From Acidisphaera sp. L21 (lineage in GTDB: Bacteria; Pseudomonadota; Alphaproteobacteria; Acetobacterales; Acetobacteraceae): 64,000 nucleotides of DNA. The position numbers were made by a program, and so were the translations under genes. This document shows, in pieces, positions 1 to 64,000 of this stretch. Numbering within the stretch: the stretch's first letter is position 1; each line of letters begins with the position of its first letter. The stretch lies in contig NZ_LMUY01000010.1 in NCBI RefSeq assembly GCF_009765685.1, forward strand, positions 57,739-121,738, written 5' to 3'. Under the pieces are notes generated by a model. That model had not been told where the DNA came from and did not search any database. It saw only the letters and a program-made list of their open reading frames with translations.

Positions 1-1
1 G

Positions 2-652
2 GCGATCCTAGACGCGGTGTATGGCGGCGCCGGGCAGCCGGCCAAGAACCTGATCCCGCCGATCATGTGGTCCTACAACGACAGCATCCAGGACTACCCG
101 CACGACCCCGAAGCCGCGAAGAAGCTGCTGGCCGACGCCGGCTATCCGAACGGGTTCGACACCGATTTGTGGGCGATGCCCGTGCAGCGCCCCTACAACC
201 CCGATGCCCGCCGCATCGCCGAACTGATGCAGGCGGACCTGATGAAGATCGGCGTGCGGGCCAAGATCGTCACCTACGAGTGGGGCGAATACCGCAAGCG
301 CGTGCAGGCCGGTGAGCACCAGATGGCCGAACTCGGCTGGAGCGGCGACAATGGTGACCCGGACAATTTCTTCACGCCTCTGGCCAGCTGCGCCGCTGCC
401 CGGGTCGGAGGCGGCAGTGCCTCCAAATGGTGCAACAAGGATTTCGATGCATTGCTGGAGAAGGCGGTCGGCTTGTCCGACCAGGCGGAGCGGGCGAAGC
501 TCTACGAGCAGGCGCAGGTGATCATGCACGAGGAAGCGCCGTTCTTCTTCATCGCGCATTCCGTCACCTTCCAGCCGATCCGCAAGGAGGTGACGGGCTT
601 CGTCATGCTGCCGATCGGCTCGCAATCCTGGAACACCGTCGATCTGAACTGA
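2..652 (+). CDS. ABC transporter substrate-binding protein, family 5 (3' end only)
   Basis: The gene enters from the left edge with the frame already open, so only the last 216 codons are present. The visible part matches the C-terminal half of dipeptide/oligopeptide-binding proteins of SBP family 5: an 'AKNLIPP' segment, the recurring 'AKKLLADAGYPNGF' stretch near residue 35, and an 'EAPFFFIAH' segment near the end. The protein would bind peptides or similar solutes in the periplasm and hand them to the permeases encoded directly downstream. The stop codon lies 4 nt before the GTG of the first permease, so the genes are in one operon. The substrate cannot be told from this fragment. Confidence 0.93.
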   Translation, partial: AILDAVYGGAGQPAKNLIPPIMWSYNDSIQDYPHDPEAAKKLLADAGYPNGFDTDLWAMPVQRPYNPDARRIAELMQADLMKIGVRAKIVTYEWGEYRKRVQAGEHQMAELGWSGDNGDPDNFFTPLASCAAARVGGGSASKWCNKDFDALLEKAVGLSDQAERAKLYEQAQVIMHEEAPFFFIAHSVTFQPIRKEVTGFVMLPIGSQSWNTVDLN

Positions 653-656
653 CGGC

Positions 657-1664
657 GTGATCCGTCACTTCGCCCGGCGGCTGGCGCTGATCGTCCCGAC
701 CTTGGTCGGCGTCACGCTGCTGGGGTTCATCCTGGTCCACGCCGTCCCGGGTGACCCGGTCGAGGTCCGCACCGGGGAACGCGGCATATCGCCCGAACGG
801 CTGGCCTATTTCCGGCATGAACTGGGGCTGGACCAGCCGCTGTGGAAGCAATTCGCCGACTACGAGTGGCAATTGCTGCACGGCAATCTCGGCCGCTCCC
901 TGGTGACGCAGGAGAGTGTTTGGACGGAGTTCACAACCTTCTTCCCAGCGACGCTGGAACTGGGCATCTGCGCGCTCACCTTCGCCCTGGTGATCGGCCT
1001 GCCATTGGGCGTCATCGCGGCGGTGCGGCGCGGCTCGGCACTGGATTACGGGCTGATCGGGATTTCCGTCACTGGCGCGTCCATGCCGATCTTCTGGTGG
1101 GGGCTGATGGTGATCCTGGTCTTCTCCGTGGCGCTGGGCTGGACGCCGGTGTCGGGCCGGATCGACGAGCTATATTATATCGAGCCGCATACCGGCTTCC
1201 TGCTGATCGACAGCCTGTTCTTCAGCGACGACAAGGGCGCGTTCATTTCCACGGTGCGCCACCTGATTCTGCCGACCATCGTGCTGGGCACGATTCCGCT
1301 GGCCACCATCGCGCGCATGACCCGCTCTGCCATGCTGGAGGTTTTGGGCGAGGATTACGTCCGCACGGCCCGCGCCAAGGGCCTGGCGCCAAGCCGGGTC
1401 GTGGTGGTGCATGCCCTGCGCAACGCCTTGATCCCCGTGGTGACGGTGCTGGGCCTGCAAGTCGGGGCGCTGCTGGGCGGCGCGATCCTGACGGAGACCG
1501 TATTTTCGTGGCCCGGCGTCGGTCACTGGCTGGTGGAGAGCGTGCAGCGCCGTGATTACAACGTGTTACAGGGGGGCACGCTGCTGATCGCGATCCTGGT
1601 GATGCTGGTGAATCTGGGCGTGGACGTGCTGTACGGCGTGCTGAACCCGAGGCTGCGGCGATGA
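657..1664 (+). CDS. ABC peptide transporter permease, DppB/OppB type
   Basis: 335-residue inner-membrane permease of the BPD transport family. The N-terminus (MIRHFARRLALIVPTLVGV) is the typical first membrane helix of DppB-like proteins, followed by about five more hydrophobic segments. The cytoplasmic coupling loop with an EAA-type motif is visible as 'DYVRTARAKGLAPSRV' near residue 238. The start is GTG, 4 nt after the binding-protein stop. The stop overlaps the next permease's ATG in an ATGA arrangement, which suggests translational coupling. It pairs with the DppC-like protein to form the channel. Family assignment is firm; the transported solute is unknown. Confidence 0.95.
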   Translation: MIRHFARRLALIVPTLVGVTLLGFILVHAVPGDPVEVRTGERGISPERLAYFRHELGLDQPLWKQFADYEWQLLHGNLGRSLVTQESVWTEFTTFFPATLELGICALTFALVIGLPLGVIAAVRRGSALDYGLIGISVTGASMPIFWWGLMVILVFSVALGWTPVSGRIDELYYIEPHTGFLLIDSLFFSDDKGAFISTVRHLILPTIVLGTIPLATIARMTRSAMLEVLGEDYVRTARAKGLAPSRVVVVHALRNALIPVVTVLGLQVGALLGGAILTETVFSWPGVGHWLVESVQRRDYNVLQGGTLLIAILVMLVNLGVDVLYGVLNPRLRR

Positions 1665-2527
1665 GCGGCACCATCGCCCGCCGCCCGCCACGCTTTATGC
1701 TGGCGCGCCGCCTGCTGGAAAATCGCGGTGCAATCGCCGGGCTAGTGGTGATGGTGGTGCTGATCCTGCTGGCCATCGCCGCCCCCCTGGTGGCGCCGCA
1801 CGGCCCGGCGGAGCAGTTCCGCGACTCCTTCCTCGCCCCGCCGTTCGAACAGGCGACCTTCCCACTGGGCACCGACAGCTTGGGCCGCGATATCCTGACG
1901 CGGCTGATCTACGGTGCCCGCCTGTCGCTGGTGATCGGCGCGGTGGTGGTGGCGCTATCGCTCTCTGTCGGCACGTTGTTGGGACTGGCGGCCGCCTTTG
2001 CTGGCGGCATCACCGACGTGGTGATCATGCGGCTGATGGACGTGCTGCTGGTGTTCCCCTCGCTGCTGCTGGCCATCGTGGTGGTGGCGATCCTCGGCCC
2101 AGGGCTCACCAACGCGATGCTCGCGGTCGCAGTGGTGCTGTTACCCGCCTATGTGCGGCTGGCGCGTGCCGCGGCGCTGGGGGAACTGGCGCGCGAATAC
2201 GTCATCGCTACCCGCTCCGCCGGGGCAGGGGTGGGGCGGCTGATGCTGCTGGTGGTGCTGCCCAACTGCCTTGCCCCACTGATCGTGCAGGCCACGCTCG
2301 GCTTTTCATCCGCGATCCTGGATGCTGCCGCGCTCGGCTTCCTGGGCCTGGGTGCGCAACCGCCGACGCCGGAATGGGGCACGATGCTGGCGGATGCGCT
2401 GCAATTCTATCAGCGGGCCTGGTGGCTGCTGGCCTTCCCGGGCATCTCGATCCTGGTGACGGTGATGGCGTTCAACCTGCTGGGCGACGGCCTGCGCGAC
2501 GCGCTCGACCCAAAGTTGCGCCGATGA
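1661..2527 (+). CDS. ABC peptide transporter permease, DppC/OppC type
   Basis: 288-residue second permease. The cytoplasmic N-terminal segment leads into a first membrane helix (about residues 27-47). The family's periplasmic stretch ends in 'FPLGTDSLGRDILTRLIYG', the diagnostic DppC motif, and the EAA-like loop reads 'EYVIATRSAGAGVGRLML'. It ends in '..GDGLRDALDPKLRR', the usual C-terminus of this family. It overlaps its upstream partner by 4 nt and the downstream ATPase gene by 4 nt, so the whole importer is translated from a compact operon. Confidence 0.95.
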   Translation: MSGTIARRPPRFMLARRLLENRGAIAGLVVMVVLILLAIAAPLVAPHGPAEQFRDSFLAPPFEQATFPLGTDSLGRDILTRLIYGARLSLVIGAVVVALSLSVGTLLGLAAAFAGGITDVVIMRLMDVLLVFPSLLLAIVVVAILGPGLTNAMLAVAVVLLPAYVRLARAAALGELAREYVIATRSAGAGVGRLMLLVVLPNCLAPLIVQATLGFSSAILDAAALGFLGLGAQPPTPEWGTMLADALQFYQRAWWLLAFPGISILVTVMAFNLLGDGLRDALDPKLRR

Positions 2528-3528
2528 GCAGCCTGCTGGACGTGCGCGACCTCTCCGTCGCCTTCGACACTGCGGCAGGCCGGTTCAACGCCGTGCAATC
2601 GGTCGACCTCACGGTGGCGTCGGGTGAAGTGTTGTGCGTCGTCGGTGAATCTGGTTCGGGCAAAAGCGTGTCAGTGCTGGCGGTGATGGGGCTGCTGCCC
2701 CCCACCGGCCGGGTGACCTCGCAAGAAATCCGGTTTCGCGGCGAGGACCTGCGCACCGCAACCCCACGCGCCCGCCGCCGCCTGATCGGGCGGGACGTGG
2801 CGATGGTGTTTCAGGAGCCGACATCGTCCCTGAACCCCTGCTACACGATTGGCTGGCAGATCGGCGAGGCACTGCGCGTCCACGGCGCCACTGCGCCCAG
2901 CCAAGTGCGCCGCCGGGTGCTGGATCTGCTGGGCCAGGTGGGCGTGCCGGCGCCGGAGCAGCGGATGCGGTCCTTCCCCCACCAACTATCGGGCGGCCTG
3001 AACCAGCGTGTGATGATCGCCATGGCCATCGCCTGCGACCCGGCCCTACTGATCGCGGACGAACCGACTACGGCGCTGGACGTGACGGTGCAGCAGGGCG
3101 TGTTGGACCTGTTGGTCGGCCTACAACGCGACCGCGGCATGGGCCTGGTGCTGATCACCCACGACATGGGCGTCGTCGCCCAAACCGCGCAACGCGTGCA
3201 GGTCATGTACGCCGGCCAGGTAATGGAGGAGCAGCCGGCCGACCCGCTATTTGCCCATCCGCGCCACCCCTACACCGCCGCCCTGTTGGACGCGCTGCCC
3301 GAACGGGCGGAGGGCAAGCTGCGTTTGCCGACCATTCCCGGCATGGTGCCGGGCATCGACGACCGCCCCGGCGGCTGTCTGTTCGCGCCACGCTGCCGCT
3401 TCACCACGCCAAAATGCACCGCCGACCGGCCGGCGCTGCGACCGGTGAACGGCGCCAAGGTCCGTTGCCACTACCCCCTGGACGACGCCGGGCAGCCGAC
3501 CGGCTGGACCCTTGGAGGCTCTACATGA
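2524..3528 (+). CDS. ABC peptide transporter ATP-binding protein, DppD/OppD type
   Basis: 334-residue ATPase. Walker A GESGSGKS lies at residues 41-48, the signature motif LSGGLNQRV near residue 155, Walker B LLIADEPTTALD near 174, and a switch His in 'LITHDMG'. The C-terminal oligopeptide-transporter extension with conserved cysteines ('GGCLFAPRCRF', then 'KVRCHYP') is present. The start is the ATG overlapping the permease stop by 4 nt; the frame is open further upstream, but that part overlaps the permease gene. The signature has LN where the commonest form has QR; a similar LSGGMNQ form is known in this subfamily, so activity is expected. Confidence 0.94.
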   Translation: MSSLLDVRDLSVAFDTAAGRFNAVQSVDLTVASGEVLCVVGESGSGKSVSVLAVMGLLPPTGRVTSQEIRFRGEDLRTATPRARRRLIGRDVAMVFQEPTSSLNPCYTIGWQIGEALRVHGATAPSQVRRRVLDLLGQVGVPAPEQRMRSFPHQLSGGLNQRVMIAMAIACDPALLIADEPTTALDVTVQQGVLDLLVGLQRDRGMGLVLITHDMGVVAQTAQRVQVMYAGQVMEEQPADPLFAHPRHPYTAALLDALPERAEGKLRLPTIPGMVPGIDDRPGGCLFAPRCRFTTPKCTADRPALRPVNGAKVRCHYPLDDAGQPTGWTLGGST

Positions 3529-4475
3529 GCGTCCTGGCCGCCGACAACGTCACCCGCCATTACAAGATCGGTGGCCGCCACGTGTTGAAGGCAGTGGATG
3601 GCGTGTCGTTCGAACTGCTTGCAGGGCGTACCTTGGCGGTGGTGGGCGAATCGGGCTGCGGCAAATCCACGCTCGCCCGGCTGTGCGCGCTGATGGAGCC
3701 GCCGACCGCCGGCGCCATCTCCATCGCCGGCAAACCCACCGCCGCCAACCAGTCGCTGCAACTGCAGAACCAGATGGTGTTTCAGAACCCGTACGGGTCG
3801 CTGAACCCCCGCCGCACGATCGGCGCCATCCTGGTGGAACCGCTGACCATCAACAATCGCGGCAGCAAGCCCGAGCGTATCGCCGCCGCCCGGCGCATGC
3901 TGGACCGCGTCGGTTTACGGCCGGAGGCGTTCGATCGCTACCCGCATATGTTCAGCGGCGGCCAGCGCCAGCGCGTCGCCATCGCCCGCGCCCTGATGTT
4001 GAGCCCGGCGGTGGTGACGGCGGACGAACCGGTCAGCGCGCTGGACGTGTCGGTGCAGGCGCAGGTGCTAAACCTGATGCGCGACCTGCAGGACGAGTTG
4101 GGCATCGCCTATCTGTTCATCAGCCACGACATCTCCGTCGTGCGGCACATGGCCCAAGACGTCTTGGTCATGTATTGCGGCCGGCCGGCGGAGCAGGGGC
4201 TGCGCGGCGAAGTATTGGACCGGCCGCTGCACCCGTATACGCGGATGCTGCTGTCCTCCACCCCGTTCGTGGACCCGGCGCGTCGCCGGATGACGATGCC
4301 GGTGCGGGGGGAGCTACCGTCTCCGATCGACCCACCGCCGGGCTGTGCCTTCAACACCCGCTGCCCCTACGCCGCCGACCGATGCACGGTGGAGCGCCCG
4401 GCGCTGCGTTCGGTGGAAAGCCGCCTGGTCGCCTGCCACTTCGCGGAGAAGATTGCGACCGAGGCGCCGATTTAG
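3525..4475 (+). CDS. ABC peptide transporter ATP-binding protein, DppF/OppF type
   Basis: 316-residue ATPase forming a heterodimer with the preceding one. Walker A GESGCGKS lies at residues 41-48, signature FSGGQRQRVAIARAL near residue 143, Walker B VVTADEPVSALD, and switch 'FISHDISVV'. The C-terminal extension ('GCAFNTRCPYAADRC') is present. The chosen ATG at 3525 overlaps the upstream stop by 4 nt and follows a 'GGAGG' ribosome site 7-8 nt before it. It is the last gene of the importer; nagZ starts 52 nt downstream on the same strand. Confidence 0.95.
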   Translation: MSVLAADNVTRHYKIGGRHVLKAVDGVSFELLAGRTLAVVGESGCGKSTLARLCALMEPPTAGAISIAGKPTAANQSLQLQNQMVFQNPYGSLNPRRTIGAILVEPLTINNRGSKPERIAAARRMLDRVGLRPEAFDRYPHMFSGGQRQRVAIARALMLSPAVVTADEPVSALDVSVQAQVLNLMRDLQDELGIAYLFISHDISVVRHMAQDVLVMYCGRPAEQGLRGEVLDRPLHPYTRMLLSSTPFVDPARRRMTMPVRGELPSPIDPPPGCAFNTRCPYAADRCTVERPALRSVESRLVACHFAEKIATEAPI

Positions 4476-4527
4476 TGCGCGCTCGGGTAGCCTTGGCGCG
4501 ATCCACCGTCCCGCTTATACGCGGCAC

Positions 4528-5517
4528 ATGAAAGCGGCCATTATCGGTATAGCTGGGCCGGAGCTGAATGCGGCCGAAATCGCCCTGATTCGGCAGCATC
4601 GCCCCGCCGGCGTGATCCTGTTCGGCCGCAACGTGGTCGACCCGCAGCAGCTTGCCGCGCTCACGGGCCATCTCGCCCGAGTGCTGCCGCCACTAGCCGT
4701 CATCATGGTCGACCAGGAGGGGGGGCGCGTCGCCCGCATGCGCCCGCCGCACTGGCTGGGCCACCCGGCCGCCGGCGTGCTGGGCGCGCTGCAAGCCATT
4801 AACCGCCCGGCCGGGCTGCGGGCCGCCTGGCTGACCGGCGCACTGATCGGCATGGAAGCCGCTGCCGCCGGGTTCGACGTCGTATGCGCCCCGGTGCTGG
4901 ACCTGGCCGTGCCCGGCGCCAGCAATGTCGTGGGCGACCGTTCCTATTCCTCCGACCCGGCCATTGTGGGGGAGATGGCGGCAACCGTCGCCGCCGGCAT
5001 GCTGGCGGCTGGGGTGCAGCCGGTTGGCAAGCACTGCCCCGGCCATGGGCGTGCCACCGTGGACAGCCACGCTGGCCTGCCGCTTCTGCCGGATATCGAC
5101 GAAGCCGATCTGGTGCCGTTCGCTCGCTGCGCCCATCTGCCATGGATGATGACTGCCCACATCGTCTACGAGGCCGCTGACCCTAGTCATCCGGCCACCC
5201 AATCGCCCACCATCATCGCCGAGGTTATCCGCGACCGGCTGGGCTATGGCGGGCTGTTGGTCAGCGACGATCTGGCGATGGGCGCGCTCACTGGCTCCCC
5301 CGCTGAGCGCGCGATCGGCGCGCTGGCCGCCGGGTGCGACCTGGCGCTGCATTGCTCAGGCGTGCTGGAAGATAGTGCGGGCGTGCTGGAGGCATGCGCC
5401 GAACCGACCGAGGCGGCGCTCGGCCGCATGCGCACCGCATTGTTCCTGGCCGACCGGTCCCGCCAGGCGCTGGACCCATCCGCGATGCTGGCGGAGCGGG
5501 ATGCGCTGCTGGCATGA
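4528..5517 (+). CDS. nagZ: Beta-N-acetylhexosaminidase NagZ (GH3)
   Basis: 329-residue cytoplasmic glycoside hydrolase that removes N-acetylglucosamine from anhydromuropeptides in peptidoglycan recycling. GH3 features: 'GVILFGRNV' near the N-terminus, 'MVDQEGGRVARMR', 'VGDRSYSSDP', the general-acid loop 'GKHCPGHGRATVDSH', and the nucleophile region 'LVSDDLAMGAL'. The loop has Cys where most homologues have Phe (KHFPGHG); the catalytic His and Asp are retained. The ATG at 4528 was chosen because conserved sequence begins there; the upstream open frame overlaps the ATPase gene. It heads the nagZ-M50-scpAB-tatBC unit and overlaps the next gene by 4 nt. Confidence 0.95.
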   Translation: MKAAIIGIAGPELNAAEIALIRQHRPAGVILFGRNVVDPQQLAALTGHLARVLPPLAVIMVDQEGGRVARMRPPHWLGHPAAGVLGALQAINRPAGLRAAWLTGALIGMEAAAAGFDVVCAPVLDLAVPGASNVVGDRSYSSDPAIVGEMAATVAAGMLAAGVQPVGKHCPGHGRATVDSHAGLPLLPDIDEADLVPFARCAHLPWMMTAHIVYEAADPSHPATQSPTIIAEVIRDRLGYGGLLVSDDLAMGALTGSPAERAIGALAAGCDLALHCSGVLEDSAGVLEACAEPTEAALGRMRTALFLADRSRQALDPSAMLAERDALLA

Positions 5518-6215
5518 CATCCACCTGGATCGATATCGGGCTAACGGTGGTGGCCGCCATCGGCGCCATCACCCTGCACGAGGCGGCACACGGTTTCGCC
5601 GCCTGGGCGCTGGGTGACGACACCGCGAAGCTGGCAGGGCGGCTGTCGCTGAATCCACTGCGCCACGTCGATCGCGTCGGTACCATCCTGCTGCCTGGCT
5701 TCCTGATGATCGCGCAATTGCTGACCATTCGGCATGTCGCGTTCATGTTCGGCTGGGCCAAGCCCGTGCCGGTGAACGCATTCCGGTTCCGTCACCCGCG
5801 GCAGGACATGGCGTTGGTGGCCGCCGCCGGGCCGATCATGAACTTCCTGCTCGCATGGCTGGCCGCGCTGGCCCTGCACATCACCGATACCTGGACCGGG
5901 CTGGCCGGGGATGTGGCAGTGAACTTCCTCTACATGTTCATTCTCACCAATTTGGCGCTCGGTCTGTTCAACCTGCTGCCAATCCCGCCGATGGATGGCG
6001 GCCGCATCGTCATCGGCGTGCTGCCGCTGCGCCTGGCCGCCGCCTGGGCGCGCGTGGAGCGGGCAGGGATCATCCTGGTGCTGCTGGGCGTATTCCTGCT
6101 GCCACAGATCCTGCGTTCGTTCGGGATCGAGTTCGACCCGGTCGGCTCCGCGCTGAACACCGCCATTCCCCGCGCCATGGATCTGGTGCTGCGCCTGGCG
6201 GGCCATGACTCCTGA
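5514..6215 (+). CDS. Site-2 protease family (M50) membrane metalloprotease
   Basis: 233-residue intramembrane zinc protease of the short, PDZ-less M50 type. The zinc motif HEAAH occurs in 'ITLHEAAHGFAAWALGDD' near residue 23, and the third metal ligand is in 'NLLPIPPMDGGRI' near residue 155. About six hydrophobic segments are present. The start ATG overlaps the nagZ stop (ATGA) and the 3' end overlaps scpA by 11 nt, so it is translated within the cluster. Its substrate is unknown. Such genes occur near scpA in several bacteria, but its place between nagZ and scpA is worth noting. Confidence 0.92.
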   Translation: MTSTWIDIGLTVVAAIGAITLHEAAHGFAAWALGDDTAKLAGRLSLNPLRHVDRVGTILLPGFLMIAQLLTIRHVAFMFGWAKPVPVNAFRFRHPRQDMALVAAAGPIMNFLLAWLAALALHITDTWTGLAGDVAVNFLYMFILTNLALGLFNLLPIPPMDGGRIVIGVLPLRLAAAWARVERAGIILVLLGVFLLPQILRSFGIEFDPVGSALNTAIPRAMDLVLRLAGHDS

Positions 6216-6987
6216 GCCCACCCCGGAGACGCTGCCCGAATCACTCCCCGAATCGCTGCGGCTGGATGTGCAGTTGGATGGGTTCGAGGGACCGCTGGAC
6301 CTGCTGCTCGAGTTAGCCCGGGCGCAGAAGGTCGACATGACCAAGATCTCGATCCTGCGCCTGGTGGAGCAGTTCTTGATCGCGGTCGACGGCGCTCGGC
6401 GTGTGCGCCTGGAACTGGCTGCCGACTGGCTAGTGATGGCGGCGTGGCTGACTTGGCTGAAATCCCGCCTGCTGCTGCCCGATGACGTGCCGGAGGCAGA
6501 GGAGGGGCTGGAGGCGGCGGAGGTTCTGGCGGCTCGGCTGCTGGCCCTGCAACGCGTGCGCGCTGCCGCAGCCTGGCTGAACGACCGGCCGCAACTGGGC
6601 CGCGACGTCTGGGCTCGGCCATACTCGGAGAATTTCACCGATATCGACCGGTCCGGCCTGGCCGCCGACACCGCCGGGCTGCTGCGCGGCTACCTGGCGG
6701 CGATGCGCCGTGGTGGCGGGCGGCGCACCTACACCCCGGCCGCGTTACCGCTGTGGAGCGTGCAGGATGCGCTGGCCCGCCTCGGGGCGATGATCGGGCG
6801 CATCCCCGAATGGACGGTGCTGGAGCAGTTTTTGCCGGAGGCGACGTCGGACCCGCTGGCCCGGCGGGCTGCCACGGCATCGACCTTGCTGGCAGGATTG
6901 GAACTGGCGCGCGACGGCCGCGCGCGCATTCGGCAAGATACGGCGTTCGGCCCGATCTTGTTCGCAGGAGCGATGGATGGTGGATGA
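6205..6987 (+). CDS. scpA: Segregation and condensation protein ScpA
   Basis: 260-residue kleisin subunit of the SMC-ScpAB condensin complex, which bridges SMC heads and organises the chromosome. The family core is 'LDGFEGPLDLLLELARAQKVD' (residues 28-48), followed by 'ISILRLVEQFL' and 'WLVMAAWLTWLKSRLLLP'. The C-terminal winged-helix part is recognisable around 'VLEQFLPEA'. An N-terminal Pro/Glu-rich segment (TPEPTPETLPESLPESL) precedes the core. The gene overlaps the protease gene by 11 nt and scpB by 11 nt. Confidence 0.96.
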   Translation: MTPEPTPETLPESLPESLRLDVQLDGFEGPLDLLLELARAQKVDMTKISILRLVEQFLIAVDGARRVRLELAADWLVMAAWLTWLKSRLLLPDDVPEAEEGLEAAEVLAARLLALQRVRAAAAWLNDRPQLGRDVWARPYSENFTDIDRSGLAADTAGLLRGYLAAMRRGGGRRTYTPAALPLWSVQDALARLGAMIGRIPEWTVLEQFLPEATSDPLARRAATASTLLAGLELARDGRARIRQDTAFGPILFAGAMDGG

Positions 6988-7582
6988 GGAACAATTGCGC
7001 CTGGCGGAGGCCCTGGTATTCGCCAGTGCCGACCCGGTGCCGGCCCGCGCGTTGCAGCAATTGCTGCCGCCCGATTCCGATGCGGAGGCGATACTGGCCG
7101 CGTTGCGCGACCGCTGCACCGGCCGCGGTGTGATGCTGGTGGAGGTTGCGGGCGGCTGGCAGTTCCGCACTGCGCCGGACCTGGCGCCGATGCTGCGCAA
7201 GGTGGTCACGCAACCCCGCCGCCTGCCGCGCGCCGCCATGGAGACGCTGGCCATCATCGCCTACCACCAACCGGTCACCCGGCCGGAGATCGAGGAGATG
7301 CGTGGCACCAGCCTGTCGCAGCAAACCATGGATGCGCTGCTGGAGGCAGGGTTGATCGCCGCTGGCGGCCGCCGCGAAGTGCCGGGCCGTCCGACGTTGT
7401 GGGGCACCACGCCTGCCTTCCTTGCCCAGTTCGGCCTGCGCGACCTGCGCGACCTGCCGAAGCGGGAGGACCTGTTGGTCGAGCCCCCGCCCGTCGTCCC
7501 CGTTCCCATGCAGGAAGCCGCCGAACCGGAGGTCGAGATCGACCCGGCGGGCGCCACCGCGGATTTCCCACCCCGGGATTGA
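6977..7582 (+). CDS. scpB: Segregation and condensation protein ScpB
   Basis: 201-residue partner of ScpA with two winged-helix domains. Recognisable segments are 'RLAEALVFASADPVP' at the N-terminus, 'AAMETLAIIAYHQPVTRPEIEEMRG' in the centre, 'AGGRREVPGRPTLWGTTPAFLAQFGL', and a variable acidic/proline-rich tail. It overlaps scpA by 11 nt. Only 33 nt separate its stop from tatB, so there is no room for the tatA gene often found at this position in alphaproteobacteria. Confidence 0.96.
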   Translation: MVDEEQLRLAEALVFASADPVPARALQQLLPPDSDAEAILAALRDRCTGRGVMLVEVAGGWQFRTAPDLAPMLRKVVTQPRRLPRAAMETLAIIAYHQPVTRPEIEEMRGTSLSQQTMDALLEAGLIAAGGRREVPGRPTLWGTTPAFLAQFGLRDLRDLPKREDLLVEPPPVVPVPMQEAAEPEVEIDPAGATADFPPRD

Positions 7583-7615
7583 CGTGCTAGAGCCGGGTTA
7601 AGAGGTGCGGCTGCT

Positions 7616-8155
7616 ATGTTTGATTTTGCCTGGTCCGAAATCGCTCTGGTCGGCGTCGTGGCGCTGGTCCTGATCGGGCCAAAGGACATGCCGATCGCCC
7701 TGAAGGCCATCACCGGCATGGTGAAGAAGGCACGGCGGATGGCTGCCGAATTCCAGACCCATGTCGACGACATGGTGCGCGATGCCGACCTGACGGAGGT
7801 GCGCGACCAGTTTCGCCAAATCCGCAGCCTGGATATTCGCGGCACCATTGCCCGCGCCGTGGATAGCGATGGCAGCATCCGCAACGCATTAAAGGACCCG
7901 ATGCGCGACCCACCGCCGGTGGTCACGACGCCGGTCGACACTCTGCCGGAACACAGCATCGCCGCGCCGGAGCCGGAACCCGCAACGTACGAATATCCTA
8001 CCCCATCCGAGCCCGCGATCACCGCGCTGCCCTATTCCAATGCCCCGGCGTTCATTCCGCCGGCGGATGCGGTGCCGCCGGTGCCAGCCCCCGCTTTCAT
8101 CCCACCCGAAGCCGCAAAGCACGGAGCGGCAAAGCCGCATTCGTTCGGCGTCTGA
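7616..8155 (+). CDS. tatB: Sec-independent translocase subunit TatB
   Basis: 179-residue twin-arginine translocase component that, with TatC, recognises Tat signal peptides at the inner membrane. It has one N-terminal membrane helix ('MFDFAWSEIALVGVVALVLIGP', residues 1-22) with Glu8 and the hinge Gly-Pro, then an amphipathic helix ('PIALKAITGMVKKARRMAAEF'), and a long Pro/Ala-rich C-terminal tail. The sequence and position beside tatC identify it as TatB rather than TatA. Tat substrates in the window include the binding protein at 48475-50106. Confidence 0.94.
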   Translation: MFDFAWSEIALVGVVALVLIGPKDMPIALKAITGMVKKARRMAAEFQTHVDDMVRDADLTEVRDQFRQIRSLDIRGTIARAVDSDGSIRNALKDPMRDPPPVVTTPVDTLPEHSIAAPEPEPATYEYPTPSEPAITALPYSNAPAFIPPADAVPPVPAPAFIPPEAAKHGAAKPHSFGV

Positions 8156-8179
8156 TCCGGGTTGTCAGGAAACTCCTCA

Positions 8180-8962
8180 GTGGCCGACGAGACGGAAGAC
8201 ACGATCAACGACACTCCGATGCCGCTGCTTGCGCATCTGGTGGAGCTCCGCAAACGCCTGATGTGGTCGGGCGCAGCGCTCGCAGTTTCCTTTGTGATTT
8301 GCTACCATTTTTCGACGGATATCTACTCGTTCTTGGCGCGGCCGCTGGCCGACATCCTGGAAAGCCGCAGCGGCTCCGATCGCCGGCTGATCTATACGGC
8401 GCTGTACGAGGCGTTCTTCACCTATATCCGCGTCGCCTTCTTCGGCGGGGCTTTCCTTGCCTTCCCGGTGATCGCCTCGCAGGTTTACATGTTCGTCGCG
8501 CCGGGCTTGTATCGCAGCGAGAAACGCGCGTTCCTGCCGTTCCTCATCGCGTCCCCGATCCTTTTCGTGATGGGCGCGGCGCTGGCGTACTATTTCATCT
8601 TTCCGGTGGCGTGGCGCTTCTTCTTGTCGTTCGAAACGCCAACCGGCGCGGGTGGTTTGCCGATCGAATTGCAGGCCAAGGTCAGCGAATACCTGGACCT
8701 GGTGATGAAGCTGATCTTCGCGTTTGGCCTGGCGTTTCAATTGCCAGTATTGCTGACCTTGCTGGCCAAGGTCGGCATCGTGTCATCCAAATCGCTGCGG
8801 AAAATGCGGCGCTACGCCTATGTCGGGATGTTCGTGGTCGCCGCGATCCTGACGCCGCCGGACATCATCACCCAGTGCGGCCTGGCACTGCCGTTGATCG
8901 GGCTGTATGAAATTTCGATCTTCGCCGCGGGCTTGGTCGAAACCAAGCCGGTCGAAGTCTAG
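8180..8962 (+). CDS. tatC: Sec-independent translocase subunit TatC
   Basis: 260-residue six-helix membrane protein forming the Tat signal-peptide receptor. Hallmarks are 'MPLLAHLVELRKRL' near the N-terminus, 'ALYEAFFTYIRVAFFGGAFLAFPV', 'FVAPGLYRSEKRAFLPF', and 'AAILTPPDIITQCGLALPL' near the C-terminus. I chose the GTG at 8180, preceded by AGGA about 9 nt upstream. A TTG at 8162 would add six residues. The gene lies 24 nt after tatB and ends the plus-strand unit before a hairpin. Confidence 0.95.
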   Translation: MADETEDTINDTPMPLLAHLVELRKRLMWSGAALAVSFVICYHFSTDIYSFLARPLADILESRSGSDRRLIYTALYEAFFTYIRVAFFGGAFLAFPVIASQVYMFVAPGLYRSEKRAFLPFLIASPILFVMGAALAYYFIFPVAWRFFLSFETPTGAGGLPIELQAKVSEYLDLVMKLIFAFGLAFQLPVLLTLLAKVGIVSSKSLRKMRRYAYVGMFVVAAILTPPDIITQCGLALPLIGLYEISIFAAGLVETKPVEV

Positions 8963-8970
8963 ACCGCCAA

Positions 8971-8998
8971 GCCCTCCCCCGCGGGCGCGGGAGAGGGC
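8971..8998. terminator. Hairpin between convergent tatC and hpf
   Basis: A 12-bp inverted repeat (8971-8982 against 8987-8998) with one internal mismatch and a GGGC loop sits 8 nt after the tatC stop and 10 nt before the hpf stop on the other strand. It lacks a clear T-tract on either side, so it may be a transcript-end stabiliser. A similar GGGAGAGGG-type hairpin lies at 63062-63088. Confidence 0.6.
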
Positions 8999-9007
8999 GG
9001 CGGTAGG

Positions 9008-9601
9008 TCAGGCGGTTTTGGTCGCCGGGTCGATCCAGCCGATATGGCCGTCGGTGCGACGATAGACCACGTTCAGCTGGCCGGTGGTGCTGTTGTGGAA
9101 CATCATCACCTGCTGGTCTGCGAGGTCCAGCCGCATCACCGCCTCACTCACGCTCAGATGGTCGATCGTGGTTGCGGTCTCCGCGATGACGGTAGCGAAG
9201 GCCTGGGTATGACCGTCCGGCGGGGTGGCGACCGCCTCATCCTCCTGGCGGAGGATATACTGGCGGGCGGCCTGTGGGCGTTCACGGTTGGCGAGGTCGC
9301 GAGCGTGCTCGTTCACCCGGCGTCGATAGCGCCGCAGACGTTTGGCAATGTGCTCCGCCGCGTCATCGAACGCGCTATTGGCGTCGGCTGCTTCGCCTTC
9401 GCCGCGAAGCGTCAAGCCGCGCCCGGCGTGCACGTTGATGTCACAGGTGAAAAACGATCGAGCCCGGCTGAACGTAACATTGGCCTCGAGCGCACCATCG
9501 AAATACTTTCCGGCGATCGTATCGAGCCCATCGGATACGCGGGTACGCAGCGCGTCCGATAGGTCGACCTGCTTGCCAGAAACCGTGATCTGCATTCGCA
9601 T
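9008..9601 (-). CDS. hpf: Ribosome hibernation-promoting factor, long form
   Basis: 197-residue long-type HPF, which binds the 30S subunit and dimerises ribosomes in stationary phase. The N-terminal S30AE domain covers about residues 1-105 ('MQITVSGKQVDLSDALR', 'HAGRGLTLRGEGEAADANSAFDDA'). After a variable linker the C-terminal dimerisation domain reads 'LSVSEAVMRLDLADQQVMMFHNSTTGQLNVVYRRTDGHIGWIDP'-like (split here: 'SVSEAVMRLDLADQQVMMFHN' begins it). It is downstream of rpoN with a 29-nt gap, the common proteobacterial order. The second methionine (MQITV) is an alternative start. ptsN, often next, is not here. Confidence 0.95.
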   Translation of the reverse strand: MRMQITVSGKQVDLSDALRTRVSDGLDTIAGKYFDGALEANVTFSRARSFFTCDINVHAGRGLTLRGEGEAADANSAFDDAAEHIAKRLRRYRRRVNEHARDLANRERPQAARQYILRQEDEAVATPPDGHTQAFATVIAETATTIDHLSVSEAVMRLDLADQQVMMFHNSTTGQLNVVYRRTDGHIGWIDPATKTA

Positions 9602-9630
9602 TGCCTCCGTTGTTGACGGGAGACGCTTGC

Positions 9631-11121
9631 TCAGGCTGGCAACGCCTTTTCCCGTTTGCGCTGCACAGAACTTGGTATGCGCAGCGCATCCCGGTATTTG
9701 GCCACTGTTCTTCGTGCGATGTCCACGCCTTCGCGACGGAGGGCCGCCACGATGGCGTCATCCGACAGGACGTCTTCCGCCGCCTCCGCGTCCACCATGC
9801 TGCGGATGCGTTGCCGTACGGCCTCGGCGCTGTGGCTCTCGCCACTGGTTCCGGCGATGGCAGTTGTGAAAAAGTATTTAAGCTCGAACGTGCCACGAGG
9901 TGTCGCAATATACTTGTTTGCGGTGACCCGGCTGACCGTACTTTCGTGCATTTCCACGGCATCTGCGATGTCGCGCAGGATCAGCGGACGCAAATAGGCG
10001 ACGCCATGGTGAAAGAACGCATCCTGCCGGCGGACGATCTCTGCCGAAACTTTAAGGATTGTTTGCGCTCGCTGCTGCAGCGATTTCACGAGCCAGTTGG
10101 CGGAGGAAAGCTGCTCGCCGAGGAAAACCTTGTCCTCCCGCTTGGCGCGCGTGATGATCCGGGCGTGAAAACCCTGGTTCACTAAAACGCGAGGCATGGT
10201 TTCCGGGTTCAATTCCAACAGCCACTCGCTGCCTTCCTCGGTTTTGATCGGCGCGCGACGCATCAGAACGTCCGGCAGGATGGCCGCGACAGGTCCGCTC
10301 TCGAACGCCGCGCCAGGCTTCGGATCCAGCATGCGGATCTCGGCGATCATGTCCGACAGATCCTCGGAGTCCACGTCGCAGAGCTCGCGCAGGCGGCGCA
10401 GGTCGCGCTTTGCCAAAAGGTCCAGATTGTCCAGCAGCGCCTGCATCGCCGGGTCCAGCCGGTTCTTGTCGGCAAGCTGGGCGGATAGGCATTCCCGCAG
10501 GTCGCGGCAGAACAGCCCAGCCGGGTCGAAACGCTGCATCCGGCCGCGCACCTGTTCTACCCGCGCGGGCTCGATCCCCAGCGCATCCGCCAGCGTGGCG
10601 CTGTCGACGGCGACGCGGCCCGCCGGGTCCAGCAGGGCGATCAGGTGGGCGCCGATCATGCAGTCGACCGGGTCGGTGAAGCTGAGGCGAAGTTGTTGGC
10701 TGAGATATTCGCGTAGCGATCGCGGCGCTTCCGCCAGGTCGTCCATCCCGCGGTCGTCGCCATCGAAGCCACGACCGCTGCCGCCATCGCGACTGAACGC
10801 AGCGGCGCCGTCGCTCAGGCTGCCGGCGTCGTAGCTATTCGAATGGTCCGCTTCGGCCGCGTCCGGCAGTTTTTCGCGCCGCAGCAGGTCGGCCGTGTCC
10901 ATATTGTCCAGCGCTTCGACCCGTTGGTCCGGCGCCGGGCGCTCCGGCGTGCTGTCGCCCTTGTCGTCGCGTTCCAGGAGGGGGTTTCGCTCCAGCTCCT
11001 CCTCGATATAGGCCGCAACCTCGATATTAGAAAACTGCAACAACTTGATGGCCTGCCGCAGCTGCGGCGTCATCACCAGTGATTGCGATTGCCTAAATTC
11101 GAGCCGCGGACCGATCGCCAT
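9631..11121 (-). CDS. rpoN: RNA polymerase sigma-54 factor RpoN
   Basis: 496-residue sigma-54. Region I at the N-terminus reads 'LEFRQSQSLVMTPQLRQAI' followed by 'KLLQFSNIEVAAYIEEELE'. Region II is acidic and variable. The core-binding and DNA-binding domains follow, with 'DIADAVEMHESTVSRVTANKY' as helix-turn-helix and the diagnostic RpoN box 'ARRTVAKYRDALRIPSS' near residue 476. It directs transcription at -24/-12 promoters with enhancer-binding activators and is classically linked to nitrogen control. It lies 11 nt downstream of lptB, the conserved lptB-rpoN-hpf order. Confidence 0.97.
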   Translation of the reverse strand: MAIGPRLEFRQSQSLVMTPQLRQAIKLLQFSNIEVAAYIEEELERNPLLERDDKGDSTPERPAPDQRVEALDNMDTADLLRREKLPDAAEADHSNSYDAGSLSDGAAAFSRDGGSGRGFDGDDRGMDDLAEAPRSLREYLSQQLRLSFTDPVDCMIGAHLIALLDPAGRVAVDSATLADALGIEPARVEQVRGRMQRFDPAGLFCRDLRECLSAQLADKNRLDPAMQALLDNLDLLAKRDLRRLRELCDVDSEDLSDMIAEIRMLDPKPGAAFESGPVAAILPDVLMRRAPIKTEEGSEWLLELNPETMPRVLVNQGFHARIITRAKREDKVFLGEQLSSANWLVKSLQQRAQTILKVSAEIVRRQDAFFHHGVAYLRPLILRDIADAVEMHESTVSRVTANKYIATPRGTFELKYFFTTAIAGTSGESHSAEAVRQRIRSMVDAEAAEDVLSDDAIVAALRREGVDIARRTVAKYRDALRIPSSVQRKREKALPA

Positions 11122-11132
11122 GGGTCTGGAGC

Positions 11133-11885
11133 CTAAAGACTAAATCTTTCCCCAAGGTACACGCGCCGCACGTCTTCGTGCTGCACGACCTCCTGGGGTC
11201 GGCCTTCCATCAGCAGCTGGCCGTCATGCATGATGTAGGCGCGATCGATGATCTCCAGCGTTTCGCGCACGTTGTGGTCGGTGATCAGCACGCCGATGCC
11301 GCGATCCTTCAGATGCCCGACCAGGTCACGGATTTCGCCGACCGCGATCGGGTCGATGCCAGCCAATGGCTCGTCCAGCAGGATATAGCCGGGCTGCGTG
11401 GCCAGGGCGCGGGCGATCTCGACCCGGCGACGCTCACCACCCGACAGCGCCAGGGCAGGGGTGCGGCGCAGATGGCCGATGCCGAATTCGGCCAGCAACT
11501 CGTCCAGCATGGTGTCGCGCTTGTCGCCATCCGGTTCCACCACTTCCAACGCGGCCATGATGTTGCCCTCCACGGTCAATCCGCGAAACACGCTGGCCTC
11601 CTGCGGCAGGTAGCCGATGCCCAACCGGGCGCGGCGATACATCGGCAGATTGGTGATGTCGTGCCCATCGAGGCTGATCGAGCCGGTATCCGGCCGTACC
11701 AGCCCCACGATCATGTAGAAGGTGGTGGTCTTGCCGGCGCCGTTCGGCCCCAGCAGGCCAACCGCCTCCCCACGGCGCACGTTCACCGAGACGTTCCGAA
11801 CCACGGGACGCTTCTTGTAGGTCTTGCCGACCCCGTTCGCCGTCAAGCCGGCGCCGCCGTCGATCACCCGTAAAGACCCACTCAC
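11133..11885 (-). CDS. lptB: LPS export ABC transporter ATPase LptB
   Basis: 250-residue ATPase powering LptBFG extraction of lipopolysaccharide from the inner membrane. Walker A GPNGAGKT lies at residues 46-53, Q-loop 'YLPQEASVFRGLTVEGN' follows, then signature LSGGERRRVEIARAL, Walker B ILLDEPLAGIDPIA and switch 'ITDHNVRETL'. These are characteristic LptB sequences. It overlaps lptA by 4 nt. The partner permeases lptF/lptG are not in the window. Confidence 0.97.
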   Translation of the reverse strand: MSGSLRVIDGGAGLTANGVGKTYKKRPVVRNVSVNVRRGEAVGLLGPNGAGKTTTFYMIVGLVRPDTGSISLDGHDITNLPMYRRARLGIGYLPQEASVFRGLTVEGNIMAALEVVEPDGDKRDTMLDELLAEFGIGHLRRTPALALSGGERRRVEIARALATQPGYILLDEPLAGIDPIAVGEIRDLVGHLKDRGIGVLITDHNVRETLEIIDRAYIMHDGQLLMEGRPQEVVQHEDVRRVYLGERFSL

Positions 11886-12886
11886 TTCGTTTTGTCTCCT
11901 GGCTTTGCCGTTTTGGGAGCACCGGGAGGTGCCCCGGCGTCATTTGGCACGACCAGGCCCTCGACCCGCTGGCCGGGGTTCCGCGATAGGGTGGACACGC
12001 CGGTGCGCAGGTTGATGACGGCCTGGTCGCCGTTCAACTGGTTCTGCCCGCGCGTCAGATGGACGTTGCCCGCCAGCCGCGCGATACCGGTGTCCGGCAC
12101 GTAGACGCCCTTATCGGCCTTGATGATTTCGGTCGCGGTCCGCACTTCCACGTGCCCGAACGCATCGACCCGTTGCAACTTGCCGCTGGCGCCGCCCAGC
12201 GGATCGGCGCCGGGCTTGGCTGCGGGCGCGACGACTTTCTGCACCGGTGCAGCGGTCGGGGGTGCATTCGGGTCGGCGGTGTAGCCCACCAAAACATCCG
12301 CCGTCAGCCGCCGTCCGTCGCTAGTGTTCACCACGGCATTGCCGCGCCCGACCGCCATGTGCTTCTGCGACCAGTATTCCAGCGTGTCGCGAGCGGACAT
12401 GGTTTGCTGCGGGGTCACGATATGCAAGTCGTGCCCGGTCATTACCAAGACAGACTGGTCGATGTCGTAGATCGCCTTGTCGCCGAATGCCTGGTCGGTG
12501 GGGGTGTAGATGTGGACCTTGCCCACGGCCTCCAACCGGTAGATCTCGTTATTGCCAGTATCCGGCGTGGCGCTTGCCCCCGCGGCTCCGGGCGCGGGGG
12601 CCGCAGGATTTGGCGCAGCGCCCAGTGTGGCGGCAGCGCCCGGCGCTGGCGGTGTCCCGGTGCCAGCCTTCTTGCGGTAATGCGCGATCAACTGGTCGGC
12701 CGTCACCGTCACGGTGCCACGCACTGCCTTGGCGTCGCCCTTGGCGACGATGATCTGCTCGTCCTGATGCCACTCCATCCCATCACGGGACGTGACTTCG
12801 ACTGGACCACCCTTGGTCATGTCGATGCCCTGCGCGTGTCCGGCAACGGGCGCAAGCAGCAGGGCGGCGAGAAGAAGCTTCCTCAT
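11882..12886 (-). CDS. lptA: LPS transport periplasmic protein LptA (OstA domain), long form
   Basis: 334-residue periplasmic protein predicted to form the beta-jelly-roll bridge carrying LPS across the periplasm. A cleavable signal peptide (MRKLLLAALLLAPVAGHAQG) is followed by OstA repeats: 'VEVTSRDGMEWHQDEQIIVA', 'AVGKVHIYTPTDQAFGDKAI', 'RVDAFGHVEVRTATEIIKAD', 'RLAGNVHLTRGQNQLNGDQA'. Typical LptA is roughly half to two-thirds this length; the extra size comes partly from two Ala/Pro-rich insertions (about residues 75-110 and 205-230). It overlaps lptB and lptC by 4 nt each, so assignment from context is strong. Confidence 0.93.
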   Translation of the reverse strand: MRKLLLAALLLAPVAGHAQGIDMTKGGPVEVTSRDGMEWHQDEQIIVAKGDAKAVRGTVTVTADQLIAHYRKKAGTGTPPAPGAAATLGAAPNPAAPAPGAAGASATPDTGNNEIYRLEAVGKVHIYTPTDQAFGDKAIYDIDQSVLVMTGHDLHIVTPQQTMSARDTLEYWSQKHMAVGRGNAVVNTSDGRRLTADVLVGYTADPNAPPTAAPVQKVVAPAAKPGADPLGGASGKLQRVDAFGHVEVRTATEIIKADKGVYVPDTGIARLAGNVHLTRGQNQLNGDQAVINLRTGVSTLSRNPGQRVEGLVVPNDAGAPPGAPKTAKPGDKTK

Positions 12887-13557
12887 GGATGCGATCCGTT
12901 CAGCAAAAGGCGCGACTTGCCGTCGAATTGGATGATGTTGCCCTTATCCACCAGCGTGAACCCGCCCTGCGCGTCCAGCGTCCCGAATGGACCCTCGGCA
13001 TGGGTCGGAACGCTGCTGCTCGCCACGCCCGCCTTCAAATCCATCGCCACCGACTGGGTCTGCATGGTCACGCCGCTATCGCGATACAGCGTCACGTTCC
13101 CAGACATATCCATCAACCCGGCATGCTGGATGTAGACGCCGTTTTCCGACTGCGCATACGTCCACGATCCGTTTTCGCTCACCACATCGCCCTTCGGCGC
13201 CACCAGGTTGATCCGTTCCGTCCCAGCCTGCAGCGCCTGATCGGCGGTCACGGTGTAGGGGCGGTTGCGCAGATCGACGCCGTGATACCGCACGTTCAGC
13301 AGCTTGCCCGCCTGCATGTCCGCCGACAGGCCACCCTTGTGGATGCTGATGCGCGCAGAGTCGAACTGGCGGGCAAGTTCGGGCCACGCCGCGATGCTGC
13401 CCAGCAGCAGCACTGCGGCCACCGGTAACAGCCGCTTCGCCCAGATGATCGTGCGTCGGTTGCCGACCAATTGCCGCTCGGTCGGGGCGGCGCGAATCCG
13501 AGGCGCCGTTGCCTCCAGGCGATCGGGCCCGCGACGTGGCAGCGGGGCCACGGTCAT
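12883..13557 (-). CDS. lptC: LPS export protein LptC
   Basis: 224-residue bitopic protein that receives LPS from LptBFG and passes it to LptA. An Arg/Pro-rich cytoplasmic N-terminus is followed by one membrane helix around residues 40-58 ('RLLPVAAVLLLGSIAAWPEL') and a periplasmic beta-rich domain ('NVRYHGVDLRNRPYTVTADQ', 'GNVTLYRDSGVTMQTQSVAM'). It overlaps lptA and kdsD by 4 nt each. LptC sequences are weakly conserved, so the call rests on topology, the LptC-type segments and the operon position. Confidence 0.9.
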   Translation of the reverse strand: MTVAPLPRRGPDRLEATAPRIRAAPTERQLVGNRRTIIWAKRLLPVAAVLLLGSIAAWPELARQFDSARISIHKGGLSADMQAGKLLNVRYHGVDLRNRPYTVTADQALQAGTERINLVAPKGDVVSENGSWTYAQSENGVYIQHAGLMDMSGNVTLYRDSGVTMQTQSVAMDLKAGVASSSVPTHAEGPFGTLDAQGGFTLVDKGNIIQFDGKSRLLLNGSHP

Positions 13558-14531
13558 GCCACACCTGCCCGCAGCAGATCGTGCACGTGCAAGACGCCCA
13601 GCGGCGCACCCGCGGCGTCGACGACGAACAGGCTGGTAATCCGGCGCTCCCCCTCATTCATCAGCCAGAGTGCATCGGCGGCCAGGGCGTCGGCCCGGAT
13701 CGTGCGTGGCTTGGCGGTCATCACCGCGCGCACCGGCTGGTCCAGCAGGTCCGGGCCCATTGCGCGCCGCAAATCGCCATCGGTCACGATGCCGACCAGC
13801 ACACCGTGCTCTACCACGCCGACACAGCCGAACCCCTTGCCGGTCATCAGCAGCAGGGCCTGCTGCATGGGTGTGCCTGGCTCGGCAAGCGGAACGGCAT
13901 CGCCCTCGTGCATCAACTCGCCAACCCGGCGCAGTTGCGCGCCCAACCGGCCACCCGGGTGAAACGCGCGGAAATCGGTCGCGGTGAAGCCACGCCGGGT
14001 CAACAACACCACCGCCAGCGCGTCGCCCAAGGCCATCTGCATTGTGGTGCTGGTGGTGGGGGCGGAGGTGACGGCACATGCCTCGGGCGCAGCCGGCAGC
14101 AGCAGCACGACATCGGCCGCCTGCGCCAGCGTGGACTGCGCGCGCCCGGTGATGGCGATCAGCGGCAGGCGGAAGCGGTGGGCGTGGGCGACCAGATCGG
14201 CCAGTTCAGTGGTTTCCCCGCTATTGGAGAACAGCAGCAGCGCGTCCGCCGGCTGCACCATGCCAAGGTCACCATGCGACGCTTCCGCCGGGTGAACGAA
14301 GAACGCCGGGCTGCCAGTCGACGCCAGGGTGGCCGCCGTTTTGCGGGCGACGTGGCCGGACTTGCCCATCCCCGACACGGCGATCCGCCCGGTGCAATCC
14401 GACAGCAGTAGCACCGCGCGATCGAACGAGCCATCCAGGGAGGCAGCGAGTGCGCGCAGTCCAGCAGCCTCGGTTCCGAGGACGGAGCGGGCGACATCAA
14501 GGTCGGTGCTGGAAGCTACGACGGCGCTCAT
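13554..14531 (-). CDS. kdsD: Arabinose-5-phosphate isomerase (KpsF/GutQ family)
   Basis: 325-residue enzyme converting ribulose 5-phosphate to arabinose 5-phosphate, the first step toward Kdo. The SIS domain covers about residues 30-170 ('GRIAVSGMGKSGHVARKTAA', 'FFVHPAEASHGDLGMV', 'LLFSNSGETTEL'), and two CBS domains cover about 200-325 ('GCVGVVEHGVLVGIVTDGDL', 'SLFVVDAAGAPLGVLHVHDL'). I chose the ATG at 14531 (MSAVVASSTDLD); nine extra residues upstream look non-conserved. It heads the lptCAB-rpoN-hpf operon, linking Kdo synthesis to LPS export. kdsB, acting two steps later, is at 33 kb. Confidence 0.95.
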   Translation of the reverse strand: MSAVVASSTDLDVARSVLGTEAAGLRALAASLDGSFDRAVLLLSDCTGRIAVSGMGKSGHVARKTAATLASTGSPAFFVHPAEASHGDLGMVQPADALLLFSNSGETTELADLVAHAHRFRLPLIAITGRAQSTLAQAADVVLLLPAAPEACAVTSAPTTSTTMQMALGDALAVVLLTRRGFTATDFRAFHPGGRLGAQLRRVGELMHEGDAVPLAEPGTPMQQALLLMTGKGFGCVGVVEHGVLVGIVTDGDLRRAMGPDLLDQPVRAVMTAKPRTIRADALAADALWLMNEGERRITSLFVVDAAGAPLGVLHVHDLLRAGVA

Positions 14532-14624
14532 GCAGCAAAGGTATGGCCAGACGAGCATGTCCGGTCAATGCGCGTGTGTAATTCTGGACTAGTTGACATA
14601 CAAAAATCATGCCAGCAACGCAGC

Positions 14625-15275
14625 TTAGTGCGAAAAGATGTCCGGCTCGTCATAGCCCATTGCGTCCAGCGTGGTGCGGGTGGGCAAGAAGGCGAAGCAC
14701 GCCTCGGCAAGCTCGAACCGGTGCTCGCGCCGTAGGAGTGCCTCCAGCTTGGCCCAGAGTGCATGCAGATGCAGCACGTCCGACGCAGCGTAGGCCAGTT
14801 GCTCCGGCGTCAATTCCAGTGCGCCCCAATCGGAGGTCTGCTGCTGCTTGCTGATGTCGACACCCAGCAATTCCCGGCACAGATCGCGCAGCCCATGCCG
14901 TTCGGTGAAGGTGCGCACCAGTTTGGCGGCAATCTTGGTGCAGCGGATCGGCGTGACGGGGATACCCAGTGTCTTCTGCAAAATTCCCACATCGAAGCGA
15001 GCAAAATGCATCAGTTTGACCACGGTCGGGTCGGAAAGGAGTTGCTTCAGGTTGGGGCAATCGGCGCCGGTACCGCCCAGCGATGGTGGGATGATCTGCA
15101 CCAGATGCGCGGTGCCGTCGCCGGCCGATAGCTGAACCAGGCATAAACGATCACGGTGCCAATTCAGCCCCATCGTCTCGGTATCGACGGCCACGGCCGG
15201 GCCGAAGCTGATCCCTAGCGGGAGGTCGCCCTTATGCAGATGTATCGTGGCGTTGGGCTGGAACTGCGTGGCCAC
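14625..15275 (-). CDS. rnd: Ribonuclease D-like 3'-5' exonuclease (short form)
   Basis: 216-residue DEDDy exonuclease. Exo I 'VAVDTETMGL' supplies Asp31 and Glu33, Exo II 'KLMHFARFDVGIL' supplies Asp96, and Exo III 'LAYAASDVLHLHAL' supplies Tyr163 and Asp167. The protein stops just after the exonuclease domain and lacks the C-terminal HRDC domains of E. coli RNase D (375 aa). It would trim 3' ends of tRNA precursors or other RNAs. It lies 51 nt downstream of tRNA-Leu on the same strand, a fitting but not proven functional association. Confidence 0.92.
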   Translation of the reverse strand: MATQFQPNATIHLHKGDLPLGISFGPAVAVDTETMGLNWHRDRLCLVQLSAGDGTAHLVQIIPPSLGGTGADCPNLKQLLSDPTVVKLMHFARFDVGILQKTLGIPVTPIRCTKIAAKLVRTFTERHGLRDLCRELLGVDISKQQQTSDWGALELTPEQLAYAASDVLHLHALWAKLEALLRREHRFELAEACFAFLPTRTTLDAMGYDEPDIFSH

Positions 15276-15326
15276 TGCATCTCGCGATTTCGGCGCCGAA
15301 CCCCTCTACTGCGGGTTCGGCGCGGG

Positions 15327-15413
15327 TGGTGCCCAGGAAAAGACTCGAACTTTCACGTCCTTTCGGACACAGGTACCTGAAACCTGCGCGTCTACCAATT
15401 CCGCCACCTGGGC
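15327..15413 (-). tRNA. tRNA-Leu (anticodon CAG)
   Basis: Read on the minus strand, the 87-nt gene has a 7-bp acceptor stem (GCCCAGG with CCTGGGC), the Leu-type D-arm start 'TGGCGGAATTGGTAGACGCG', an anticodon stem CAGGT/ACCTG around the loop TTCAGGT (anticodon CAG, reading CUG), a class II variable arm (TGTCCGAAAGGACGT), the T-arm GTTCGAGTC and an encoded CCA end. All stems pair. Confidence 0.97.
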
Positions 15414-15464
15414 ATGCACTCGCCGTGCAGTGGAGCGGCGATGTAGCGGCCGGGTCGGGGTGCG

Positions 15465-15803
15465 TCAATGGGCATTCGACGCCAATGCCGTCCAATACTG
15501 CCATGCGAAGCCGGCAGCCCCAATTGCGGCCAGCGCCAGGCCGCAGCGGCCGAAGAACCGAAGCGGCGCGAGGTTGGCCTCCCGCTCGGCAAACAGCGCC
15601 GCGCGGTCCTCCGGTCGGTGTGGGGTGCCCCCGCTGCGCGACTCTGCCAGCGCAGCCCGGGTGCAGATCATAGCGGTGGCGCCGCCGAGGATGACCAGGC
15701 CGAGAAAACCGAGCACGTCCGCCATGACGATGGCGAGCGCGAAGAGCAAGGCGAACACGCCCCAGGCCACGGCATTGCCAACGCGGTGCGCGGATATCTT
15801 CAT
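15465..15803 (-). CDS. Small two-helix membrane protein, unknown function
   Basis: 112-residue hypothetical protein. Two hydrophobic segments (about residues 9-45, 'VAWGVFALLFALAIVMADV' continuing into 'LGFLGLVILGGATAMI', and about 80-105, 'FFGRCGLALAAIGAAGFAW') flank a charged loop. I recognise no domain. The start at 15803 (MKISAHRV) was preferred over an upstream ATG at 15839; neither has a good ribosome site. It lies 51 nt before tRNA-Leu on the same strand and diverges from the NDUFA9-like gene. GC-rich third positions support coding. Confidence 0.55.
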   Translation of the reverse strand: MKISAHRVGNAVAWGVFALLFALAIVMADVLGFLGLVILGGATAMICTRAALAESRSGGTPHRPEDRAALFAEREANLAPLRFFGRCGLALAAIGAAGFAWQYWTALASNAH

Positions 15804-15914
15804 CAGGCAAAGGCTACGATTCCCGGCGATATGCATCAATCACGCGTGCAGGGCGGCTTGAGGGATGGGCCTGCGCCGCATATGGGTGAGTGACGGATTG
15901 GAGAGGATGATTTC

Positions 15915-16868
15915 ATGACGGCGACGCGCAGCGTAGCGACCGTGTTCGGCGGGACCGGGTTTCTTGGGCGCTACGTCGTCAAGCGGCTGGCCAATGCGGG
16001 CTACGTCACCCGCGTGGCCGTGCGCGACCCCGAAGGCGCGATGTTCCTCAAGCCGATGGGCCGCGTGGGCCAGGTCGTCCCGATGTTCTCCTCCCTCGGG
16101 CAGGAGGCGACGATCGCCCGCGCCGTCGAGGCTGCCGAACTGGTCGTGAACCTGATCGGCATGTTGGCCGAGCGGAAGGCCGGCGACTTCCAGCGCATCC
16201 AGGCCGAAGGCGCCGGGCGCATCGCTAGACTGGCTGCCGCAGCGGGTGCCAAGCGCATGGTGCAGATCTCTGCCATTGGCGCCGATACCGCCAGCCCCAG
16301 CATCTATGCGCGGACCAAGGCGGAGGGGGAGCAATCGGTTCTGGCCGCAATGCCGTCCGCCACCATTCTTCGGCCATCGCTGGTGTTCGGGATGGAGGAC
16401 AAGTTTTTCAATCGCTTTGCCGCCATGGCAAGCGTGCTGCCCTTCATGCCGGTCATTTCCGGCGATACCGAGATGCAGCCGGTCTATGTCGGCGACGTGT
16501 CGGACGCGGTGATGGCCGGGCTGACGCTGGATAGCGCTCCCGGCAAGACCTACGAACTCGGCGGACCGCAGATTTGGACGTTCCGCGAAATCCTCGCCTA
16601 TATTCTGAAGGAGACCCGGCGTAACCGCCGGCTGGTAAATATTCCCATGGGCATGGCCCGGTTCCAGGCGTCGATTGCGGAGAAAATCCCGACGAAGCCG
16701 TTCACCCGGGATCAATTGCTGATGCTCTCGCGCAACAATGTGGTATCCGCCGACATGCCGGGCCTGCCGCAACTCGGGATCGTTCCGACGCCACTCGAAC
16801 TGGTCGTGCCCGAATATCTCAACCGCTATCGTCCCGGGGGCGGTAAGCTGGAGAGAATTCCCGCATAA
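15915..16868 (+). CDS. Complex I NDUFA9-like NAD(P)-binding protein (atypical SDR)
   Basis: 317-residue atypical short-chain dehydrogenase/epimerase-fold protein resembling the mitochondrial complex I accessory subunit NDUFA9. The nucleotide-binding motif is 'VATVFGGTGFLGRYVVKRLA' (residues 7-26), then 'VVNLIGMLAERKAGDFQRIQ', the Tyr/Lys region 'SIYARTKAEGEQSVL', and 'LRPSLVFGMEDKFFNRFA'. Alphaproteobacterial homologues are common. A bona fide role in complex I is inferred from homology; no nuo genes are nearby. An AGGATGA-type ribosome site precedes the ATG. Confidence 0.9.
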   Translation: MTATRSVATVFGGTGFLGRYVVKRLANAGYVTRVAVRDPEGAMFLKPMGRVGQVVPMFSSLGQEATIARAVEAAELVVNLIGMLAERKAGDFQRIQAEGAGRIARLAAAAGAKRMVQISAIGADTASPSIYARTKAEGEQSVLAAMPSATILRPSLVFGMEDKFFNRFAAMASVLPFMPVISGDTEMQPVYVGDVSDAVMAGLTLDSAPGKTYELGGPQIWTFREILAYILKETRRNRRLVNIPMGMARFQASIAEKIPTKPFTRDQLLMLSRNNVVSADMPGLPQLGIVPTPLELVVPEYLNRYRPGGGKLERIPA

Positions 16869-16911
16869 GGCCGATCCGGACCAAATATTATGCGTTTCGC
16901 GCAAGCCTGCA

Positions 16912-16940
16912 TTGCGATGGACTTGAATCGCGGTTAATAT
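16912..16940 (+). promoter_or_regulatory. Candidate sigma-70 promoter for gltDB
   Basis: TTGCGA (16912-16917), a 17-nt spacer and TAATAT (16935-16940) lie in the 164-nt gap before gltD. They predict a start near 16947 and an 85-nt leader. Four of six bases match consensus in each box. No other clear element is seen in the gap; a sigma-54 site (GG-N10-GC type) was not evident. Confidence 0.42.
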
Positions 16941-17032
16941 AGGCAGTAAGGCTGTCCTATCTGCTAGTTTTACCCTCGCAATGGCTAAATTGTGGCCGTA
17001 TATGCGTCGAAGCCCCGGAGGGAACCGACGCT

Positions 17033-18463
17033 ATGGCCGACCGCATGCTGCAATTCGTCCGCCTGCCACAGCAGACGCCCGAGAAGCGTGCCGCGCCGGA
17101 GCGTCGGGAGGATTTCGCCGAGATCTATCGTCGCTTCGACCCGGCGGCCGCCAGCGCGCAGGCCAGCCGGTGCAGCCAGTGTGGCATTCCGTTCTGCTCG
17201 ATCCACTGCCCGCTCTCCAACAACATCCCAGACTGGCTGAAGCTGACGGCCGAGGGGCGGTTGGAGGAGGCATACGAGGTTAGCTCCGCCACCAACAACT
17301 TTCCGGAGATTTGCGGCCGCATCTGCCCGCAGGACCGGCTGTGTGAGGGCAACTGCGTGATCGAGAAGGGCTTCGAGAGCGTCACGATCGGCGCCGTGGA
17401 GCGCCACATCACCGACACCGCCTTTGCCAATGGCTGGGTCAAGCCGCTTCGCCCGAAGCATGAGCGGCCGCAATCCGTCGGCATCATCGGCGCCGGGCCG
17501 GGCGGCCTGGCCGCGGCCGAGATGCTGCGCGCCAAGGGCTACGAGGTGCATGTCTACGACCGCTACGACCGCGTCGGCGGCCTGATGATCTACGGCATCC
17601 CCGGTTTCAAGCTGGAGAAGGAGATCGTCATCCGCCGCTGGAAGCTGCTGGAAGCAGGCGGCATCAAATTCCACCTCGGCGTCGGGGTGGGCGAGGGGAT
17701 CGCCTGGAACGAATTGCGCGCCCGGCACGACACGATCCTGATCGCCACCGGCGTCTATAACTCGCGTGACATCGGCGGCCCCGGCGCCGGGCTGGGCGGG
17801 ATCGTGAAGGCGCTGGATTACCTCACCACGTCCAATCGTCAGGGCCTCGGCGACAGCGTGCCCGACTATAACAGCGGTGCGATGAATGCCGCCGGCAAGC
17901 ACGTGGTGGTGATCGGCGGGGGTGACACGGCGATGGATTGCGTGCGGACCGCCGTCCGGCAGGGTGCCGCCTCCGTCAAGTGCCTCTATCGGCGCGACCA
18001 GGCCAACATGCCAGGCTCCACCCGCGAGGTGAAGAATGCGCAGGAGGAGGGGGTCGAGTTCGTATGGCTCTCTGCGCCCGAGGCGTTCCTGGGCGACGAC
18101 ACGGTCACCGGCGTGCGCGTGCAGCGGATGCGGCTGGGGATGCCGGACGCATCCGGGCGCCAATCGGTCGAGCCGTCGGGTGAACGCTTCACGGTCGAGG
18201 CGGATCTGGTCATCAAGGCGCTGGGCTTCGATCCGGAGGAATTGCCGCTTCTATGGGGCGTGCCGGATCTGGAAGTCAGTCGCTGGGGAACGCTGGCGGT
18301 CGATCACCGCACGCAGATGACCAACCTGCCCGGCGTGTTCGCCGCCGGCGACATCGTGCGTGGCGCGAGCCTTGTGGTGTGGGCGATCAAGGATGGCCGC
18401 GACGCCGCTGCCAAGATGCACGACTACATGCAGCAGGCGGCGCTGGCCGTCGCTGCGGAATAA
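17033..18463 (+). CDS. gltD: Glutamate synthase (NADPH) small subunit
   Basis: 476-residue beta subunit of glutamate synthase, which oxidises NADPH and passes electrons to GltB. The N-terminal 4Fe-4S domain has cysteines at 47, 50, 55 and 59 ('CSQCGIPFCSIHCP') and a second set in 'CGRICPQDRLCEGNC'. Two Rossmann motifs follow: FAD-binding 'GIIGAGPGGLAAAEML' near 154 and NADPH-binding 'VVIGGGDTAMDCVR' near 294. The C-terminal FAD contact 'GVFAAGDIVRGASLVVWAI' is intact. It precedes gltB by 15 nt (gltD-gltB order). Confidence 0.97.
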   Translation: MADRMLQFVRLPQQTPEKRAAPERREDFAEIYRRFDPAAASAQASRCSQCGIPFCSIHCPLSNNIPDWLKLTAEGRLEEAYEVSSATNNFPEICGRICPQDRLCEGNCVIEKGFESVTIGAVERHITDTAFANGWVKPLRPKHERPQSVGIIGAGPGGLAAAEMLRAKGYEVHVYDRYDRVGGLMIYGIPGFKLEKEIVIRRWKLLEAGGIKFHLGVGVGEGIAWNELRARHDTILIATGVYNSRDIGGPGAGLGGIVKALDYLTTSNRQGLGDSVPDYNSGAMNAAGKHVVVIGGGDTAMDCVRTAVRQGAASVKCLYRRDQANMPGSTREVKNAQEEGVEFVWLSAPEAFLGDDTVTGVRVQRMRLGMPDASGRQSVEPSGERFTVEADLVIKALGFDPEELPLLWGVPDLEVSRWGTLAVDHRTQMTNLPGVFAAGDIVRGASLVVWAIKDGRDAAAKMHDYMQQAALAVAAE

Positions 18464-18478
18464 GTGGGGAGCCTTAGG

Positions 18479-21400
18479 ATGGACCATATCGCCGATTGGA
18501 ACGCCAACGCCGCCCTGCTGCACGAGACCTATCGACCGGAAGACGAGCACGCCAATTGCGGCGTCGGCCTGGTCGCGGCCCTGGATGGCCGCGCCCGGCG
18601 CGACGTGGTGCAGGCCGGCATCGATGCGCTACGTGCCGTCTGGCACCGCGGCGCCGTGGATGCGGACGGCAAGACCGGCGACGGCGCCGGCATCCACATC
18701 GAGATCCCGCAGGATTTCTTCGCCGCCGTCATCAAGAGCGGTGGCGCCGCCCTGCCGGACCGGCGCATCGCCGTCGGCCAGGTCTTCCTGCCCAAGACCG
18801 ACCTGGCCGCGCAGGAGCGTTGCCGCCAGATCGTCGAAACCGAGATCCTGAATTTCGGCCACACCATCCATGGCTGGCGCCAGGTGCCGATCGACGTCGC
18901 CTGCATCGGTGAGAAGGCCAACGCCACCCGGCCCGAGATCGAGCAGATCATGGTCCGCAACGGCACCGGCGCCGATGACGCGCTGTTCGAGCGGGACCTA
19001 TACGTCATCCGCCGCCGGATCGAGAAGCAGGCGATCGCGGCGCAGATCAGCGAGCTGTACATCTGCTCCCTGTCCTGCCGGTCGATTATCTACAAGGGCA
19101 TGTTCCTGGCGGAGAACCTGACCGACTTCTATCCAGACCTGCTGGATGAGCGGTTCGTCAGCCGGTTCGCGATCTATCACCAGCGCTATTCCACCAACAC
19201 CTTCCCCACCTGGCGGCTGGCGCAGCCGTTCCGCATGCTGGCGCATAACGGTGAGATCAACACGATCAGCGGCAACATCAACTGGATGAAGAGCCACGAG
19301 ACCCGGCTGTCCGAAGCCTCGCTGGACCCGTATATCGAGGACATCAAGCCTGTCATCCAGGCCGGCAGCAGCGACACCGCCGCGCTGGACAGCGCGTTCG
19401 AACTGCTGGTGCGCGCCGGGCGCGATGCGCCGATGGCCAAGGCGCTGCTGATCCCCGCCTCCATCAGTGTCGACGCGACGATGAAGCAGTCGCACAAGGA
19501 GATGTTCCTCTACTGCAACGCGGTGATGGAGCCGTGGGACGGCCCGGCAGCCGTGGCCGCCACCGACGGTCGCTGGATGGTCGCCGGGTTGGACCGCAAT
19601 GGCCTGCGCCCGCTGCGTTACAGCCTTACGCATACCGGGCTGCTTGTCGTCGGGTCCGAGGCCGGGATGGTGCAATTCGACGAGCGGGACATTCGCGCTA
19701 AGGGTCGCGTCGGTCCAGGCCAGTCCATCGCGGTCGACCTGGATAGCGGCCAATTCTTCTCCGACGAGGAGGTGAAGGACATGCTGTCCAGCCGCCAGGA
19801 TTACGGCGCCTGGATCAAGCGGATCACCGAGATCGACCAGATCGTCAAATCCCATGCACCCGAGCCGACGATGTTTGCGGGCGACATCCTGCGCCGTCGC
19901 CAACTCGCCGTCGGGCTGACGCTGGAGGAGCTGGAGCTGATCCTGCACCCGATGGTGGAGGATTCGGCTGAAGCCGTGGGCTCGATGGGTGACGACACGC
20001 CGCTGGCCGTGCTGTCGGAGAAGTATCGCGGCCTGCACCACTATTTCCGCCAGGCGTTCAGCCAGGTGACCAACCCGCCGATCGACAGTTTGCGCGAGGC
20101 GCGGGTGATGTCGCTGAAGACGCGGCTGGGCAACCTTGGCAACGTGCTGGACGAGGCGAGCGAGCAGTGCGACCTGCTGCAGTTGGAAAGCCCGGTGCTG
20201 TCCAATGCCGAGTTCGCAGCCATGCGCGACTTCATGGGCAAGAACGCCTGCGTCATCGACTGCACGGTGGCCGTGGCGGACGGCGCGATCGACCTGCGCG
20301 CCGGGTTGGAGCGGATCCGGCGGGAGGCGGAGGAGGGGGTGCGCGCTGGCTGCACCCACATCATCGCCACGGACGAGCATCAGGGCGCCGACCGGGCCGC
20401 TATCCCGATGATCCTGGCGACTGCGGCGATCCATACCCACCTGGTCCGCTCGTCCCTGCGCACCTTTACCAGCCTGAACGTGCGCGCTGCCGAGTGTATC
20501 GACGTGCATTCCTTCGCAGTGCTGATCGGCGTCGGTGCGACCACGATCAACGCCTATCTTGCCCAGGAAAGCATCGCCGACCGCCATCGCCGGGGCCTGT
20601 TCGGCGCCATCTCGATGGACGAGGCGGTGAAGCACTACAAGAAGGCGGTCGATAAGGGGCTGCTGAAGGTCATGTCCAAGATGGGCATCTCCGTCGTGTC
20701 GTCCTATCGCGGCGGCTATAACTTTGAGGCGATCGGCCTGTCGCGGGCGTTGGTGGCGGAGTTCTTCCCCGGCATGCAGTCCCGCATCAGCGGCATCGGC
20801 ATGCCCGGCATCGCCCGGTCCGTCCTGGCGCTGCACAACACGGCCTGGGGGGAGGACGCGGTGACACTGCCGGTGGGTGGCATCTACAAGATGCGGCGCA
20901 AGGGGGAGGCACATGCCTTCGACGGCACGCTCATTCACACGCTGCAGACCGCCGTCGCCAATGACAGTTTCCAGACCTACATGCGCTACAGCGAGGCGGT
21001 ACGTCGCCAGCCCCCGGTGGCCTTGCGCGACCTGCTGGACTTCACCGAAGGCCACAAGGCCATTCCGGTGGAGGACGTGGAAAGCATCACCGAGATCCGC
21101 AAGCATCTTATCGCGCCCGGTATCTCCCTGGGCGCGCTGAGCCCGGAGGCGCATGAGACGCTGGCGATCGCGATGAACCGCATCGGTGCCCGTTCCGACA
21201 GCGGCGAGGGCGGTGAGGATGCGGAGCGCTACAAGCCCCGCGCCAATGGCGACAACGCCAATTCCGCCATCAAGCAGGTGTCCTCCGGCCGCTTCGGCGT
21301 CACCGCGGAATATCTGAACGCCTGCACCGAGATCGAGATCAAGGTCGCCCAGGGCGCCAAGCCCGGCGAGGGCGGCCAGTTGCCCGGCTTCAAGGTGACC

Positions 21401-22987
21401 GAACTGATCGCCAAACTGCGGCATTCGACGCCGGGTGTGACGCTGATCAGCCCGCCGCCACACCACGACATCTACTCGATCGAGGATCTGGCCCAGCTCA
21501 TCTACGACCTGAAGCAGATCAACCCCAATGCGACGGTCTGCGTGAAGCTGGTGGCGCGTTCCGGCATCGGCACGATTGCGGCCGGCGTGGCAAAGGCGAA
21601 GGCGGACGCGATCCTGATCTCCGGCCATTCCGGCGGCACGGGTGCGGCGCCGCAGACAAGCGTGAAGTATGTCGGCGCGCCCTGGGAAATGGGGCTGACC
21701 GAGGCGCACCAGGTGCTGATGCTGAACCGGCTGCGCCACCGGGTGAAGCTGCGCACCGATGGCGGCATCAAGACGGGGCGCGACGTGGTGATCGCGGCCA
21801 TGCTGGGCGCCGAGGAATTCGGCATCGGCACCGCCAGCCTGGTCGCCATGGGCTGCATCATGGTCCGCCAGTGCCACAGCAACACCTGCCCCGTCGGCGT
21901 CTGCTCCCAGGACCCGGCGATGCGCGCCAAGTTCGAGGGTACGCCGGAGAAGGTGATCAACCTGTTCTCCTTCGTGGCGGAGGAGGTGCGCAACATCCTG
22001 GCCAGCTTGGGCGTGCGCCGCCTGCGCGACGTCATCGGGCGCACCGAATACCTGCGCCAGGTCAGCCGTGGTGCGGAGTGGCTGGACGACCTCGACCTGA
22101 ACCCCCTGCTGGTGCAGGCGGACCCGGGCGGCCACGAGCGGTATTGCACCGAGGGCCGCAACGAGGTGCCGGAGACGTTGGACGCGCAGATGATCGCCGA
22201 CGCGGCGCCGCTGTTCGAGCGGGGCGAGAAGATGCAGTTGCAATACAACGTCCGCAACACGCATCGCGCGATCGGGACCAAGCTTTCCCACCGCATCACC
22301 AAGCAATACGGCATGGCCACGCTGCAACCCGGCCACATCACCGTGCGGCTACGTGGCTCGGCCGGCCAGTCGCTGGGTGCCTTCGCGGTTCAGGGCCTGA
22401 AGCTGGAAGTGCTGGGCGACGCCAACGACTACGTGGGCAAGGGCCTGTCCGGCGCCACCATCGCGGTGCGGCCGGCGCCGTCCTCCACGCTGATCAGCCA
22501 GAACAACACCATCATTGGCAATACGGTGTTGTATGGCGCCACGGCCGGCAATCTATATGCGGCCGGGCAGGCGGGGGAGCGGTTCGCGGTCCGCAACTCT
22601 GGAGCCATGGCGGTGATCGAGGGCTGCGGCTCGAATTGCTGCGAGTACATGACGGGTGGCGTCGTCGTGGTGCTTGGCGCGGTTGGTGACAATTTCGGCG
22701 CCGGGTTCACCGGTGGCATGGCGTTCATCCTGGATACGGACGACATGTTCGATAAGCGTGTGAACCCGGAAAGCCTCACCTGGCAGCGCATCGCCCACCC
22801 GCATTGGGAGGGCGTGGTCCGCGGCCTGGTAGAGGCGCATGTGCGCGAAACCAACAGCCGCTATGCCGCCGGGCTGCTGCATGATTGGGAAAATACGATC
22901 GCCCGCATGTGGCAGGTGGTGCCGAAGGGGTACGCCCAATACCTTCCGGTGGCGCTGGACGCCTCGGTGGTGGAAAAACGCGCCTAA
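18479..22987 (+). CDS. gltB: Glutamate synthase (NADPH) large subunit
   Basis: 1502-residue alpha subunit. It hydrolyses glutamine and transfers ammonia to 2-oxoglutarate to make glutamate. The N-terminal class II amidotransferase begins at Cys27 ('EHANCGVGLVAALDG'), implying removal of a 26-residue propeptide. The central and FMN-binding synthase domains follow ('ILISGHSGGTGAAPQTS'), then the 3Fe-4S motif 'CHSNTCPVGVC' near residue 1131 and the C-terminal GXGXG beta-helix. The ATG at 18479 was chosen because GGGGAG lies about 8 nt upstream; a GTG 15 nt earlier is also in frame. Glutamine-dependent nitrogen assimilation is the expected role. Confidence 0.98.
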   Translation: MDHIADWNANAALLHETYRPEDEHANCGVGLVAALDGRARRDVVQAGIDALRAVWHRGAVDADGKTGDGAGIHIEIPQDFFAAVIKSGGAALPDRRIAVGQVFLPKTDLAAQERCRQIVETEILNFGHTIHGWRQVPIDVACIGEKANATRPEIEQIMVRNGTGADDALFERDLYVIRRRIEKQAIAAQISELYICSLSCRSIIYKGMFLAENLTDFYPDLLDERFVSRFAIYHQRYSTNTFPTWRLAQPFRMLAHNGEINTISGNINWMKSHETRLSEASLDPYIEDIKPVIQAGSSDTAALDSAFELLVRAGRDAPMAKALLIPASISVDATMKQSHKEMFLYCNAVMEPWDGPAAVAATDGRWMVAGLDRNGLRPLRYSLTHTGLLVVGSEAGMVQFDERDIRAKGRVGPGQSIAVDLDSGQFFSDEEVKDMLSSRQDYGAWIKRITEIDQIVKSHAPEPTMFAGDILRRRQLAVGLTLEELELILHPMVEDSAEAVGSMGDDTPLAVLSEKYRGLHHYFRQAFSQVTNPPIDSLREARVMSLKTRLGNLGNVLDEASEQCDLLQLESPVLSNAEFAAMRDFMGKNACVIDCTVAVADGAIDLRAGLERIRREAEEGVRAGCTHIIATDEHQGADRAAIPMILATAAIHTHLVRSSLRTFTSLNVRAAECIDVHSFAVLIGVGATTINAYLAQESIADRHRRGLFGAISMDEAVKHYKKAVDKGLLKVMSKMGISVVSSYRGGYNFEAIGLSRALVAEFFPGMQSRISGIGMPGIARSVLALHNTAWGEDAVTLPVGGIYKMRRKGEAHAFDGTLIHTLQTAVANDSFQTYMRYSEAVRRQPPVALRDLLDFTEGHKAIPVEDVESITEIRKHLIAPGISLGALSPEAHETLAIAMNRIGARSDSGEGGEDAERYKPRANGDNANSAIKQVSSGRFGVTAEYLNACTEIEIKVAQGAKPGEGGQLPGFKVTELIAKLRHSTPGVTLISPPPHHDIYSIEDLAQLIYDLKQINPNATVCVKLVARSGIGTIAAGVAKAKADAILISGHSGGTGAAPQTSVKYVGAPWEMGLTEAHQVLMLNRLRHRVKLRTDGGIKTGRDVVIAAMLGAEEFGIGTASLVAMGCIMVRQCHSNTCPVGVCSQDPAMRAKFEGTPEKVINLFSFVAEEVRNILASLGVRRLRDVIGRTEYLRQVSRGAEWLDDLDLNPLLVQADPGGHERYCTEGRNEVPETLDAQMIADAAPLFERGEKMQLQYNVRNTHRAIGTKLSHRITKQYGMATLQPGHITVRLRGSAGQSLGAFAVQGLKLEVLGDANDYVGKGLSGATIAVRPAPSSTLISQNNTIIGNTVLYGATAGNLYAAGQAGERFAVRNSGAMAVIEGCGSNCCEYMTGGVVVVLGAVGDNFGAGFTGGMAFILDTDDMFDKRVNPESLTWQRIAHPHWEGVVRGLVEAHVRETNSRYAAGLLHDWENTIARMWQVVPKGYAQYLPVALDASVVEKRA

Positions 22988-23002
22988 TTATTTAATATCG
23001 GC

Positions 23003-23026
23003 GGCGCCCGAAATGGTTCGGGCGCC
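23003..23026 (+). terminator. Hairpin after gltB
   Basis: A perfect 10-bp stem (23003-23012 with 23017-23026) and a 4-nt loop begin 15 nt after the gltB stop. No T-run follows, so this may be a 3'-end stabilising or weak intrinsic terminator structure. Confidence 0.6.
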
Positions 23027-23096
23027 CCCGAGATCCCAAAACATGACGCGAAGTGTGGATTGGCGCGACACGGCGCGAGTGTCATAACGGCACGTC

Positions 23097-23765
23097 ATGC
23101 GCCTACTCTACCATCTCCCACTATCGCCCTATTCCCGCAAAGTGCGCCTCGCGCTGGCGGAAAAGCGTCTCGGCTTCGAAATGCGGGTCGAAAAGCCGTG
23201 GGAGCGACGACCCGAATATCTGGAACTGAACCCCTCCGGCTCCGTCCCGACCCTGGTCGAGGAAAATGGCCTGGCGATCCCGGATTCGTCAGTCATCTGC
23301 GAGTATCTGGAGGAAGCCTACCCTGACACTCCGCTGCTGGGCCATACGCTGGCCGAGCGGGTAGAGGTGCGGCGGCTGGTGGCGTGGCTAGACGGCAAAT
23401 TCTCCCAAGAAGTCACGCGCTACCTGTATGGCGAAAAGATCATCAAGCGCCTGTCCGGCACCGGCCATCCGGATGCAAGCGCGCTCCGCGTCGGCTTCAT
23501 CAACCTCAAGAGCCATCTGAGCTACATCGGCTACCTCGCCGAAACGCGGAAATGGCTGGCTGGCAATGCCCTGTCGCTGGCAGATTTGGCAGCCGCTGGC
23601 CACCTGGCGACGTTGGATTTTTGCGGCGACGTCGATTGGGCGGGGGTGCCCGCGGCGCGCGAATGGTATGCCCGCATGAAGTCCCGCCCGTCCTTCCGCC
23701 CGATCCTGGCGGATCGCGTGCCCGGCGTGATCCCGCCGGCGCACTACGCCGATCTGGACTTCTAG
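23097..23765 (+). CDS. Glutathione S-transferase family protein
   Basis: 222-residue protein with an N-terminal thioredoxin-fold domain ('MRLLYHLPLSPYSRKVRLAL', 'ELNPSGSVPTLVEENGLAIP', 'DSSVICEYLEEAYPD') and an alpha-helical C-terminal domain. Ser10 and Ser13 in the 'SPYS' active-site region are candidates for activating glutathione. The 'GSVPTL' cis-proline and 'DSSVI' glutathione contacts are conserved. The substrate is unknown. The gene stands alone, convergent with the response regulator 10 nt away. Confidence 0.9.
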   Translation: MRLLYHLPLSPYSRKVRLALAEKRLGFEMRVEKPWERRPEYLELNPSGSVPTLVEENGLAIPDSSVICEYLEEAYPDTPLLGHTLAERVEVRRLVAWLDGKFSQEVTRYLYGEKIIKRLSGTGHPDASALRVGFINLKSHLSYIGYLAETRKWLAGNALSLADLAAAGHLATLDFCGDVDWAGVPAAREWYARMKSRPSFRPILADRVPGVIPPAHYADLDF

Positions 23766-23774
23766 TCGGCCACT

Positions 23775-24176
23775 CTAGTCGGCGAGCATCTTCCGCACCG
23801 CAGCGCAGATCTCCGATGGAAGATACGGCTTGGAGATGTTCATCTCCTTGGCTCCGGTCGCATTCGGCTCGCTATCGTCGGGCCTGCCGGACATGAAGAT
23901 CACCGGCAGCATCGGCCGGGTTTCGCGCGCTCGGCGCACCAGGGCGCGGCCATCTAGGGCACCTGGCAACTGAATGTCGGTGAGCAGCACCGCAACGTCA
24001 GGGCTTGTGTCCAGTATGGCGATTGCCTCATCCCCCGACTCGGCCTCAAGAACCTCGTATCCCTCATCGGCGAGGACTTCCGAGAGTGTCAGGCGGATCA
24101 GGAACTCATCTTCGACGACGAGGATGCGCCGGCCGGTTGATACGGCGGCGTCGGGGGTGGAATTTGTTGACGACAT
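23775..24176 (-). CDS. Single-domain response regulator (CheY-like)
   Basis: 133-residue receiver domain with no output domain. The acidic pocket is 'ILVVEDEFLIRL', the phospho-acceptor Asp is in 'AVLLTDIQLPGALDGRAL', followed by the Ser switch 'VIFMSGRPDD' and Lys in 'MNISKPYLPSEI'. All residues needed for phosphorylation are present. No kinase is adjacent; the nearest in the window is the PhoR-like protein at 41.5 kb. It may act as a phosphotransfer or protein-interaction module. It diverges from the membrane protein gene at 24255. Confidence 0.9.
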   Translation of the reverse strand: MSSTNSTPDAAVSTGRRILVVEDEFLIRLTLSEVLADEGYEVLEAESGDEAIAILDTSPDVAVLLTDIQLPGALDGRALVRRARETRPMLPVIFMSGRPDDSEPNATGAKEMNISKPYLPSEICAAVRKMLAD

Positions 24177-24254
24177 GGGACTCCAACGCTTGAGGGACAG
24201 TTTCGTTCTGACAGCGAGTGGTGTGGCGCCATCATTTGGGTCATTGTAACAGCT

Positions 24255-24758
24255 ATGCGTCGCTTTCGCGCGGCCACCATGGTGATGGTTCCAGCCGCAA
24301 TCCTGGTTGTGCTGGTCCAGGATGTCGTCTGGCCGTTAGGCCGCGCCGCGGGCCACCGTATTGCAGCATGGCGCCTGTTGGCTCCCTTGCGTCGGTGGGT
24401 TGCGGCGTTGCCCGCAGCGGCGGCGCTGCCATTGTTTCTGGTGCCCGAATTGTGCAGCCGCTGCGGCACGCTGGTGTCGGCTTGGCTGCTGCTGCAGGGC
24501 GATGGCTGGCGGGCGCTGGCAGTCTACGCCGGGTCGAAGCTGTTCGCCGGGGCGACCGCGTTGTGGATTTACACGGCGTGCCGGCCGGCCCTGCTGCGGG
24601 TGCGGGCGTTCCGGGCAATCCATGATGCGATCGGCGAGTTCCGACGCGCTGCTGTGGCGCGCGCCCGGCGGCGGGCGCCCCGCGCCGGGCGGTTCGCAGC
24701 CTTGCTACGGCGAACCCGAGCCCGCAACCTGGCCCGGCGTACGCCAACGCCACCCTAA
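24255..24758 (+). CDS. Hypothetical membrane protein with basic C-terminal tail
   Basis: 167-residue protein I do not recognise. Hydrophobic segments lie at about residues 8-25 ('TMVMVPAAILVVLVQDVVW'), 48-65 ('WVAALPAAAALPLFLVPEL') and 70-105. A C-terminal Arg/Ala-rich tail of roughly 50 residues (for example 'RRAAVARARRRAPRAGRF') would be cytoplasmic under the positive-inside rule. Third-position GC is high throughout, supporting real coding on this strand although the opposite strand is also open. It diverges from the response regulator gene with 78 nt between. Confidence 0.6.
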   Translation: MRRFRAATMVMVPAAILVVLVQDVVWPLGRAAGHRIAAWRLLAPLRRWVAALPAAAALPLFLVPELCSRCGTLVSAWLLLQGDGWRALAVYAGSKLFAGATALWIYTACRPALLRVRAFRAIHDAIGEFRRAAVARARRRAPRAGRFAALLRRTRARNLARRTPTPP

Positions 24759-24803
24759 CGGATTCTTTCCCACTTCATGTCCAGGCAGTAGAGTCGGCGC
24801 AGG

Positions 24804-25586
24804 ATGGCGGATCGGGCAATCGGCATGGGACGGCTTGGCTGGCGCTATGGTGCCTTCATCGGCGTGTTGATGGGGGCAGTCCCCGCCGCGGCGCACGCCG
24901 CCGACCTACTATTCCAGGCAGAGGCGCAAACCTTGACCGGAACCTGCACTCGCCAGGCTGTGCGGCTGGAGGGCAACCACAACACCGTCACACTCACCGG
25001 ACCCTGTGGCTCCCTGCTGGTCAAGGGGTTGGCCAACACGGTCCGCCTGGCGATCGTCGCCGGCGGCAGCATCCGGGTGGAGGGCGGCGACAACCGTCTG
25101 CACTACAGCAGCGCAGGCAGCGGCCCGGTGATCGAGACATTCGGCCCCAACAACGAGGTCATCGCCGACGGCGAAACCCACGCCGCAGTGCCACCGCCAC
25201 CGCCGCCAGCACCGAACCCCATCTCCGCGGCGCCGCCAAAGCCCGCGCCGCCGTCCGTCCCGCCGGCTTCGGCTGCGGCCAAACCGTTGGGCGCGCTGGA
25301 GTTAACCGGCGACGATACCCATCGGATGGTGGATTGCGCCGGGCGGGACGCGATCGTCACCGGTAATCGCAGCGCCTACATCATCAGCGGCAGCTGTAAA
25401 TCCCTGTCCGTAACGGGCGATTTGATCACGGTGCAGGCACTTATGCGGCCCGGCGCACGCATCAGGATCGACGGGCGCGGCAGCGTCGTCTCGTGGGCGA
25501 CCCAGGGTCGCGGCAAAGCCCCGGATTCCATCGTGCACGGCGCCGGCAGCCGGGTTCAGCGGGCGTTGCCCGGCGGCAATCTGTAG
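24804..25586 (+). CDS. Secreted protein with two DUF3060-like repeats
   Basis: 260-residue exported protein. A signal peptide spans about residues 1-32, ending 'AVPAAAHAAD'. The first DUF3060-like unit (about 40-115) shows the family pattern 'VRLEGNHNTVTLTGPCGSLL', 'KGLANTVRL' and 'IRVEGGDNRLHY'. A Pro/Ala linker (about 128-160, 'PPPPPPAPNP' onward) precedes a second, more diverged unit with 'IVTGNRSAYIISGSCKSLSV' and 'IRIDGRGSVVSW'. Each unit contains a pair of cysteines that could form a disulfide. Function is unknown; the repeats suggest a small right-handed beta-helix. It is 45 nt after the preceding membrane protein gene. Confidence 0.75.
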   Translation: MADRAIGMGRLGWRYGAFIGVLMGAVPAAAHAADLLFQAEAQTLTGTCTRQAVRLEGNHNTVTLTGPCGSLLVKGLANTVRLAIVAGGSIRVEGGDNRLHYSSAGSGPVIETFGPNNEVIADGETHAAVPPPPPPAPNPISAAPPKPAPPSVPPASAAAKPLGALELTGDDTHRMVDCAGRDAIVTGNRSAYIISGSCKSLSVTGDLITVQALMRPGARIRIDGRGSVVSWATQGRGKAPDSIVHGAGSRVQRALPGGNL

Positions 25587-25596
25587 ACCAGCTCGG

Positions 25597-25785
25597 CTAT
25601 TCCACCTCGTGCTGGGGCGCCAGCAAGAACAGCAACGCGACCCCGGCAGCCACCAAGGCAATCAGCCCCAGCGGAAATGAGAACGTCGCGCAAGCCACGA
25701 CCAGGCCGAACACGACCGCCAGCTTCGTGCCAAGCAGCACGATCGCCACCGAAAGCAGCACCAGAACGATCAGGGCGGTGTTCAT
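25597..25785 (-). CDS. Small hydrophobic protein, two predicted membrane helices
   Basis: 62-residue protein: 'MNTALIVLVLLSVAIVLLGT' forms one helix and 'CATFSFPLGLIALVAAGVAL' to 'LFLLAPQHEVE' the second. A strong ribosome site (GGGGAGG, about 7 nt upstream of the ATG at 25785) fixes the start and is good evidence for translation. No family recognised. It is convergent with the DUF3060 gene (10 nt apart). Confidence 0.6.
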   Translation of the reverse strand: MNTALIVLVLLSVAIVLLGTKLAVVFGLVVACATFSFPLGLIALVAAGVALLFLLAPQHEVE

Positions 25786-25938
25786 CCATGCCTCCCCCGT
25801 TGCGATAGCAGACTGAACTTTTCTGCCTGTGGAATGCAAGGGTTTCGTTCGGGCCTGGCGCGCTCATATCTGGCGTGGAATCATTCCCACCCGGCGAAAG
25901 TTCCGTGATAGGAACCCGGCGGAAGTCATGGATAGAAC

Positions 25939-26910
25939 ATGAAGAAACTCCTTCTCGCCCTGTCTCTGGTGTCCGGCGGCCTGCTGCCCGGTCTTGCGGC
26001 TGCGCGTCCGCTGGCGTTCGTCATCAACTCCGCCGAGGCCTCGGTGAGCATGATCGACATGGACACCAAGGAGGAGGTCAAGCGCATCCCCGTCCTGCGC
26101 GAGCCGCACCACATGGCGCTGACGCCGGATGGCAAGTCGCTACTGATTGGCGACACCGCTGGGAATGCCGTGTTCTTCCTGGACCCCGTGACCGGGGACG
26201 TGCAGCGCCGGGCGACCATCAGCGACCCGTATCAGCTGCAGTATAGCCCGGACAGCAAGTGGATGGTGGTGGCCGGTCTGGCCCGCAATCAGATTGACAT
26301 CTATGACGCCGCGACCCTGACATTGGCGCACCGGATTCCCGCGTCCTCGATGCCGAGCCATATCAATTTCTCGCCCGATTCCTCGGTGACCTATGTCAGC
26401 CTGCAGGGAACCGACGCATTGATGGCGATTGACGTTCACACCGGCGCGGTGCTGTGGAACACCAAGATCGGCAAAAGCCCCGCGGGCGTGCTGTGGCTGG
26501 ATGGCAAGATCCTGGTCGGGATCATGGGTGCCGACTACGTCGCCGTGGTGAACCCGGCCAATGGCGCGGTGGAACGTAAGATCGTCACCGCCAAGGGCGC
26601 CCATAACCTGTTCATCTCCCCGGATTCTCACACGCTGTATGTGTGCAATCGGGTCGATGGCAGTATCTCCGTCCTGGACCCGAAGACGCTGGCCGTCCGC
26701 GGCCGCATCGCGATGTCCGGCGGCCCCGATGACATGGATTTCGCGCCCGACGGAAAGATCTGGGTCACCCGCCGCTGGGCGCACACCGTGGCATTGCTGG
26801 ACCCGGCGACCGGCCAGTTCACCACGATCGAGACAGGTCGCTCGCCGCACGGCATTTGGCTGAACACCCATCCGAACCAACCTGCACCGACGCGGGTGAG
26901 TGCGAAATAG
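25939..26910 (+). CDS. Periplasmic YVTN-type beta-propeller protein
   Basis: 323-residue exported protein with a signal peptide (MKKLLLALSLVSGGLLPGLA, cleavage after 'AAA') and about seven blades of the YVTN/lactonase-like kind: 'LAFVINSAEASVSMIDMDTK', 'PHHMALTPDGKSLLIGDTAG', 'LFISPDSHTLYVCNRVDGSI', 'GGPDDMDFAPDGKIWVTRRW'. Such propellers often serve as binding or scaffolding proteins, sometimes beside metal or cofactor redox enzymes. Its last codon overlaps the GTG of the following hydroxylase by 1 nt (TAGTG), indicating a two-gene operon. Confidence 0.88.
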   Translation: MKKLLLALSLVSGGLLPGLAAARPLAFVINSAEASVSMIDMDTKEEVKRIPVLREPHHMALTPDGKSLLIGDTAGNAVFFLDPVTGDVQRRATISDPYQLQYSPDSKWMVVAGLARNQIDIYDAATLTLAHRIPASSMPSHINFSPDSSVTYVSLQGTDALMAIDVHTGAVLWNTKIGKSPAGVLWLDGKILVGIMGADYVAVVNPANGAVERKIVTAKGAHNLFISPDSHTLYVCNRVDGSISVLDPKTLAVRGRIAMSGGPDDMDFAPDGKIWVTRRWAHTVALLDPATGQFTTIETGRSPHGIWLNTHPNQPAPTRVSAK

Positions 26911-27881
26911 TGGACCCGTTCGACACTGCGGCGGGTTGGCTGCAGGAACACTTTGTCATCCCGCTGCTGTACCAGCTGGACATGATGCAGTGGGAGGATG
27001 TGGGCTACGGCTGGGCGCTGTTCGCCGTCTACGGCGTGGCCCAAGTGTTCATCACCCTGGCGATCTGCCTACCGCTCGAGCGGTGGCGCCCGGTGGAAAC
27101 CTGGCCCGACGCGAAGGCGGTCACCATCGATGTGGTCTACACCCTCATCAACCGTATCGGCGTGCTGCCGCTCGTGACCTTCGTGCTGTTCTACCAGGTG
27201 CAGGTGTGGCTAACCGGCACGTTGACCGACCACGGCATCGTTCCGCCCACGCTGGAACTGCTGATCCCCGGCTTGCTTGGCCATCAGATCCTCACCTTCG
27301 TGCTGTACGCGATCATCTTGGATTTCGGCGAGTATTGGCGTCATCGGCTGAGCCATATGTTCGGCTGGTGGTGGGCGCTGCACTCTCTGCATCATGCCCA
27401 GCGGCAGATGACGTTCTGGTCCGATGACCGCAATCACGTGATCGACGAGGTGATCTCGTTCCTGTGGTCCGCCGCGATCGCGTTGCTCATCGGCATCCCG
27501 CCGCTCCAATTCCCGCTGCTGATCCTGGTGCTGCGCTTCCTGGAAAGCCTCAGCCATGCCAACGCCCGGGTGTCCTTCGGCCGCGCAGGGAATCGCGTGT
27601 TGATCTCCCCGCGTTTCCATCGTGCGCATCACGGCGTGCTCGCTGCCGGGCAACAGAGCTGCAACTACGGCGCGATCCTGCCGGTCTGGGACATCGTGTT
27701 CCGCACCGCCGATTTCGGTCGCGAATACGTCCGCACCGGCGACCCATCTGGCGAGGAAGCGCTGCACACCGGCACCTGGTGGCAGCAGCAGAGCGCGGGC
27801 TGGCGGCGAATGGTGGCTATGCTGCGGCGCAAGCGCTCCAAGTCGGCGCGTTCCCGGGCGGGAACCGACCTGGCGGCCTAG
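26910..27881 (+). CDS. Fatty acid hydroxylase / sterol desaturase family membrane protein
   Basis: 323-residue membrane di-iron enzyme. The histidine clusters are in order: 'HRLSHMFGWWWALHSLHHAQ' (HX4H and HX2HH) and 'RFHRAHHGV' (HX2HH), with further His between. Four or more hydrophobic segments precede them. The family hydroxylates or desaturates lipids; the substrate here is unknown. The GTG at 26910 was chosen because it overlaps the propeller stop in a TAGTG junction; an in-frame ATG at 26856 lies inside the propeller gene. The 3' end overlaps convergent cysK by 4 nt. Confidence 0.9.
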   Translation: MDPFDTAAGWLQEHFVIPLLYQLDMMQWEDVGYGWALFAVYGVAQVFITLAICLPLERWRPVETWPDAKAVTIDVVYTLINRIGVLPLVTFVLFYQVQVWLTGTLTDHGIVPPTLELLIPGLLGHQILTFVLYAIILDFGEYWRHRLSHMFGWWWALHSLHHAQRQMTFWSDDRNHVIDEVISFLWSAAIALLIGIPPLQFPLLILVLRFLESLSHANARVSFGRAGNRVLISPRFHRAHHGVLAAGQQSCNYGAILPVWDIVFRTADFGREYVRTGDPSGEEALHTGTWWQQQSAGWRRMVAMLRRKRSKSARSRAGTDLAA

Positions 27882-28885
27882 GCTAGCCAGGCGGGGACTG
27901 GCAGTTCTTTGCTGCGTAGGAACTCCGGGTTGAACAGCTTGGATTGATACCGCGCGCCGCCATCGCACAGAATGGTGACGACGGTGTGCCCCGGGCCCAT
28001 CGCCCGGGCCACCCGGATCGCTGCGGCCACGTTCAGTCCGGCCGAGCCTCCGATCGACAGCCCTTCGTGCTGCAGCAGGTCGAACACCTGCTCCAATGCT
28101 TCGGGATCCGGGATGCGGACGGCGTCGTCGATCGGCATGTCCTTCAGGTTTGCGGTGACCCGGCCCTGGCCGATCCCTTCGGTCACCGAACTGCCGGCGG
28201 ATTTCAGTTCGCCTGTTTTCACCCAGTCATACAGTGCGCTGCCATCGGGGTCGGCCAGCACGATCCGCACATCCGGCCGCTCCGCCTTCAGCGCCAGCGC
28301 CACCCCGGCCAGCGTGCCGCCCGACCCGCAGGAGCATGTGAACGCATCCACCTTGCCGCCGGTCTGCTGCCAGATTTCCGGCCCCGTGGTGGTGCGATGG
28401 CCCTCGCGGTTGGCGACGTTATCGAATTGGTTTGCCCAGACTGCGCCCAAATCCTGCGCCAGCCGCTCGGAATAGCGAACGTAGTTACCGGGGTCGGAAT
28501 AGGGTTTTGCTGGCACCAGGCGCAAATCGGCACCGATCATGCGCAGGAAGTCGATCTTCTCCCGGCTCTGCGTGTCCGGCATCACGATGACGCTGCGATA
28601 GCCGCGGGCGTTCGCCACCAGGGTCAGCCCGATGCCGGTATTCCCCGCCGTGCCCTCTACGATGGTGCCGCCCGGCGTCAATACGCCGCGGGCCTCTGCA
28701 TCGGTGATGATGGCCAAGGCGGCGCGGTCCTTCACCGAGCCGCCGGGATTCATGAACTCCGCCTTGCCCAGGATGGTGCAGCCTGTCGCCTCCGACGCGC
28801 GGCGTAGCAGGATCAGCGGGGTGTTGCCGATCGACGCCTCCATCCCGCTGGTGAAATGCGGTGCCTCATTTGTGCTTTGCGTCAT
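27878..28885 (-). CDS. cysK: Cysteine synthase A family PLP enzyme
   Basis: 335-residue fold-type II PLP enzyme catalysing O-acetylserine plus sulfide to cysteine. The PLP lysine is in 'FMNPGGSVKDRAAL'; the substrate loop is 'EGTAGNTGIG' (most CysK have a TSGNTG core, here TAGNTG); the phosphate cradle is 'CSCGSGGTLAG'; and 'GSAGLNVAAAI' lies near the C-terminus. The ATG at 28885 has GGAAGG about 9 nt upstream. It diverges from the rhodanese gene with 39 nt between starts. The altered loop means a related PLP activity cannot be excluded. Confidence 0.88.
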   Translation of the reverse strand: MTQSTNEAPHFTSGMEASIGNTPLILLRRASEATGCTILGKAEFMNPGGSVKDRAALAIITDAEARGVLTPGGTIVEGTAGNTGIGLTLVANARGYRSVIVMPDTQSREKIDFLRMIGADLRLVPAKPYSDPGNYVRYSERLAQDLGAVWANQFDNVANREGHRTTTGPEIWQQTGGKVDAFTCSCGSGGTLAGVALALKAERPDVRIVLADPDGSALYDWVKTGELKSAGSSVTEGIGQGRVTANLKDMPIDDAVRIPDPEALEQVFDLLQHEGLSIGGSAGLNVAAAIRVARAMGPGHTVVTILCDGGARYQSKLFNPEFLRSKELPVPAWLA

Positions 28886-28924
28886 GCTAGGGCACCTTCC
28901 GCGCCAATCCGAGGAGTGAGGAAC

Positions 28925-29335
28925 ATGGTGGACAACGTCGCGCCGAAACAGGTGTGGGAGGCGCTGGTCAGCGATGCCCACGCCAAGTTGGTGGATGTGC
29001 GCACCGATATGGAATGGGCGCAGATTGGCGTGCCCGATCTGGACGGGGCCGGCAAGACGCCGACGCTGATTTCCTGGCAGGTCGCGCCGACCATGCAGGT
29101 GAACGCCGGGTTCGTGGACGATCTGAAATCAGCGGGGCTCACGCCGGAAGACCATATCTATTTTCTATGCCGCAGCGGCGTTCGCTCGCTGGCGGCGGCG
29201 CATGCAGCCCAGGCGGCGGGTTTTCCGCACGTCTACAACATCGCCGACGGCTTCGAGGGACCTCCGAACGGCCAAGGCATCCGCGGTGAAGTCGCCGGCT
29301 GGCAAGCCGACGAACTGCCATGGAAGCAGAACTGA
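28925..29335 (+). CDS. Rhodanese-like domain protein
   Basis: 136-residue single rhodanese domain. Motifs: 'HAKLVDVRTDMEWAQIGVPD', active-site loop 'IYFLCRSGVRSLAAAHAAQA' with the catalytic Cys, and 'GFPHVYNIADGFEGPPNGQG'. The final GEVAGWQ-type segment is usual for alphaproteobacterial members. A strong GAGG/GAGGA ribosome site precedes the ATG. Divergent pairing with the cysteine synthase gene suggests a role in sulfur transfer. Confidence 0.92.
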   Translation: MVDNVAPKQVWEALVSDAHAKLVDVRTDMEWAQIGVPDLDGAGKTPTLISWQVAPTMQVNAGFVDDLKSAGLTPEDHIYFLCRSGVRSLAAAHAAQAAGFPHVYNIADGFEGPPNGQGIRGEVAGWQADELPWKQN

Positions 29336-29343
29336 CCCCGGCG

Positions 29344-30195
29344 CTATTGGTCGTACAGCACCCGTAGCACCACGAACCACGGGTAGCGCGTATCCACGAC
29401 GCCGGTCGCCGGGTCGGAGATCATGCCGGTCGGCGTGGTGGGAATATGCTTTTCGGTGACGCTGTCGTCCACGTTGCCGCCGATCACCGTTAACTGGCCG
29501 GGCGACACGGCGACGACGATGTCGCAATGCCCGGGGAAGGATGTGGTCGGCAGATCGTCATAGGTCAGCGCCCGGCTGCCGCCACGGCCCAGGCAGATCA
29601 GATCGCCCTGTTGCGGCGCATACGCTTCCGGCCGTTCTGCCACCACCACGCCCGACCCGGCGCCGCCGGCATTCGCCTGCTCCTTAGCGGCGTTGATGTA
29701 GACAGCGTGGGCGGCGCCATAGGGAAACCGCTCCCCAGCGCCCGCGATACGCATGATGTACGAAATGAAGGCGGCCGACCACGGGTAGTTGGCGTCGTGG
29801 GTGAACACCGTTCCATTGCCGTCATGCTCGCCGGTCCAGTATGCGGTGACGGAGCCGCTATCTTGGCTTTCCCACCAATATTCGCCGACGCGCTGCCACA
29901 TGCCAGGAAACCGCTCGGGCTTGTCCGCTAGTGGAGTCGGCGGCCGCCCTTCCGGCGAGGCGTCATCCACCGGCGAGCCCCACAAGCGCCATTCCCGCAG
30001 CGCGATCGCCACCGCGTCCGCGCGTCCGAACGGGGCGTAGTTGAGGCGGGAAAACGGGGGCACCTGCCCGAACCCGGCCGCGGGTACCTGCGGCACGGAG
30101 GGGGAGGTGACCAACGCCGACTTGGGCGGGGTGGCGGAGCAGGCGGCAAGGAGACTTGCGGCCACCAGGGCCGGGACCAGACGAAGCATCATCAA
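29344..30195 (-). CDS. DUF2272 domain lipoprotein
   Basis: 283-residue protein. A type II signal peptide with lipobox 'SLLAACSAT' predicts lipid attachment at Cys19. The DUF2272 core includes 'EYWWESQDSGSVTAYWTGEH', 'HDANYPWSAAFISYIMRIAG', 'PYGAAHAVYINAAKEQANAG', 'PQQGDLICLGRG' and 'FPGHCDIVVAV'. The pattern Trp-Ser-Ala-Ala, then His and GHCDIVV resembles NlpC/P60-like and CHAP-like hydrolase folds, so a peptidoglycan-related role is possible (inference). It begins 8 nt after mtnA ends. Confidence 0.88.
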   Translation of the reverse strand: MMMLRLVPALVAASLLAACSATPPKSALVTSPSVPQVPAAGFGQVPPFSRLNYAPFGRADAVAIALREWRLWGSPVDDASPEGRPPTPLADKPERFPGMWQRVGEYWWESQDSGSVTAYWTGEHDGNGTVFTHDANYPWSAAFISYIMRIAGAGERFPYGAAHAVYINAAKEQANAGGAGSGVVVAERPEAYAPQQGDLICLGRGGSRALTYDDLPTTSFPGHCDIVVAVSPGQLTVIGGNVDDSVTEKHIPTTPTGMISDPATGVVDTRYPWFVVLRVLYDQ

Positions 30196-30203
30196 TGCGG
30201 GAC

Positions 30204-31295
30204 TCAGACTTGTTCGGGAAAGAGGGAGGCGAGGCCTGCGGCACTAGCGTCGCAACGCCCGCGCTCGGTCACGATGCCTGTGACCAGCCGGGCAGGCGTG
30301 ACATCGAAGGCCGGGTTGGCAGCGGGGCTACCCGTGGGGGCAGTGCGCACGGTGGCCACCTTGCCGTCCAGGCCGCGGCCGGTCACGGTGGTGACCTCGG
30401 CGGCGTCCCGCTCCTCGATCTCGATCTCGGCCAAGCCGTCCGAGACGGTCCAGTCGATGGTGGAGGAAGGGCAGGCGACCCAGAACGGCACGTCGTTATC
30501 TTTCGCCGCCAAGGCCTTCAGGTAGGTGCCGATCTTGTTGGCGACGTCCCCTGTCCGGGTGACGCGATCGGTGCCGACGATCACCAGGTCTACGTTGCCG
30601 TGCTGCATCAGATGGCCGCCGGCGTTGTCGGCGATCACCGTGTGCTTCACACCGTGCCGCCCCAATTCCCAGGCGGTGAGGAAGGCGCCCTGGTTGCGTG
30701 GCCGGGTCTCGTCGACCCAGACCTCGACTGGGATGTGTTGCTCATGCGCCATGTAGATCGGCGCCAGCGCGGTGCCCCAATCGACCGTGGCCAGCCAGCC
30801 GGCGTTGCAATGCGTCAGCACCCGGGCTGGGCGGCCGGTACGTTCATGCACCTCGCGGATCAAGCCCACGCCGTGCTCGCCGATGGCGTGGTTCTGCGCA
30901 ACGTCTTCCTCCGCGATCAACCCGGCCTCCTCGTAGGCAACGCGCTGGCGGTCCGCGAAGCCGGTATTCCGCAGCCGGGTCAGCATGCGGTTGGTGGCCC
31001 AGCGCAGGTTGACGGCGGTCGGCCGGGTCGCATTCAGCGTCTCGGCCGCACGTTCCATCGCGTCGGTAGAGCAATCGTTGCGGATCGCCAGGGCCAAACC
31101 ATACGCCGCGACCGCGCCGATTAGCGGTGCGCCACGGATCTGCATGGTGCGGATGGCGTGCGCCGCCTCCGACAGGGTGGTCAGCCGCAGAAAGTCCAGC
31201 GACCAAGGCAGTTTGGTCTGGTCGATGATCCGGACCGACCATCCATCGGACGGCTCCAGCCAGACGGAGCGATAGGGTGTGCCGTCGATCTTCAC
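30204..31295 (-). CDS. mtnA: S-methyl-5-thioribose-1-phosphate isomerase MtnA
   Basis: 363-residue enzyme of the methionine salvage pathway converting methylthioribose 1-phosphate to methylthioribulose 1-phosphate. Family signatures: 'MQIRGAPLIGAVAAYGLALA', catalytic Cys in 'VLTHCNAGWLATVDWGTALA', catalytic Asp in 'VIVGTDRVTRTGDVANKIGT' and the 'DNAGGHLMQ' segment, and 'VPFWVACPSSTIDW'. Length is normal. No other mtn gene is in the window. It lies 9 nt after the UPF0262 gene and is likely cotranscribed. Confidence 0.96.
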   Translation of the reverse strand: MKIDGTPYRSVWLEPSDGWSVRIIDQTKLPWSLDFLRLTTLSEAAHAIRTMQIRGAPLIGAVAAYGLALAIRNDCSTDAMERAAETLNATRPTAVNLRWATNRMLTRLRNTGFADRQRVAYEEAGLIAEEDVAQNHAIGEHGVGLIREVHERTGRPARVLTHCNAGWLATVDWGTALAPIYMAHEQHIPVEVWVDETRPRNQGAFLTAWELGRHGVKHTVIADNAGGHLMQHGNVDLVIVGTDRVTRTGDVANKIGTYLKALAAKDNDVPFWVACPSSTIDWTVSDGLAEIEIEERDAAEVTTVTGRGLDGKVATVRTAPTGSPAANPAFDVTPARLVTGIVTERGRCDASAAGLASLFPEQV

Positions 31296-31304
31296 GAAAG
31301 CCTC

Positions 31305-31790
31305 TCAGATACGCTGGTGGAGAACGCACACCAGAGTGAATAGGCGGCGTGCAGTTTCGAAATCGATGGTCACCTTGCCGTCCAGCCGCTCGACCATCAG
31401 GGTGGCGCCTTCGTTGTGCAGCCCGCGGCGACCCATGTCGATGGCCTGGATGCGATCGGCGCGGCCCTCTTCCATCGCCATGACGTGGCTGTCGACCAGC
31501 ATCTGGTAGTCCTTCACCAGGCCGCGGAACGGGCCCATGGCCAGGGCGATGGAATGCAGCGGCGTGTCCGCCAGATCGCGGACGTCGAACACCAATCGTC
31601 CTTCCTGCACCGACAGATGCAGGACGTAAGGGCCAGGATGATGTGCCAGGGCAAATCGGTTCTCGGCCGCCAAGTCGTTGGTGGCCTGAACGCGGTCGGC
31701 CTCCTGGATTGGTGACAAGCGTGTCAGCGCCTCCCCATCCAGCACGACGCTGTCGATCCGGTCGCAGGCTGCTATGTCGGCTCCGCTCAC
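31305..31790 (-). CDS. UPF0262 family protein
   Basis: 161-residue protein of an alphaproteobacterial family without known function. Recognised by 'YVLHLSVQEGRLVFDVRD', 'LAMGPFRGLVKDYQMLVDSH', 'RIQAIDMGRRGLHNEGATLM' and the terminal 'FETARRLFTLVCVLHQRI'. Cytoplasmic, no membrane segments. Its presence supports an alphaproteobacterial origin. It sits between the DUF983 gene (13 nt away) and mtnA (9 nt away). Confidence 0.92.
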   Translation of the reverse strand: MSGADIAACDRIDSVVLDGEALTRLSPIQEADRVQATNDLAAENRFALAHHPGPYVLHLSVQEGRLVFDVRDLADTPLHSIALAMGPFRGLVKDYQMLVDSHVMAMEEGRADRIQAIDMGRRGLHNEGATLMVERLDGKVTIDFETARRLFTLVCVLHQRI

Positions 31791-31803
31791 GCGTCGGCCC
31801 CGA

Positions 31804-32229
31804 TCACTCGCCAGCGGGCTTCATCAGGCCGAGTTTCAGCATCAGACCGAGCGTGGCACCCTTGATCGGCCTTAGCAGCCCCATCGACATCACCACGGTG
31901 GTCGGCAGCCAGATGGCGGCTTGCACCCAATAGGGCGGGTCGTAGGCCTGGTAGACCAGGAACATCGCTGTAATCACCACGTGCGCGACGATGAACACGG
32001 TGAAATATGGCGGCGCGTCATCGGCGCGAACCTCGCCCAGCGGCGCTCCGCACACGGCGCATTCCGGCACCACGCGCAGATAGCCGATGAAGGCGTGCGT
32101 TTTGCCGCAGGCCGGGCACAAACCACGCGCACCGCGCCCCATGGCCACCAGCAGCGGCGGGACGGGCCAGGGCGGTACTTCCGGGGAGCGGTTCGGTTGC
32201 CACCGGGTCGGGACTTGGGTGTCGGGCAT
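31804..32229 (-). CDS. DUF983 family membrane protein
   Basis: 141-residue protein. A CXXC pair, 'GLCPACGKTHAFIGYLRVVP' and 'ECAVCGAPL', forms a probable zinc ribbon, followed by two membrane helices ('PYFTVFIVAHVVITAMFLVY' and 'VQAAIWLPTTVVMSMGLLRP'). This layout matches DUF983. The ATG at 32229 (MPDTQVPT) was preferred to an upstream ATG at 32274. DUF983 genes are sometimes found beside cytochrome oxidase genes, but not here. Confidence 0.88.
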   Translation of the reverse strand: MPDTQVPTRWQPNRSPEVPPWPVPPLLVAMGRGARGLCPACGKTHAFIGYLRVVPECAVCGAPLGEVRADDAPPYFTVFIVAHVVITAMFLVYQAYDPPYWVQAAIWLPTTVVMSMGLLRPIKGATLGLMLKLGLMKPAGE

Positions 32230-32291
32230 GATAGCGGCCTCAGGCAGGTGGGCAGCCCGCAACATATAGGTCATTCCGGCGCGTAATGCGA

Positions 32292-33143
32292 TTAGTCATC
32301 CTCGACAGTTTTGCGTTGCAGCCGCCGCACGGCACCGGGATAGACCCCCAGGATGCGTAGCTCCTTCGAGAAGAAGGCCAGTTCCTCCAACGCGCGCGCC
32401 ACGTTCGGGTGGTCCGGATGGCCCTCCACGTCGCACAGGAACTGTGTGGCGGTGAACTCGCCGGCAAGCATGTAGCTTTCCAGCTTCGTCATGTTCACGC
32501 CGTTGGTGGCAAACCCACCCAGGGATTTATACAGCGCGGCTGGCACGTTGCGGACGTGAAAGATGAACGTCGTCAACGTGTTGGGTGCATCTGGCGTATG
32601 CGGCCCGGCATCGCGCGAGGTGATGTAGAACCGGGTCGTATTGTCCCGCGAATCCTCCACATTGGCGCGCAGGATGGTCAGCCCATACATCTCCGCCGCC
32701 AGTGAGGACGCGATCGCCGCGTCCTCCTTCGTGCCGCGCGCTGCGATCATCTGCGCCGCCCCGGCAGTGTCCGCCTCGATCACCGCCTGCACGCCCAGTT
32801 CGCGCACGATCTTGCGCACCTGGCCGAGCGCCACGGCATGGGAGTGGACGCGCTTGATGTCGCCGATGGTGGCGCCGGGCACGCCCAGCAGGCAGTGCTC
32901 CACGCGCTGGAAATGTTCGCCCACGATGTGCAGGCCGCTGCCCGGCAGCAGGGAGTGGATGTCCGGCACCCGGCCGGCCAGGCTGTTCTCGCACGGCAGC
33001 ATAGCCAGTTCGGCGATGCCGTTGCGCACCGCATCGATCGCCTGTTCGAACGTGTCGCAGGGCAGGGTGGTGCGGCCCGGCAGCGCCGCCCGGCAAGCGA
33101 GGTCGGAATAGGCGCCGGGGCGGCCCTGGAACGAGACGGTCAT
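32292..33143 (-). CDS. pheA: Prephenate dehydratase
   Basis: 283-residue monofunctional enzyme converting prephenate to phenylpyruvate. Catalytic domain: 'TVSFQGRPGAYSDLACRAAL', 'AMLPCENSLAGRVPDIHSLL', 'HSHAVALGQVRKIV', and the essential Thr/Phe in 'NTTRFYITSRD'. The C-terminal ACT domain ('LTTFIFHVRNVPAALYKSLG', 'NMTKLESYMLAGEFTATQFL') is the phenylalanine feedback site, with ESYM replacing the enteric ESRP as is usual in alphaproteobacteria. The ATG at 33143 overlaps the kdsB stop by 4 nt, the conserved kdsB-pheA arrangement. Confidence 0.96.
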   Translation of the reverse strand: MTVSFQGRPGAYSDLACRAALPGRTTLPCDTFEQAIDAVRNGIAELAMLPCENSLAGRVPDIHSLLPGSGLHIVGEHFQRVEHCLLGVPGATIGDIKRVHSHAVALGQVRKIVRELGVQAVIEADTAGAAQMIAARGTKEDAAIASSLAAEMYGLTILRANVEDSRDNTTRFYITSRDAGPHTPDAPNTLTTFIFHVRNVPAALYKSLGGFATNGVNMTKLESYMLAGEFTATQFLCDVEGHPDHPNVARALEELAFFSKELRILGVYPGAVRRLQRKTVEDD

Positions 33144-33877
33144 GCCATTAGCGCCCGGGCGCGGGCCAGATCGGCGGGCGTGTCGACCCCGAACGGGCCG
33201 TGTTCCACCCGCGTGCAAGCGATCCGCATTCCAGCCTCCAGCGCGCGGAGTTGCTCCAGGCTTTCCCGCCGCTCCAGCGGGCTTTCGGGTAACGCCACGA
33301 ATCGGGCCAGCGCGGTGCGGCGGAATGCGTAGATGCCGATGTGGTGCCATAGCGGCCCGTCGCCGGAGGGCACGCGGGCGCGGGAGAAATAGAGCGCCTG
33401 CGACACGGCGCGCCCCCGCTCGAACACGCAGGCGGCCTTCACGAAGGAGGGGTTGGCCGCCTCCTCCTCCGACTCGATGGGGGCGACCAGGGTCGCGATG
33501 TCGATCGACGGATCCGCGAGCGGACCGATCACGGCGCGCAGGGCCGCTGGGTCCAGTGTCGGCGTGTCGCCCTGCACGTTCACCACCACGTCATGCCGGG
33601 CCTGCGGGTCCAATTCGCCCAACGCCGCATGCACCCGGTCGGAGCCGGAGGGCAGCGACGGGTCGGTCATGACGGCGGTACCGCCGGCCTTGCGCACCGC
33701 CTCGGCGATTTCGGGGTCGGCGCAGGCAACCGCGACGGGGCCGATCCCCGCCTCCTGCGCACGGTGCATCACGTGCACGATCATGGGCAGGCCAACGATA
33801 TCGGCCAGCGGCTTGCCGGGCAGCCGGGTGGAAGCCATGCGCGCGGGAATGATGATGATGGGGTTCAACGGCGACAC
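33140..33877 (-). CDS. kdsB: 3-deoxy-manno-octulosonate cytidylyltransferase
   Basis: 245-residue enzyme activating Kdo as CMP-Kdo for lipid A core synthesis. Signatures: 'IIIIPARMASTRLPGKPLAD', 'SGSDRVHAAL', 'VVNVQGDTPTLDP', 'LWHHIGIYAFRR' and 'LPESPLERRESLEQLRALEA'. The start is uncertain: the GTG at 33877 gives a normal length, while a TTG at 33904 would add nine residues; neither has a strong ribosome site. With kdsD at 14 kb and lptABC, the window holds several steps of LPS biogenesis. Confidence 0.95.
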   Translation of the reverse strand: MSPLNPIIIIPARMASTRLPGKPLADIVGLPMIVHVMHRAQEAGIGPVAVACADPEIAEAVRKAGGTAVMTDPSLPSGSDRVHAALGELDPQARHDVVVNVQGDTPTLDPAALRAVIGPLADPSIDIATLVAPIESEEEAANPSFVKAACVFERGRAVSQALYFSRARVPSGDGPLWHHIGIYAFRRTALARFVALPESPLERRESLEQLRALEAGMRIACTRVEHGPFGVDTPADLARARALMA

Positions 33878-33966
33878 TCGAGGGTCTGAGGGACAGGTTT
33901 GCAAACGGGGCTGTCCAGCTTAGGTATGGAGCCTATGGCGCGCAAACCGCGCTGAACGCAACGGAG

Positions 33967-34797
33967 TTGCCCGATGGCGAACGGCCAGTCCACCCCGCAG
34001 CCCCGGTCGTCCAGATAGACCTCGATCTCGCCCTCGCCGCGGCAACGGCGGCGGCGGACGTGGCCGGGGCCGCCATCCGCCCGTGGTTCCGCGCCGGCAT
34101 CGCCGCGGAGATGAAGGGCGACGAAAGCCCCGTCACCCTGGCGGACCAGCAGGCGGAGGCGGTGATGCGGGCCCTGCTCGCCGAACGCTTCCCGGACCAC
34201 GCCGTGTTGGGTGAGGAGGCCGGAGAGGATCGGCCAGGCGCCCGGTTCCGCTGGGTGCTGGACCCGATCGACGGCACGCGCGCCTTCATCACCGGGCGCC
34301 CGCAATTCGGCACGCTGGTGGCGCTGCTGGATGGCGACACGCCGATACTGGGCGTCATCGATCAATGTATCACCGGGGAGCGCTGGATCGGCGTGGCCGG
34401 CCGCCCCACCGAGTTCCGCGGGTCCTACGGCCGCGCCGGCTGCCGCCCGTGCGCCAGCTTGGCGGAGGCGGAGTTGAGCTGCACCTCCCCCGCCATCTTC
34501 ACGACGACGGAGCAGCCGCGCTGGAACCAACTGTCCCGCCACGTGCGCCGGGTATCCTGGGGCGGCGACTGCTACGCCTACGGCTTGCTGGCGCTGGGCC
34601 AGCTCGACATCGTGGCGGAGGCGACGCTGAAGATCTGGGACTGGGCCGCCCTGGTGCCCGTGATCTCCGGCGCTGGCGGCAGTATCACCGACTGGAACGG
34701 CATGCCGCTACGCCCCGATGGCGATGGCACCGTGCTCGCCCTGGGTGACCCGGCGTTGCTGCAACCCGCCCTCCTCGCCCTGAAGGACGCACTATGA
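33967..34797 (+). CDS. Inositol monophosphatase-family phosphatase (HisN-like)
   Basis: About 276 residues. Metal-binding motifs: Glu-Glu in 'AVLGEEAGEDRPGARF', 'WVLDPIDGTRAFITGRPQFG' and the C-terminal 'ATLKIWDWAALVPVISGAGG'. The 'RAFITGRPQFGT' form is typical of the histidinol-phosphatase-like branch, so histidinol phosphate is a candidate substrate. The start is problematic: the frame opens with TTG at 33967. An ATG at 33974 with GGAG 7 nt upstream is in another frame and stops after 14 codons at 34018. A small N-terminal frameshift or a leader peptide is possible. It overlaps yejA by 4 nt. Confidence 0.88.
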   Translation: MPDGERPVHPAAPVVQIDLDLALAAATAAADVAGAAIRPWFRAGIAAEMKGDESPVTLADQQAEAVMRALLAERFPDHAVLGEEAGEDRPGARFRWVLDPIDGTRAFITGRPQFGTLVALLDGDTPILGVIDQCITGERWIGVAGRPTEFRGSYGRAGCRPCASLAEAELSCTSPAIFTTTEQPRWNQLSRHVRRVSWGGDCYAYGLLALGQLDIVAEATLKIWDWAALVPVISGAGGSITDWNGMPLRPDGDGTVLALGDPALLQPALLALKDAL

Positions 34798-36599
34798 GAC
34801 TGGCTGCCTGGCTCGCCGCCGCTGCCCTGTTCGCCACGCCTGCGTTGGCGGAGCCGACCTATGGCCTGTCCCTGCTAGGAAAGCCGCAACTACCCGCCGA
34901 TTTCAGCCATTTCCCGGACGCCAACCCGGATGCACCGAAGGGCGGCGTAGTGGCGCTGGCCGCGATCGGCAGTTTCGACAGCCTCAACCCGTTCGTCATC
35001 CGCGGCAGCCCGGCGGGCAGCATCATGCGGGTGTGGGACACGCTGCTGGCGGATAACGTGGACGAGCCGTCCGCCATGTACGCGCACCTGGCGCAATCGG
35101 TGGATGTAGCGGCGGACCATAAATCCGTCACCTTCGTATTGCGGCCGGAGGCCAAGTTCAGCGACGGCACGCCCGTGCTGGCATCGGATGTGGTGTGGTC
35201 CTTCGATACGCTGCGGGAGAAGGGGCGACCATTCTATCGCAGTTACTGGGCCGACGTGTCCGACGTGCAGGCAACGGCGGAGCGCACCGTCACGTTCCAC
35301 TTCAAGACCGACCAGAACCACGAACTGCCTATGATTCTGGGCCAGCTTCCCGTCCTGCCGGAGCATTGGTGGAAGGGCCGCGATTTCTCCGCCCCGCTGA
35401 GCGACGCACCGGTGGGCAGCGGCCCCTACACCGTCAGCGCGATTTCGATGGGCAGTTCCATCACCTATAAGCGGGTGGCGAATTGGTGGGCGGAAAATCT
35501 GCCGACCGGCCGCGGGCTGAACAATTTCGACACCCTCCGCTACGAATACTTCCGCGACCCGACCGTGGCATTCGAGGCGTTCAAGGCCGGGCAGGTGGAT
35601 TTCCGCACCGAGAACTCGGCCAAGAATTGGGCCACCTCGTATGACTTTCCGGCGCTGGAAAAGGGCCTGGTGAAGAAAGAATCGCTGCCCCAGCATCTGC
35701 CCACGGGCATGCAGGCCTTCGCCATGAACACCCGCCGCGGTGTGTTCAGCGACCGCCGTGTGCGGCAGGCGATGAACGAATTGTTCGACTTCCAGTGGAT
35801 GAACAAGAACCTGTTTTACGGCCAATACACCCGAACGAACAGTTACTTCAGCAACAGCGAATACGCCTCGTTTGGCGTCCTCCAGGGCGCAGAACTCGCC
35901 CTGCTGGAACCGTTCCGCGCCAAGCTGCCGCCGGAGGTGTTCAGCACCCCCTTTACCCTGCCAGTGACCGATGGGTCGGGTAACAACCGCGAAGGCGTGC
36001 GCCGGGCCTATGACCTGTTGAAGGACGCCGGATGGACGGTGAAGGACCGCAAGCTCGTCAACGCCGCTGGGCAGCAGATGAGCTTCGAGATCTTGCTGCC
36101 AGACGCGGCGTTCGAACGTGTCGGTTTGCCCTACGCGCAGTGGCTTGGCCGATTGGGAATCGACGCACGCATCCGCACCGTCGACGCCGCACAGTTCCAG
36201 AAGCGGATGGACGACGTGGATTTCGACATGGCCGAAGCCTCGGTCGGCGAAAGCGAATCGCTCGGCAACGAGCAGGTGGATTTCTGGAACTGCGATAGCG
36301 GCAAGCAGAAGGGCACGCAGAACCTGTCCGGCGTGTGTGACCCGGCGGTGGATTCGTTGGTCAACGGCATCGTCGGCGCCAAGACGCACGGCGACATGGT
36401 GACGGCGGCACACGCGCTGGATCGTGTGTTGCTGTGGGGCTGGTACATGGTGCCGCAATGGTATCTGCGGGAAGTCCACGTCGCCTATTGGAACCGCTTC
36501 GGCCACCCCGACAAGCCGGTCCGCACCGGGCTGGACTTTGCAGCCTGGTGGGTTGACCCGGCGCTCGCGAAAACAACGGACGCAGCGCGCGGGCACTGA
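34794..36599 (+). CDS. yejA: YejA-like extracellular solute-binding protein, family 5
   Basis: 601-residue periplasmic binding protein. Signal peptide [19 protein letters not shown], then the YejA-type start '[20 protein letters not shown]', '[20 protein letters not shown]' and '[12 protein letters not shown]'. Later segments include '[20 protein letters not shown]' and '[20 protein letters not shown]'. E. coli YejA feeds the YejBEF importer that takes up microcin C-like and other peptides. Here it heads the yejABEF operon, coupled to the phosphatase gene by a 4-nt overlap and to yejB by 1 nt. Confidence 0.94.
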
Positions 36600-37678
36600 T
36601 GGGCGCCTATCTGCTGCGGCGGCTATTGTTGGTGATCCCGACGCTATTCGGGATCATCACCATCAACTTCGCCGTCGTCCAATTCGCCCCCGGCGGCCCG
36701 GTGGAACAGATGCTGGCGGAATTGCGCGGCCAGACGCAGACGTTGAGCCGTCTGACCGGTGGTGGATCCGAAGTCACGCAACCCAGCGATTCCAGCAGCG
36801 GCTATCGCGGTCGGCGCGGCCTGGACCCGCAGACGGTGGCGCAGGTGCAGAAGATGTTCGGCTTCGACAAGCCGCCGTTGACCCGGTATTTCGAGATGAT
36901 CGGATCATACCTGCGTTTCGACTTCGGCCGCTCCTTCTTCCGCGACGATACGGTGCTGCATCTGGTGCTGCAGAAAATGCCGGTCAGCGTCTCGATCGGC
37001 CTGTGGTCCACGCTGCTGATCTACCTGGTGTCGATCCCGCTCGGCATTGCCAAGGCAGTGCGCGACGGCACGCGGTTCGACGTCGCCACCAGCGCGGCCG
37101 TGCTGGTGGGCTACGCCATCCCCGGCTTCCTATTCGCCATCCTGCTGGTGGTGCTGTTTGCCGGTGGCTCGTTCGTTGATTGGTTTCCGCTGCGGGGACT
37201 CACGACGGAGGGTAGCGCCACCTGGCCCTGGTCGCAGCGCATCGCCGACTACGCCTGGCACATGGTGCTGCCCACCATCGCCCTGGTGGCTGGCGGATTC
37301 GCCAGCCTCACAATCCTGACCAAGAACTGCTTTCTGGACGAAATCGGCAAGCAATACGTGCTGACCGCGCGGGCGAAGGGCGCAGGCGAGCAGCGCGTGC
37401 TGTACGGCCATGTGTTCCGCAACGCGATGCTACTGATCGTGGCCGGCTTTCCCGCAGCCTTCATCGGCATCCTATTCTCCTCGGCCTTGTTGGTGGAGAT
37501 CGTGTTTTCGCTGGACGGTTTAGGGCTGCTGGGCTTCGACAGTGCGATCCGGCGGGATTACCCGGTGATGTTTGGCACGCTGTACATGTTCACGTTGATC
37601 GGGTTGCTGCTGCAGATCGTCGGCGACATGATGTACACCCTGGTCGACCCCCGCATCGATTTCGAGCGCCGGGGCTAG
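36599..37678 (+). CDS. yejB: YejB-like ABC permease
   Basis: 359-residue permease. The first helix is '[20 protein letters not shown]', followed by the long YejB-type insert before helix 2 ('[20 protein letters not shown]', '[20 protein letters not shown]'). The EAA loop reads '[20 protein letters not shown]'. The length and insert distinguish YejB from shorter DppB-type proteins. The start ATG overlaps the yejA stop by 1 nt. Confidence 0.94.
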
Positions 37679-37682
37679 TCGC

Positions 37683-38705
37683 GTGACACCGCTGAACCAG
37701 CGCCGGATGGCGATCTTCCGCTCGCACCGCCGGGGCTGGTGGTCGCTATGGATTTTCCTAATCCTGTTCGTCGTCTGCGCGGGGGCGGAGTTCGTGGCCA
37801 ACGATCGCCCGCTACTCATCCGCTACGACGGCCATTGGTTCGTGCCCGTGCTGCAGGATTATAGCGAGGACGCGTTCGGCCCGGATTTCCTGCCGATCGA
37901 CATCGATTACTCCGATCCGGACCTGGTGAAGGCGATCCAGGACAAGGGCTGGATGGTGTGGCCAGCGATCCCGTACTCGTACAACACCATCGTCAAGAAC
38001 CTCCCATCCCCGGCGCCCACACCGCCGTCGTGGCGCAACCTGCTGGGCACGGACGACCAGGCCCGGGACGTCCTGGCGCGCGTGATCTACGGCTTCCGGA
38101 TTTCCGTGCTTTTCGGCTTCACGCTCACCATCGTGTCGTCGGTGTTGGGGATCATGGCCGGGGCGGTGCAGGGCTTCTATGGCGGGCTGACGGATCTGCT
38201 GTTCCAGCGCTTCATCGAAATCTGGTCGGGCATGCCGACGCTGTTCCTGCTGATCATCCTCGCTTCCATCATCACGCCGACTTTTTGGGTGCTGCTGCTG
38301 TTTCAACTCGCCTTCGCCTGGATGGGGCTGACGGGCGTGGTGCGCGCTGAATTCCTGCGCGGCCGCAATCTGGACTACGTGCGCGCTGCTCGGGCGCTGG
38401 GCGTGCGCGACACCGCGATCATGTGGCGCCACATCCTGCCGAACGCGCTGGTGGCGACATTGACCTTCTTGCCGTTCAGCCTGTCCGGCAGCGTGACGGT
38501 ATTGGCCAGCCTGGACTTTCTCGGCTTCGGCTTGCCGCCGGGTTCGCCGTCGCTGGGGGAGTTGGTGAACCAGGGCAAGAACAACCTGCAGGCGCCGTGG
38601 TTGGGCATTTCCGCCTTCGTCGTGTTGGGCGGGATCCTGGTGCTGCTGATCTTCATCGGCGAGGCCGTGCGCGACGCCTTCGACCCCCGCAAGCAACTGC
38701 GATGA
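37683..38705 (+). CDS. yejE: YejE-like ABC permease
   Basis: 340-residue second permease. The N-terminal 'RRMAIFRSHRRGWWSLWIFL' leads into helix 1, a periplasmic segment includes 'DYSEDAFGPDFLPIDIDYSD' and 'WRNLLGTDDQARDVLARVIY', and the EAA loop reads 'LDYVRAARALGVRDTAIMWR'. It ends 'GEAVRDAFDPRKQLR'. GTG start 4 nt after yejB; the stop overlaps yejF by 4 nt. Confidence 0.94.
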   Translation: MTPLNQRRMAIFRSHRRGWWSLWIFLILFVVCAGAEFVANDRPLLIRYDGHWFVPVLQDYSEDAFGPDFLPIDIDYSDPDLVKAIQDKGWMVWPAIPYSYNTIVKNLPSPAPTPPSWRNLLGTDDQARDVLARVIYGFRISVLFGFTLTIVSSVLGIMAGAVQGFYGGLTDLLFQRFIEIWSGMPTLFLLIILASIITPTFWVLLLFQLAFAWMGLTGVVRAEFLRGRNLDYVRAARALGVRDTAIMWRHILPNALVATLTFLPFSLSGSVTVLASLDFLGFGLPPGSPSLGELVNQGKNNLQAPWLGISAFVVLGGILVLLIFIGEAVRDAFDPRKQLR

Positions 38706-40264
38706 CCATCCTCTCAGTCACCGATCTGACGGTGCAATTCGGCCCAAAGCCGGTGGTGGACCATGTGTCGTTCACCGTCGCCCGTGGCGAGACGGTGGCG
38801 CTGGTGGGCGAAAGCGGCTCTGGCAAGTCGCTGACCGCGCTGGCCGTGCTGCGGTTGCTACCGCCGGGCGCCGCACCGTCCGGTCAGGTGGTCCTGGATG
38901 GCACCGACATGACCACCGCGCCGCCCGATAAACTGCGGGCGATGCGCGGCGCCACGGCCGGGATGATCTTTCAGGAGCCCATGACCAGCCTGAATCCGCT
39001 GCATCGCATCGGCCGCCAGGTGGGGGAGGCGATGGCCCTGCACGGCCGCAAGCCGACCCGCGCCGCCATCGTCGCCCTGCTCGATTCCTGCGGCTTCCCG
39101 GACGCGGCGAAGCGGCTGGACGCCTTGCCGCACCAGCTATCGGGCGGCCAGCGGCAACGTGTGATGATCGCCATGGCGCTGGCGAACGACCCGGCGTTAC
39201 TGATCGCGGACGAGCCCACCACCGCGCTGGACGTCACCATCCAGGCGCAGATCCTGGACCTGCTCGCGGCACAGAAAGCCAAGCGTGGCCTGGCGCTGCT
39301 GCTCATCAGTCACGATCTGGGCGTGGTGCGCCGTTATGCCGACCGCGTCTGCGTGATGAAGGACGGCTGCATCGTGGAACAGGGCGTGGCCGCCGAGGTG
39401 TTCGCGAACCCGGTTCATCCCTACACGCGGATGCTGGTCGACTCCGAACCCTCGGGCCGGCCGAATCCACTAGCCCCAGATGCGCCGATCTTGACGCAAG
39501 CCGACGACATCTCGGTCGACTTCACTACCAAGCGCGGGCTGTTGCGCCGGTCTAGCGCCAGCCTGCGCGCGTTGGACCACGTCTCGCTCAGCATCCGCGC
39601 CGGGGAGACATTGGGGCTGGTCGGGGAGAGCGGGTCCGGCAAGTCCACGATGGGGCTGGCGCTGCTGCGGCTGGTGCCCGCTGCCGGGCGAGTGATCTTC
39701 GCCGGGCAGGATCTGCAATCCCTGTCCGCGACCGATCTGCGGCACCGACGGGCACAGATGCAGATCGTGTTTCAGGACCCCTATGGCAGCCTGTCGCCCC
39801 GAATGGCAGTGGGCGAGCTCATCGCCGAGGGACTGATGGTGCACGAGCGGCTGGGCGCCAAGGCCCGCGCCGATCGGGTGGCGACCGCATTGATAGAGGT
39901 CGGGCTGCCAGCCGATTCCATCCGCCGCTACCCGCACGAGTTCAGCGGCGGCCAACGCCAACGCATCGCCATCGCCCGGGCACTGGTGCTGCAACCGCGT
40001 CTGCTGGTGCTGGACGAACCGACCTCCGCGCTCGACCGCTCCGTTCAGGCGCAGATCGTGGCGTTGCTGCGTGATCTGCAACGGCGGCACGGCCTGGCCT
40101 ATCTGTTCATCAGCCACGATCTGGCGGTGGTGCGCGCCCTGGCCCATCGCGTGATGGTATTGCGCGCCGGCCGAGTCGTGGAGGAAGGCGATTCCGACAC
40201 GGTGTTCTCGGCCCCACGCGAGCCCTACACCCGCGCGTTGATGGCCGCAGCCTTCTCGCCCTGA
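38702..40264 (+). CDS. yejF: YejF-like fused dual ABC ATPase
   Basis: 520-residue protein with two complete ATPase domains, so one chain supplies both halves of the motor. Domain 1: Walker A GESGSGKS at 36-43, signature LSGGQRQRVMIAMAL, Walker B 'LLIADEPTTALD'. Domain 2: Walker A GESGSGKS near 309, signature FSGGQRQRIAIARAL, Walker B 'LLVLDEPTSALD'. All motifs are intact. The ATG at 38702 overlaps yejE by 4 nt; the longer upstream frame lies inside yejE. Its last 40 nt overlap the convergent MFS gene. Confidence 0.95.
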   Translation: MTILSVTDLTVQFGPKPVVDHVSFTVARGETVALVGESGSGKSLTALAVLRLLPPGAAPSGQVVLDGTDMTTAPPDKLRAMRGATAGMIFQEPMTSLNPLHRIGRQVGEAMALHGRKPTRAAIVALLDSCGFPDAAKRLDALPHQLSGGQRQRVMIAMALANDPALLIADEPTTALDVTIQAQILDLLAAQKAKRGLALLLISHDLGVVRRYADRVCVMKDGCIVEQGVAAEVFANPVHPYTRMLVDSEPSGRPNPLAPDAPILTQADDISVDFTTKRGLLRRSSASLRALDHVSLSIRAGETLGLVGESGSGKSTMGLALLRLVPAAGRVIFAGQDLQSLSATDLRHRRAQMQIVFQDPYGSLSPRMAVGELIAEGLMVHERLGAKARADRVATALIEVGLPADSIRRYPHEFSGGQRQRIAIARALVLQPRLLVLDEPTSALDRSVQAQIVALLRDLQRRHGLAYLFISHDLAVVRALAHRVMVLRAGRVVEEGDSDTVFSAPREPYTRALMAAAFSP

Positions 40265-41472
40265 GAATCCTTGGGCGCATCTGAAGCAGGCTTTTCGTCC
40301 CGTAACTGGATGGTGCACAGCAGAGCGATCCCGGCCAGCGGCACAACGCCCAGCATCGTATATGCGCTGGTCCATCCCATGCGCACCACCACGAACCCGG
40401 CCGCCGACGCGGACACGGCGGAAGCCAGTGACTGGATGGTTCCCAGTGCCCCCATCGCCGTCTGGGTGCGGCCGCCGCCATAGGTCAGGTCCGCCACCGC
40501 CGCGGCGCCCGCCACGCTCATGATGCCGGCGCCCACGCCATCCAGCACCTCGATCGCCACGAGGGCCCACGGGCTGTGCGACAACGCCGCCAGCGCGCCG
40601 CGCGCGGGCACCACGGCGCAGGCGGTGATCAGCAGGATGCGCCGGCCGAACTTGTCGGCCAGCCGGCCCGCTGCCCAGGACACCGGCACCATCACCGCCT
40701 GCGCCACAACCACCAGGACCGCCAGCCACTGGGTCGCATCGTGCTTGCCTTCCAGCGATACGCGCTGGGCAAGGAGCGGCAGCACGGCGGCACTGCCGAA
40801 ATTGAACAACCCAACCGACAGGATGACGATCAGCAGCCGGTGATTGCGCAGCAGGGCGCGAGTGCTGCCGCGCTTGTCGCCCTTTTTGCGCCGCTCGCGC
40901 CCGGCCATCCTGGTATGGTCCATCGCGTCGCGCGGATAGAACGCCAGCGCAATCAGCATCCCCGTGGCCATGACGCCCAGGATCGCGATCGACGAACTGG
41001 CCCCGATGATGAAGGCGGCCGACCAAATCAGCACGGCGGCAACGACATTGCCGGTGTGGGTTGCGGCCTGGTTGATGCCTTGCTGCCGGGGGAAGCCGTC
41101 TTTTCCGATAGTCGCCATCGTCAGCGCCGTCAGTGCCGGGGCACCCAGCGCGCCGCCGGTAGCGACCACGACCTGCGCCAGCAGAATCGGCCACAGCCCA
41201 TGCACGACGAACATCGCCAGCGTGCCGCCCATGATCAATAGGCACGTGAAGGCCAGCATCAGCCGCGGCCGGCCCAAGCGGTCGATCAGCGCGCCGGCCG
41301 GGATCGCCATCAGCATCCCGGCCACCAACCCGGCGGACAGCACCAGCCCGATCTGGTCGGGCGGCCACTTCTCCGCCTCCGACAGCCAGGTGGACAGGAA
41401 CGGACCCATCCCACCGCCGACATCGGCCATGAAGAAGTTGATGACCGGCAGCCCGATCGAGGGGGACATCAT
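40225..41472 (-). CDS. MFS transporter
   Basis: 415-residue 12-helix transporter. The loop 2-3 motif is 'AGALIDRLGRPRLM' (RXGRR-like) after helix 2, and a second copy 'WAAGRLADKFGRRILL' follows helix 8, the normal MFS pseudo-repeat. The N-terminus 'IGLPVINFFMADVGGGMGPF' is unusual, resembling a branch of uncharacterised MFS proteins. Substrate unknown. The 3' end overlaps yejF by 40 nt tail to tail. The gene is 80 nt downstream of the histidine kinase. Confidence 0.9.
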   Translation of the reverse strand: MMSPSIGLPVINFFMADVGGGMGPFLSTWLSEAEKWPPDQIGLVLSAGLVAGMLMAIPAGALIDRLGRPRLMLAFTCLLIMGGTLAMFVVHGLWPILLAQVVVATGGALGAPALTALTMATIGKDGFPRQQGINQAATHTGNVVAAVLIWSAAFIIGASSSIAILGVMATGMLIALAFYPRDAMDHTRMAGRERRKKGDKRGSTRALLRNHRLLIVILSVGLFNFGSAAVLPLLAQRVSLEGKHDATQWLAVLVVVAQAVMVPVSWAAGRLADKFGRRILLITACAVVPARGALAALSHSPWALVAIEVLDGVGAGIMSVAGAAAVADLTYGGGRTQTAMGALGTIQSLASAVSASAAGFVVVRMGWTSAYTMLGVVPLAGIALLCTIQLRDEKPASDAPKDSQGEKAAAINARV

Positions 41473-41552
41473 AGCGGCAGGACAGTCGGTTTTTGATTCA
41501 TTAGACGCCGTAAAAAGCCGTAGATCGGGGTGAAATTAGGGCGCGCTGTCGT

Positions 41553-42863
41553 TTAGGAAGTGGCGGGCAACCAGACTGTGAAGGTCGATCCGGCGCCTTC
41601 CTGGCTGTCGATCGCCAACTGGCCGCGGTGTCGGTTGACGATATGCTTCACGATCGCCAGCCCCAGCCCAGTGCCGCCCACCGCACGCGACCGACCCTTA
41701 TCAACGCGATAAAACCGCTCTGTCAGGCGGGGCAGGTGTTCGCGCGCGATGCCAGCGCCATCATCCGTTATCGCGACGGTGACGCCGGGCCGGGACGGCC
41801 AGCGTCCGCCGGGGGCCGTTGGGGCCGCGACCACGCGAACGCTGCCGCCCTCGCGTCCGTACTTGATCGCGTTGTCCATCAGGTTCTGGAACACTTGGCC
41901 CAACTGGTCGTCGTCGCCGGCCACCAAGGGCAGATCCTCCGGCAGGTCCAGCGCCAGTTGCACGCCCCGGCGCACAACCTTCGGCTCGAACGAGGCGGCG
42001 GTGAAGCGAAGCAGCTCGTTCAGATCAACGGCTTCGGTGGGGGCGTTGTGCTCCGTCAGTTCGATGCGCGACAGGCTCAGCAGATCGTCGATCAAGCGGC
42101 TCATGCGACCGCCTTGGTCGGCCATAATCTCCAGGAAGCGCGCTTGGGCGGGCGGGTCGTCCTTCGCCGGGCCACGCAGCGTATCGACGAAGCCGATCAG
42201 GCTGGCCAGCGGGGTGCGCAATTCGTGGCTGGCATTGGCGACGAAATCGGCCCGGGTGCGCTCCAGCGCCCGTTCCCGCGTGCGGTCGGACAGCACGGCA
42301 GCGAACTGGCCGCCAGCCAGGTGGAACACAGTGACGTGTAACTCCCGCTCCACCGGGACCGGCAGGAACAGATCCGCTTCCTGCGAGGCGCTGGTCGCCG
42401 TGGCGCGGTCGATGGCGTTGCGCAGGCCCGGATGGCGCAGCACCGCAGCCATCTCCCCCCCAAAAGCAGCGCGGGCAGCGGCGTTGGCGCGGGTGACGTT
42501 GCGCTCGGTGCCCAAGACGATCAGCGGGTCGGGCAGGTTCTCGATCAGGGATTCTTCGGTGCGCAGGGTTTGCAACAGCGCCTCCGACCGACGGGCATAC
42601 AGATCCACCACGCGGTCGATATCGCCCTTCAGCCGGGCGCGCTGGCCTGGTTTGCCAACCAGCCCATCGGCCGCACTGCGCACCTCTTGACCAATCTCCC
42701 AATGCTCCCGCGCGCGCCAGGCAGCGAAGCCGAGTGCGGCTGCCGCATTCAGACTGCCAGCGGCGATGGCGGGGACGATGCCCAATGCCCCCTCGCTCAC
42801 CAGCGCCACCAGTCCGACCAGCGAGGGCGTGGCCAGGATGGCGGCGATCGCCAGCATGGTCAT
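41553..42863 (-). CDS. PhoR-like sensor histidine kinase
   Basis: 436-residue membrane kinase. Two N-terminal helices (about residues 3-23 and 28-48), then a PAS-like region ('SLIENLPDPLIVLGTERNVT', about 103-200), HisKA with phospho-acceptor His213 in 'FVANASHELRTPLASLIGFV', and HATPase_c with N box 'FQNLMDNAIKYGREG', G1 'ITDDGAGIAREHL' and G2 'GGTGLGLAIVKHIVNRHRGQ'. The layout is that of PhoR phosphate-sensor kinases. No PhoB-type regulator or pst genes are adjacent, so the partner and signal are open. Confidence 0.88.
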   Translation of the reverse strand: MTMLAIAAILATPSLVGLVALVSEGALGIVPAIAAGSLNAAAALGFAAWRAREHWEIGQEVRSAADGLVGKPGQRARLKGDIDRVVDLYARRSEALLQTLRTEESLIENLPDPLIVLGTERNVTRANAAARAAFGGEMAAVLRHPGLRNAIDRATATSASQEADLFLPVPVERELHVTVFHLAGGQFAAVLSDRTRERALERTRADFVANASHELRTPLASLIGFVDTLRGPAKDDPPAQARFLEIMADQGGRMSRLIDDLLSLSRIELTEHNAPTEAVDLNELLRFTAASFEPKVVRRGVQLALDLPEDLPLVAGDDDQLGQVFQNLMDNAIKYGREGGSVRVVAAPTAPGGRWPSRPGVTVAITDDGAGIAREHLPRLTERFYRVDKGRSRAVGGTGLGLAIVKHIVNRHRGQLAIDSQEGAGSTFTVWLPATS

Positions 42864-42901
42864 GCCCGTGCCTCGCGCCCGTGCCTCGTCCCCGTGACCG
42901 T

Positions 42902-44095
42902 TTAGCTGCCGCCGGAAATGCTGGCGGGGGCCGGGTCAACGATGCGTGCCCCGCCCGGGCCAACTGCGAACACCGCTAGCCCGCGGGTGACCTGGCCATC
43001 CGGCCGCAGCGCGAACAGGCCATCCACGCCGCGGAACCCGGCGGTTTGCGTGATGGTCGTCAGATTACCGGCGGCGACGCGGGCCAGTTGGGCGGCGTCA
43101 TACGCGATGTCCACCAGGCCCGGCGGCGCCGCGCCATACTTGGCCGTGTAGGCCTGCTGGAAATTGGTGCGGTAGGACGGGTCGGGCGCGGCATACCACG
43201 CGCCGGTCAACGCACCCAGATTGGCGGCGTCGCGGGCCCAGGTGGCCGGGCCGATCACCTGCACGTCGGGTGCGGTGATCCCGTAGGTCGATAGCGACGA
43301 CGCAGCCTTGCCCAGCGCCGCCCCGGCCTCGGCCAACATCAGCGCGTCGAACGGGGCGGGTGGCATTGGCAATTGCAGCGCCGGGTCGGCCGGGGCAGTC
43401 GGGTCGATCTGGGTGGACGGATCCGGCGCGGGCGGATGGCGGTTGCTGAAATCGGACACGTCGCGCAACGCCGCATCCAGCCGCGCCGCCTGGCCGTCCG
43501 GGTAGCGCTTGATCGTGGGTGGCGGGTCGCCCACGGCCTGGGCACCTCGGGTCAACCCGTCGACCAGGGCGTTGCCGAAGATGTTGTCGGGCAGCACGGC
43601 GGCGACACGGGTCTTACCCGCCTGCGACAGGGACCTCATCAGCCGCTCCACCTGCTGCTGTGGCGTAATCCCCAGCGCCCACACGCCGGGACGCCCCTGC
43701 TGCCGGTCTGACGTGAATGCCAGCACCGGCACGCCATTGGCGACCGAGGCGACCGCCGCGGTCTCCTGCGCGGTCAGCGGGCCGACGATGATGCCATCCC
43801 CGGCGGCGACCGCAGCCTGCGCCGCCATCGTCGCGCCGGTGGGAGTGCCGAGCGTGTCGTGCACGTCCGGTTGCGGACCGTCGGGGCCGAGCGCAAGTTG
43901 CACGGCGCGCAGCAGGTCCCGGCCCAAATTCGCCGTCGGCCCGGTCAGCGGCACCAGCACCGCGATCTTGGTGTTGACCGGCGCGGGCGGCGCGGCCACT
44001 CCCGTCACCGGTGGCGCGCCGTTCGGCGGCGGGACGCACCCGGCCAACGCGGCGGCACATACGAGAGAGAGAGCGGAAACTGGGAATGCGCGCAT
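42902..44095 (-). CDS. LppC/LpoA-like lipoprotein (penicillin-binding protein activator family)
   Basis: 397-residue lipoprotein. Lipobox in 'VCAAALAGCVPPP' predicts lipidation at Cys19. The rest has the type I periplasmic-binding fold of LppC ('TKIAVLVPLTGPTANLGRDL', 'GIIVGPLTAQETAAVASVAN', 'VLAFTSDRQQGRPGVWALGI'). LpoA in gamma-proteobacteria activates a peptidoglycan synthase; that role is inferred here. The ATG at 44095 begins the signal peptide; the longer upstream frame overlaps rsmI. It diverges from rsmI with 19 nt between starts, the usual lppC/rsmI pairing. Confidence 0.9.
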   Translation of the reverse strand: MRAFPVSALSLVCAAALAGCVPPPNGAPPVTGVAAPPAPVNTKIAVLVPLTGPTANLGRDLLRAVQLALGPDGPQPDVHDTLGTPTGATMAAQAAVAAGDGIIVGPLTAQETAAVASVANGVPVLAFTSDRQQGRPGVWALGITPQQQVERLMRSLSQAGKTRVAAVLPDNIFGNALVDGLTRGAQAVGDPPPTIKRYPDGQAARLDAALRDVSDFSNRHPPAPDPSTQIDPTAPADPALQLPMPPAPFDALMLAEAGAALGKAASSLSTYGITAPDVQVIGPATWARDAANLGALTGAWYAAPDPSYRTNFQQAYTAKYGAAPPGLVDIAYDAAQLARVAAGNLTTITQTAGFRGVDGLFALRPDGQVTRGLAVFAVGPGGARIVDPAPASISGGS

Positions 44096-44114
44096 CGTCA
44101 CAATCTGGACTCCG

Positions 44115-44999
44115 ATGACCCTCGAATCGACCGACCTAGACGAGCAGCCGCCCAGCCCGGCAAGTGGGAGCCTTGTGCTGGTTTCCACGCCGATCGGCAA
44201 CCTCGGGGATGTGAGCCAACGCGCATTGGAGGCACTACGGTCAGCCAATACCGTGTTGTGCGAAGACACGCGGGTGACGGCGCGGCTGCTATCCGCCTAC
44301 GGCATCAGCGTCGCAACCGCCCCGCTGCACGAGCATAACGAGGATTCGCGTATCCCCGGCATTCTGGAGGCGGTGCGCGCCGGCAAGCGAATCGTGCTGG
44401 TGTCGGACGCAGGCACCCCTGTGGTGAGTGACCCAGGGTTTCGCCTGGTGCGCGCGGCGATCGGCGCCGGGCTGGCGGTGGGCGCGGTGCCGGGGCCGAA
44501 TGCCGCGGTGATGGCGCTGGTGCTGAGCGGATTGCCGCCGCAGCCCTTCATGTTCATCGGCTTTCCGCCGCCGCGCTCCGCCGCCCGCATCGCCGCGTTC
44601 AGCCAGTTGCGCGCGGCCGAGCGGGCGGGACTAGACGCCACGCTGCTGTGGCATGAGGCGCCGCATCGCCTGGCGGAGATGCTGGCCGACCTGCACAGCG
44701 TGTTCGGCAATCGCCCGGCGGCCGTGGCACGCGAATTGACCAAACGGTTCGAGGAAGTGCGCCGCGCCCCGCTCGCCGACCTGGCGACCTATTACGCGCA
44801 GGAGCCAGCGCGGGGGGAGATCACCGTCCTGGTCGGACCGCCGCCGCCCGAGTCGCAAGACGCGGAGAATCTGGATGCGCAATTGCTGGCCGCCCTGGCC
44901 AGTAGCAGCGTGAAGGACGCCGCCGCCCTGGTCGCGGGGTCCACCGGTTTGCCGCGGCGGGTGGTCTATGCCCGTGCCCTCGAATTAAGCCGGGGATGA
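44115..44999 (+). CDS. rsmI: 16S rRNA (cytidine1402-2'-O)-methyltransferase RsmI
   Basis: 294-residue SAM-dependent methyltransferase of the tetrapyrrole-methylase fold modifying C1402 in the ribosomal P site. Signatures: 'LVLVSTPIGNLGDVSQRALE', 'VLCEDTRVTARLLSAYGI', 'LHEHNEDSRI', 'VLVSDAGTPVVSDPGFRLVR' and 'FIGFPPPRSAAR'. The ATG at 44115 was chosen because the frame further upstream is antisense to the lipoprotein gene. yraN, often next in this neighbourhood, is missing; a DUF4337 gene follows instead. Confidence 0.96.
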   Translation: MTLESTDLDEQPPSPASGSLVLVSTPIGNLGDVSQRALEALRSANTVLCEDTRVTARLLSAYGISVATAPLHEHNEDSRIPGILEAVRAGKRIVLVSDAGTPVVSDPGFRLVRAAIGAGLAVGAVPGPNAAVMALVLSGLPPQPFMFIGFPPPRSAARIAAFSQLRAAERAGLDATLLWHEAPHRLAEMLADLHSVFGNRPAAVARELTKRFEEVRRAPLADLATYYAQEPARGEITVLVGPPPPESQDAENLDAQLLAALASSSVKDAAALVAGSTGLPRRVVYARALELSRG

Positions 45000-45014
45000 T
45001 GCTACGGGGCCGGT

Positions 45015-45584
45015 ATGAGTGACATCGCCCAAGAGACGCTGGAGCGTCACGAGCATCTGAAGCACCACCCGGAGGATTCGCACGGCAAGCGGGCGGCGCT
45101 GATCATCGGCGTTTTGGCTGCGACCCTGGCGATCTGCGAGATGGCGGAGCGGAGTTCGCAGAACAGCTACCTTGCCCACCATATCGGCGCCAGCAACGAG
45201 TATGCGTTCTACCAGGCGCGCCAGAATCGCTCCCTGGTGCTGAACCAGACGGCGACGATCCTGAACGCGCTGCCATCGCCGACGCCTGAATCGCAGAAGA
45301 TCGCCACGGCGGCGGATGCGGAGGCCAAGCGCCTGATCGAAGACAGCGACCGCGGCAATGGCGCCAAGCAGATCCAGGCCCGCGCGGCGGCGGAAACCGC
45401 CCAGCGCGACCACGCGCTGCATCGCTACGAGTGGTTCGAGATCGTGACCAGCGGCCTGCAGATCGCCATCGTGCTCGCCAGCGTCTCGGTGGTGACCGGG
45501 CTTGCCAGCGTGCTGTTGCTGGGTGCCGGGCTAGGGGTTGCCGCGGCGGCGCTGGCGGCCCTCGTCACGTTCGGGGTCGTCTAG
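45015..45584 (+). CDS. DUF4337 domain membrane protein
   Basis: 189-residue protein. A His-rich N-terminus ('ETLERHEHLKHHPEDSHGKR') precedes helix 1 ('AALIIGVLAATLAICEMAER'), a periplasmic or cytoplasmic helical domain with 'NEYAFYQARQNRSLVLNQTA', and two C-terminal helices ('LQIAIVLASVSVVTGLASVL', 'AAAALAALVTFGVV'). This matches DUF4337. Function unknown. It starts 15 nt after rsmI and overlaps convergent hemW by 4 nt. Confidence 0.85.
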   Translation: MSDIAQETLERHEHLKHHPEDSHGKRAALIIGVLAATLAICEMAERSSQNSYLAHHIGASNEYAFYQARQNRSLVLNQTATILNALPSPTPESQKIATAADAEAKRLIEDSDRGNGAKQIQARAAAETAQRDHALHRYEWFEIVTSGLQIAIVLASVSVVTGLASVLLLGAGLGVAAAALAALVTFGVV

Positions 45585-46732
45585 CGTAGCAGGGCCGGCA
45601 GCAGCGCATCCAGCCGGACCCTGCCCTCGGCGGTAGCGATCAGCCTCTCGGGCGTGTGGACGACGTAACCTTCGTCCTGCGCCATCGCCAGGACTTCCGG
45701 GTCTAGCGCGTCTAGCAGGGCCATGCCGGTCCGGCGGGCAAATCGGGCAGCGTCCACGCCCTCGTGCAGACGCAAGCCCATCAGCAGCATTTCGCGGGCG
45801 CGATCGGGTTGGCTCACGATCTCCTCGGCGGTGCTGCCGTGGCCGTCGCGCTCGACGCGGTCAGCCCATGGCTCTGGCGCGCGATGGCGGCGGGTGGCGA
45901 CCAGGTCGTGGCCCAATGTCACCCGGCCATGCGCGCCCGGGCCGATGCCGACGTAATCGCCATAGCGCCAATAGGCGAGGTTGTGCCGGCTCTCCGCACC
46001 CGGCGCGGCGTAGTTGGAGATTTCATACTGTCGTAACCCGTGCGCCTGCGCAGCCGCGGCGGTGGCCTCGTACAGCGCTGCGGCGTCATCCTCGCCGGGC
46101 AATACCAATTCGCCCCGGCGGTGTAACGCTTCGAACGCAGTGCCGGGCTCGATCGTGAGTTGGTAGAGCGACAAATGGTCCGCCGCCAAATCCAGCGCGC
46201 GGTGTAACTCCGCCTGCCAAGCGGTGAGGGATTGATGCGGCCGGGCGTAGATGAGGTCGAAGGACAGGCGGGGGAAAGTTCGTCGCGCCAGTTCCAGCCC
46301 GGCCACCGCCTGCGCGGCGGAATGCTGGCGGCCCAGCATGCGGAGCGATTCGTCCTCCAGGCTCTGGACCCCCAAAGACGCGCGATTGATGCCGGCGTCG
46401 CGGAAGGCGGCAAGGCGGCCAGCCTCCACACTGGTGGGATTGGCCTCCAGCGTGATCTCCAGGCCCGGCGCCGCGTCGAACAGGCGTTGTGCGTCGGCGA
46501 TGAGAAGTGCGGCGGTCTCCGGCTCCATCAGGCTGGGCGTGCCACCGCCGAAGAAGATGGAACCGAGCGGGCGGCGCCCCAGCCGGGCGGCCTCCCACGC
46601 CAACTCCGTTCGCAAGGCCGCAGCGAAGCGGGCCTGCGGAATGCGATCGCGAACATGGCTGTTGAAGTCGCAATACGGGCATTTGGCCAGGCAGAACGGC
46701 CAGTGGATGTAGAGGGCGAGGGGGTCGGTCAC
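45581..46732 (-). CDS. hemW: Radical SAM heme chaperone HemW
   Basis: 383-residue HemN-like radical SAM protein. The 4Fe-4S motif is CX3CX2C at Cys14, Cys18 and Cys21 ('IHWPFCLAKCPYCDFNSH'), followed by 'SIFFGGGTPSLMEPETAALL', 'EITLEANPTSVEAGRLAAFR', 'GINRASLGVQSLEDESLRML' and the HemW-type 'HNLAYWRYGDYVGIGPGAHG'. It lacks the extra Cys of true coproporphyrinogen dehydrogenase (CXXXCXXCXC; here Phe follows), supporting heme trafficking rather than HemN activity. GTG start; a TATATA sits only 7 nt upstream. rdgB, often its neighbour, is absent. Confidence 0.95.
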   Translation of the reverse strand: MTDPLALYIHWPFCLAKCPYCDFNSHVRDRIPQARFAAALRTELAWEAARLGRRPLGSIFFGGGTPSLMEPETAALLIADAQRLFDAAPGLEITLEANPTSVEAGRLAAFRDAGINRASLGVQSLEDESLRMLGRQHSAAQAVAGLELARRTFPRLSFDLIYARPHQSLTAWQAELHRALDLAADHLSLYQLTIEPGTAFEALHRRGELVLPGEDDAAALYEATAAAAQAHGLRQYEISNYAAPGAESRHNLAYWRYGDYVGIGPGAHGRVTLGHDLVATRRHRAPEPWADRVERDGHGSTAEEIVSQPDRAREMLLMGLRLHEGVDAARFARRTGMALLDALDPEVLAMAQDEGYVVHTPERLIATAEGRVRLDALLPALLR

Positions 46733-46840
46733 GCCCCTCTATATAGGAACTTGCACGGCATTGGTGCAGGAGCGGCGTGTGGGGTGGGCAAGCCGGGGTC
46801 GTCGTCCTAGGGTTTTGCAGTTGCACAACGGAGAGCCCGC

Positions 46841-47044
46841 ATGCCCTACGCCCCCGAAGCCTTGGCGGCTGAGTTCGACATGTTCATGACCCGCGCCGGG
46901 CTCACTGTGTCAGCCGAGCGCCGGGCGCAGGTGCTGCCGGCCTATGCCGAATTGCGCGAGCAGGTCGATCTGCTGCGCGGCCCCCGCACCGCCGCCGCCG
47001 AGCCGTCCAACGTGTTTCGCCTCACCAAGCTGGGAGCCGCCTGA
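46841..47044 (+). CDS. DUF4089 / AtzG-like small subunit
   Basis: 67-residue helical protein: 'PEALAAEFDMFMTRAGLTVS', 'AERRAQVLPAYAELREQVDL', ending 'NVFRLTKLGAA'. It resembles AtzG, the small GatC-like partner that stabilises the AtzE amidase. GGAGA lies about 6 nt before the ATG. Its stop is 1 nt from the amidase ATG, so the two are coupled. The pairing is the main evidence that this is a genuine amidase subunit. Confidence 0.8.
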   Translation: MPYAPEALAAEFDMFMTRAGLTVSAERRAQVLPAYAELREQVDLLRGPRTAAAEPSNVFRLTKLGAA

Positions 47045-47045
47045 G

Positions 47046-48437
47046 ATGAGCGAGTCGATCGCCGTCCTCGGCCGCAAGCTGCGGGCGAAGGAAACCACCG
47101 CCGTGGCGCTGACCCAGGCGGCGCTGGATGCCGTGGCCGCGAAGGACGCTGCGCTGCACAGCTTCGTGCTGGTGACACCGGAGCGCGCGATGGCCGAAGC
47201 CAAGGCCGCTGATGCCGCTTTTGCCGCGGGCAAGGATTTGGGGCCGATGCAAGGCGTGCCCTACGCGCTGAAGGATATCTACGACACCGCCAACATCCGC
47301 ACGACCTGTCATTCGAAACTGCTGATCGACAACATCCCCGCCGCGGATTGCGTGGTGGCGGAGAAGCTGACGGCGGGCGGCGGCGTGATGATCGGCAAGC
47401 TGGCGACGCATGAGTTTGCGATCGGCGGGCCGTCCTTCGACCTGCCATTCCCGCCCGCGCGCAATCCGTGGAATTCGGCGCATATCACCGGCGGTTCGTC
47501 CTCCGGATCTGGCGCCGCGGTGGCGGCCGGTTTGGTGCGCATGGCGATGGGGTCGGACACGGGCGGCTCGATCCGTGGTCCGGCGGCGTATTGCGGCACG
47601 GTGGGAATGAAGGCGACCTATGGCCGGGTCAGCCGCCGCGGGGTGTTCCCGCTGTCATACACGCTGGACCATACCGGGCCGCTGACGCGCAGCGTGGAGG
47701 ACGCGGCGATTACGCTGCAGGTCATCGCCGGCTACGACAAGCTCGATCCGGCGAGTGCGAACGAACCCGTGGACGATTACCTGTCGGGGCTGGAGGGCGG
47801 TGTCGCCGGGATGCGGTTCGGCGTCCCGCGTGCGTTCTTCGCCACGGCACTGGCAACCACGCCGGACATGCTGGCCGCCTTCGACGCGACGTGTGACGCG
47901 CTACGGGCGGCGGGTGCGGTGGTCGAAGACATCGTGCTGCCGGACTACGCGCTGTTCGCCGCCTGCGGCCGCATCATCCTGTCGGCAGAGGCGTACGCGA
48001 TCCACGAGAAGGATATGCAAACACGTATGGGTGACTATGGTGAATTCACCCAGCAGCGCTTCCTGCTCGGCGCCACCATCACTTCCGCCGATCTGGTGCA
48101 GGCATTCCGCGTGCGTCGCGAACTGACGGATGCCGTGAATGGGGCACTGGGCCAATACGACGCGTTGCTGACGGCATCTGCCCTGGCGGTGGCGCCCGCC
48201 TTCGACGCCATTCCCGACCCGGCGAAGAACGCAATCGCGCCGATGCAGACCATCCCGTTCAACGTCACCGGCCACCCGGCGATGAGCGTGCCGACGGGCA
48301 AGGGCGCGGGAGGTCTGCCCGTGTCGCTGCAGATCGTAGGACGCCCCTTCGACGAGGCAACAGTCTTCCGCATCGGCCGCACGATCGAGAAACACACCGG
48401 CTGGGACGGCCCTGCTGGCGTGCCGCCGGGGATGTAA
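47046..48437 (+). CDS. Amidase signature family enzyme
   Basis: 463-residue amidase. The Ser-cisSer-Lys triad is visible: Lys76 in 'GVPYALKDIYD', Ser151 in 'TGGSSSGSGAAVAAG' and nucleophile Ser175 in 'GSDTGGSIRGPAAYCG'. The spacing (76/151/175) matches the family. The protein is GatA/AtzE-like in length but lacks gatB nearby, so a catabolic amidase is more likely than tRNA amidation. The DUF4089 gene directly upstream suggests an AtzE/AtzG-type complex. The natural substrate is unknown. Confidence 0.92.
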   Translation: MSESIAVLGRKLRAKETTAVALTQAALDAVAAKDAALHSFVLVTPERAMAEAKAADAAFAAGKDLGPMQGVPYALKDIYDTANIRTTCHSKLLIDNIPAADCVVAEKLTAGGGVMIGKLATHEFAIGGPSFDLPFPPARNPWNSAHITGGSSSGSGAAVAAGLVRMAMGSDTGGSIRGPAAYCGTVGMKATYGRVSRRGVFPLSYTLDHTGPLTRSVEDAAITLQVIAGYDKLDPASANEPVDDYLSGLEGGVAGMRFGVPRAFFATALATTPDMLAAFDATCDALRAAGAVVEDIVLPDYALFAACGRIILSAEAYAIHEKDMQTRMGDYGEFTQQRFLLGATITSADLVQAFRVRRELTDAVNGALGQYDALLTASALAVAPAFDAIPDPAKNAIAPMQTIPFNVTGHPAMSVPTGKGAGGLPVSLQIVGRPFDEATVFRIGRTIEKHTGWDGPAGVPPGM

Positions 48438-48440
48438 CTG

Positions 48441-48474
48441 TCGTAGGGTGGGCCGCAACCGGCCCACCCTACGA
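48441..48474. terminator. Bidirectional hairpin between convergent amidase and binding-protein genes
   Basis: A perfect 15-bp inverted repeat (48441-48455 with 48460-48474) with a CAAC loop fills the gap between the two convergent stops. It is the strongest stem in the window. No long T-tract follows on either strand. Confidence 0.75.
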
Positions 48475-50106
48475 CTAGCCCACCGAGATGGGCGTCAGGT
48501 CCTGGAACCAGGATTGCGCCTGCACGAAGCCCTTCACCTTCGGCGCCAGTGCCCGCGGATTCAAATCATGCGCCGCGAACAGGAACAGCGCCTGGTCGAC
48601 GATGCGTTCGTGGATGGTCCGCAGCAGCGCGTCTTGCTTCGCCGGGTCGAAGGTTTGATACACTTCCTCGAACCGTGCATCGAACCACGGGTCGCTGAAA
48701 TACCCCCAATTCACCCCGGTCGGCGCCACCAGGCTGGACTTCAGCAGCCGGATGAACGCGTTGTACGGGTCGAACGCAGCGTAGGAGAAATTGATCGCCG
48801 TCACCCCGCGCGCCGTAGGTGACTTCGCCCCGGCGTGCCAAACGTCGATCAGCGAATTCCAGTCCAGCACCTCGAAATCGATCTCGATGCCGATTTCCTT
48901 CAGGTTCTGCTGCAGGAATTCGTTCATCGACAGCGGCTGCATCTGGCCGGAACCAGACGTCGAAATCCCCACCTTCGTCCGAAGCGGCTTGGCGGGGCTG
49001 AACCCGGCCTCCGCCATCAGCTTCTTCGCGGCATCCACGTCGTATGTCAGTTTGAACGACGGATTGCCGAGCCACGGATTGCCCGTCGGCACCAGGCCCG
49101 TGCCCTCCAGCATCAGGCCGCCCAGCAACTCCTTCAGCCCGGCGCGGTCGATGCCAAGGTTTGCGGCCTTACGCACGCGGATATCGCGCCACGGTGAACT
49201 CTCCAGCATGGAGAAATGCCAGGTCCAGTTATGCGGATACGGGTTGGTGTAGATCTGCATCTTGGCCGCCTTCAGGCTGTCGATCGCATCGGGCGGCGGC
49301 GCCTCGATAAAATCCACCTGGCCGGAGCGGATAGCGGCGACGCGCGTGTTGGATTCCGGCGCCGGCACCAGGACGAGCTGGGCGCATTTCGGCACCCGGT
49401 CCTTATTCCAATAGCCATCGAAGCGGCTGAGCACGGCCCGCTCACGTAGCTTGAAACTATCCAGCTTCCACGGCCCGGTGCCGACGGCCTTGTCCAGGAA
49501 CGCGTTCCAGTCCTTCCCCGCAGCCTCCCACGCGGCCTTGTGCGTGATGCCGACCCAGGTGACGCCGAATGGAATGGTGCTGTCGACGATGCTGGTTTCC
49601 ATCCAGAACCCGTGATCGCCATCGGTGCCCCAATTCACCAGCGTCGGAATGCGCAGCCCCACCTGGGCGGCGGCGCGCGGGTCGAACCAGGCGGCGTCCT
49701 TGCGGAAGGCGCGGTCGAAGGAGAACACGACGTCCTCCGGCGTCAGCGTCTTGCCGTCATGGAACTTCACACCCTCGCGCAGGGTGAAGCTCCAGCGTTT
49801 CAGGTTTGCTGGGTCGGCCGACCATTTGGTGGCCAGACACGGGATGAGGCCGGATGCCTGGTCGGAATGCGACAGATCCCAGGCGACCAATTGGTCATAC
49901 AGCGTGATGCCCATGAAGCGCTGGCCCTCGGCACCCTGGTCGGGGCAGCCATTGGGCAGCGGTACGGCAGCCGCCGTCATGCCGACGCGCAACACGCCGC
50001 CGGGAGCTTGGGCCTGCGCCAGGTCCCACCCAATGGCGGAGGGCGCGATGGCAAGTGGAACCGCGGCTGCGGCGGTGCGCAGGAAGTCGCGCCTGGATGT
50101 GGTCAT
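48475..50106 (-). CDS. Tat-exported family 5 ABC substrate-binding protein
   Basis: 543-residue binding protein. The N-terminus 'MTTSRRDFLRTAAAAVPLAI' is a clear twin-arginine signal (SRRDFLR), so export should use the TatBC system encoded at 7.6-9 kb. Family 5 segments: 'LKRWSFTLREGVKFHDGKTL', 'TPEDVVFSFDRAFRKDAAWF', 'DKAVGTGPWKLDSFKLRERA', 'RKAANLGIDRAGLKELLGGL'. No permease or ATPase genes adjoin it. It lies 10 nt downstream of the RraA-like gene in an apparent operon with the FAD oxidoreductase, suggesting uptake of the substrate those enzymes use. Confidence 0.92.
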   Translation of the reverse strand: MTTSRRDFLRTAAAAVPLAIAPSAIGWDLAQAQAPGGVLRVGMTAAAVPLPNGCPDQGAEGQRFMGITLYDQLVAWDLSHSDQASGLIPCLATKWSADPANLKRWSFTLREGVKFHDGKTLTPEDVVFSFDRAFRKDAAWFDPRAAAQVGLRIPTLVNWGTDGDHGFWMETSIVDSTIPFGVTWVGITHKAAWEAAGKDWNAFLDKAVGTGPWKLDSFKLRERAVLSRFDGYWNKDRVPKCAQLVLVPAPESNTRVAAIRSGQVDFIEAPPPDAIDSLKAAKMQIYTNPYPHNWTWHFSMLESSPWRDIRVRKAANLGIDRAGLKELLGGLMLEGTGLVPTGNPWLGNPSFKLTYDVDAAKKLMAEAGFSPAKPLRTKVGISTSGSGQMQPLSMNEFLQQNLKEIGIEIDFEVLDWNSLIDVWHAGAKSPTARGVTAINFSYAAFDPYNAFIRLLKSSLVAPTGVNWGYFSDPWFDARFEEVYQTFDPAKQDALLRTIHERIVDQALFLFAAHDLNPRALAPKVKGFVQAQSWFQDLTPISVG

Positions 50107-50116
50107 GGGGAGTTTC

Positions 50117-50755
50117 CTATTGCTTGCCATAGCCGCCGGTGTAGCGGCCCTCACGAATGCTTTGCAGCGTATCCGCCTCCTTCGCCTCCTGCTTGCGCAC
50201 GGCGATCAGCAATTCCGCCGCGTCGCTTTGCGGGAAGGCGACGATGCCGTCCTCGTCGCCGACGATGATGTCGCCGGGCTCCACCACCATGCCGCCGATG
50301 GTGACGGGCACGTTGATCTCGCCGGGGCCGTTCTTGTAGGGGCCAAGGTGGATCGCGGCGCGGGCGTAGACCGGGAAGTCACCCGCCGCGATGGCACCGA
50401 CGTCACGGATGGCACCATCGATCACCATCCCGGCGGCGCCCCGATGGATGGCGATCGTCATCATGATCTCCCCGATCAGCGCACGGCTGACGTCGCCGCC
50501 GCCATCCACCACGACCACGTCGCCGGGTCGCACCAGGGCCAGGGCCTCGTGGATCGCCAGGTTGTCGCCGCCGCGGGTGCGCACGGTCAGCGCCGTGCCG
50601 ACCATGACGCCGCCCTTGTGGAACGGCCGTAGCCCGGGGGAGCCGGGCAGGCGGGATAGATTGTCGCTGATGATGGCGGTTTGCGCCGTCTTGAACTCCG
50701 CAATCAGCGCGGGGTCGGCGAGGGGCGCGCTCGGGTTGCGTCGTTGTCCAATCAT
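50117..50755 (-). CDS. RraA-like protein (possible 4-hydroxy-4-methyl-2-oxoglutarate aldolase family)
   Basis: 212-residue RraA/HMG-aldolase-fold protein. Key segments: 'AIISDNLSRLPGSPGLRPFH', 'GDVVVVDGGGDVSRALIGEI', and the metal/substrate motif 'GMVIDGAIRDVGAIAAGDFP' with Arg-Asp. Members are either RNase E regulators or divalent-metal aldolases; the catabolic neighbours favour an aldolase/decarboxylase-type role (inference). I chose the ATG at 50755 because GGTGAGA lies about 6 nt upstream; an ATG at 50785 would add ten residues and overlap the FAD gene by 11 nt. Confidence 0.85.
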   Translation of the reverse strand: MIGQRRNPSAPLADPALIAEFKTAQTAIISDNLSRLPGSPGLRPFHKGGVMVGTALTVRTRGGDNLAIHEALALVRPGDVVVVDGGGDVSRALIGEIMMTIAIHRGAAGMVIDGAIRDVGAIAAGDFPVYARAAIHLGPYKNGPGEINVPVTIGGMVVEPGDIIVGDEDGIVAFPQSDAAELLIAVRKQEAKEADTLQSIREGRYTGGYGKQ

Positions 50756-50774
50756 ATCGGTCTCACCTTTGGTG

Positions 50775-51950
50775 TTAGTAGACATGTTCTTCGATTGCCA
50801 GATTGGCCGCGATCCGCTCGTACGCGAAGGGCCGCAGGTCGATGGAGCGTGATTCGCCATACAGGATGATCTCGCTGGCACCGGCCCCGGCGGCCGGCGA
50901 GTGCATCATGCCATGACCGCTGAAGCCGCAGGCGAAGATGAAGTTCGCGACGGCCGGGTGGCGGCCAATAATGCCGCTATGGTCGAACAGATTGTATTCG
51001 TACAGCCCGGCCCAACTCCGTAGCAGGCGCAATTGCTCGAACCCGGGGATGCGGTGGGCGAGGGCAGGCCAGATCAGGTCGTCGAACAGGGCATGATCGA
51101 CCTCCAGGCTGAAATCATCTGCCGCGTTTTCCGTCAGGGGCGTGACGGTGGCGAGGTAGTATTGACCCTCCGGCCGCATGGCCATGCCGCTGGTGTCGAA
51201 GATGAAAGGGCCGTGCGGGATTTTAAGCGGGCTGTCGAACACGAACACGCAGCGCCGCCGCGGCTCCACTGGCAGGTCCAATCCGGCCATCTCTGCGATG
51301 CCTTTGCTCCACGCACCAGCGGCGTTGACCACGGTGCCGCAGGCAAGCCGATCACCATGCCCCAACCGCACCGCAACCGCACGGCCGAACTCCATGTCGA
51401 TGCCGGTCACGCGATCGGCGATGTAGTCGACCCCCTGCGCGCGTGCCTTGCGCCGAAATGCCTGCAGAAGACCGGGACCGTCGAACCAGCCCTCCTTTAC
51501 CGGTCCATACGAGCCAATGCCTAGATCATCCACGTTCAACCAAGGGTGGCGGCGACGCATCTCGTTCGGGGTGAGCAACTCCGTCTCGATCCCGCAGGCG
51601 CGCTGCGCGGCGTTCTTCGCCTCAAAACCGGCAATGTGCTCGGGCGTGCCGAGGATCAGGTAGCCCGGCTCCCGTAACGAGATGTCGGCGCTGTGGTCGT
51701 CTACCTCCAGGATGGTCGCCGCGTTGCGCAGGAACTCGATGCTGTAGGCGGACATGCGGATGTTCGGCTGTGTGCCGAATTGCTGCCGGATGGAGCTGGT
51801 GGATAGCGAGGAGGAGGCAGTGGTGTAGGTCGGATCCCGCTCGACCACCGCGATGCTGCCGCGAAAATCCGGGTTGGCAGACAGATGATAGGCGACCGAA
51901 CTGCCAATGACCCCGCCGCCGATGATGACGACGTCGTACGAACCCTGCAT
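50775..51950 (-). CDS. FAD-dependent oxidoreductase, DAO/sarcosine-oxidase-like
   Basis: 391-residue amine/amino-acid oxidase-type flavoprotein. FAD-binding 'YDVVIIGGGVIGSSVAYHLS' is at the N-terminus, then 'SIAVVERDPTYTTASSSLST', 'CGTVVNAAGAWSKGIAEMAG' and the C-terminal FAD contact 'NFIFACGFSGHGMMHSPAAG'. The 'SSLSTSSIRQQFG' stretch is typical of the sarcosine/dimethylglycine oxidase-like branch. The ATG at 51950 has GGGGA about 6 nt upstream. It diverges from the LLM monooxygenase gene. The likely substrate is a secondary amine or amino acid; not determinable here. Confidence 0.9.
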   Translation of the reverse strand: MQGSYDVVIIGGGVIGSSVAYHLSANPDFRGSIAVVERDPTYTTASSSLSTSSIRQQFGTQPNIRMSAYSIEFLRNAATILEVDDHSADISLREPGYLILGTPEHIAGFEAKNAAQRACGIETELLTPNEMRRRHPWLNVDDLGIGSYGPVKEGWFDGPGLLQAFRRKARAQGVDYIADRVTGIDMEFGRAVAVRLGHGDRLACGTVVNAAGAWSKGIAEMAGLDLPVEPRRRCVFVFDSPLKIPHGPFIFDTSGMAMRPEGQYYLATVTPLTENAADDFSLEVDHALFDDLIWPALAHRIPGFEQLRLLRSWAGLYEYNLFDHSGIIGRHPAVANFIFACGFSGHGMMHSPAAGAGASEIILYGESRSIDLRPFAYERIAANLAIEEHVY

Positions 51951-52064
51951 GATTCCCCGCTCCGGCTGCCCGAACAACAGAAGCATATTTCATGCCCGGT
52001 GGCGGTGCGCCGCGTGACGGGTTACTCACGGATGAAGCAGATACTCGCAGGAGAGCCGGGTCGC

Positions 52065-53096
52065 ATGGAGTTCGCGCTATTCAACCTGATGTCGCAGCAC
52101 AGCGCGGACGACGTGCCGGCGGCGATCCTGACCAACGCGGTGGACCAGGTTCGCCTGGCCGATGATCTAGGCTTCGACGTCGCCTGGTTCGCCGAGCACC
52201 ATTTCTCCAGCCACTCCGTCTGCGCCTCCCCGCTGATGATGGCGGCAGCCTGCGCCAGCGTGACAAAGCGCATCCGGCTGGGGCCGGCGGTGGTGGTGCT
52301 GCCGCTGCACCATCCGCTGCGGGTGGTGCAGGAGGTCGGGATGCTCGACGCGCTCAGCGGTGGCCGGGTCGTGCTGGGGCTAGGCACTGGCCACCAGCCG
52401 CACGAATTCCGCACCTACGGCGTGCCGATCCACGAGCGTGTGGCGATCCTGGAAGAAGGCTGGGATATCGTCGAGCAGGGGCTGACGCAGGGTAAAGTGG
52501 CCCATACCGGAACCTATTTCAGCATCCCGTCCACCCCCATCGTCGGGCTGAAGCAGGTCGCTGGCATGCCGCCGACCTATCTTGCTGGCGGCGACGCCCA
52601 CCTGCTGCGCCGCGCTGCGCGGAAGGGAACGACCCCATTGGTGAGCCAAGGGTTCAAGCTACCGGAAGCGATGTCCCGCGCCCGCGCCCTGGTGGACGAA
52701 AGCTTTGCCGAGGGCGGCTGGCAGGGCCGCGCCCCGCTGGGCCTGCAGCGTTACATCTTCATCACCGACGACCCGGCCGAGGCCCGTATCGCCGCCCAGG
52801 GCGTGCTGCGGATGGCCCGCACCGCACTGAGCCTGCGCGACGAAATCCCCCCGCGCGAGGGCGCCTGGCTGCGCTCCGTCCCTTTCGAGACGGAACCGAC
52901 GCTGGACTGGCTGCTGGAGCATTCCCCGATCGGCCCGGCCAGCAAAGTGGCCGACATCCTGGCGCGCGACATCGCCCTGCTGCACCCGACGCATATGAGC
53001 CTCTATATGGGGTTTACGCCGTTCCCGCAGCCTCGGGTGATGACCGCGATCGAGCGGTTCGGGACGGAGGTTCTACCGTTGCTGAAGGGCACCTAG
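52065..53096 (+). CDS. LLM-class flavin-dependent oxidoreductase
   Basis: 343-residue luciferase-like monooxygenase. Family segments: 'MEFALFNLMSQHS', 'ADDLGFDVAWFAEHHFSSHS', 'RIRLGPAVVVLPLHHPLRVV', 'DALSGGRVVLGLGTGHQPHE' and 'MPPTYLAGGDAHLLRRAARK'. The family oxidises substrates with reduced FMN or F420; the bacterial context suggests FMN. The ATG at 52065 is favoured by AGGAGA about 11 nt upstream and conserved start; an ATG at 52032 adds 11 residues. Divergent from the FAD oxidoreductase, so the two may share regulation. Confidence 0.9.
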   Translation: MEFALFNLMSQHSADDVPAAILTNAVDQVRLADDLGFDVAWFAEHHFSSHSVCASPLMMAAACASVTKRIRLGPAVVVLPLHHPLRVVQEVGMLDALSGGRVVLGLGTGHQPHEFRTYGVPIHERVAILEEGWDIVEQGLTQGKVAHTGTYFSIPSTPIVGLKQVAGMPPTYLAGGDAHLLRRAARKGTTPLVSQGFKLPEAMSRARALVDESFAEGGWQGRAPLGLQRYIFITDDPAEARIAAQGVLRMARTALSLRDEIPPREGAWLRSVPFETEPTLDWLLEHSPIGPASKVADILARDIALLHPTHMSLYMGFTPFPQPRVMTAIERFGTEVLPLLKGT

Positions 53097-53443
53097 CCCG
53101 GCGCATCGATCCGCGCAGCCAGCCGCTTTGGCGCGACCAGCCGGTAGCTGCGTCGGACCAGGCTTTCGACCTCCGCCCAGTCTGGTTTCTGATCGAGCCA
53201 CATCGCAACCCAACCCTTCGGCCCAAGATAAGGCGGTGCAAAGAAACGCGCCGGGTCGGTGGTGACGAGGATCCGCTGGCTCCCTGGCGGCGCCTTCAAC
53301 CACACGGCGGGACGGCCGTCGCGATGGCTGACCATGGCGAAAATCTTCTCCCGCACCCGAAAGTTCGGCGCCTCCCACGTCTCCCGCTCCGTCGCATCGG
53401 GCAGGGCAAGACAGATAGGGCGGAGGCGGTCGATCGGGGGCAT
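53093..53443 (-). CDS. MmcQ/YjbR family protein
   Basis: About 116 residues with the YjbR/CyaY-like fold. Motifs: 'LALPDATERETWEAPNFRVR', 'KIFAMVSHRDGRPAVWLKAP', 'PARFFAPPYLGPKGWVAMWL' and 'SLVRRSYRLVAPKRLAARID'. The family is described as DNA-binding-like; its role is not established. ATGs at 53443, 53455 and 53503 are all possible starts; I used the one just before conserved sequence. It overlaps the LLM gene tail to tail by 4 nt and diverges from the helicase gene. Confidence 0.85.
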   Translation of the reverse strand: MPPIDRLRPICLALPDATERETWEAPNFRVREKIFAMVSHRDGRPAVWLKAPPGSQRILVTTDPARFFAPPYLGPKGWVAMWLDQKPDWAEVESLVRRSYRLVAPKRLAARIDAPG

Positions 53444-53611
53444 GTGGCCGAGCATGCCGGAAGGCAGGGCGGTCGGGGAGGGCGTGAAGCGGCACGCCTG
53501 CATTTGGGCCGGCTGTTTCAGTCATTCGCACTGGGATCGTCCTCGCAGGGCGGGGCCTTGCCCCCCGACCAGGCCTGTCCTGTTCGCCGCGCTGCGGGCA
53601 TATGTCGCGGC

Positions 53612-55855
53612 ATGAGTGAAGCCCCCCGATTGCAGCCCCTCGTTCAGCGTCTGCTCGGCCTTGCCCGGGTGAGCGGCGACGTGCCCGCCACGCCGGCCGA
53701 CGCCGAAGCGGCGGCGGAGGCGCTGCTTGCCACCGGGCCAGTCAGCGATGAAACCGCACTCGACACGCTGCGCGCCACCATCGCCGTGCGCTTGGCCGCA
53801 AGCAATCGCGGCGACGTCGATGCGACCTTCGCCGCGGCAGCCGAGGCGGTCGAGGCGCTGACCGGCCACCCGCCAGGCATTCCGGCAATCCAGGAGATCG
53901 CGAACCTGGTTGCGACGGCAACCGGGCTTGATCCCGCTGCCGCCAAGGCGCTCCGCCAGCGGCTGGTCGCGACCGAACGCAGCCGCCGCGGTGCGGCCCG
54001 GCTGGCGCGGGAGCGAGCCCGTGAGATCCAGCAGGCCGAGGAGCGGCGCCTCAGTGAATGGGAGGGCGAACTGGTCGGCCCCGAGGCGCTCCCCGGCCTG
54101 CTCGGTGCGCCCCGCAAGCTGATCGAACGGTGGATTGCGGAGGGCTTGATCCCGGTCGCGCGCAGCACTGCGGTGCACCGCGGCGGCAGGATGGTCGAGG
54201 ATTTGGAGTTCCATCCCGACCAGATCACCCCCCTGCTGTCCAAGGTGGCGAGCTGGACCACGCGGAATGCCGAGCCCCGGCGGTCCCGCATCTCGAACGG
54301 GGTGATTGCCCGCCGCGCCGGGCTCGACCGCTACGCCGCGCATTTCGCCGAGGCGCGTGCGCTCGACCGGCGCATCACCGTGGTGATCGGCCCAACCAAT
54401 TCCGGCAAATCGCACTACGCGCTGGATCGGCTGGCCGCGGCGGAAAGTGGGGCGGCCCTGGTGCCGCTGCGCCTGCTGGCGCTGGAGTTTCAGGACGCGC
54501 TGGCGGCGCGCGGGGTGCTGGCCAGCCTCATGACAGGGGAGGAGCGCCAGGTATTTCCCGGCGCCAAGCACGTCGCCTGCACCGTGGAGATGGCGCATAC
54601 CAGCCGGACCGTGGATGTGGCCGTGATCGACGAGGCGCAGATGCTGGGCGACCCCGACCGCGGCGCCGCCTGGACTGCGGCGATCATGGGCATCCCTGCT
54701 CACGAGGTGATCGTGCTCGGGGCACCGGACTGCCTGCCGCTGGTGCGCCGCATCGCCGAACTTTGCGACGAGCCGATGGAGGTCATCCGGCTGGAACGCA
54801 AGAGCCCCTTACGGGTCGCCTCGGAGCCGGTCGGACTGGCCTCGGTGACTGATGCGGATGCCCTGGTCGCGTTCTCGCGCCGGGAGATCTTCGCGCTGCG
54901 CGAGCAACTCGTGGCGCATGGGCGCACGGTCGCGGTGATCTACGGTGCGCTCGGCCCCGAAGTGCGGCGCGCCGAGAGCCGGCGCTTCCGCGACGGCGAG
55001 GCGCCAACCCTGGTCGCCACGGACGCGATCGGCATGGGGTTGAACCTGCCGATCCGCCGGGTCGTGTTCTCGACCCTGGTGAAATGGGACGGCCGGCAGG
55101 AGCGCTCGTTAACCCCGGCCGAGGTGCGCCAGATCGGCGGTCGCGCCGGGCGCTACGGACAGCACGAGGAGGGTGTCGTCGCCGTGCTCGCCGGCGGTGG
55201 CGACCCGGCCCGGCTCCGCTCCCTGATGGGCACCGAGCCCGCACCGCCCACCGACCTGCGGCCGCAGGTGTCGCCGGACCGGCGGATCGTGGCGGCGGTG
55301 GCCGAGGAACTCGGGACCAACAGCCTGTTGGAAACGCTGCGCCGCATCCGGGGCGCCGTACTGCGGCCCAATGACCCCAACTACCGGCTGGCCGATTTGG
55401 AAACCCAGATGGAGATCGCGGCCGTCATGGATGGCGCCGAACTGCCGTTGCTCGACCGCTGGACCTACGCGCTCTGCCCGATCGACGTGCGCGATGCCGG
55501 GATCGACCGCCTACTGCGCTGGGGGCTGGAGCACGCGGCTGGCGAGAGCGTTCGCGTGCCCACGGCCGGCCACCTGCCGGCACCGCACCGGGCCGACCAG
55601 GCGGCGCTGGAACGGGCGGAGAAGGTCGCCAAGCGCCTGGTCGCCTGGCGCTGGCTGTCGCAGCACTTCCCCGACAGCTACGCCGACACCGAGTTCGCCG
55701 GCACGGAGCGAAAGCGGTTGGACGGGTTCATCGAGGCCGTGCTGCAGCAGCAGGCGATCGGCCGCAGCCACCGGGGTGGCAAGCGGCCACCGAAAGCGAC
55801 CGAACAACCGGCCAGTGGCGATAAGATACGTGGAAGGAGCCGCTACCGACCCTGA
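53612..55855 (+). CDS. SUV3-like superfamily 2 helicase
   Basis: 747-residue protein. An N-terminal region of about 230 residues, partly helical with a charged stretch ('RSRRGAARLARERAREIQQA') and a HTH-like segment, precedes the helicase core. Motif I is GPTNSGKS near 259, motif II DEAQ in 'VAVIDEAQMLGDPDRGAAWT' near 339, motif V 'ATDAIGMGLNLPIRRVVFST' near 468 and motif VI 'QIGGRAGRYG' near 506. DEAQML(G)DXXRG is the mitochondrial SUV3 form. A Suv3 C-terminal-like part follows, then a basic tail ('SHRGGKRPPK'). SUV3 is an RNA helicase of the mitochondrial degradosome; RNA unwinding is inferred. Confidence 0.88.
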   Translation: MSEAPRLQPLVQRLLGLARVSGDVPATPADAEAAAEALLATGPVSDETALDTLRATIAVRLAASNRGDVDATFAAAAEAVEALTGHPPGIPAIQEIANLVATATGLDPAAAKALRQRLVATERSRRGAARLARERAREIQQAEERRLSEWEGELVGPEALPGLLGAPRKLIERWIAEGLIPVARSTAVHRGGRMVEDLEFHPDQITPLLSKVASWTTRNAEPRRSRISNGVIARRAGLDRYAAHFAEARALDRRITVVIGPTNSGKSHYALDRLAAAESGAALVPLRLLALEFQDALAARGVLASLMTGEERQVFPGAKHVACTVEMAHTSRTVDVAVIDEAQMLGDPDRGAAWTAAIMGIPAHEVIVLGAPDCLPLVRRIAELCDEPMEVIRLERKSPLRVASEPVGLASVTDADALVAFSRREIFALREQLVAHGRTVAVIYGALGPEVRRAESRRFRDGEAPTLVATDAIGMGLNLPIRRVVFSTLVKWDGRQERSLTPAEVRQIGGRAGRYGQHEEGVVAVLAGGGDPARLRSLMGTEPAPPTDLRPQVSPDRRIVAAVAEELGTNSLLETLRRIRGAVLRPNDPNYRLADLETQMEIAAVMDGAELPLLDRWTYALCPIDVRDAGIDRLLRWGLEHAAGESVRVPTAGHLPAPHRADQAALERAEKVAKRLVAWRWLSQHFPDSYADTEFAGTERKRLDGFIEAVLQQQAIGRSHRGGKRPPKATEQPASGDKIRGRSRYRP

Positions 55856-55876
55856 GCGGTCTATCGCGTCCGGTCA

Positions 55877-56449
55877 TCAAGCGTGCGCAATCCGCTCCAA
55901 GATCATGGACTCCGCGGCAGCGCGGCTTGGACGCTCCACGGTGTCGTAGCAGGCCGCTGCGAACCAATGGCTTTGGATGGCAGACCCAAACGCCGTTCCC
56001 GCCGCGCCGGCAGACCATTCCGCCTCTACCGGCAGAGACGCTTTTGCCGACAGCCAATGGATCCGGTGACCGTCGACGATCGCCATATCGCCCAGTTCCA
56101 AAGTGGCCGACGCCTCTGGATCGTGGCCTTCGCGCCGCCAACTCCGGAAATCCTCTGGCCAAATGTCGCGGGCATGGAGGACCTGACCCGAAGCCCGCAG
56201 CGCGAAAAGAACGAACCACCGGTCGTGGGCATCATCCACATGCGGGTCCGCCTCGAGGCAGAACACGGTGTCCAAGCCCGACACAGCGAGCATTTTGACC
56301 CGGCCTCGATCGGCGTGTTGAGGTATGTCGAGCGTGGCGACCGTGTCGTCTGAAAGAACCGCCAATTCGGGCAACCACGATCGCAGGGAGGGGCACTTGA
56401 CCTGCCATGTCTCGATCAATGGGAAGACACGGCTGGGAACTGGTTTCAT
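55877..56449 (-). CDS. Hypothetical protein, unknown
   Basis: 190-residue soluble protein that I do not recognise. Notable segments: 'LRSWLPELAVLSDDTVATLD', 'VSGLDTVFCLEADPHVDDAH', 'DRWFVLFALRASGQVLHARD' and 'LELGDMAIVDGHRIHWLSAK'. No signal peptide or membrane helix. The alternating hydrophobic pattern and GD(M/I)-V-GH-HW ending suggest a beta-barrel (cupin-like) fold, which is only a guess. It sits alone, convergent with the helicase (22 nt), at the edge of a lower-GC stretch. Confidence 0.6.
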   Translation of the reverse strand: MKPVPSRVFPLIETWQVKCPSLRSWLPELAVLSDDTVATLDIPQHADRGRVKMLAVSGLDTVFCLEADPHVDDAHDRWFVLFALRASGQVLHARDIWPEDFRSWRREGHDPEASATLELGDMAIVDGHRIHWLSAKASLPVEAEWSAGAAGTAFGSAIQSHWFAAACYDTVERPSRAAAESMILERIAHA

Positions 56450-56622
56450 CGGCCATCCTCGGTTGGCAGCCGATTGCAGCAGGTTCTGTAACCGCCGGGT
56501 GCGGGCGTGTTTAGGACGGCGATGGGCGCTCGTGTCAAATCAGGTCGACGAGATTATCGGCACGCGACGTCAGTCGGTGAGCCAATTTTGTAGCAGTGAG
56601 TCCCGCGGCGTATAGATAGGCT
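56450..56622. other. Divergent intergenic region, lower GC
   Basis: 173 nt between the divergent orphan gene and trhO. Apart from the candidate promoter next to trhO I see no gene, repeat or hairpin of note. The base composition is visibly less GC-rich than the window's usual intergenic DNA. Confidence 0.5.
56588..56616 (+). promoter_or_regulatory. Candidate promoter abutting trhO start
   Basis: TTGTAG (56588-56593), a 17-nt spacer and TATAGA (56611-56616) end 6 nt before the trhO ATG. A transcript would start at or next to the ATG, giving a leaderless or near-leaderless mRNA. The box matches are moderate (3/6 and 4/6) and no Shine-Dalgarno sequence precedes the ATG. Confidence 0.32.
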
Positions 56623-57516
56623 ATGCCATATACGATCACGGCGTTTTACCGCTTTACACCATTGAGCGATGCCGCTGCGTCTCACCGGGCATTCAAGCAG
56701 GCGCTCGCGCCGCTTGGCCTTTGCGGGACATTGCTGATTGCCCCGGAAGGCATCAATGGTACGATCGCGGGAAGCCCGGACGCCATCGAGATGATGTTGT
56801 CGTTCTTGCACGAACAGACTGGTTTGCTGCGCCAGGAGGTCAAGTTTTCCGCGGCGGAGGTGAAGCCGTTCAATCGGCTGAAAGTACGCCTGAAGCGTGA
56901 GATCATCACCTTCAACCAACCGACCGCAAATCCTGCACGTCTACCTGGCACATACGTGGCGCCAAAGGAGTGGAACCTGCTTCTGGACGATCCCGAGGTC
57001 ACCGTGCTGGACACGCGCAATCTTTACGAAACCGCCATTGGAAGGTTCACGGGCGCCAGCGATCCGCAAATCGAGAACTTTACAGAGTTCGCCGCCTACG
57101 TCCGTTCCAAACTTGACCCGGCCAAGAATAGAAAGATCGCGATGTATTGCACGGGCGGTATCCGGTGCGAGAAAGCCTCCGCCTTCATGCGTGCCGAAGG
57201 CTTCGATGAAGTCTATCACCTGCAGGGCGGCATCCTCAGGTATTTGGAGGAGATGCCTGAATCCGAAAGCCGATGGCAGGGAGATTGTTACGTCTTCGAC
57301 AAACGGATGGCAGTTGGGCACGGTTTGGCGACCGGCCACTATTCGATGTGCTTCTGCTGCGGCTACCCGCTGTCGACGGGTGATGTGACACACCCTCTCT
57401 ACGAAGCCGGCGTGTCTTGTGGCCACTGCCACGGGGAGACGAGTGCTGCCGACAAAGCCCGGTTTCGGGAGCGCCAGCGCCAGGTCCAAAGGCGACCAAC
57501 TGAACCCGCCACGTAG
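56623..57516 (+). CDS. trhO: tRNA uridine(34) hydroxylase TrhO (YceA-type rhodanese)
   Basis: 297-residue protein. The N-terminal acylphosphatase-like domain ('ITAFYRFTPLSDAAASHRAF', 'GTLLIAPEGINGTIAGSPDA') is followed by a rhodanese domain with 'PEVTVLDTRNLYETAIGRFT' and active-site Cys near 176 in 'IAMYCTGGIRCEKASAFM', then 'GFDEVYHLQGGILRYLEEMP' and a C-terminal Cys-rich tail ('MCFCCGYPL', 'CGHCHGE'). TrhO makes 5-hydroxyuridine at tRNA wobble position 34. Codon use is less GC-rich than neighbouring genes, hinting at recent acquisition. Confidence 0.93.
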   Translation: MPYTITAFYRFTPLSDAAASHRAFKQALAPLGLCGTLLIAPEGINGTIAGSPDAIEMMLSFLHEQTGLLRQEVKFSAAEVKPFNRLKVRLKREIITFNQPTANPARLPGTYVAPKEWNLLLDDPEVTVLDTRNLYETAIGRFTGASDPQIENFTEFAAYVRSKLDPAKNRKIAMYCTGGIRCEKASAFMRAEGFDEVYHLQGGILRYLEEMPESESRWQGDCYVFDKRMAVGHGLATGHYSMCFCCGYPLSTGDVTHPLYEAGVSCGHCHGETSAADKARFRERQRQVQRRPTEPAT

Positions 57517-57753
57517 GCTGCAATTCTCGCCGCTTGCGGCCCGTACCGACAATCTGCTTGACGATGGCAGTCGGTCGCAACAGTGTCGCCGGACATGCTC
57601 AGCAACCAGGCCCTGTGTGATCGACGCCGACGCAGCTGTTCCCAAGCGGCGGCTGTTTGCGCTGCGCGTCGATCAGCGTCCTTTCGGATGGTGACTGCCT
57701 CATCGTAGGTCCCACCCGCCGAAACGACCCGGCCCGCATTCCCGAACCTCCGC
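57517..57753. other. Intergenic region between trhO and argC hairpin
   Basis: 237 nt with no convincing gene on either strand. Short open frames here lack ribosome sites and conserved sequence. The segment moves from lower-GC sequence near trhO to the usual GC-rich composition near argC, so a junction may lie within it. Confidence 0.5.
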
Positions 57754-57780
57754 AGCCCTCGGCTTCGGGGGTTTTATTTT
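57752..57780 (+). terminator. Intrinsic terminator-like hairpin with T-tract upstream of argC
   Basis: A GC-rich stem (CCCTCG paired with CGGGGG through one G-T wobble, extended by A/G-T pairs) with a GCTT loop is followed directly by TTTTATTTT (57772-57780). It ends 25 nt before the argC ATG. This is the only hairpin in the window with a proper T-tract. It either ends an upstream transcript or acts as a leader attenuator for argC. Confidence 0.65.
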
Positions 57781-57805
57781 GCCCGACCACTAGAAGGACA
57801 GCACC

Positions 57806-58783
57806 ATGAGTATTCGCGCCGGCATTGTCGGGATCAGCGGTTTTGGCGGCGGTGAGGCAATGCGCCTGATCGCGAGCCACCCTTCGTTCGAACTCATCTA
57901 CGCGGCAGGCGAGGGCAGCGCCGGCAGCCGTCTGGTGGATCGCTTCCCCGGCGTGCCGGCCAAGCTGGCCGAACTGGTGATCGAGAAGTGGGACCCTGCG
58001 ACCCTGCCGAAGCTGGACGTGTTATTCGCCTCGCTGCCGACCGGCGCCTCGGCCGAAGCGCTGACGCGGATCCCCAAGGACGTGAAGATCGTCGATATCG
58101 GCGGCGACCACCGCTACGCAGAAGGATGGGCTTACGGCCTGGCCGACGTCTGGCCGGGCCAGATCGAGGGCCAGACCCGTGTTGCCAACCCCGGTTGCTT
58201 CCCCGCGGCAACGCTGACGGCGCTGGCGCCGCTGTTGGCCAACAGGCTGATCGAGCCCGGCAACATCATCATCGACGCCAAGACGGGCATCTCCGGCGCC
58301 GGGCGGGGCGGCGGCGACAGCAGGTTCGGCTACGCCGAGAGCAACGAGAACTTGGTGCCTTACGGTCTGCTCAAGCACGTCCACATGCCCGAGATTGCCG
58401 AGACGATCGAGCGGCTGAGCGGCGGCAGCGCGGCCGGGTTGGTGTTCACGCCCCATTTGGTGCCGATGACCCGCGGCGTGCTCGTCACCATCTACTGCCG
58501 CGGTCGCGCCACCACGGTTGAGTGCCTGAACGCGGCCCGGCGCTTCTACGCCGGGCGGGCGTTCGTGCGCGTCACCGACAAGCCGCCGCAGACCAAATGG
58601 GCTACCGGCTCGAACCTGGCATTTGTTAGTTATGCAGCCGATCCAGAGCGCAACCTGGTCATCGCGATGGGCGTGGTCGACAATTTGGGCAAGGGAGCGG
58701 CTGGTCAGGCGGTGCAGAACGCTAACCTGATCTGCGGCCTGCCAGAAACCGAGGGGCTGGATGGCGGACCCGTCTGGCCATGA
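57806..58783 (+). CDS. argC: N-acetyl-gamma-glutamyl-phosphate reductase
   Basis: 325-residue arginine biosynthesis enzyme reducing N-acetylglutamyl phosphate with NADPH. The Rossmann start is 'RAGIVGISGFGGGEAMRLIA', the catalytic Cys near 131 is in 'RVANPGCFPAATLTALAPL', followed by 'IIDAKTGISGAGRGGGDSRF', 'FTPHLVPMTRGVLVTIYCRG' and the ending 'NLGKGAAGQAVQNANLICGL'. Length is slightly short of the usual 345-350. AAGGA lies about 8 nt before the ATG. No other arg gene is in the window. Confidence 0.94.
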   Translation: MSIRAGIVGISGFGGGEAMRLIASHPSFELIYAAGEGSAGSRLVDRFPGVPAKLAELVIEKWDPATLPKLDVLFASLPTGASAEALTRIPKDVKIVDIGGDHRYAEGWAYGLADVWPGQIEGQTRVANPGCFPAATLTALAPLLANRLIEPGNIIIDAKTGISGAGRGGGDSRFGYAESNENLVPYGLLKHVHMPEIAETIERLSGGSAAGLVFTPHLVPMTRGVLVTIYCRGRATTVECLNAARRFYAGRAFVRVTDKPPQTKWATGSNLAFVSYAADPERNLVIAMGVVDNLGKGAAGQAVQNANLICGLPETEGLDGGPVWP

Positions 58784-58879
58784 AGAAGGCGGGCCTTCAG
58801 GCAGCGACTCGGTTTCGATTCGGAGGTCCGCTCGTGGTTGAGTGCAGCGGCCGGCCGCTCTGGTCGGGCGGAGGATTAA

Positions 58880-59185
58880 CTAAGCGGCTCTTTGCGCCAT
58901 CCGCACTTCGTCCAGCACTGCCTCATGCGTCGCCAATATGCGCCGCAGCGTGGGTTTGCCTTTGTCACTGGCCGCGGCGATGCCCTCGTGCATTTCCTCG
59001 ATCCCCGTCGCCATCTGTTCGGCCAAGCCGGACAGCCGCTCCTGCAACTGCTCGCCGTCGTCTTTGAGGTCGGCCGTCCAGATCGCCAGGACGCGAGACA
59101 GTTCCGTGGTCGCGCGGGTGGGCGTGGCGCCCGCTTGCAGGAGTTTGATGAGCGGGGCCAGGTCGGCAGCAGGGGAGCGGGGCAT
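58880..59185 (-). CDS. Hypothetical helical protein
   Basis: 101-residue protein, mostly predicted helix with coiled-coil character: 'ADLKDDGEQLQERLSGLAEQ', 'MATGIEEMHEGIAAASDKGK' and 'LRRILATHEAVLDEVRMAQR'. No family recognised. Start ATG at 59185; the gene is convergent with argC and 73 nt from tRNA-Ser. The 96-nt gap to argC holds a perfect 14-bp palindrome (58846-58859). GC-rich third positions moderately support coding. Confidence 0.5.
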   Translation of the reverse strand: MPRSPAADLAPLIKLLQAGATPTRATTELSRVLAIWTADLKDDGEQLQERLSGLAEQMATGIEEMHEGIAAASDKGKPTLRRILATHEAVLDEVRMAQRAA

Positions 59186-59258
59186 GCGCCGGAGGGTAGC
59201 TAAGCGAACCCAGAATGGCTAGACGCCAAGGCGCTGCTTTTGGTCGGCTGGAATGGGA

Positions 59259-59348
59259 TGGCGGACAGGGTGGGATTCGAACCCACGTTACGCGTTAACG
59301 CAAACACGCTTTCCAAGCGTGCGCCTTCAGCCACTCGGCCACCTGTCC
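59259..59348 (-). tRNA. tRNA-Ser (anticodon GGA)
   Basis: On the minus strand the 90-nt gene has acceptor stem GGACAGG/CCTGTCC, a D-arm 'TGGCCGAGTGGCTGAAGGC', anticodon stem ACGCT/AGCGT around CTTGGAA (anticodon GGA, reading UCC/UCU), a long class II variable arm with stem TTTGCGTTAACGC-like pairing, T-arm GGGTTCGAATCCC, discriminator G and encoded CCA. Confidence 0.97.
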
Positions 59349-59417
59349 AGCGCCGCGGTGTCATAGCAATGTCGTGGCAGTGCGTCTATCCGGCGCGCCG
59401 CCAAATCAGCCCTGCGT

Positions 59418-61223
59418 CTATGCGTCCATCTTCAGGGCGGCCAAGAAGGCACTCTGCGGGATTTCGACCTTGCCGAACTGGCGCATCCGCTTCTTGCCCT
59501 CCTTCTGCTTCTCCAGCAGCTTGCGCTTGCGGCTGATGTCGCCGCCGTAGCACTTGGCGGTCACGTCCTTGCTCATGGCACCGATCGTCTCGCGCGCAAT
59601 CACCCGGCCGCCGATCGCCGCCTGGATCGCGATCTTGAACAATTGGCGGGGGATCAACTCCTTCAGCTTGGCGCAGATCGCCCGGCCGCGGCTGTCGGCG
59701 GCGCTGCGGTGGGCGATGAAGCTCAGCGCGTCCACCGGGTCCTGGTTGACCAGGATGGAGATGCGGACCAGGTCGCTCTCCTTATAATCCTCCATCGCGT
59801 AGTCGAAGCTGGCGTAGCCGCGGCTGATCGATTTCAGCCGGTCGTAAAAGTCGAACACCACCTCGTTCAACGGCAGGCGGTAGACGGCCATGGCGCGGTT
59901 GCCGACATAGGTCAGATCCGATTGCTGGCCCCGGCGCTCGTTACAGAGGGTCAAAACGGAGCCGAGATACTCGTCCGGGACCATGATGGTCGCCTTGATC
60001 CAGGGCTCCTCCATATGGTCGATATAGGTCGGGTCGGGCATGTCGGCCGGGTTGTGCAGAGGCTCCATCGATCCGTCGTTCTTGAAGATGTGGTACACGA
60101 CCGACGGCGCGGTCGCGATAAGGTCCAGGTCGAACTCGCGCGACAGGCGCTCCTGAATGATTTCCAGATGCAACAGGCCCAGAAAGCCGCAACGATAGCC
60201 GAAGCCGAGCGCGGCGGACGTCTCCGCCTCGTAATGGAAGCTGGCGTCGTTCAGTCGCAGCTTGCCCAGGCTCTCGCGCAATTTTTCGAAATCGTCGGCG
60301 TCCACAGGGAACAGGCCGCACCACACCACGGGGATGGAGGGTTTGAAGCCCGGCAGCGCCACCTCCGCCGGGTTGCGGTCATCGGTGATGGTATCGCCGA
60401 CGTTGCAGTCGGCCACCGTCTTGATCGCGGCGGTGATGTAGCCCATCTCGCCCGGCCCGAGGTCGTCGGTCGGGATCATCTTCGGGGTGAAGACGCCGCA
60501 TTGCTCCACCAGGTGGGCGGCGCCGTTCGACATCATGCGGATCTTCATGCCCCGCTTCAGCCGCCCGTCGCGCACGCGCACCAGGATCACGACGCCCAAA
60601 TATTGGTCATACCAGCTATCCACCAGCAGGGCGGTCAGCGGCTTGTTGGCGTCGCCGGTGGGCGGGGGCAGGCGGGTGACCAGCGCCTCCAGCACGCCCT
60701 CGATGTTGATGCCGGTCTTGGCGCTGATCATCACCGCGTCGGACGCGTCCAGCCCGATCACGTCCTCGATCTGCTGCTTCACCTTGTCGGGCTCGGCCGC
60801 CGGCAGGTCGATCTTGTTCAGCACGGGCACGATCTCGTGGTTCGCGTCCATCGCCTGGTAGACGTTGGCCAGGGTCTGCGCCTCCACGCCCTGGGATGCG
60901 TCCACCACCAACAGGCTGCCCTCACAGGCGGCCAGCGAGCGGCTCACCTCGTAGGCGAAGTCCACATGGCCCGGCGTGTCCATCAGGTTCAACTGATAGG
61001 TCAGCCCGTCATGGGCCTTGTAGGCCAGGCGCACGGTCTGGGCCTTGATGGTAATCCCGCGCTCCTTCTCCAGCTCCATGTTGTCGAGAACCTGGGAGGT
61101 CATCTCGCGCGCGGTCAGCCCGCCGCAGACCTGGATCAGCCGGTCGGCGAGCGTGGATTTGCCATGGTCGATATGCGCGATGATCGAGAAATTGCGGATG
61201 CGCGAGAGCGGAGTGTCGGTCAT
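59418..61223 (-). CDS. lepA: Elongation factor 4 (LepA)
   Basis: 601-residue translational GTPase. G1 '[18 protein letters not shown]', G2 with '[13 protein letters not shown]', G3 '[20 protein letters not shown]' and G4 '[16 protein letters not shown]' are intact. LepA-specific regions include '[20 protein letters not shown]', '[14 protein letters not shown]'-like '[19 protein letters not shown]' and the C-terminal '[20 protein letters not shown]'. It acts on ribosomes during initiation or stalled elongation. The ATG at 61223 gives the normal family length; the further upstream open frame is antisense to the next gene. Confidence 0.97.
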
Positions 61224-61346
61224 GCCTGCTAAATAGGCGCAATCCTGTCCCGTGTCAGGACGTTTCGGGCTTGCGAGATGCGGCCGGCGGTTTGATACAC
61301 GAAGAAGGCGGCCGGAGTGCCGTTGGAAACAGTCAAGGACATAACG

Positions 61347-62576
61347 ATGCTCACTCGCCGGACTCTGTTCACGACAACCGCCGCCGGCACCGCGGCAGCA
61401 GTACTGCCCCGGATCGGCCGCGCGCAGGGCCGCCCCGTGATCAAGATCGGCGTGATGAACGACATGTCCGGTCCGTATCGGGATGCCACCGGCCAGGGCT
61501 CCGTCGTGTGCGTGCAGCAGGCGCTGAAGCAGTTCAACAGCAGCGCGTTCGACGTGCAGGTGATCGCCGCCGACCACCAGAACAAGCCGGATGTCGGCGC
61601 CGCCATTGCCCGGCAGTGGTTCGATCGCGACGGTGTCGACGTGATCATGGACGTCCCGACCTCCTCCGTGGCGCTGGCGGTGAACACGATCGCCAAGGAA
61701 AAGAACAAGCTCTACATCAACAATGGCGGTGGCACCGGCGACCTGACGGGGGAGCAATGCACCCCGGTGACGCTGCATTGGGCTTACGACACCTACATGC
61801 TGGCCAAGTCGACTGCGACGCAGGTGAGCAAGCTGGGCGGCAATAAGTGGTATTTCATCACCGCCGACTACGTGTTCGGCCAGCAGCTGTCTCGCGACGG
61901 CATCCGCTTTGCCAAGGAAGCCGGCAGCACCGTGCTAGGCGAACAGCGCTATCCATTCCCCGCGACGACGGATTTCTCGTCCCAGTTGCTGGCGGCGCAG
62001 TCCTCCGGCGCCAACGTCATCGGCTTGGGCAATGCCGGCACCGACACGTCGAACTGCGTGAAGCAGGCGCATGAATTCGGGATGCTGAAGACCATGAAGA
62101 TTGCGGCCCTGCTGATGGAGATCACCGATGTCGAGGCGATCGGCACCGACATCGGCGCCGGCCTCTACGTCAGCGCCACTTTCTACTGGGACGCCAGCGA
62201 GGGCACGCGCAAGCTGACCAAGTCGGTCCAGGGGCTGATGCCCGCCAAGCAGCCGCCGAACATGATCCAGGCCGGTTGTTACGCCAGCGCGCTGCATTAC
62301 CTGAAGTCGGTGACCGCAATGGGCGTCGACAAGGCACGCGATGGGGCCGCGATCTGCGCCCATATGAAGGCGATGCCGACCGACGACGAAGCCTTCGGCA
62401 AGAATCGTATCCGTAAGGACGGCCTCTGCCTGCTGCCGTCCTTCCTCTACCAGGTGAAGAGCACGGCCGAGAGCAAGGGCAAGTGGGACCTGCAGAAGTT
62501 GGTTGCGACGACCCCGGCGGAGCAGGCCTGGAAGCCGCTGGCCGAAGAGGGCTGCTCGCTTGCCCCTTCGGAGTAG
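61347..62576 (+). CDS. ABC transporter substrate-binding protein, family 6 (branched-chain type)
   Basis: 409-residue periplasmic binding protein. A twin-arginine-like signal is seen in '[20 protein letters not shown]'. The mature type I fold shows '[20 protein letters not shown]', '[20 protein letters not shown]', '[20 protein letters not shown]' and '[20 protein letters not shown]'. AAGGA lies 8 nt before the ATG. No liv-type permeases or ATPases are adjacent, so it may feed a transporter encoded elsewhere. Ligand unknown. Confidence 0.92.
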
Positions 62577-62588
62577 GTCGGCAGCCGC

Positions 62589-63056
62589 GTGAGTTCTGGT
62601 CTCCGCTACGGGGTCGAAATCCGCGCGGCGCAGCCTGCCGATGCAGCCGAGATCGCCCGCCTGCTGGTGAGTGCAGGCGTGGTGATAACGGCGCGCGAGG
62701 TGACGGACCGGTTGGAGGCGACTCGCACCCGGCCGGAATCAACGACCCTGGTGGCAACCGGATATGGCGGGTTGAGCGGGGTGGTGGCGCTAGAGTGGGC
62801 GCCCAGCCTGCACCAGGCGCGACCGGCAGCACGAATTGGCGTGCTGGTCGTGGATGCGGGGGAGCGGCGGCACGGCATCGGCCGATTGCTGCTGAAGGCC
62901 GCATCCCAAGCTGCCCGAGTGGGCGGCTGCGATGGCATCGAACTGGTGGTGCCGCCGGGCCGGGATGCCGCGGCGGCGTTCTGCCGCGAAACCGGATTCG
63001 CGGAACACGGCGCGATGTTCGGCCGTTCGCTCCGAAAAACCAGCAAGACGAATTAG
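62589..63056 (+). CDS. GNAT family N-acetyltransferase
   Basis: 155-residue acetyltransferase. N-terminal 'VEIRAAQPADAAEIARLLVS', the acetyl-CoA-binding motif A 'IGVLVVDAGERRHGIGRLLL' (R/Q-X-X-G-X-G/A as RRHGIG), and motif B 'FCRETGFAEHGAMFGRSL'. The GTG at 62589 lies 13 nt after the binding-protein stop, consistent with one operon. Substrate unknown. Confidence 0.88.
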   Translation: MSSGLRYGVEIRAAQPADAAEIARLLVSAGVVITAREVTDRLEATRTRPESTTLVATGYGGLSGVVALEWAPSLHQARPAARIGVLVVDAGERRHGIGRLLLKAASQAARVGGCDGIELVVPPGRDAAAAFCRETGFAEHGAMFGRSLRKTSKTN

Positions 63057-63061
63057 ACGGT

Positions 63062-63088
63062 CGCCCCCCTCCTGGCGGGAGAGGGGCG
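63062..63088. terminator. Hairpin between GNAT gene and convergent secreted-protein gene
   Basis: An 11-bp imperfect stem (63062-63072 with 63078-63088, one mismatch) lies in the 37-nt convergent gap. Its GGGAGAGGGG arm resembles the one after tatC, suggesting the same dispersed element type. Confidence 0.55.
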
Positions 63089-63093
63089 GCTGG

Positions 63094-63642
63094 TTACTTC
63101 TTCTTGTGGGTCGCGGTCGGGTGGCTCTCGCGCCGGGCCGGGGTGGAGCGGCCGGAGCCCTCGGCGCCAGTTTCGATCACGCAGGCCATGTCCTTGGGCA
63201 GCAGGTCCTTCACCGCGGCGAACTGTGCCAGTTGCGGCACTGGGACGATTGCTGCCTCGGCAAAGATCGGCTTCTGGCGCGGGCAGAAATCGCTGCCCTC
63301 ATGCTGGCCCTTCAGTCCCTGCTCGTTGGCCAGTAACGTGATGTAGCTGTCGTAGCGGGGCTGCGCGGCTCGGCCATAGGTCTTCTTGAACCAGGCATTC
63401 ACCACGCCATCGGACCGAACCAGTTCGCTGCGGTCACGCTCTACGAAGTGGTTGTAATCTTCTTCGTTGCTGCAGGCGACGGCGAGCACGCTCAGCTCGC
63501 TCTTGAGCGCGCCGACGTCGAACGCTTCCTGGTCGGACGGGGACGCGCAGCGTGCTTGGGCGGCGGCCGTCATCCCAACCAGAACGGCGGTGGCCACAAG
63601 GGCGCGACCGGCCTTCAGGGCAATCATGCTGCGTGTGCTCAC
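63094..63642 (-). CDS. Secreted protein of unknown function
   Basis: 182-residue exported protein. Signal peptide about residues 1-31 ('RALVATAVLVGMTAAAQARC'). The mature part carries cysteines at 'ARCASPSD', 'AVACSNEED', 'SDFCPRQ' and 'DMACVIE', consistent with two disulfides, and ends in a Lys-rich tail ('THKKK'). The segment 'DQEAFDVGALKSELSVLAVA' is helical. No family recognised with confidence. It overlaps the next minus-strand gene by 4 nt, so the two are coupled. Confidence 0.72.
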   Translation of the reverse strand: MSTRSMIALKAGRALVATAVLVGMTAAAQARCASPSDQEAFDVGALKSELSVLAVACSNEEDYNHFVERDRSELVRSDGVVNAWFKKTYGRAAQPRYDSYITLLANEQGLKGQHEGSDFCPRQKPIFAEAAIVPVPQLAQFAAVKDLLPKDMACVIETGAEGSGRSTPARRESHPTATHKKK

Positions 63643-64000
63643 TTCGATGTCCTCGAACGCGTGGTGGTGGTGCGGGTCGTGGTGGCGCGGGTGGGGGCCT
63701 TCGTCGGCGCCGCGGCAGGCGCTGCGACGGCGGGGGGCGGGGCGGTATTGATGACGGCCACGTGCATCATCGCGTCACCCGGGATGAACTTCACGGCGAA
63801 GGCGTCGGGGCCAGTGGTGCCGGGGCGAGCGATGTAGTCGACCCGCGTGTCGTCGCCTACCAGGTGGACGTAGACCGAACCGTTGCGCGGCGCCTGCACC
63901 AAGAGGCCGGCGCCATAGGGTTGATCGTTCTGGCGCACTGGGATGCCGCACCAGCCATTGCCGCTGGTGGTCATCGTGGTGGCCGTGTCCTTGCCATCCG
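63639..64000 (-). CDS. Hypothetical protein, cut by window edge (5' part missing)
   Basis: The frame stays open to position 64000, so the true start lies outside the window although an ATG at 63974 is in frame. Visible sequence includes 'NGWCGIPVRQNDQPYGAGLL', 'NGSVYVHLVGDDTRVDYIAR', and 'HVAVINTAPPPAVAAPAAAP', then a Thr/Arg-rich end ('TRATTTRTTTTRSRTSK'). Alternating beta-type patterns suggest a small extracytoplasmic domain, but no family is recognised. It is translationally coupled to the secreted protein downstream (4-nt overlap). Confidence 0.65.
   Translation of the reverse strand, partial: DGKDTATTMTTSGNGWCGIPVRQNDQPYGAGLLVQAPRNGSVYVHLVGDDTRVDYIARPGTTGPDAFAVKFIPGDAMMHVAVINTAPPPAVAAPAAAPTKAPTRATTTRTTTTRSRTSK

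Follow-up and report, generated by a model that had tools for sequence, protein, structure and literature searches.

The window, a 64,000-nucleotide stretch of the Acidisphaera sp. L21 genome, harbors a gene for a type 1 N-acetyl-gamma-glutamyl-phosphate reductase (argC), an arginine-pathway gene whose product scores 278.6 bits against TIGR01850 (cut-off 233.6). The nearest larger gene upstream on the same strand, trhO (NF001133, above its cut-off), ends at position 57516. The intervening DNA contains an unannotated ORF of 37 codons, followed by a stem-loop and a T-tract (Table 1). The original prediction that no gene ends just upstream of the hairpin was right with regard to trhO but overlooked this short ORF, which ends at 57708.

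RNA folding gives the stem-loop as GAACCTCCG-C-AGCC-CTC-GGCT-T-CGGGGGTTT, at -19.3 kcal/mol (z -2.87; equally stable folds in 2 of 200 shuffles). It thereby confirms that a T-tracted hairpin lies closely upstream of argC, with a stem that begins slightly earlier than had been claimed, at 57744. The T-tract ends at 57780, which leaves 25 nt to the argC ATG at 57806. The hairpin had also been described as the sole one in the window with a strong T-tract, and this holds among the terminator-scan matches listed: only the argC hairpin has 8 T in the 9 bases right after the stem, the nearest rival (40858) having the tail CGCCCTTTTT. Simple scans of the whole window returned terminator candidates at or below the level of shuffled sequence (observed vs. 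shuffled: 5 vs. 10.1, 7 vs. 10.5, 11 vs. 11.2, and 3 vs. 7.6), so that the match count is uninformative and the case needs more than the hairpin.

Table 1. Features of the argC leader region, in window positions; regulatory roles are predicted.
Feature	Position	Strand	Basis or remark
-35 box TTGACG of the putative leader promoter	57558..57563	+	TTGAC spacing to leader ATG conserved
Putative leader peptide ORF, 37 aa, MLSNQALCDRRRRSCSQAAAVCAARRSASFRMVTASS; stop TAG 57706-57708	57595..57708	+	predicted start at or next to the first transcript base
1:2 (protector) hairpin GATCGACGC...GCGTCGATC, Arg codons in 5′ arm	57619..57674	+	folding, alignment
Candidate regulatory codons CGA CGC CGA CGC (four Arg)	57622..57633	+	Arg run in 57/57 leaders
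Region 2, long-range 5′ strand of the antiterminator (GCGGCGG 57646-57652 onwards)	57646..57671	+	folding, alignment
Region 3, 3′ strand of the antiterminator, including terminator 5′ arm (CCGC 57750-57753)	57730..57756	+	folding, alignment
Predicted intrinsic terminator hairpin (3:4)	57744..57774	+	terminator scan, folding, 57-leader alignment
T-tract TTTTATTTT	57772..57780	+	sequence
argC Shine-Dalgarno region AGAAGGACAG (putative)	57792..57801	+	sequence; function inferred
argC, type 1 N-acetyl-gamma-glutamyl-phosphate reductase, 325 aa, frame intact	57806..58783	+	TIGR01850

Conservation was assessed at the best 80 of 218 argC relatives together with four further loci (L001, which is the window's own locus, L003, L004, and L005), giving 84 loci, of which 83 are testable since L055 has no upstream sequence. 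The hairpin motif occurs upstream of argC in 57 of the 83: directly before argC in 52 and, in the other 5, before a gene for a GNAT acetyltransferase that lies upstream of argC. The hosts include Roseomonas and relatives, Belnapia, Reyranella, Bosea, and Methylobacterium. The hairpin is absent from 26 testable argC loci. A scan of both strands of L004 revealed none, and three Bradyrhizobium and three Cupriavidus gilardii loci are without it though their argC is 90-93% identical to that of the window. No two of the 57 leaders are identical; by sequence they belong to type A (n = 41, ...DRRRR) or type B (n = 16, ...NRRRRC).

These leaders were selected by the terminator motif alone. All 57 contain a run of Arg codons (four in 27 leaders, five in 27, and three in 3), and in 56 of them an ATG in frame with the run is found at most 15 codons away. 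In these 56, codon 3 is CGA, CGC, or CGT, and thus Arg every time, while codon 4 is Arg in 53. Codon periodicity was looked for in the leader ORF and none was detected, with no excess of third-position variation between the ATG and the Arg run. The lack of codon-level constraint outside the run is expected if only the regulatory codons matter; translation of the leader is a step that we infer. A TTGAC motif precedes the leader ATG at a nearly constant distance in 55 of the 57 leaders (37 nt in 47 loci, 36 in 3, and 38 in 5). The -10-like sequence of the window (CAGTGT, 57581-57586) is weak, has a poor consensus and is placed by spacing only, and the sigma-70 scan gave no report there. A TTGAC located 37 ± 1 nt before the ATG would place a sigma-70-type transcript start at about the ATG; judging from the sequence, the leader mRNA is probably leaderless. 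The conserved RNA spans about 57558 to 57780. In L040 and L101 the promoter is absent and the upstream sequence is unlike that of the other leaders, and L040 is also without the ATG, which suggests decayed or re-wired leader copies.

Three competing structures were scored in an alignment of the 57 leaders (A1, 221 columns) against slid versions. The terminator is paired in 99.9% of its pair cells, compared with 33-73% for the slid versions, which is beyond chance; both-side (compensatory) changes do not occur in it. The 1:2 hairpin, in which the Arg codons are embedded, is paired in 80.8% of cells (slid 30-52%) and has 2 both-side-change pairs, a number reached by 403 of 500 shuffles. The antiterminator (2:3) is mutually exclusive with both the terminator and the Arg-codon hairpin. 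Its outer helix (GCGG.GG/CC-CCGC) uses the terminator 5′ arm and is paired in all 57 leaders (100%), and the structure as a whole is paired in 82.5% of cells (slid 40-54%). It has 14 both-side-change pairs, 12 of them in the inner stem, a count that 68 of 500 shuffles also attain; none of the 500 attains its covariation score or its share of paired cells. Covariation is weak overall because the leader sequence is nearly invariant. The final antiterminator was chosen after the folds of six of these leaders, the checks on it being the alignment counts and a control with shuffled leader middles. A first guess (GGGCUGCG with CGCAGCCC) was dropped, as its probability exceeded 0.5 in only 4 of the 57 leaders when stalled and in 8 when free.

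Formation of the antiterminator depends on the position of the ribosome. Nascent leaders were folded with the RNA ending just before the terminator 3′ arm and with only the RNA downstream of the ribosome kept. With the ribosome on the second Arg codon (Arg2), the antiterminator probability exceeds 0.5 in 49 of 57 leaders, with the ribosome on some Arg codon in 55, and in the free RNA in none; for the window leader the values are 0.96 at Arg2 vs. 0.00 free. Shuffling the leader middle lowers the proportion from 49/57 to 42/285. If the ribosome is represented by a masked footprint with the A site on Arg codons 1-4, the mean probabilities are 0.41, 0.39, 0.26, and 0.38, and only 25-42% of leaders exceed 0.5. 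The mean is 0.29 and 0.13 at one and two codons before the run, 0.12 on the fifth codon (Arg in 27 leaders; 11% of leaders above 0.5) and at most 0.05 farther off, that is, more than two codons before or more than one after the run. At equilibrium, the terminator of the full-length leader usually wins despite the stalled ribosome (antiterminator above 0.5 in 9 of 57 at Arg2). Because the equilibrium fold favors the terminator even in the stalled state, the model needs co-transcriptional kinetics, as in classical attenuators.

The layout is that of a ribosome-mediated attenuator: a short leader ORF contains codons for the amino acid of the downstream pathway, a predicted intrinsic terminator lies between this ORF and the gene, and a mutually exclusive antiterminator is favored only with the ribosome on the regulatory codons, as computed on the nascent leader only. 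On the strength of sequence and modeling, we give a probability of about 0.88 to the reading that an arginine-specific ribosome-mediated transcription attenuator precedes argC and that the hairpin serves as its terminator. The original prediction had named an attenuator in an arginine-responsive leader as one option, and this option is now strongly supported by the Arg-codon leader ORF, the three exclusive helices, the dependence of folding on ribosome position and the conservation before argC. In the proposed mechanism, transcription would begin at or beside the AUG of the leader ORF. When Arg-tRNA is ample, the ribosome would pass the Arg codons, so that 1:2 re-forms behind it and region 3 is left free; the hairpin 3:4 would then form and RNA polymerase would stop at the T-tract. 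Under a shortage of charged Arg-tRNA, the ribosome would stall on CGA-CGC-CGA-CGC and cover the 5′ arm of 1:2. Region 2 may then pair with region 3 (GCGGCGG with the CCGC of the terminator, plus neighboring pairs), whereby the terminator would come too late to form and argC would be transcribed.

A stable terminator that wins at equilibrium could also be a plain one, closing an unannotated small gene or sRNA, with argC transcribed from a promoter of its own between 57780 and 57806; under any reading, termination would leave a small leader RNA of about 185 nt. Such an arrangement is highly improbable, since the promoter scan reports nothing in the 25 nt left before the argC ATG, and since a plain terminator would not explain an antiterminator that competes for the terminator 5′ arm, is paired in 57/57 leaders and depends on occupancy of the Arg codons. 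In addition, argC or GNAT consistently follows the element while the other neighbors change. We likewise see little chance for an RNA switch that is independent of translation (an arginine riboswitch or a protein-bound antiterminator), in which the Arg codons would be an accident of the conserved CGACGCCGACGC stem. The Arg run does double as an arm of a conserved hairpin, the anchoring string CGACGCCG is present in 57/57 leaders, and the peptide outside the run is without codon periodicity. However, the antiterminator forms in 0/57 free RNAs, the ATG is constant in position, lies at the predicted transcript start and shares the frame of the run, and codon 3 varies yet always encodes Arg, with codon 4 nearly as constant. 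Nor does Rfam 15 contain a family that matches at or above its gathering score, the best match to the leader reaching 17.5 bits of the 50 needed; the window gives two tRNAs only, and 11 related loci give no match.

The hairpin had alternatively been regarded as the leftover terminator of a lost upstream gene, rpsI, which would make it what remained of the rplM-rpsI operon once a rearrangement had taken rpsI away from argC. In this lineage rpsI indeed precedes an argC (L111, L112, L113). The present genome keeps rpsI (NF001099), directly before a second argC on contig C15, but this argC is a different gene (TIGR01851, argC_other), and inspection of the gap between the two revealed no such hairpin. 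A comparison with relatives that keep rpsI upstream of argC had been proposed; tblastn finds rpsI in 0 of the 84 argC loci, most of which reach up to 3 kb upstream and some much less. With neither a homologous hairpin after rpsI nor rpsI near argC in relatives that have the hairpin, and with an Arg leader and antiterminator accompanying the hairpin in 57 loci, the probability of such a relic is close to nil. In four loci that carry no attenuator (L041, L056, L057, and L078), a type-2 argC lies directly upstream of the type-1 gene, ~1030 to 120 nt before it; the TIGR01851 assignment was made for L056.

The predicted attenuator is unevenly distributed. The gene neighborhood of argC varies among the 28 loci listed, and type-1 argC occurs on six plasmid records at 83-88% identity (Paracoccus, Agrobacterium, Methylobacterium, Paraburkholderia, and Roseomonas). 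Given the varying neighbors and the plasmid copies, argC looks mobile, with the leader often travelling along. The leader types cluster in the argC tree (83 rows), yet with several changes and many weak forks, and owing to the latter no history was drawn from it. Rhizobiales bacterium 2SD has type-1 argC twice, on separate contigs, and either copy has a predicted attenuator of its own (L067, L085). With a covariance model built from 50 of the 57 leaders, the Acidisphaera genome yields a single strong site (E 1e-40, the next at 0.15), and 32 of 120 family genomes have matches at E ≤ 0.01. Eleven of these, this genome included, are below 1e-16: argC is part of the fetched locus in nine of them, and in the remaining two (L129, L131) GNAT is present, with no argC within ~1.5 kb. 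The weaker matches that were inspected are mostly without an Arg leader. Among 385 sampled genomes of the class, a search allowing up to 2 mismatches to the terminator pattern hit this genome and one site without argC nearby, which we regard as a chance match. Two sites in 385 sampled genomes indicate that the element is patchy and not class-wide.

Genes for the GNAT acetyltransferase (about 175 aa, PF00583) are found under predicted Arg-codon attenuators with or without argC. In L003, L052, L064, L103, and L066, the GNAT gene follows the hairpin and argC comes after it, in L066 ~0.7 kb further on. A GNAT match is present in 57 of the 120 family genomes, and 8 of the 30 GNAT loci fetched have an Arg-run leader ORF and terminator upstream, the other 22 being without one or both. 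The leaders belong to types A/B in L153, L154, and L155 (the same sites as L129, L003, and L131), to type C in L171 and L173 (L173 and L147 are one site, which precedes the gene of a SnoaL-GNAT protein) and to type D in L165, L174, and L176. Type C is also represented by L138, before a SnoaL-like ORF only, and by L149, near a contig end. When both strands of the window and the fetched loci (1.85 Mb, counting each strand) were searched for an Arg leader plus terminator, 64 distinct matches emerged, which were sorted by hand into 52 of types A/B, four of type C, three of type D, four of background (L007, the minus strand of L034, the second one in L094, and window position 29220) and one doubtful case (L135). 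L135 (G451:C1:560383-560532) was left out: a GAACCCCCG...CGGGGGTTTTTT hairpin precedes a LysE-like ORF and there is no convincing Arg leader. This ORF resembles a LysE-family exporter, and the possible leader ORF, with RRRRK, is long and doubtful. L157 has a weak hairpin and no Arg run.

The diverged leaders of types C and D stand before relatives of the GNAT gene (L138, L147, L165, L171, L174, and L176); the one downstream product read fully is fused to a SnoaL-like domain. Their fold contrast is weaker, with a probability of terminator-arm sequestration of 0.37-1.00 stalled vs. 0.06-0.99 free, and L171 displays no stalled-vs.-free contrast. The closest named relatives of the GNAT protein are unspecific as to substrate.

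Arginine genes are the textbook case of repressor control (ArgR). An arginine-codon attenuator conserved before argC across dozens of alphaproteobacterial genomes would extend the classical mechanism to a new specificity. It should function wherever the host's ribosomes read the leader and would represent a self-contained, easily tested sensor; it would also tie an uncharacterised GNAT family to arginine metabolism. More tentatively, and with odds that we place at roughly one in three, these elements may constitute an undescribed class of leaderless arginine-sensing attenuators that travels with a mobile type-1 argC isozyme and also controls GNAT, alone or with argC. If so, argC would bring its own starvation switch into new hosts, with no local repressor needed, and the GNAT protein would be an enzyme of arginine starvation, perhaps acting as an alternative N-acetylglutamate synthase.

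The classical proteobacterial his, trp, leu, thr, ilv, and phe attenuators share this layout, with codons for the end product and 1:2, 2:3, and 3:4 pairing; to our knowledge, arginine is not among the specificities of the classical proteobacterial operon attenuators. An arginine-codon attenuator before argC was not found in searches of the open-access literature, to which the claim of novelty is limited, and the word "arginine" is absent from the main text of the attenuator survey of Naville and Gautheret (PMC2965389). In Sinorhizobium meliloti, trpL-trpE(G) (rnTrpL/peTrpL) is reported to have a leader transcript that starts with the AUG of the leader ORF (PMC7298713, PMC10117765). Like the argC element as predicted here, it is an alphaproteobacterial ribosome-mediated attenuator before one biosynthetic gene. 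It differs in its Trp codons, 14-aa peptide and target trpE(G), as opposed to Arg codons, a peptide whose length of about 30-46 aa varies with the species and the start codon, and argC; furthermore, the leaderless start is reported for trpL and only predicted for the argC leader. The uORF-C motifs, such as the Rhodobacterales cysS attenuator, likewise place tandem codons for the cognate amino acid in an alphaproteobacterial uORF ahead of a metabolic gene (PMC8632094). There, the codons are for Cys and the gene is cysS, whereas the argC leader has Arg codons, and "argC" does not occur in the main text of that paper.

The nearest match in the literature searched is the speF leader of Salmonella (orf34), in which consecutive Arg codons in the leader ORF are described as reading the arginine supply (PMC6386406). 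Consecutive Arg codons are what the two leaders have in common. According to the same report, the speF leader has two such codons, and this polyamine gene is controlled through Rho-dependent termination, through RNase G decay and at the level of translation. In contrast, the argC leader mostly has four or five Arg codons and a predicted intrinsic terminator before a gene of arginine synthesis. The kind of element is classical. Its apparent novelty lies in the amino acid sensed, in argC as the target, in a transcript start that is likely leaderless, and in the association with GNAT and with a mobile argC.
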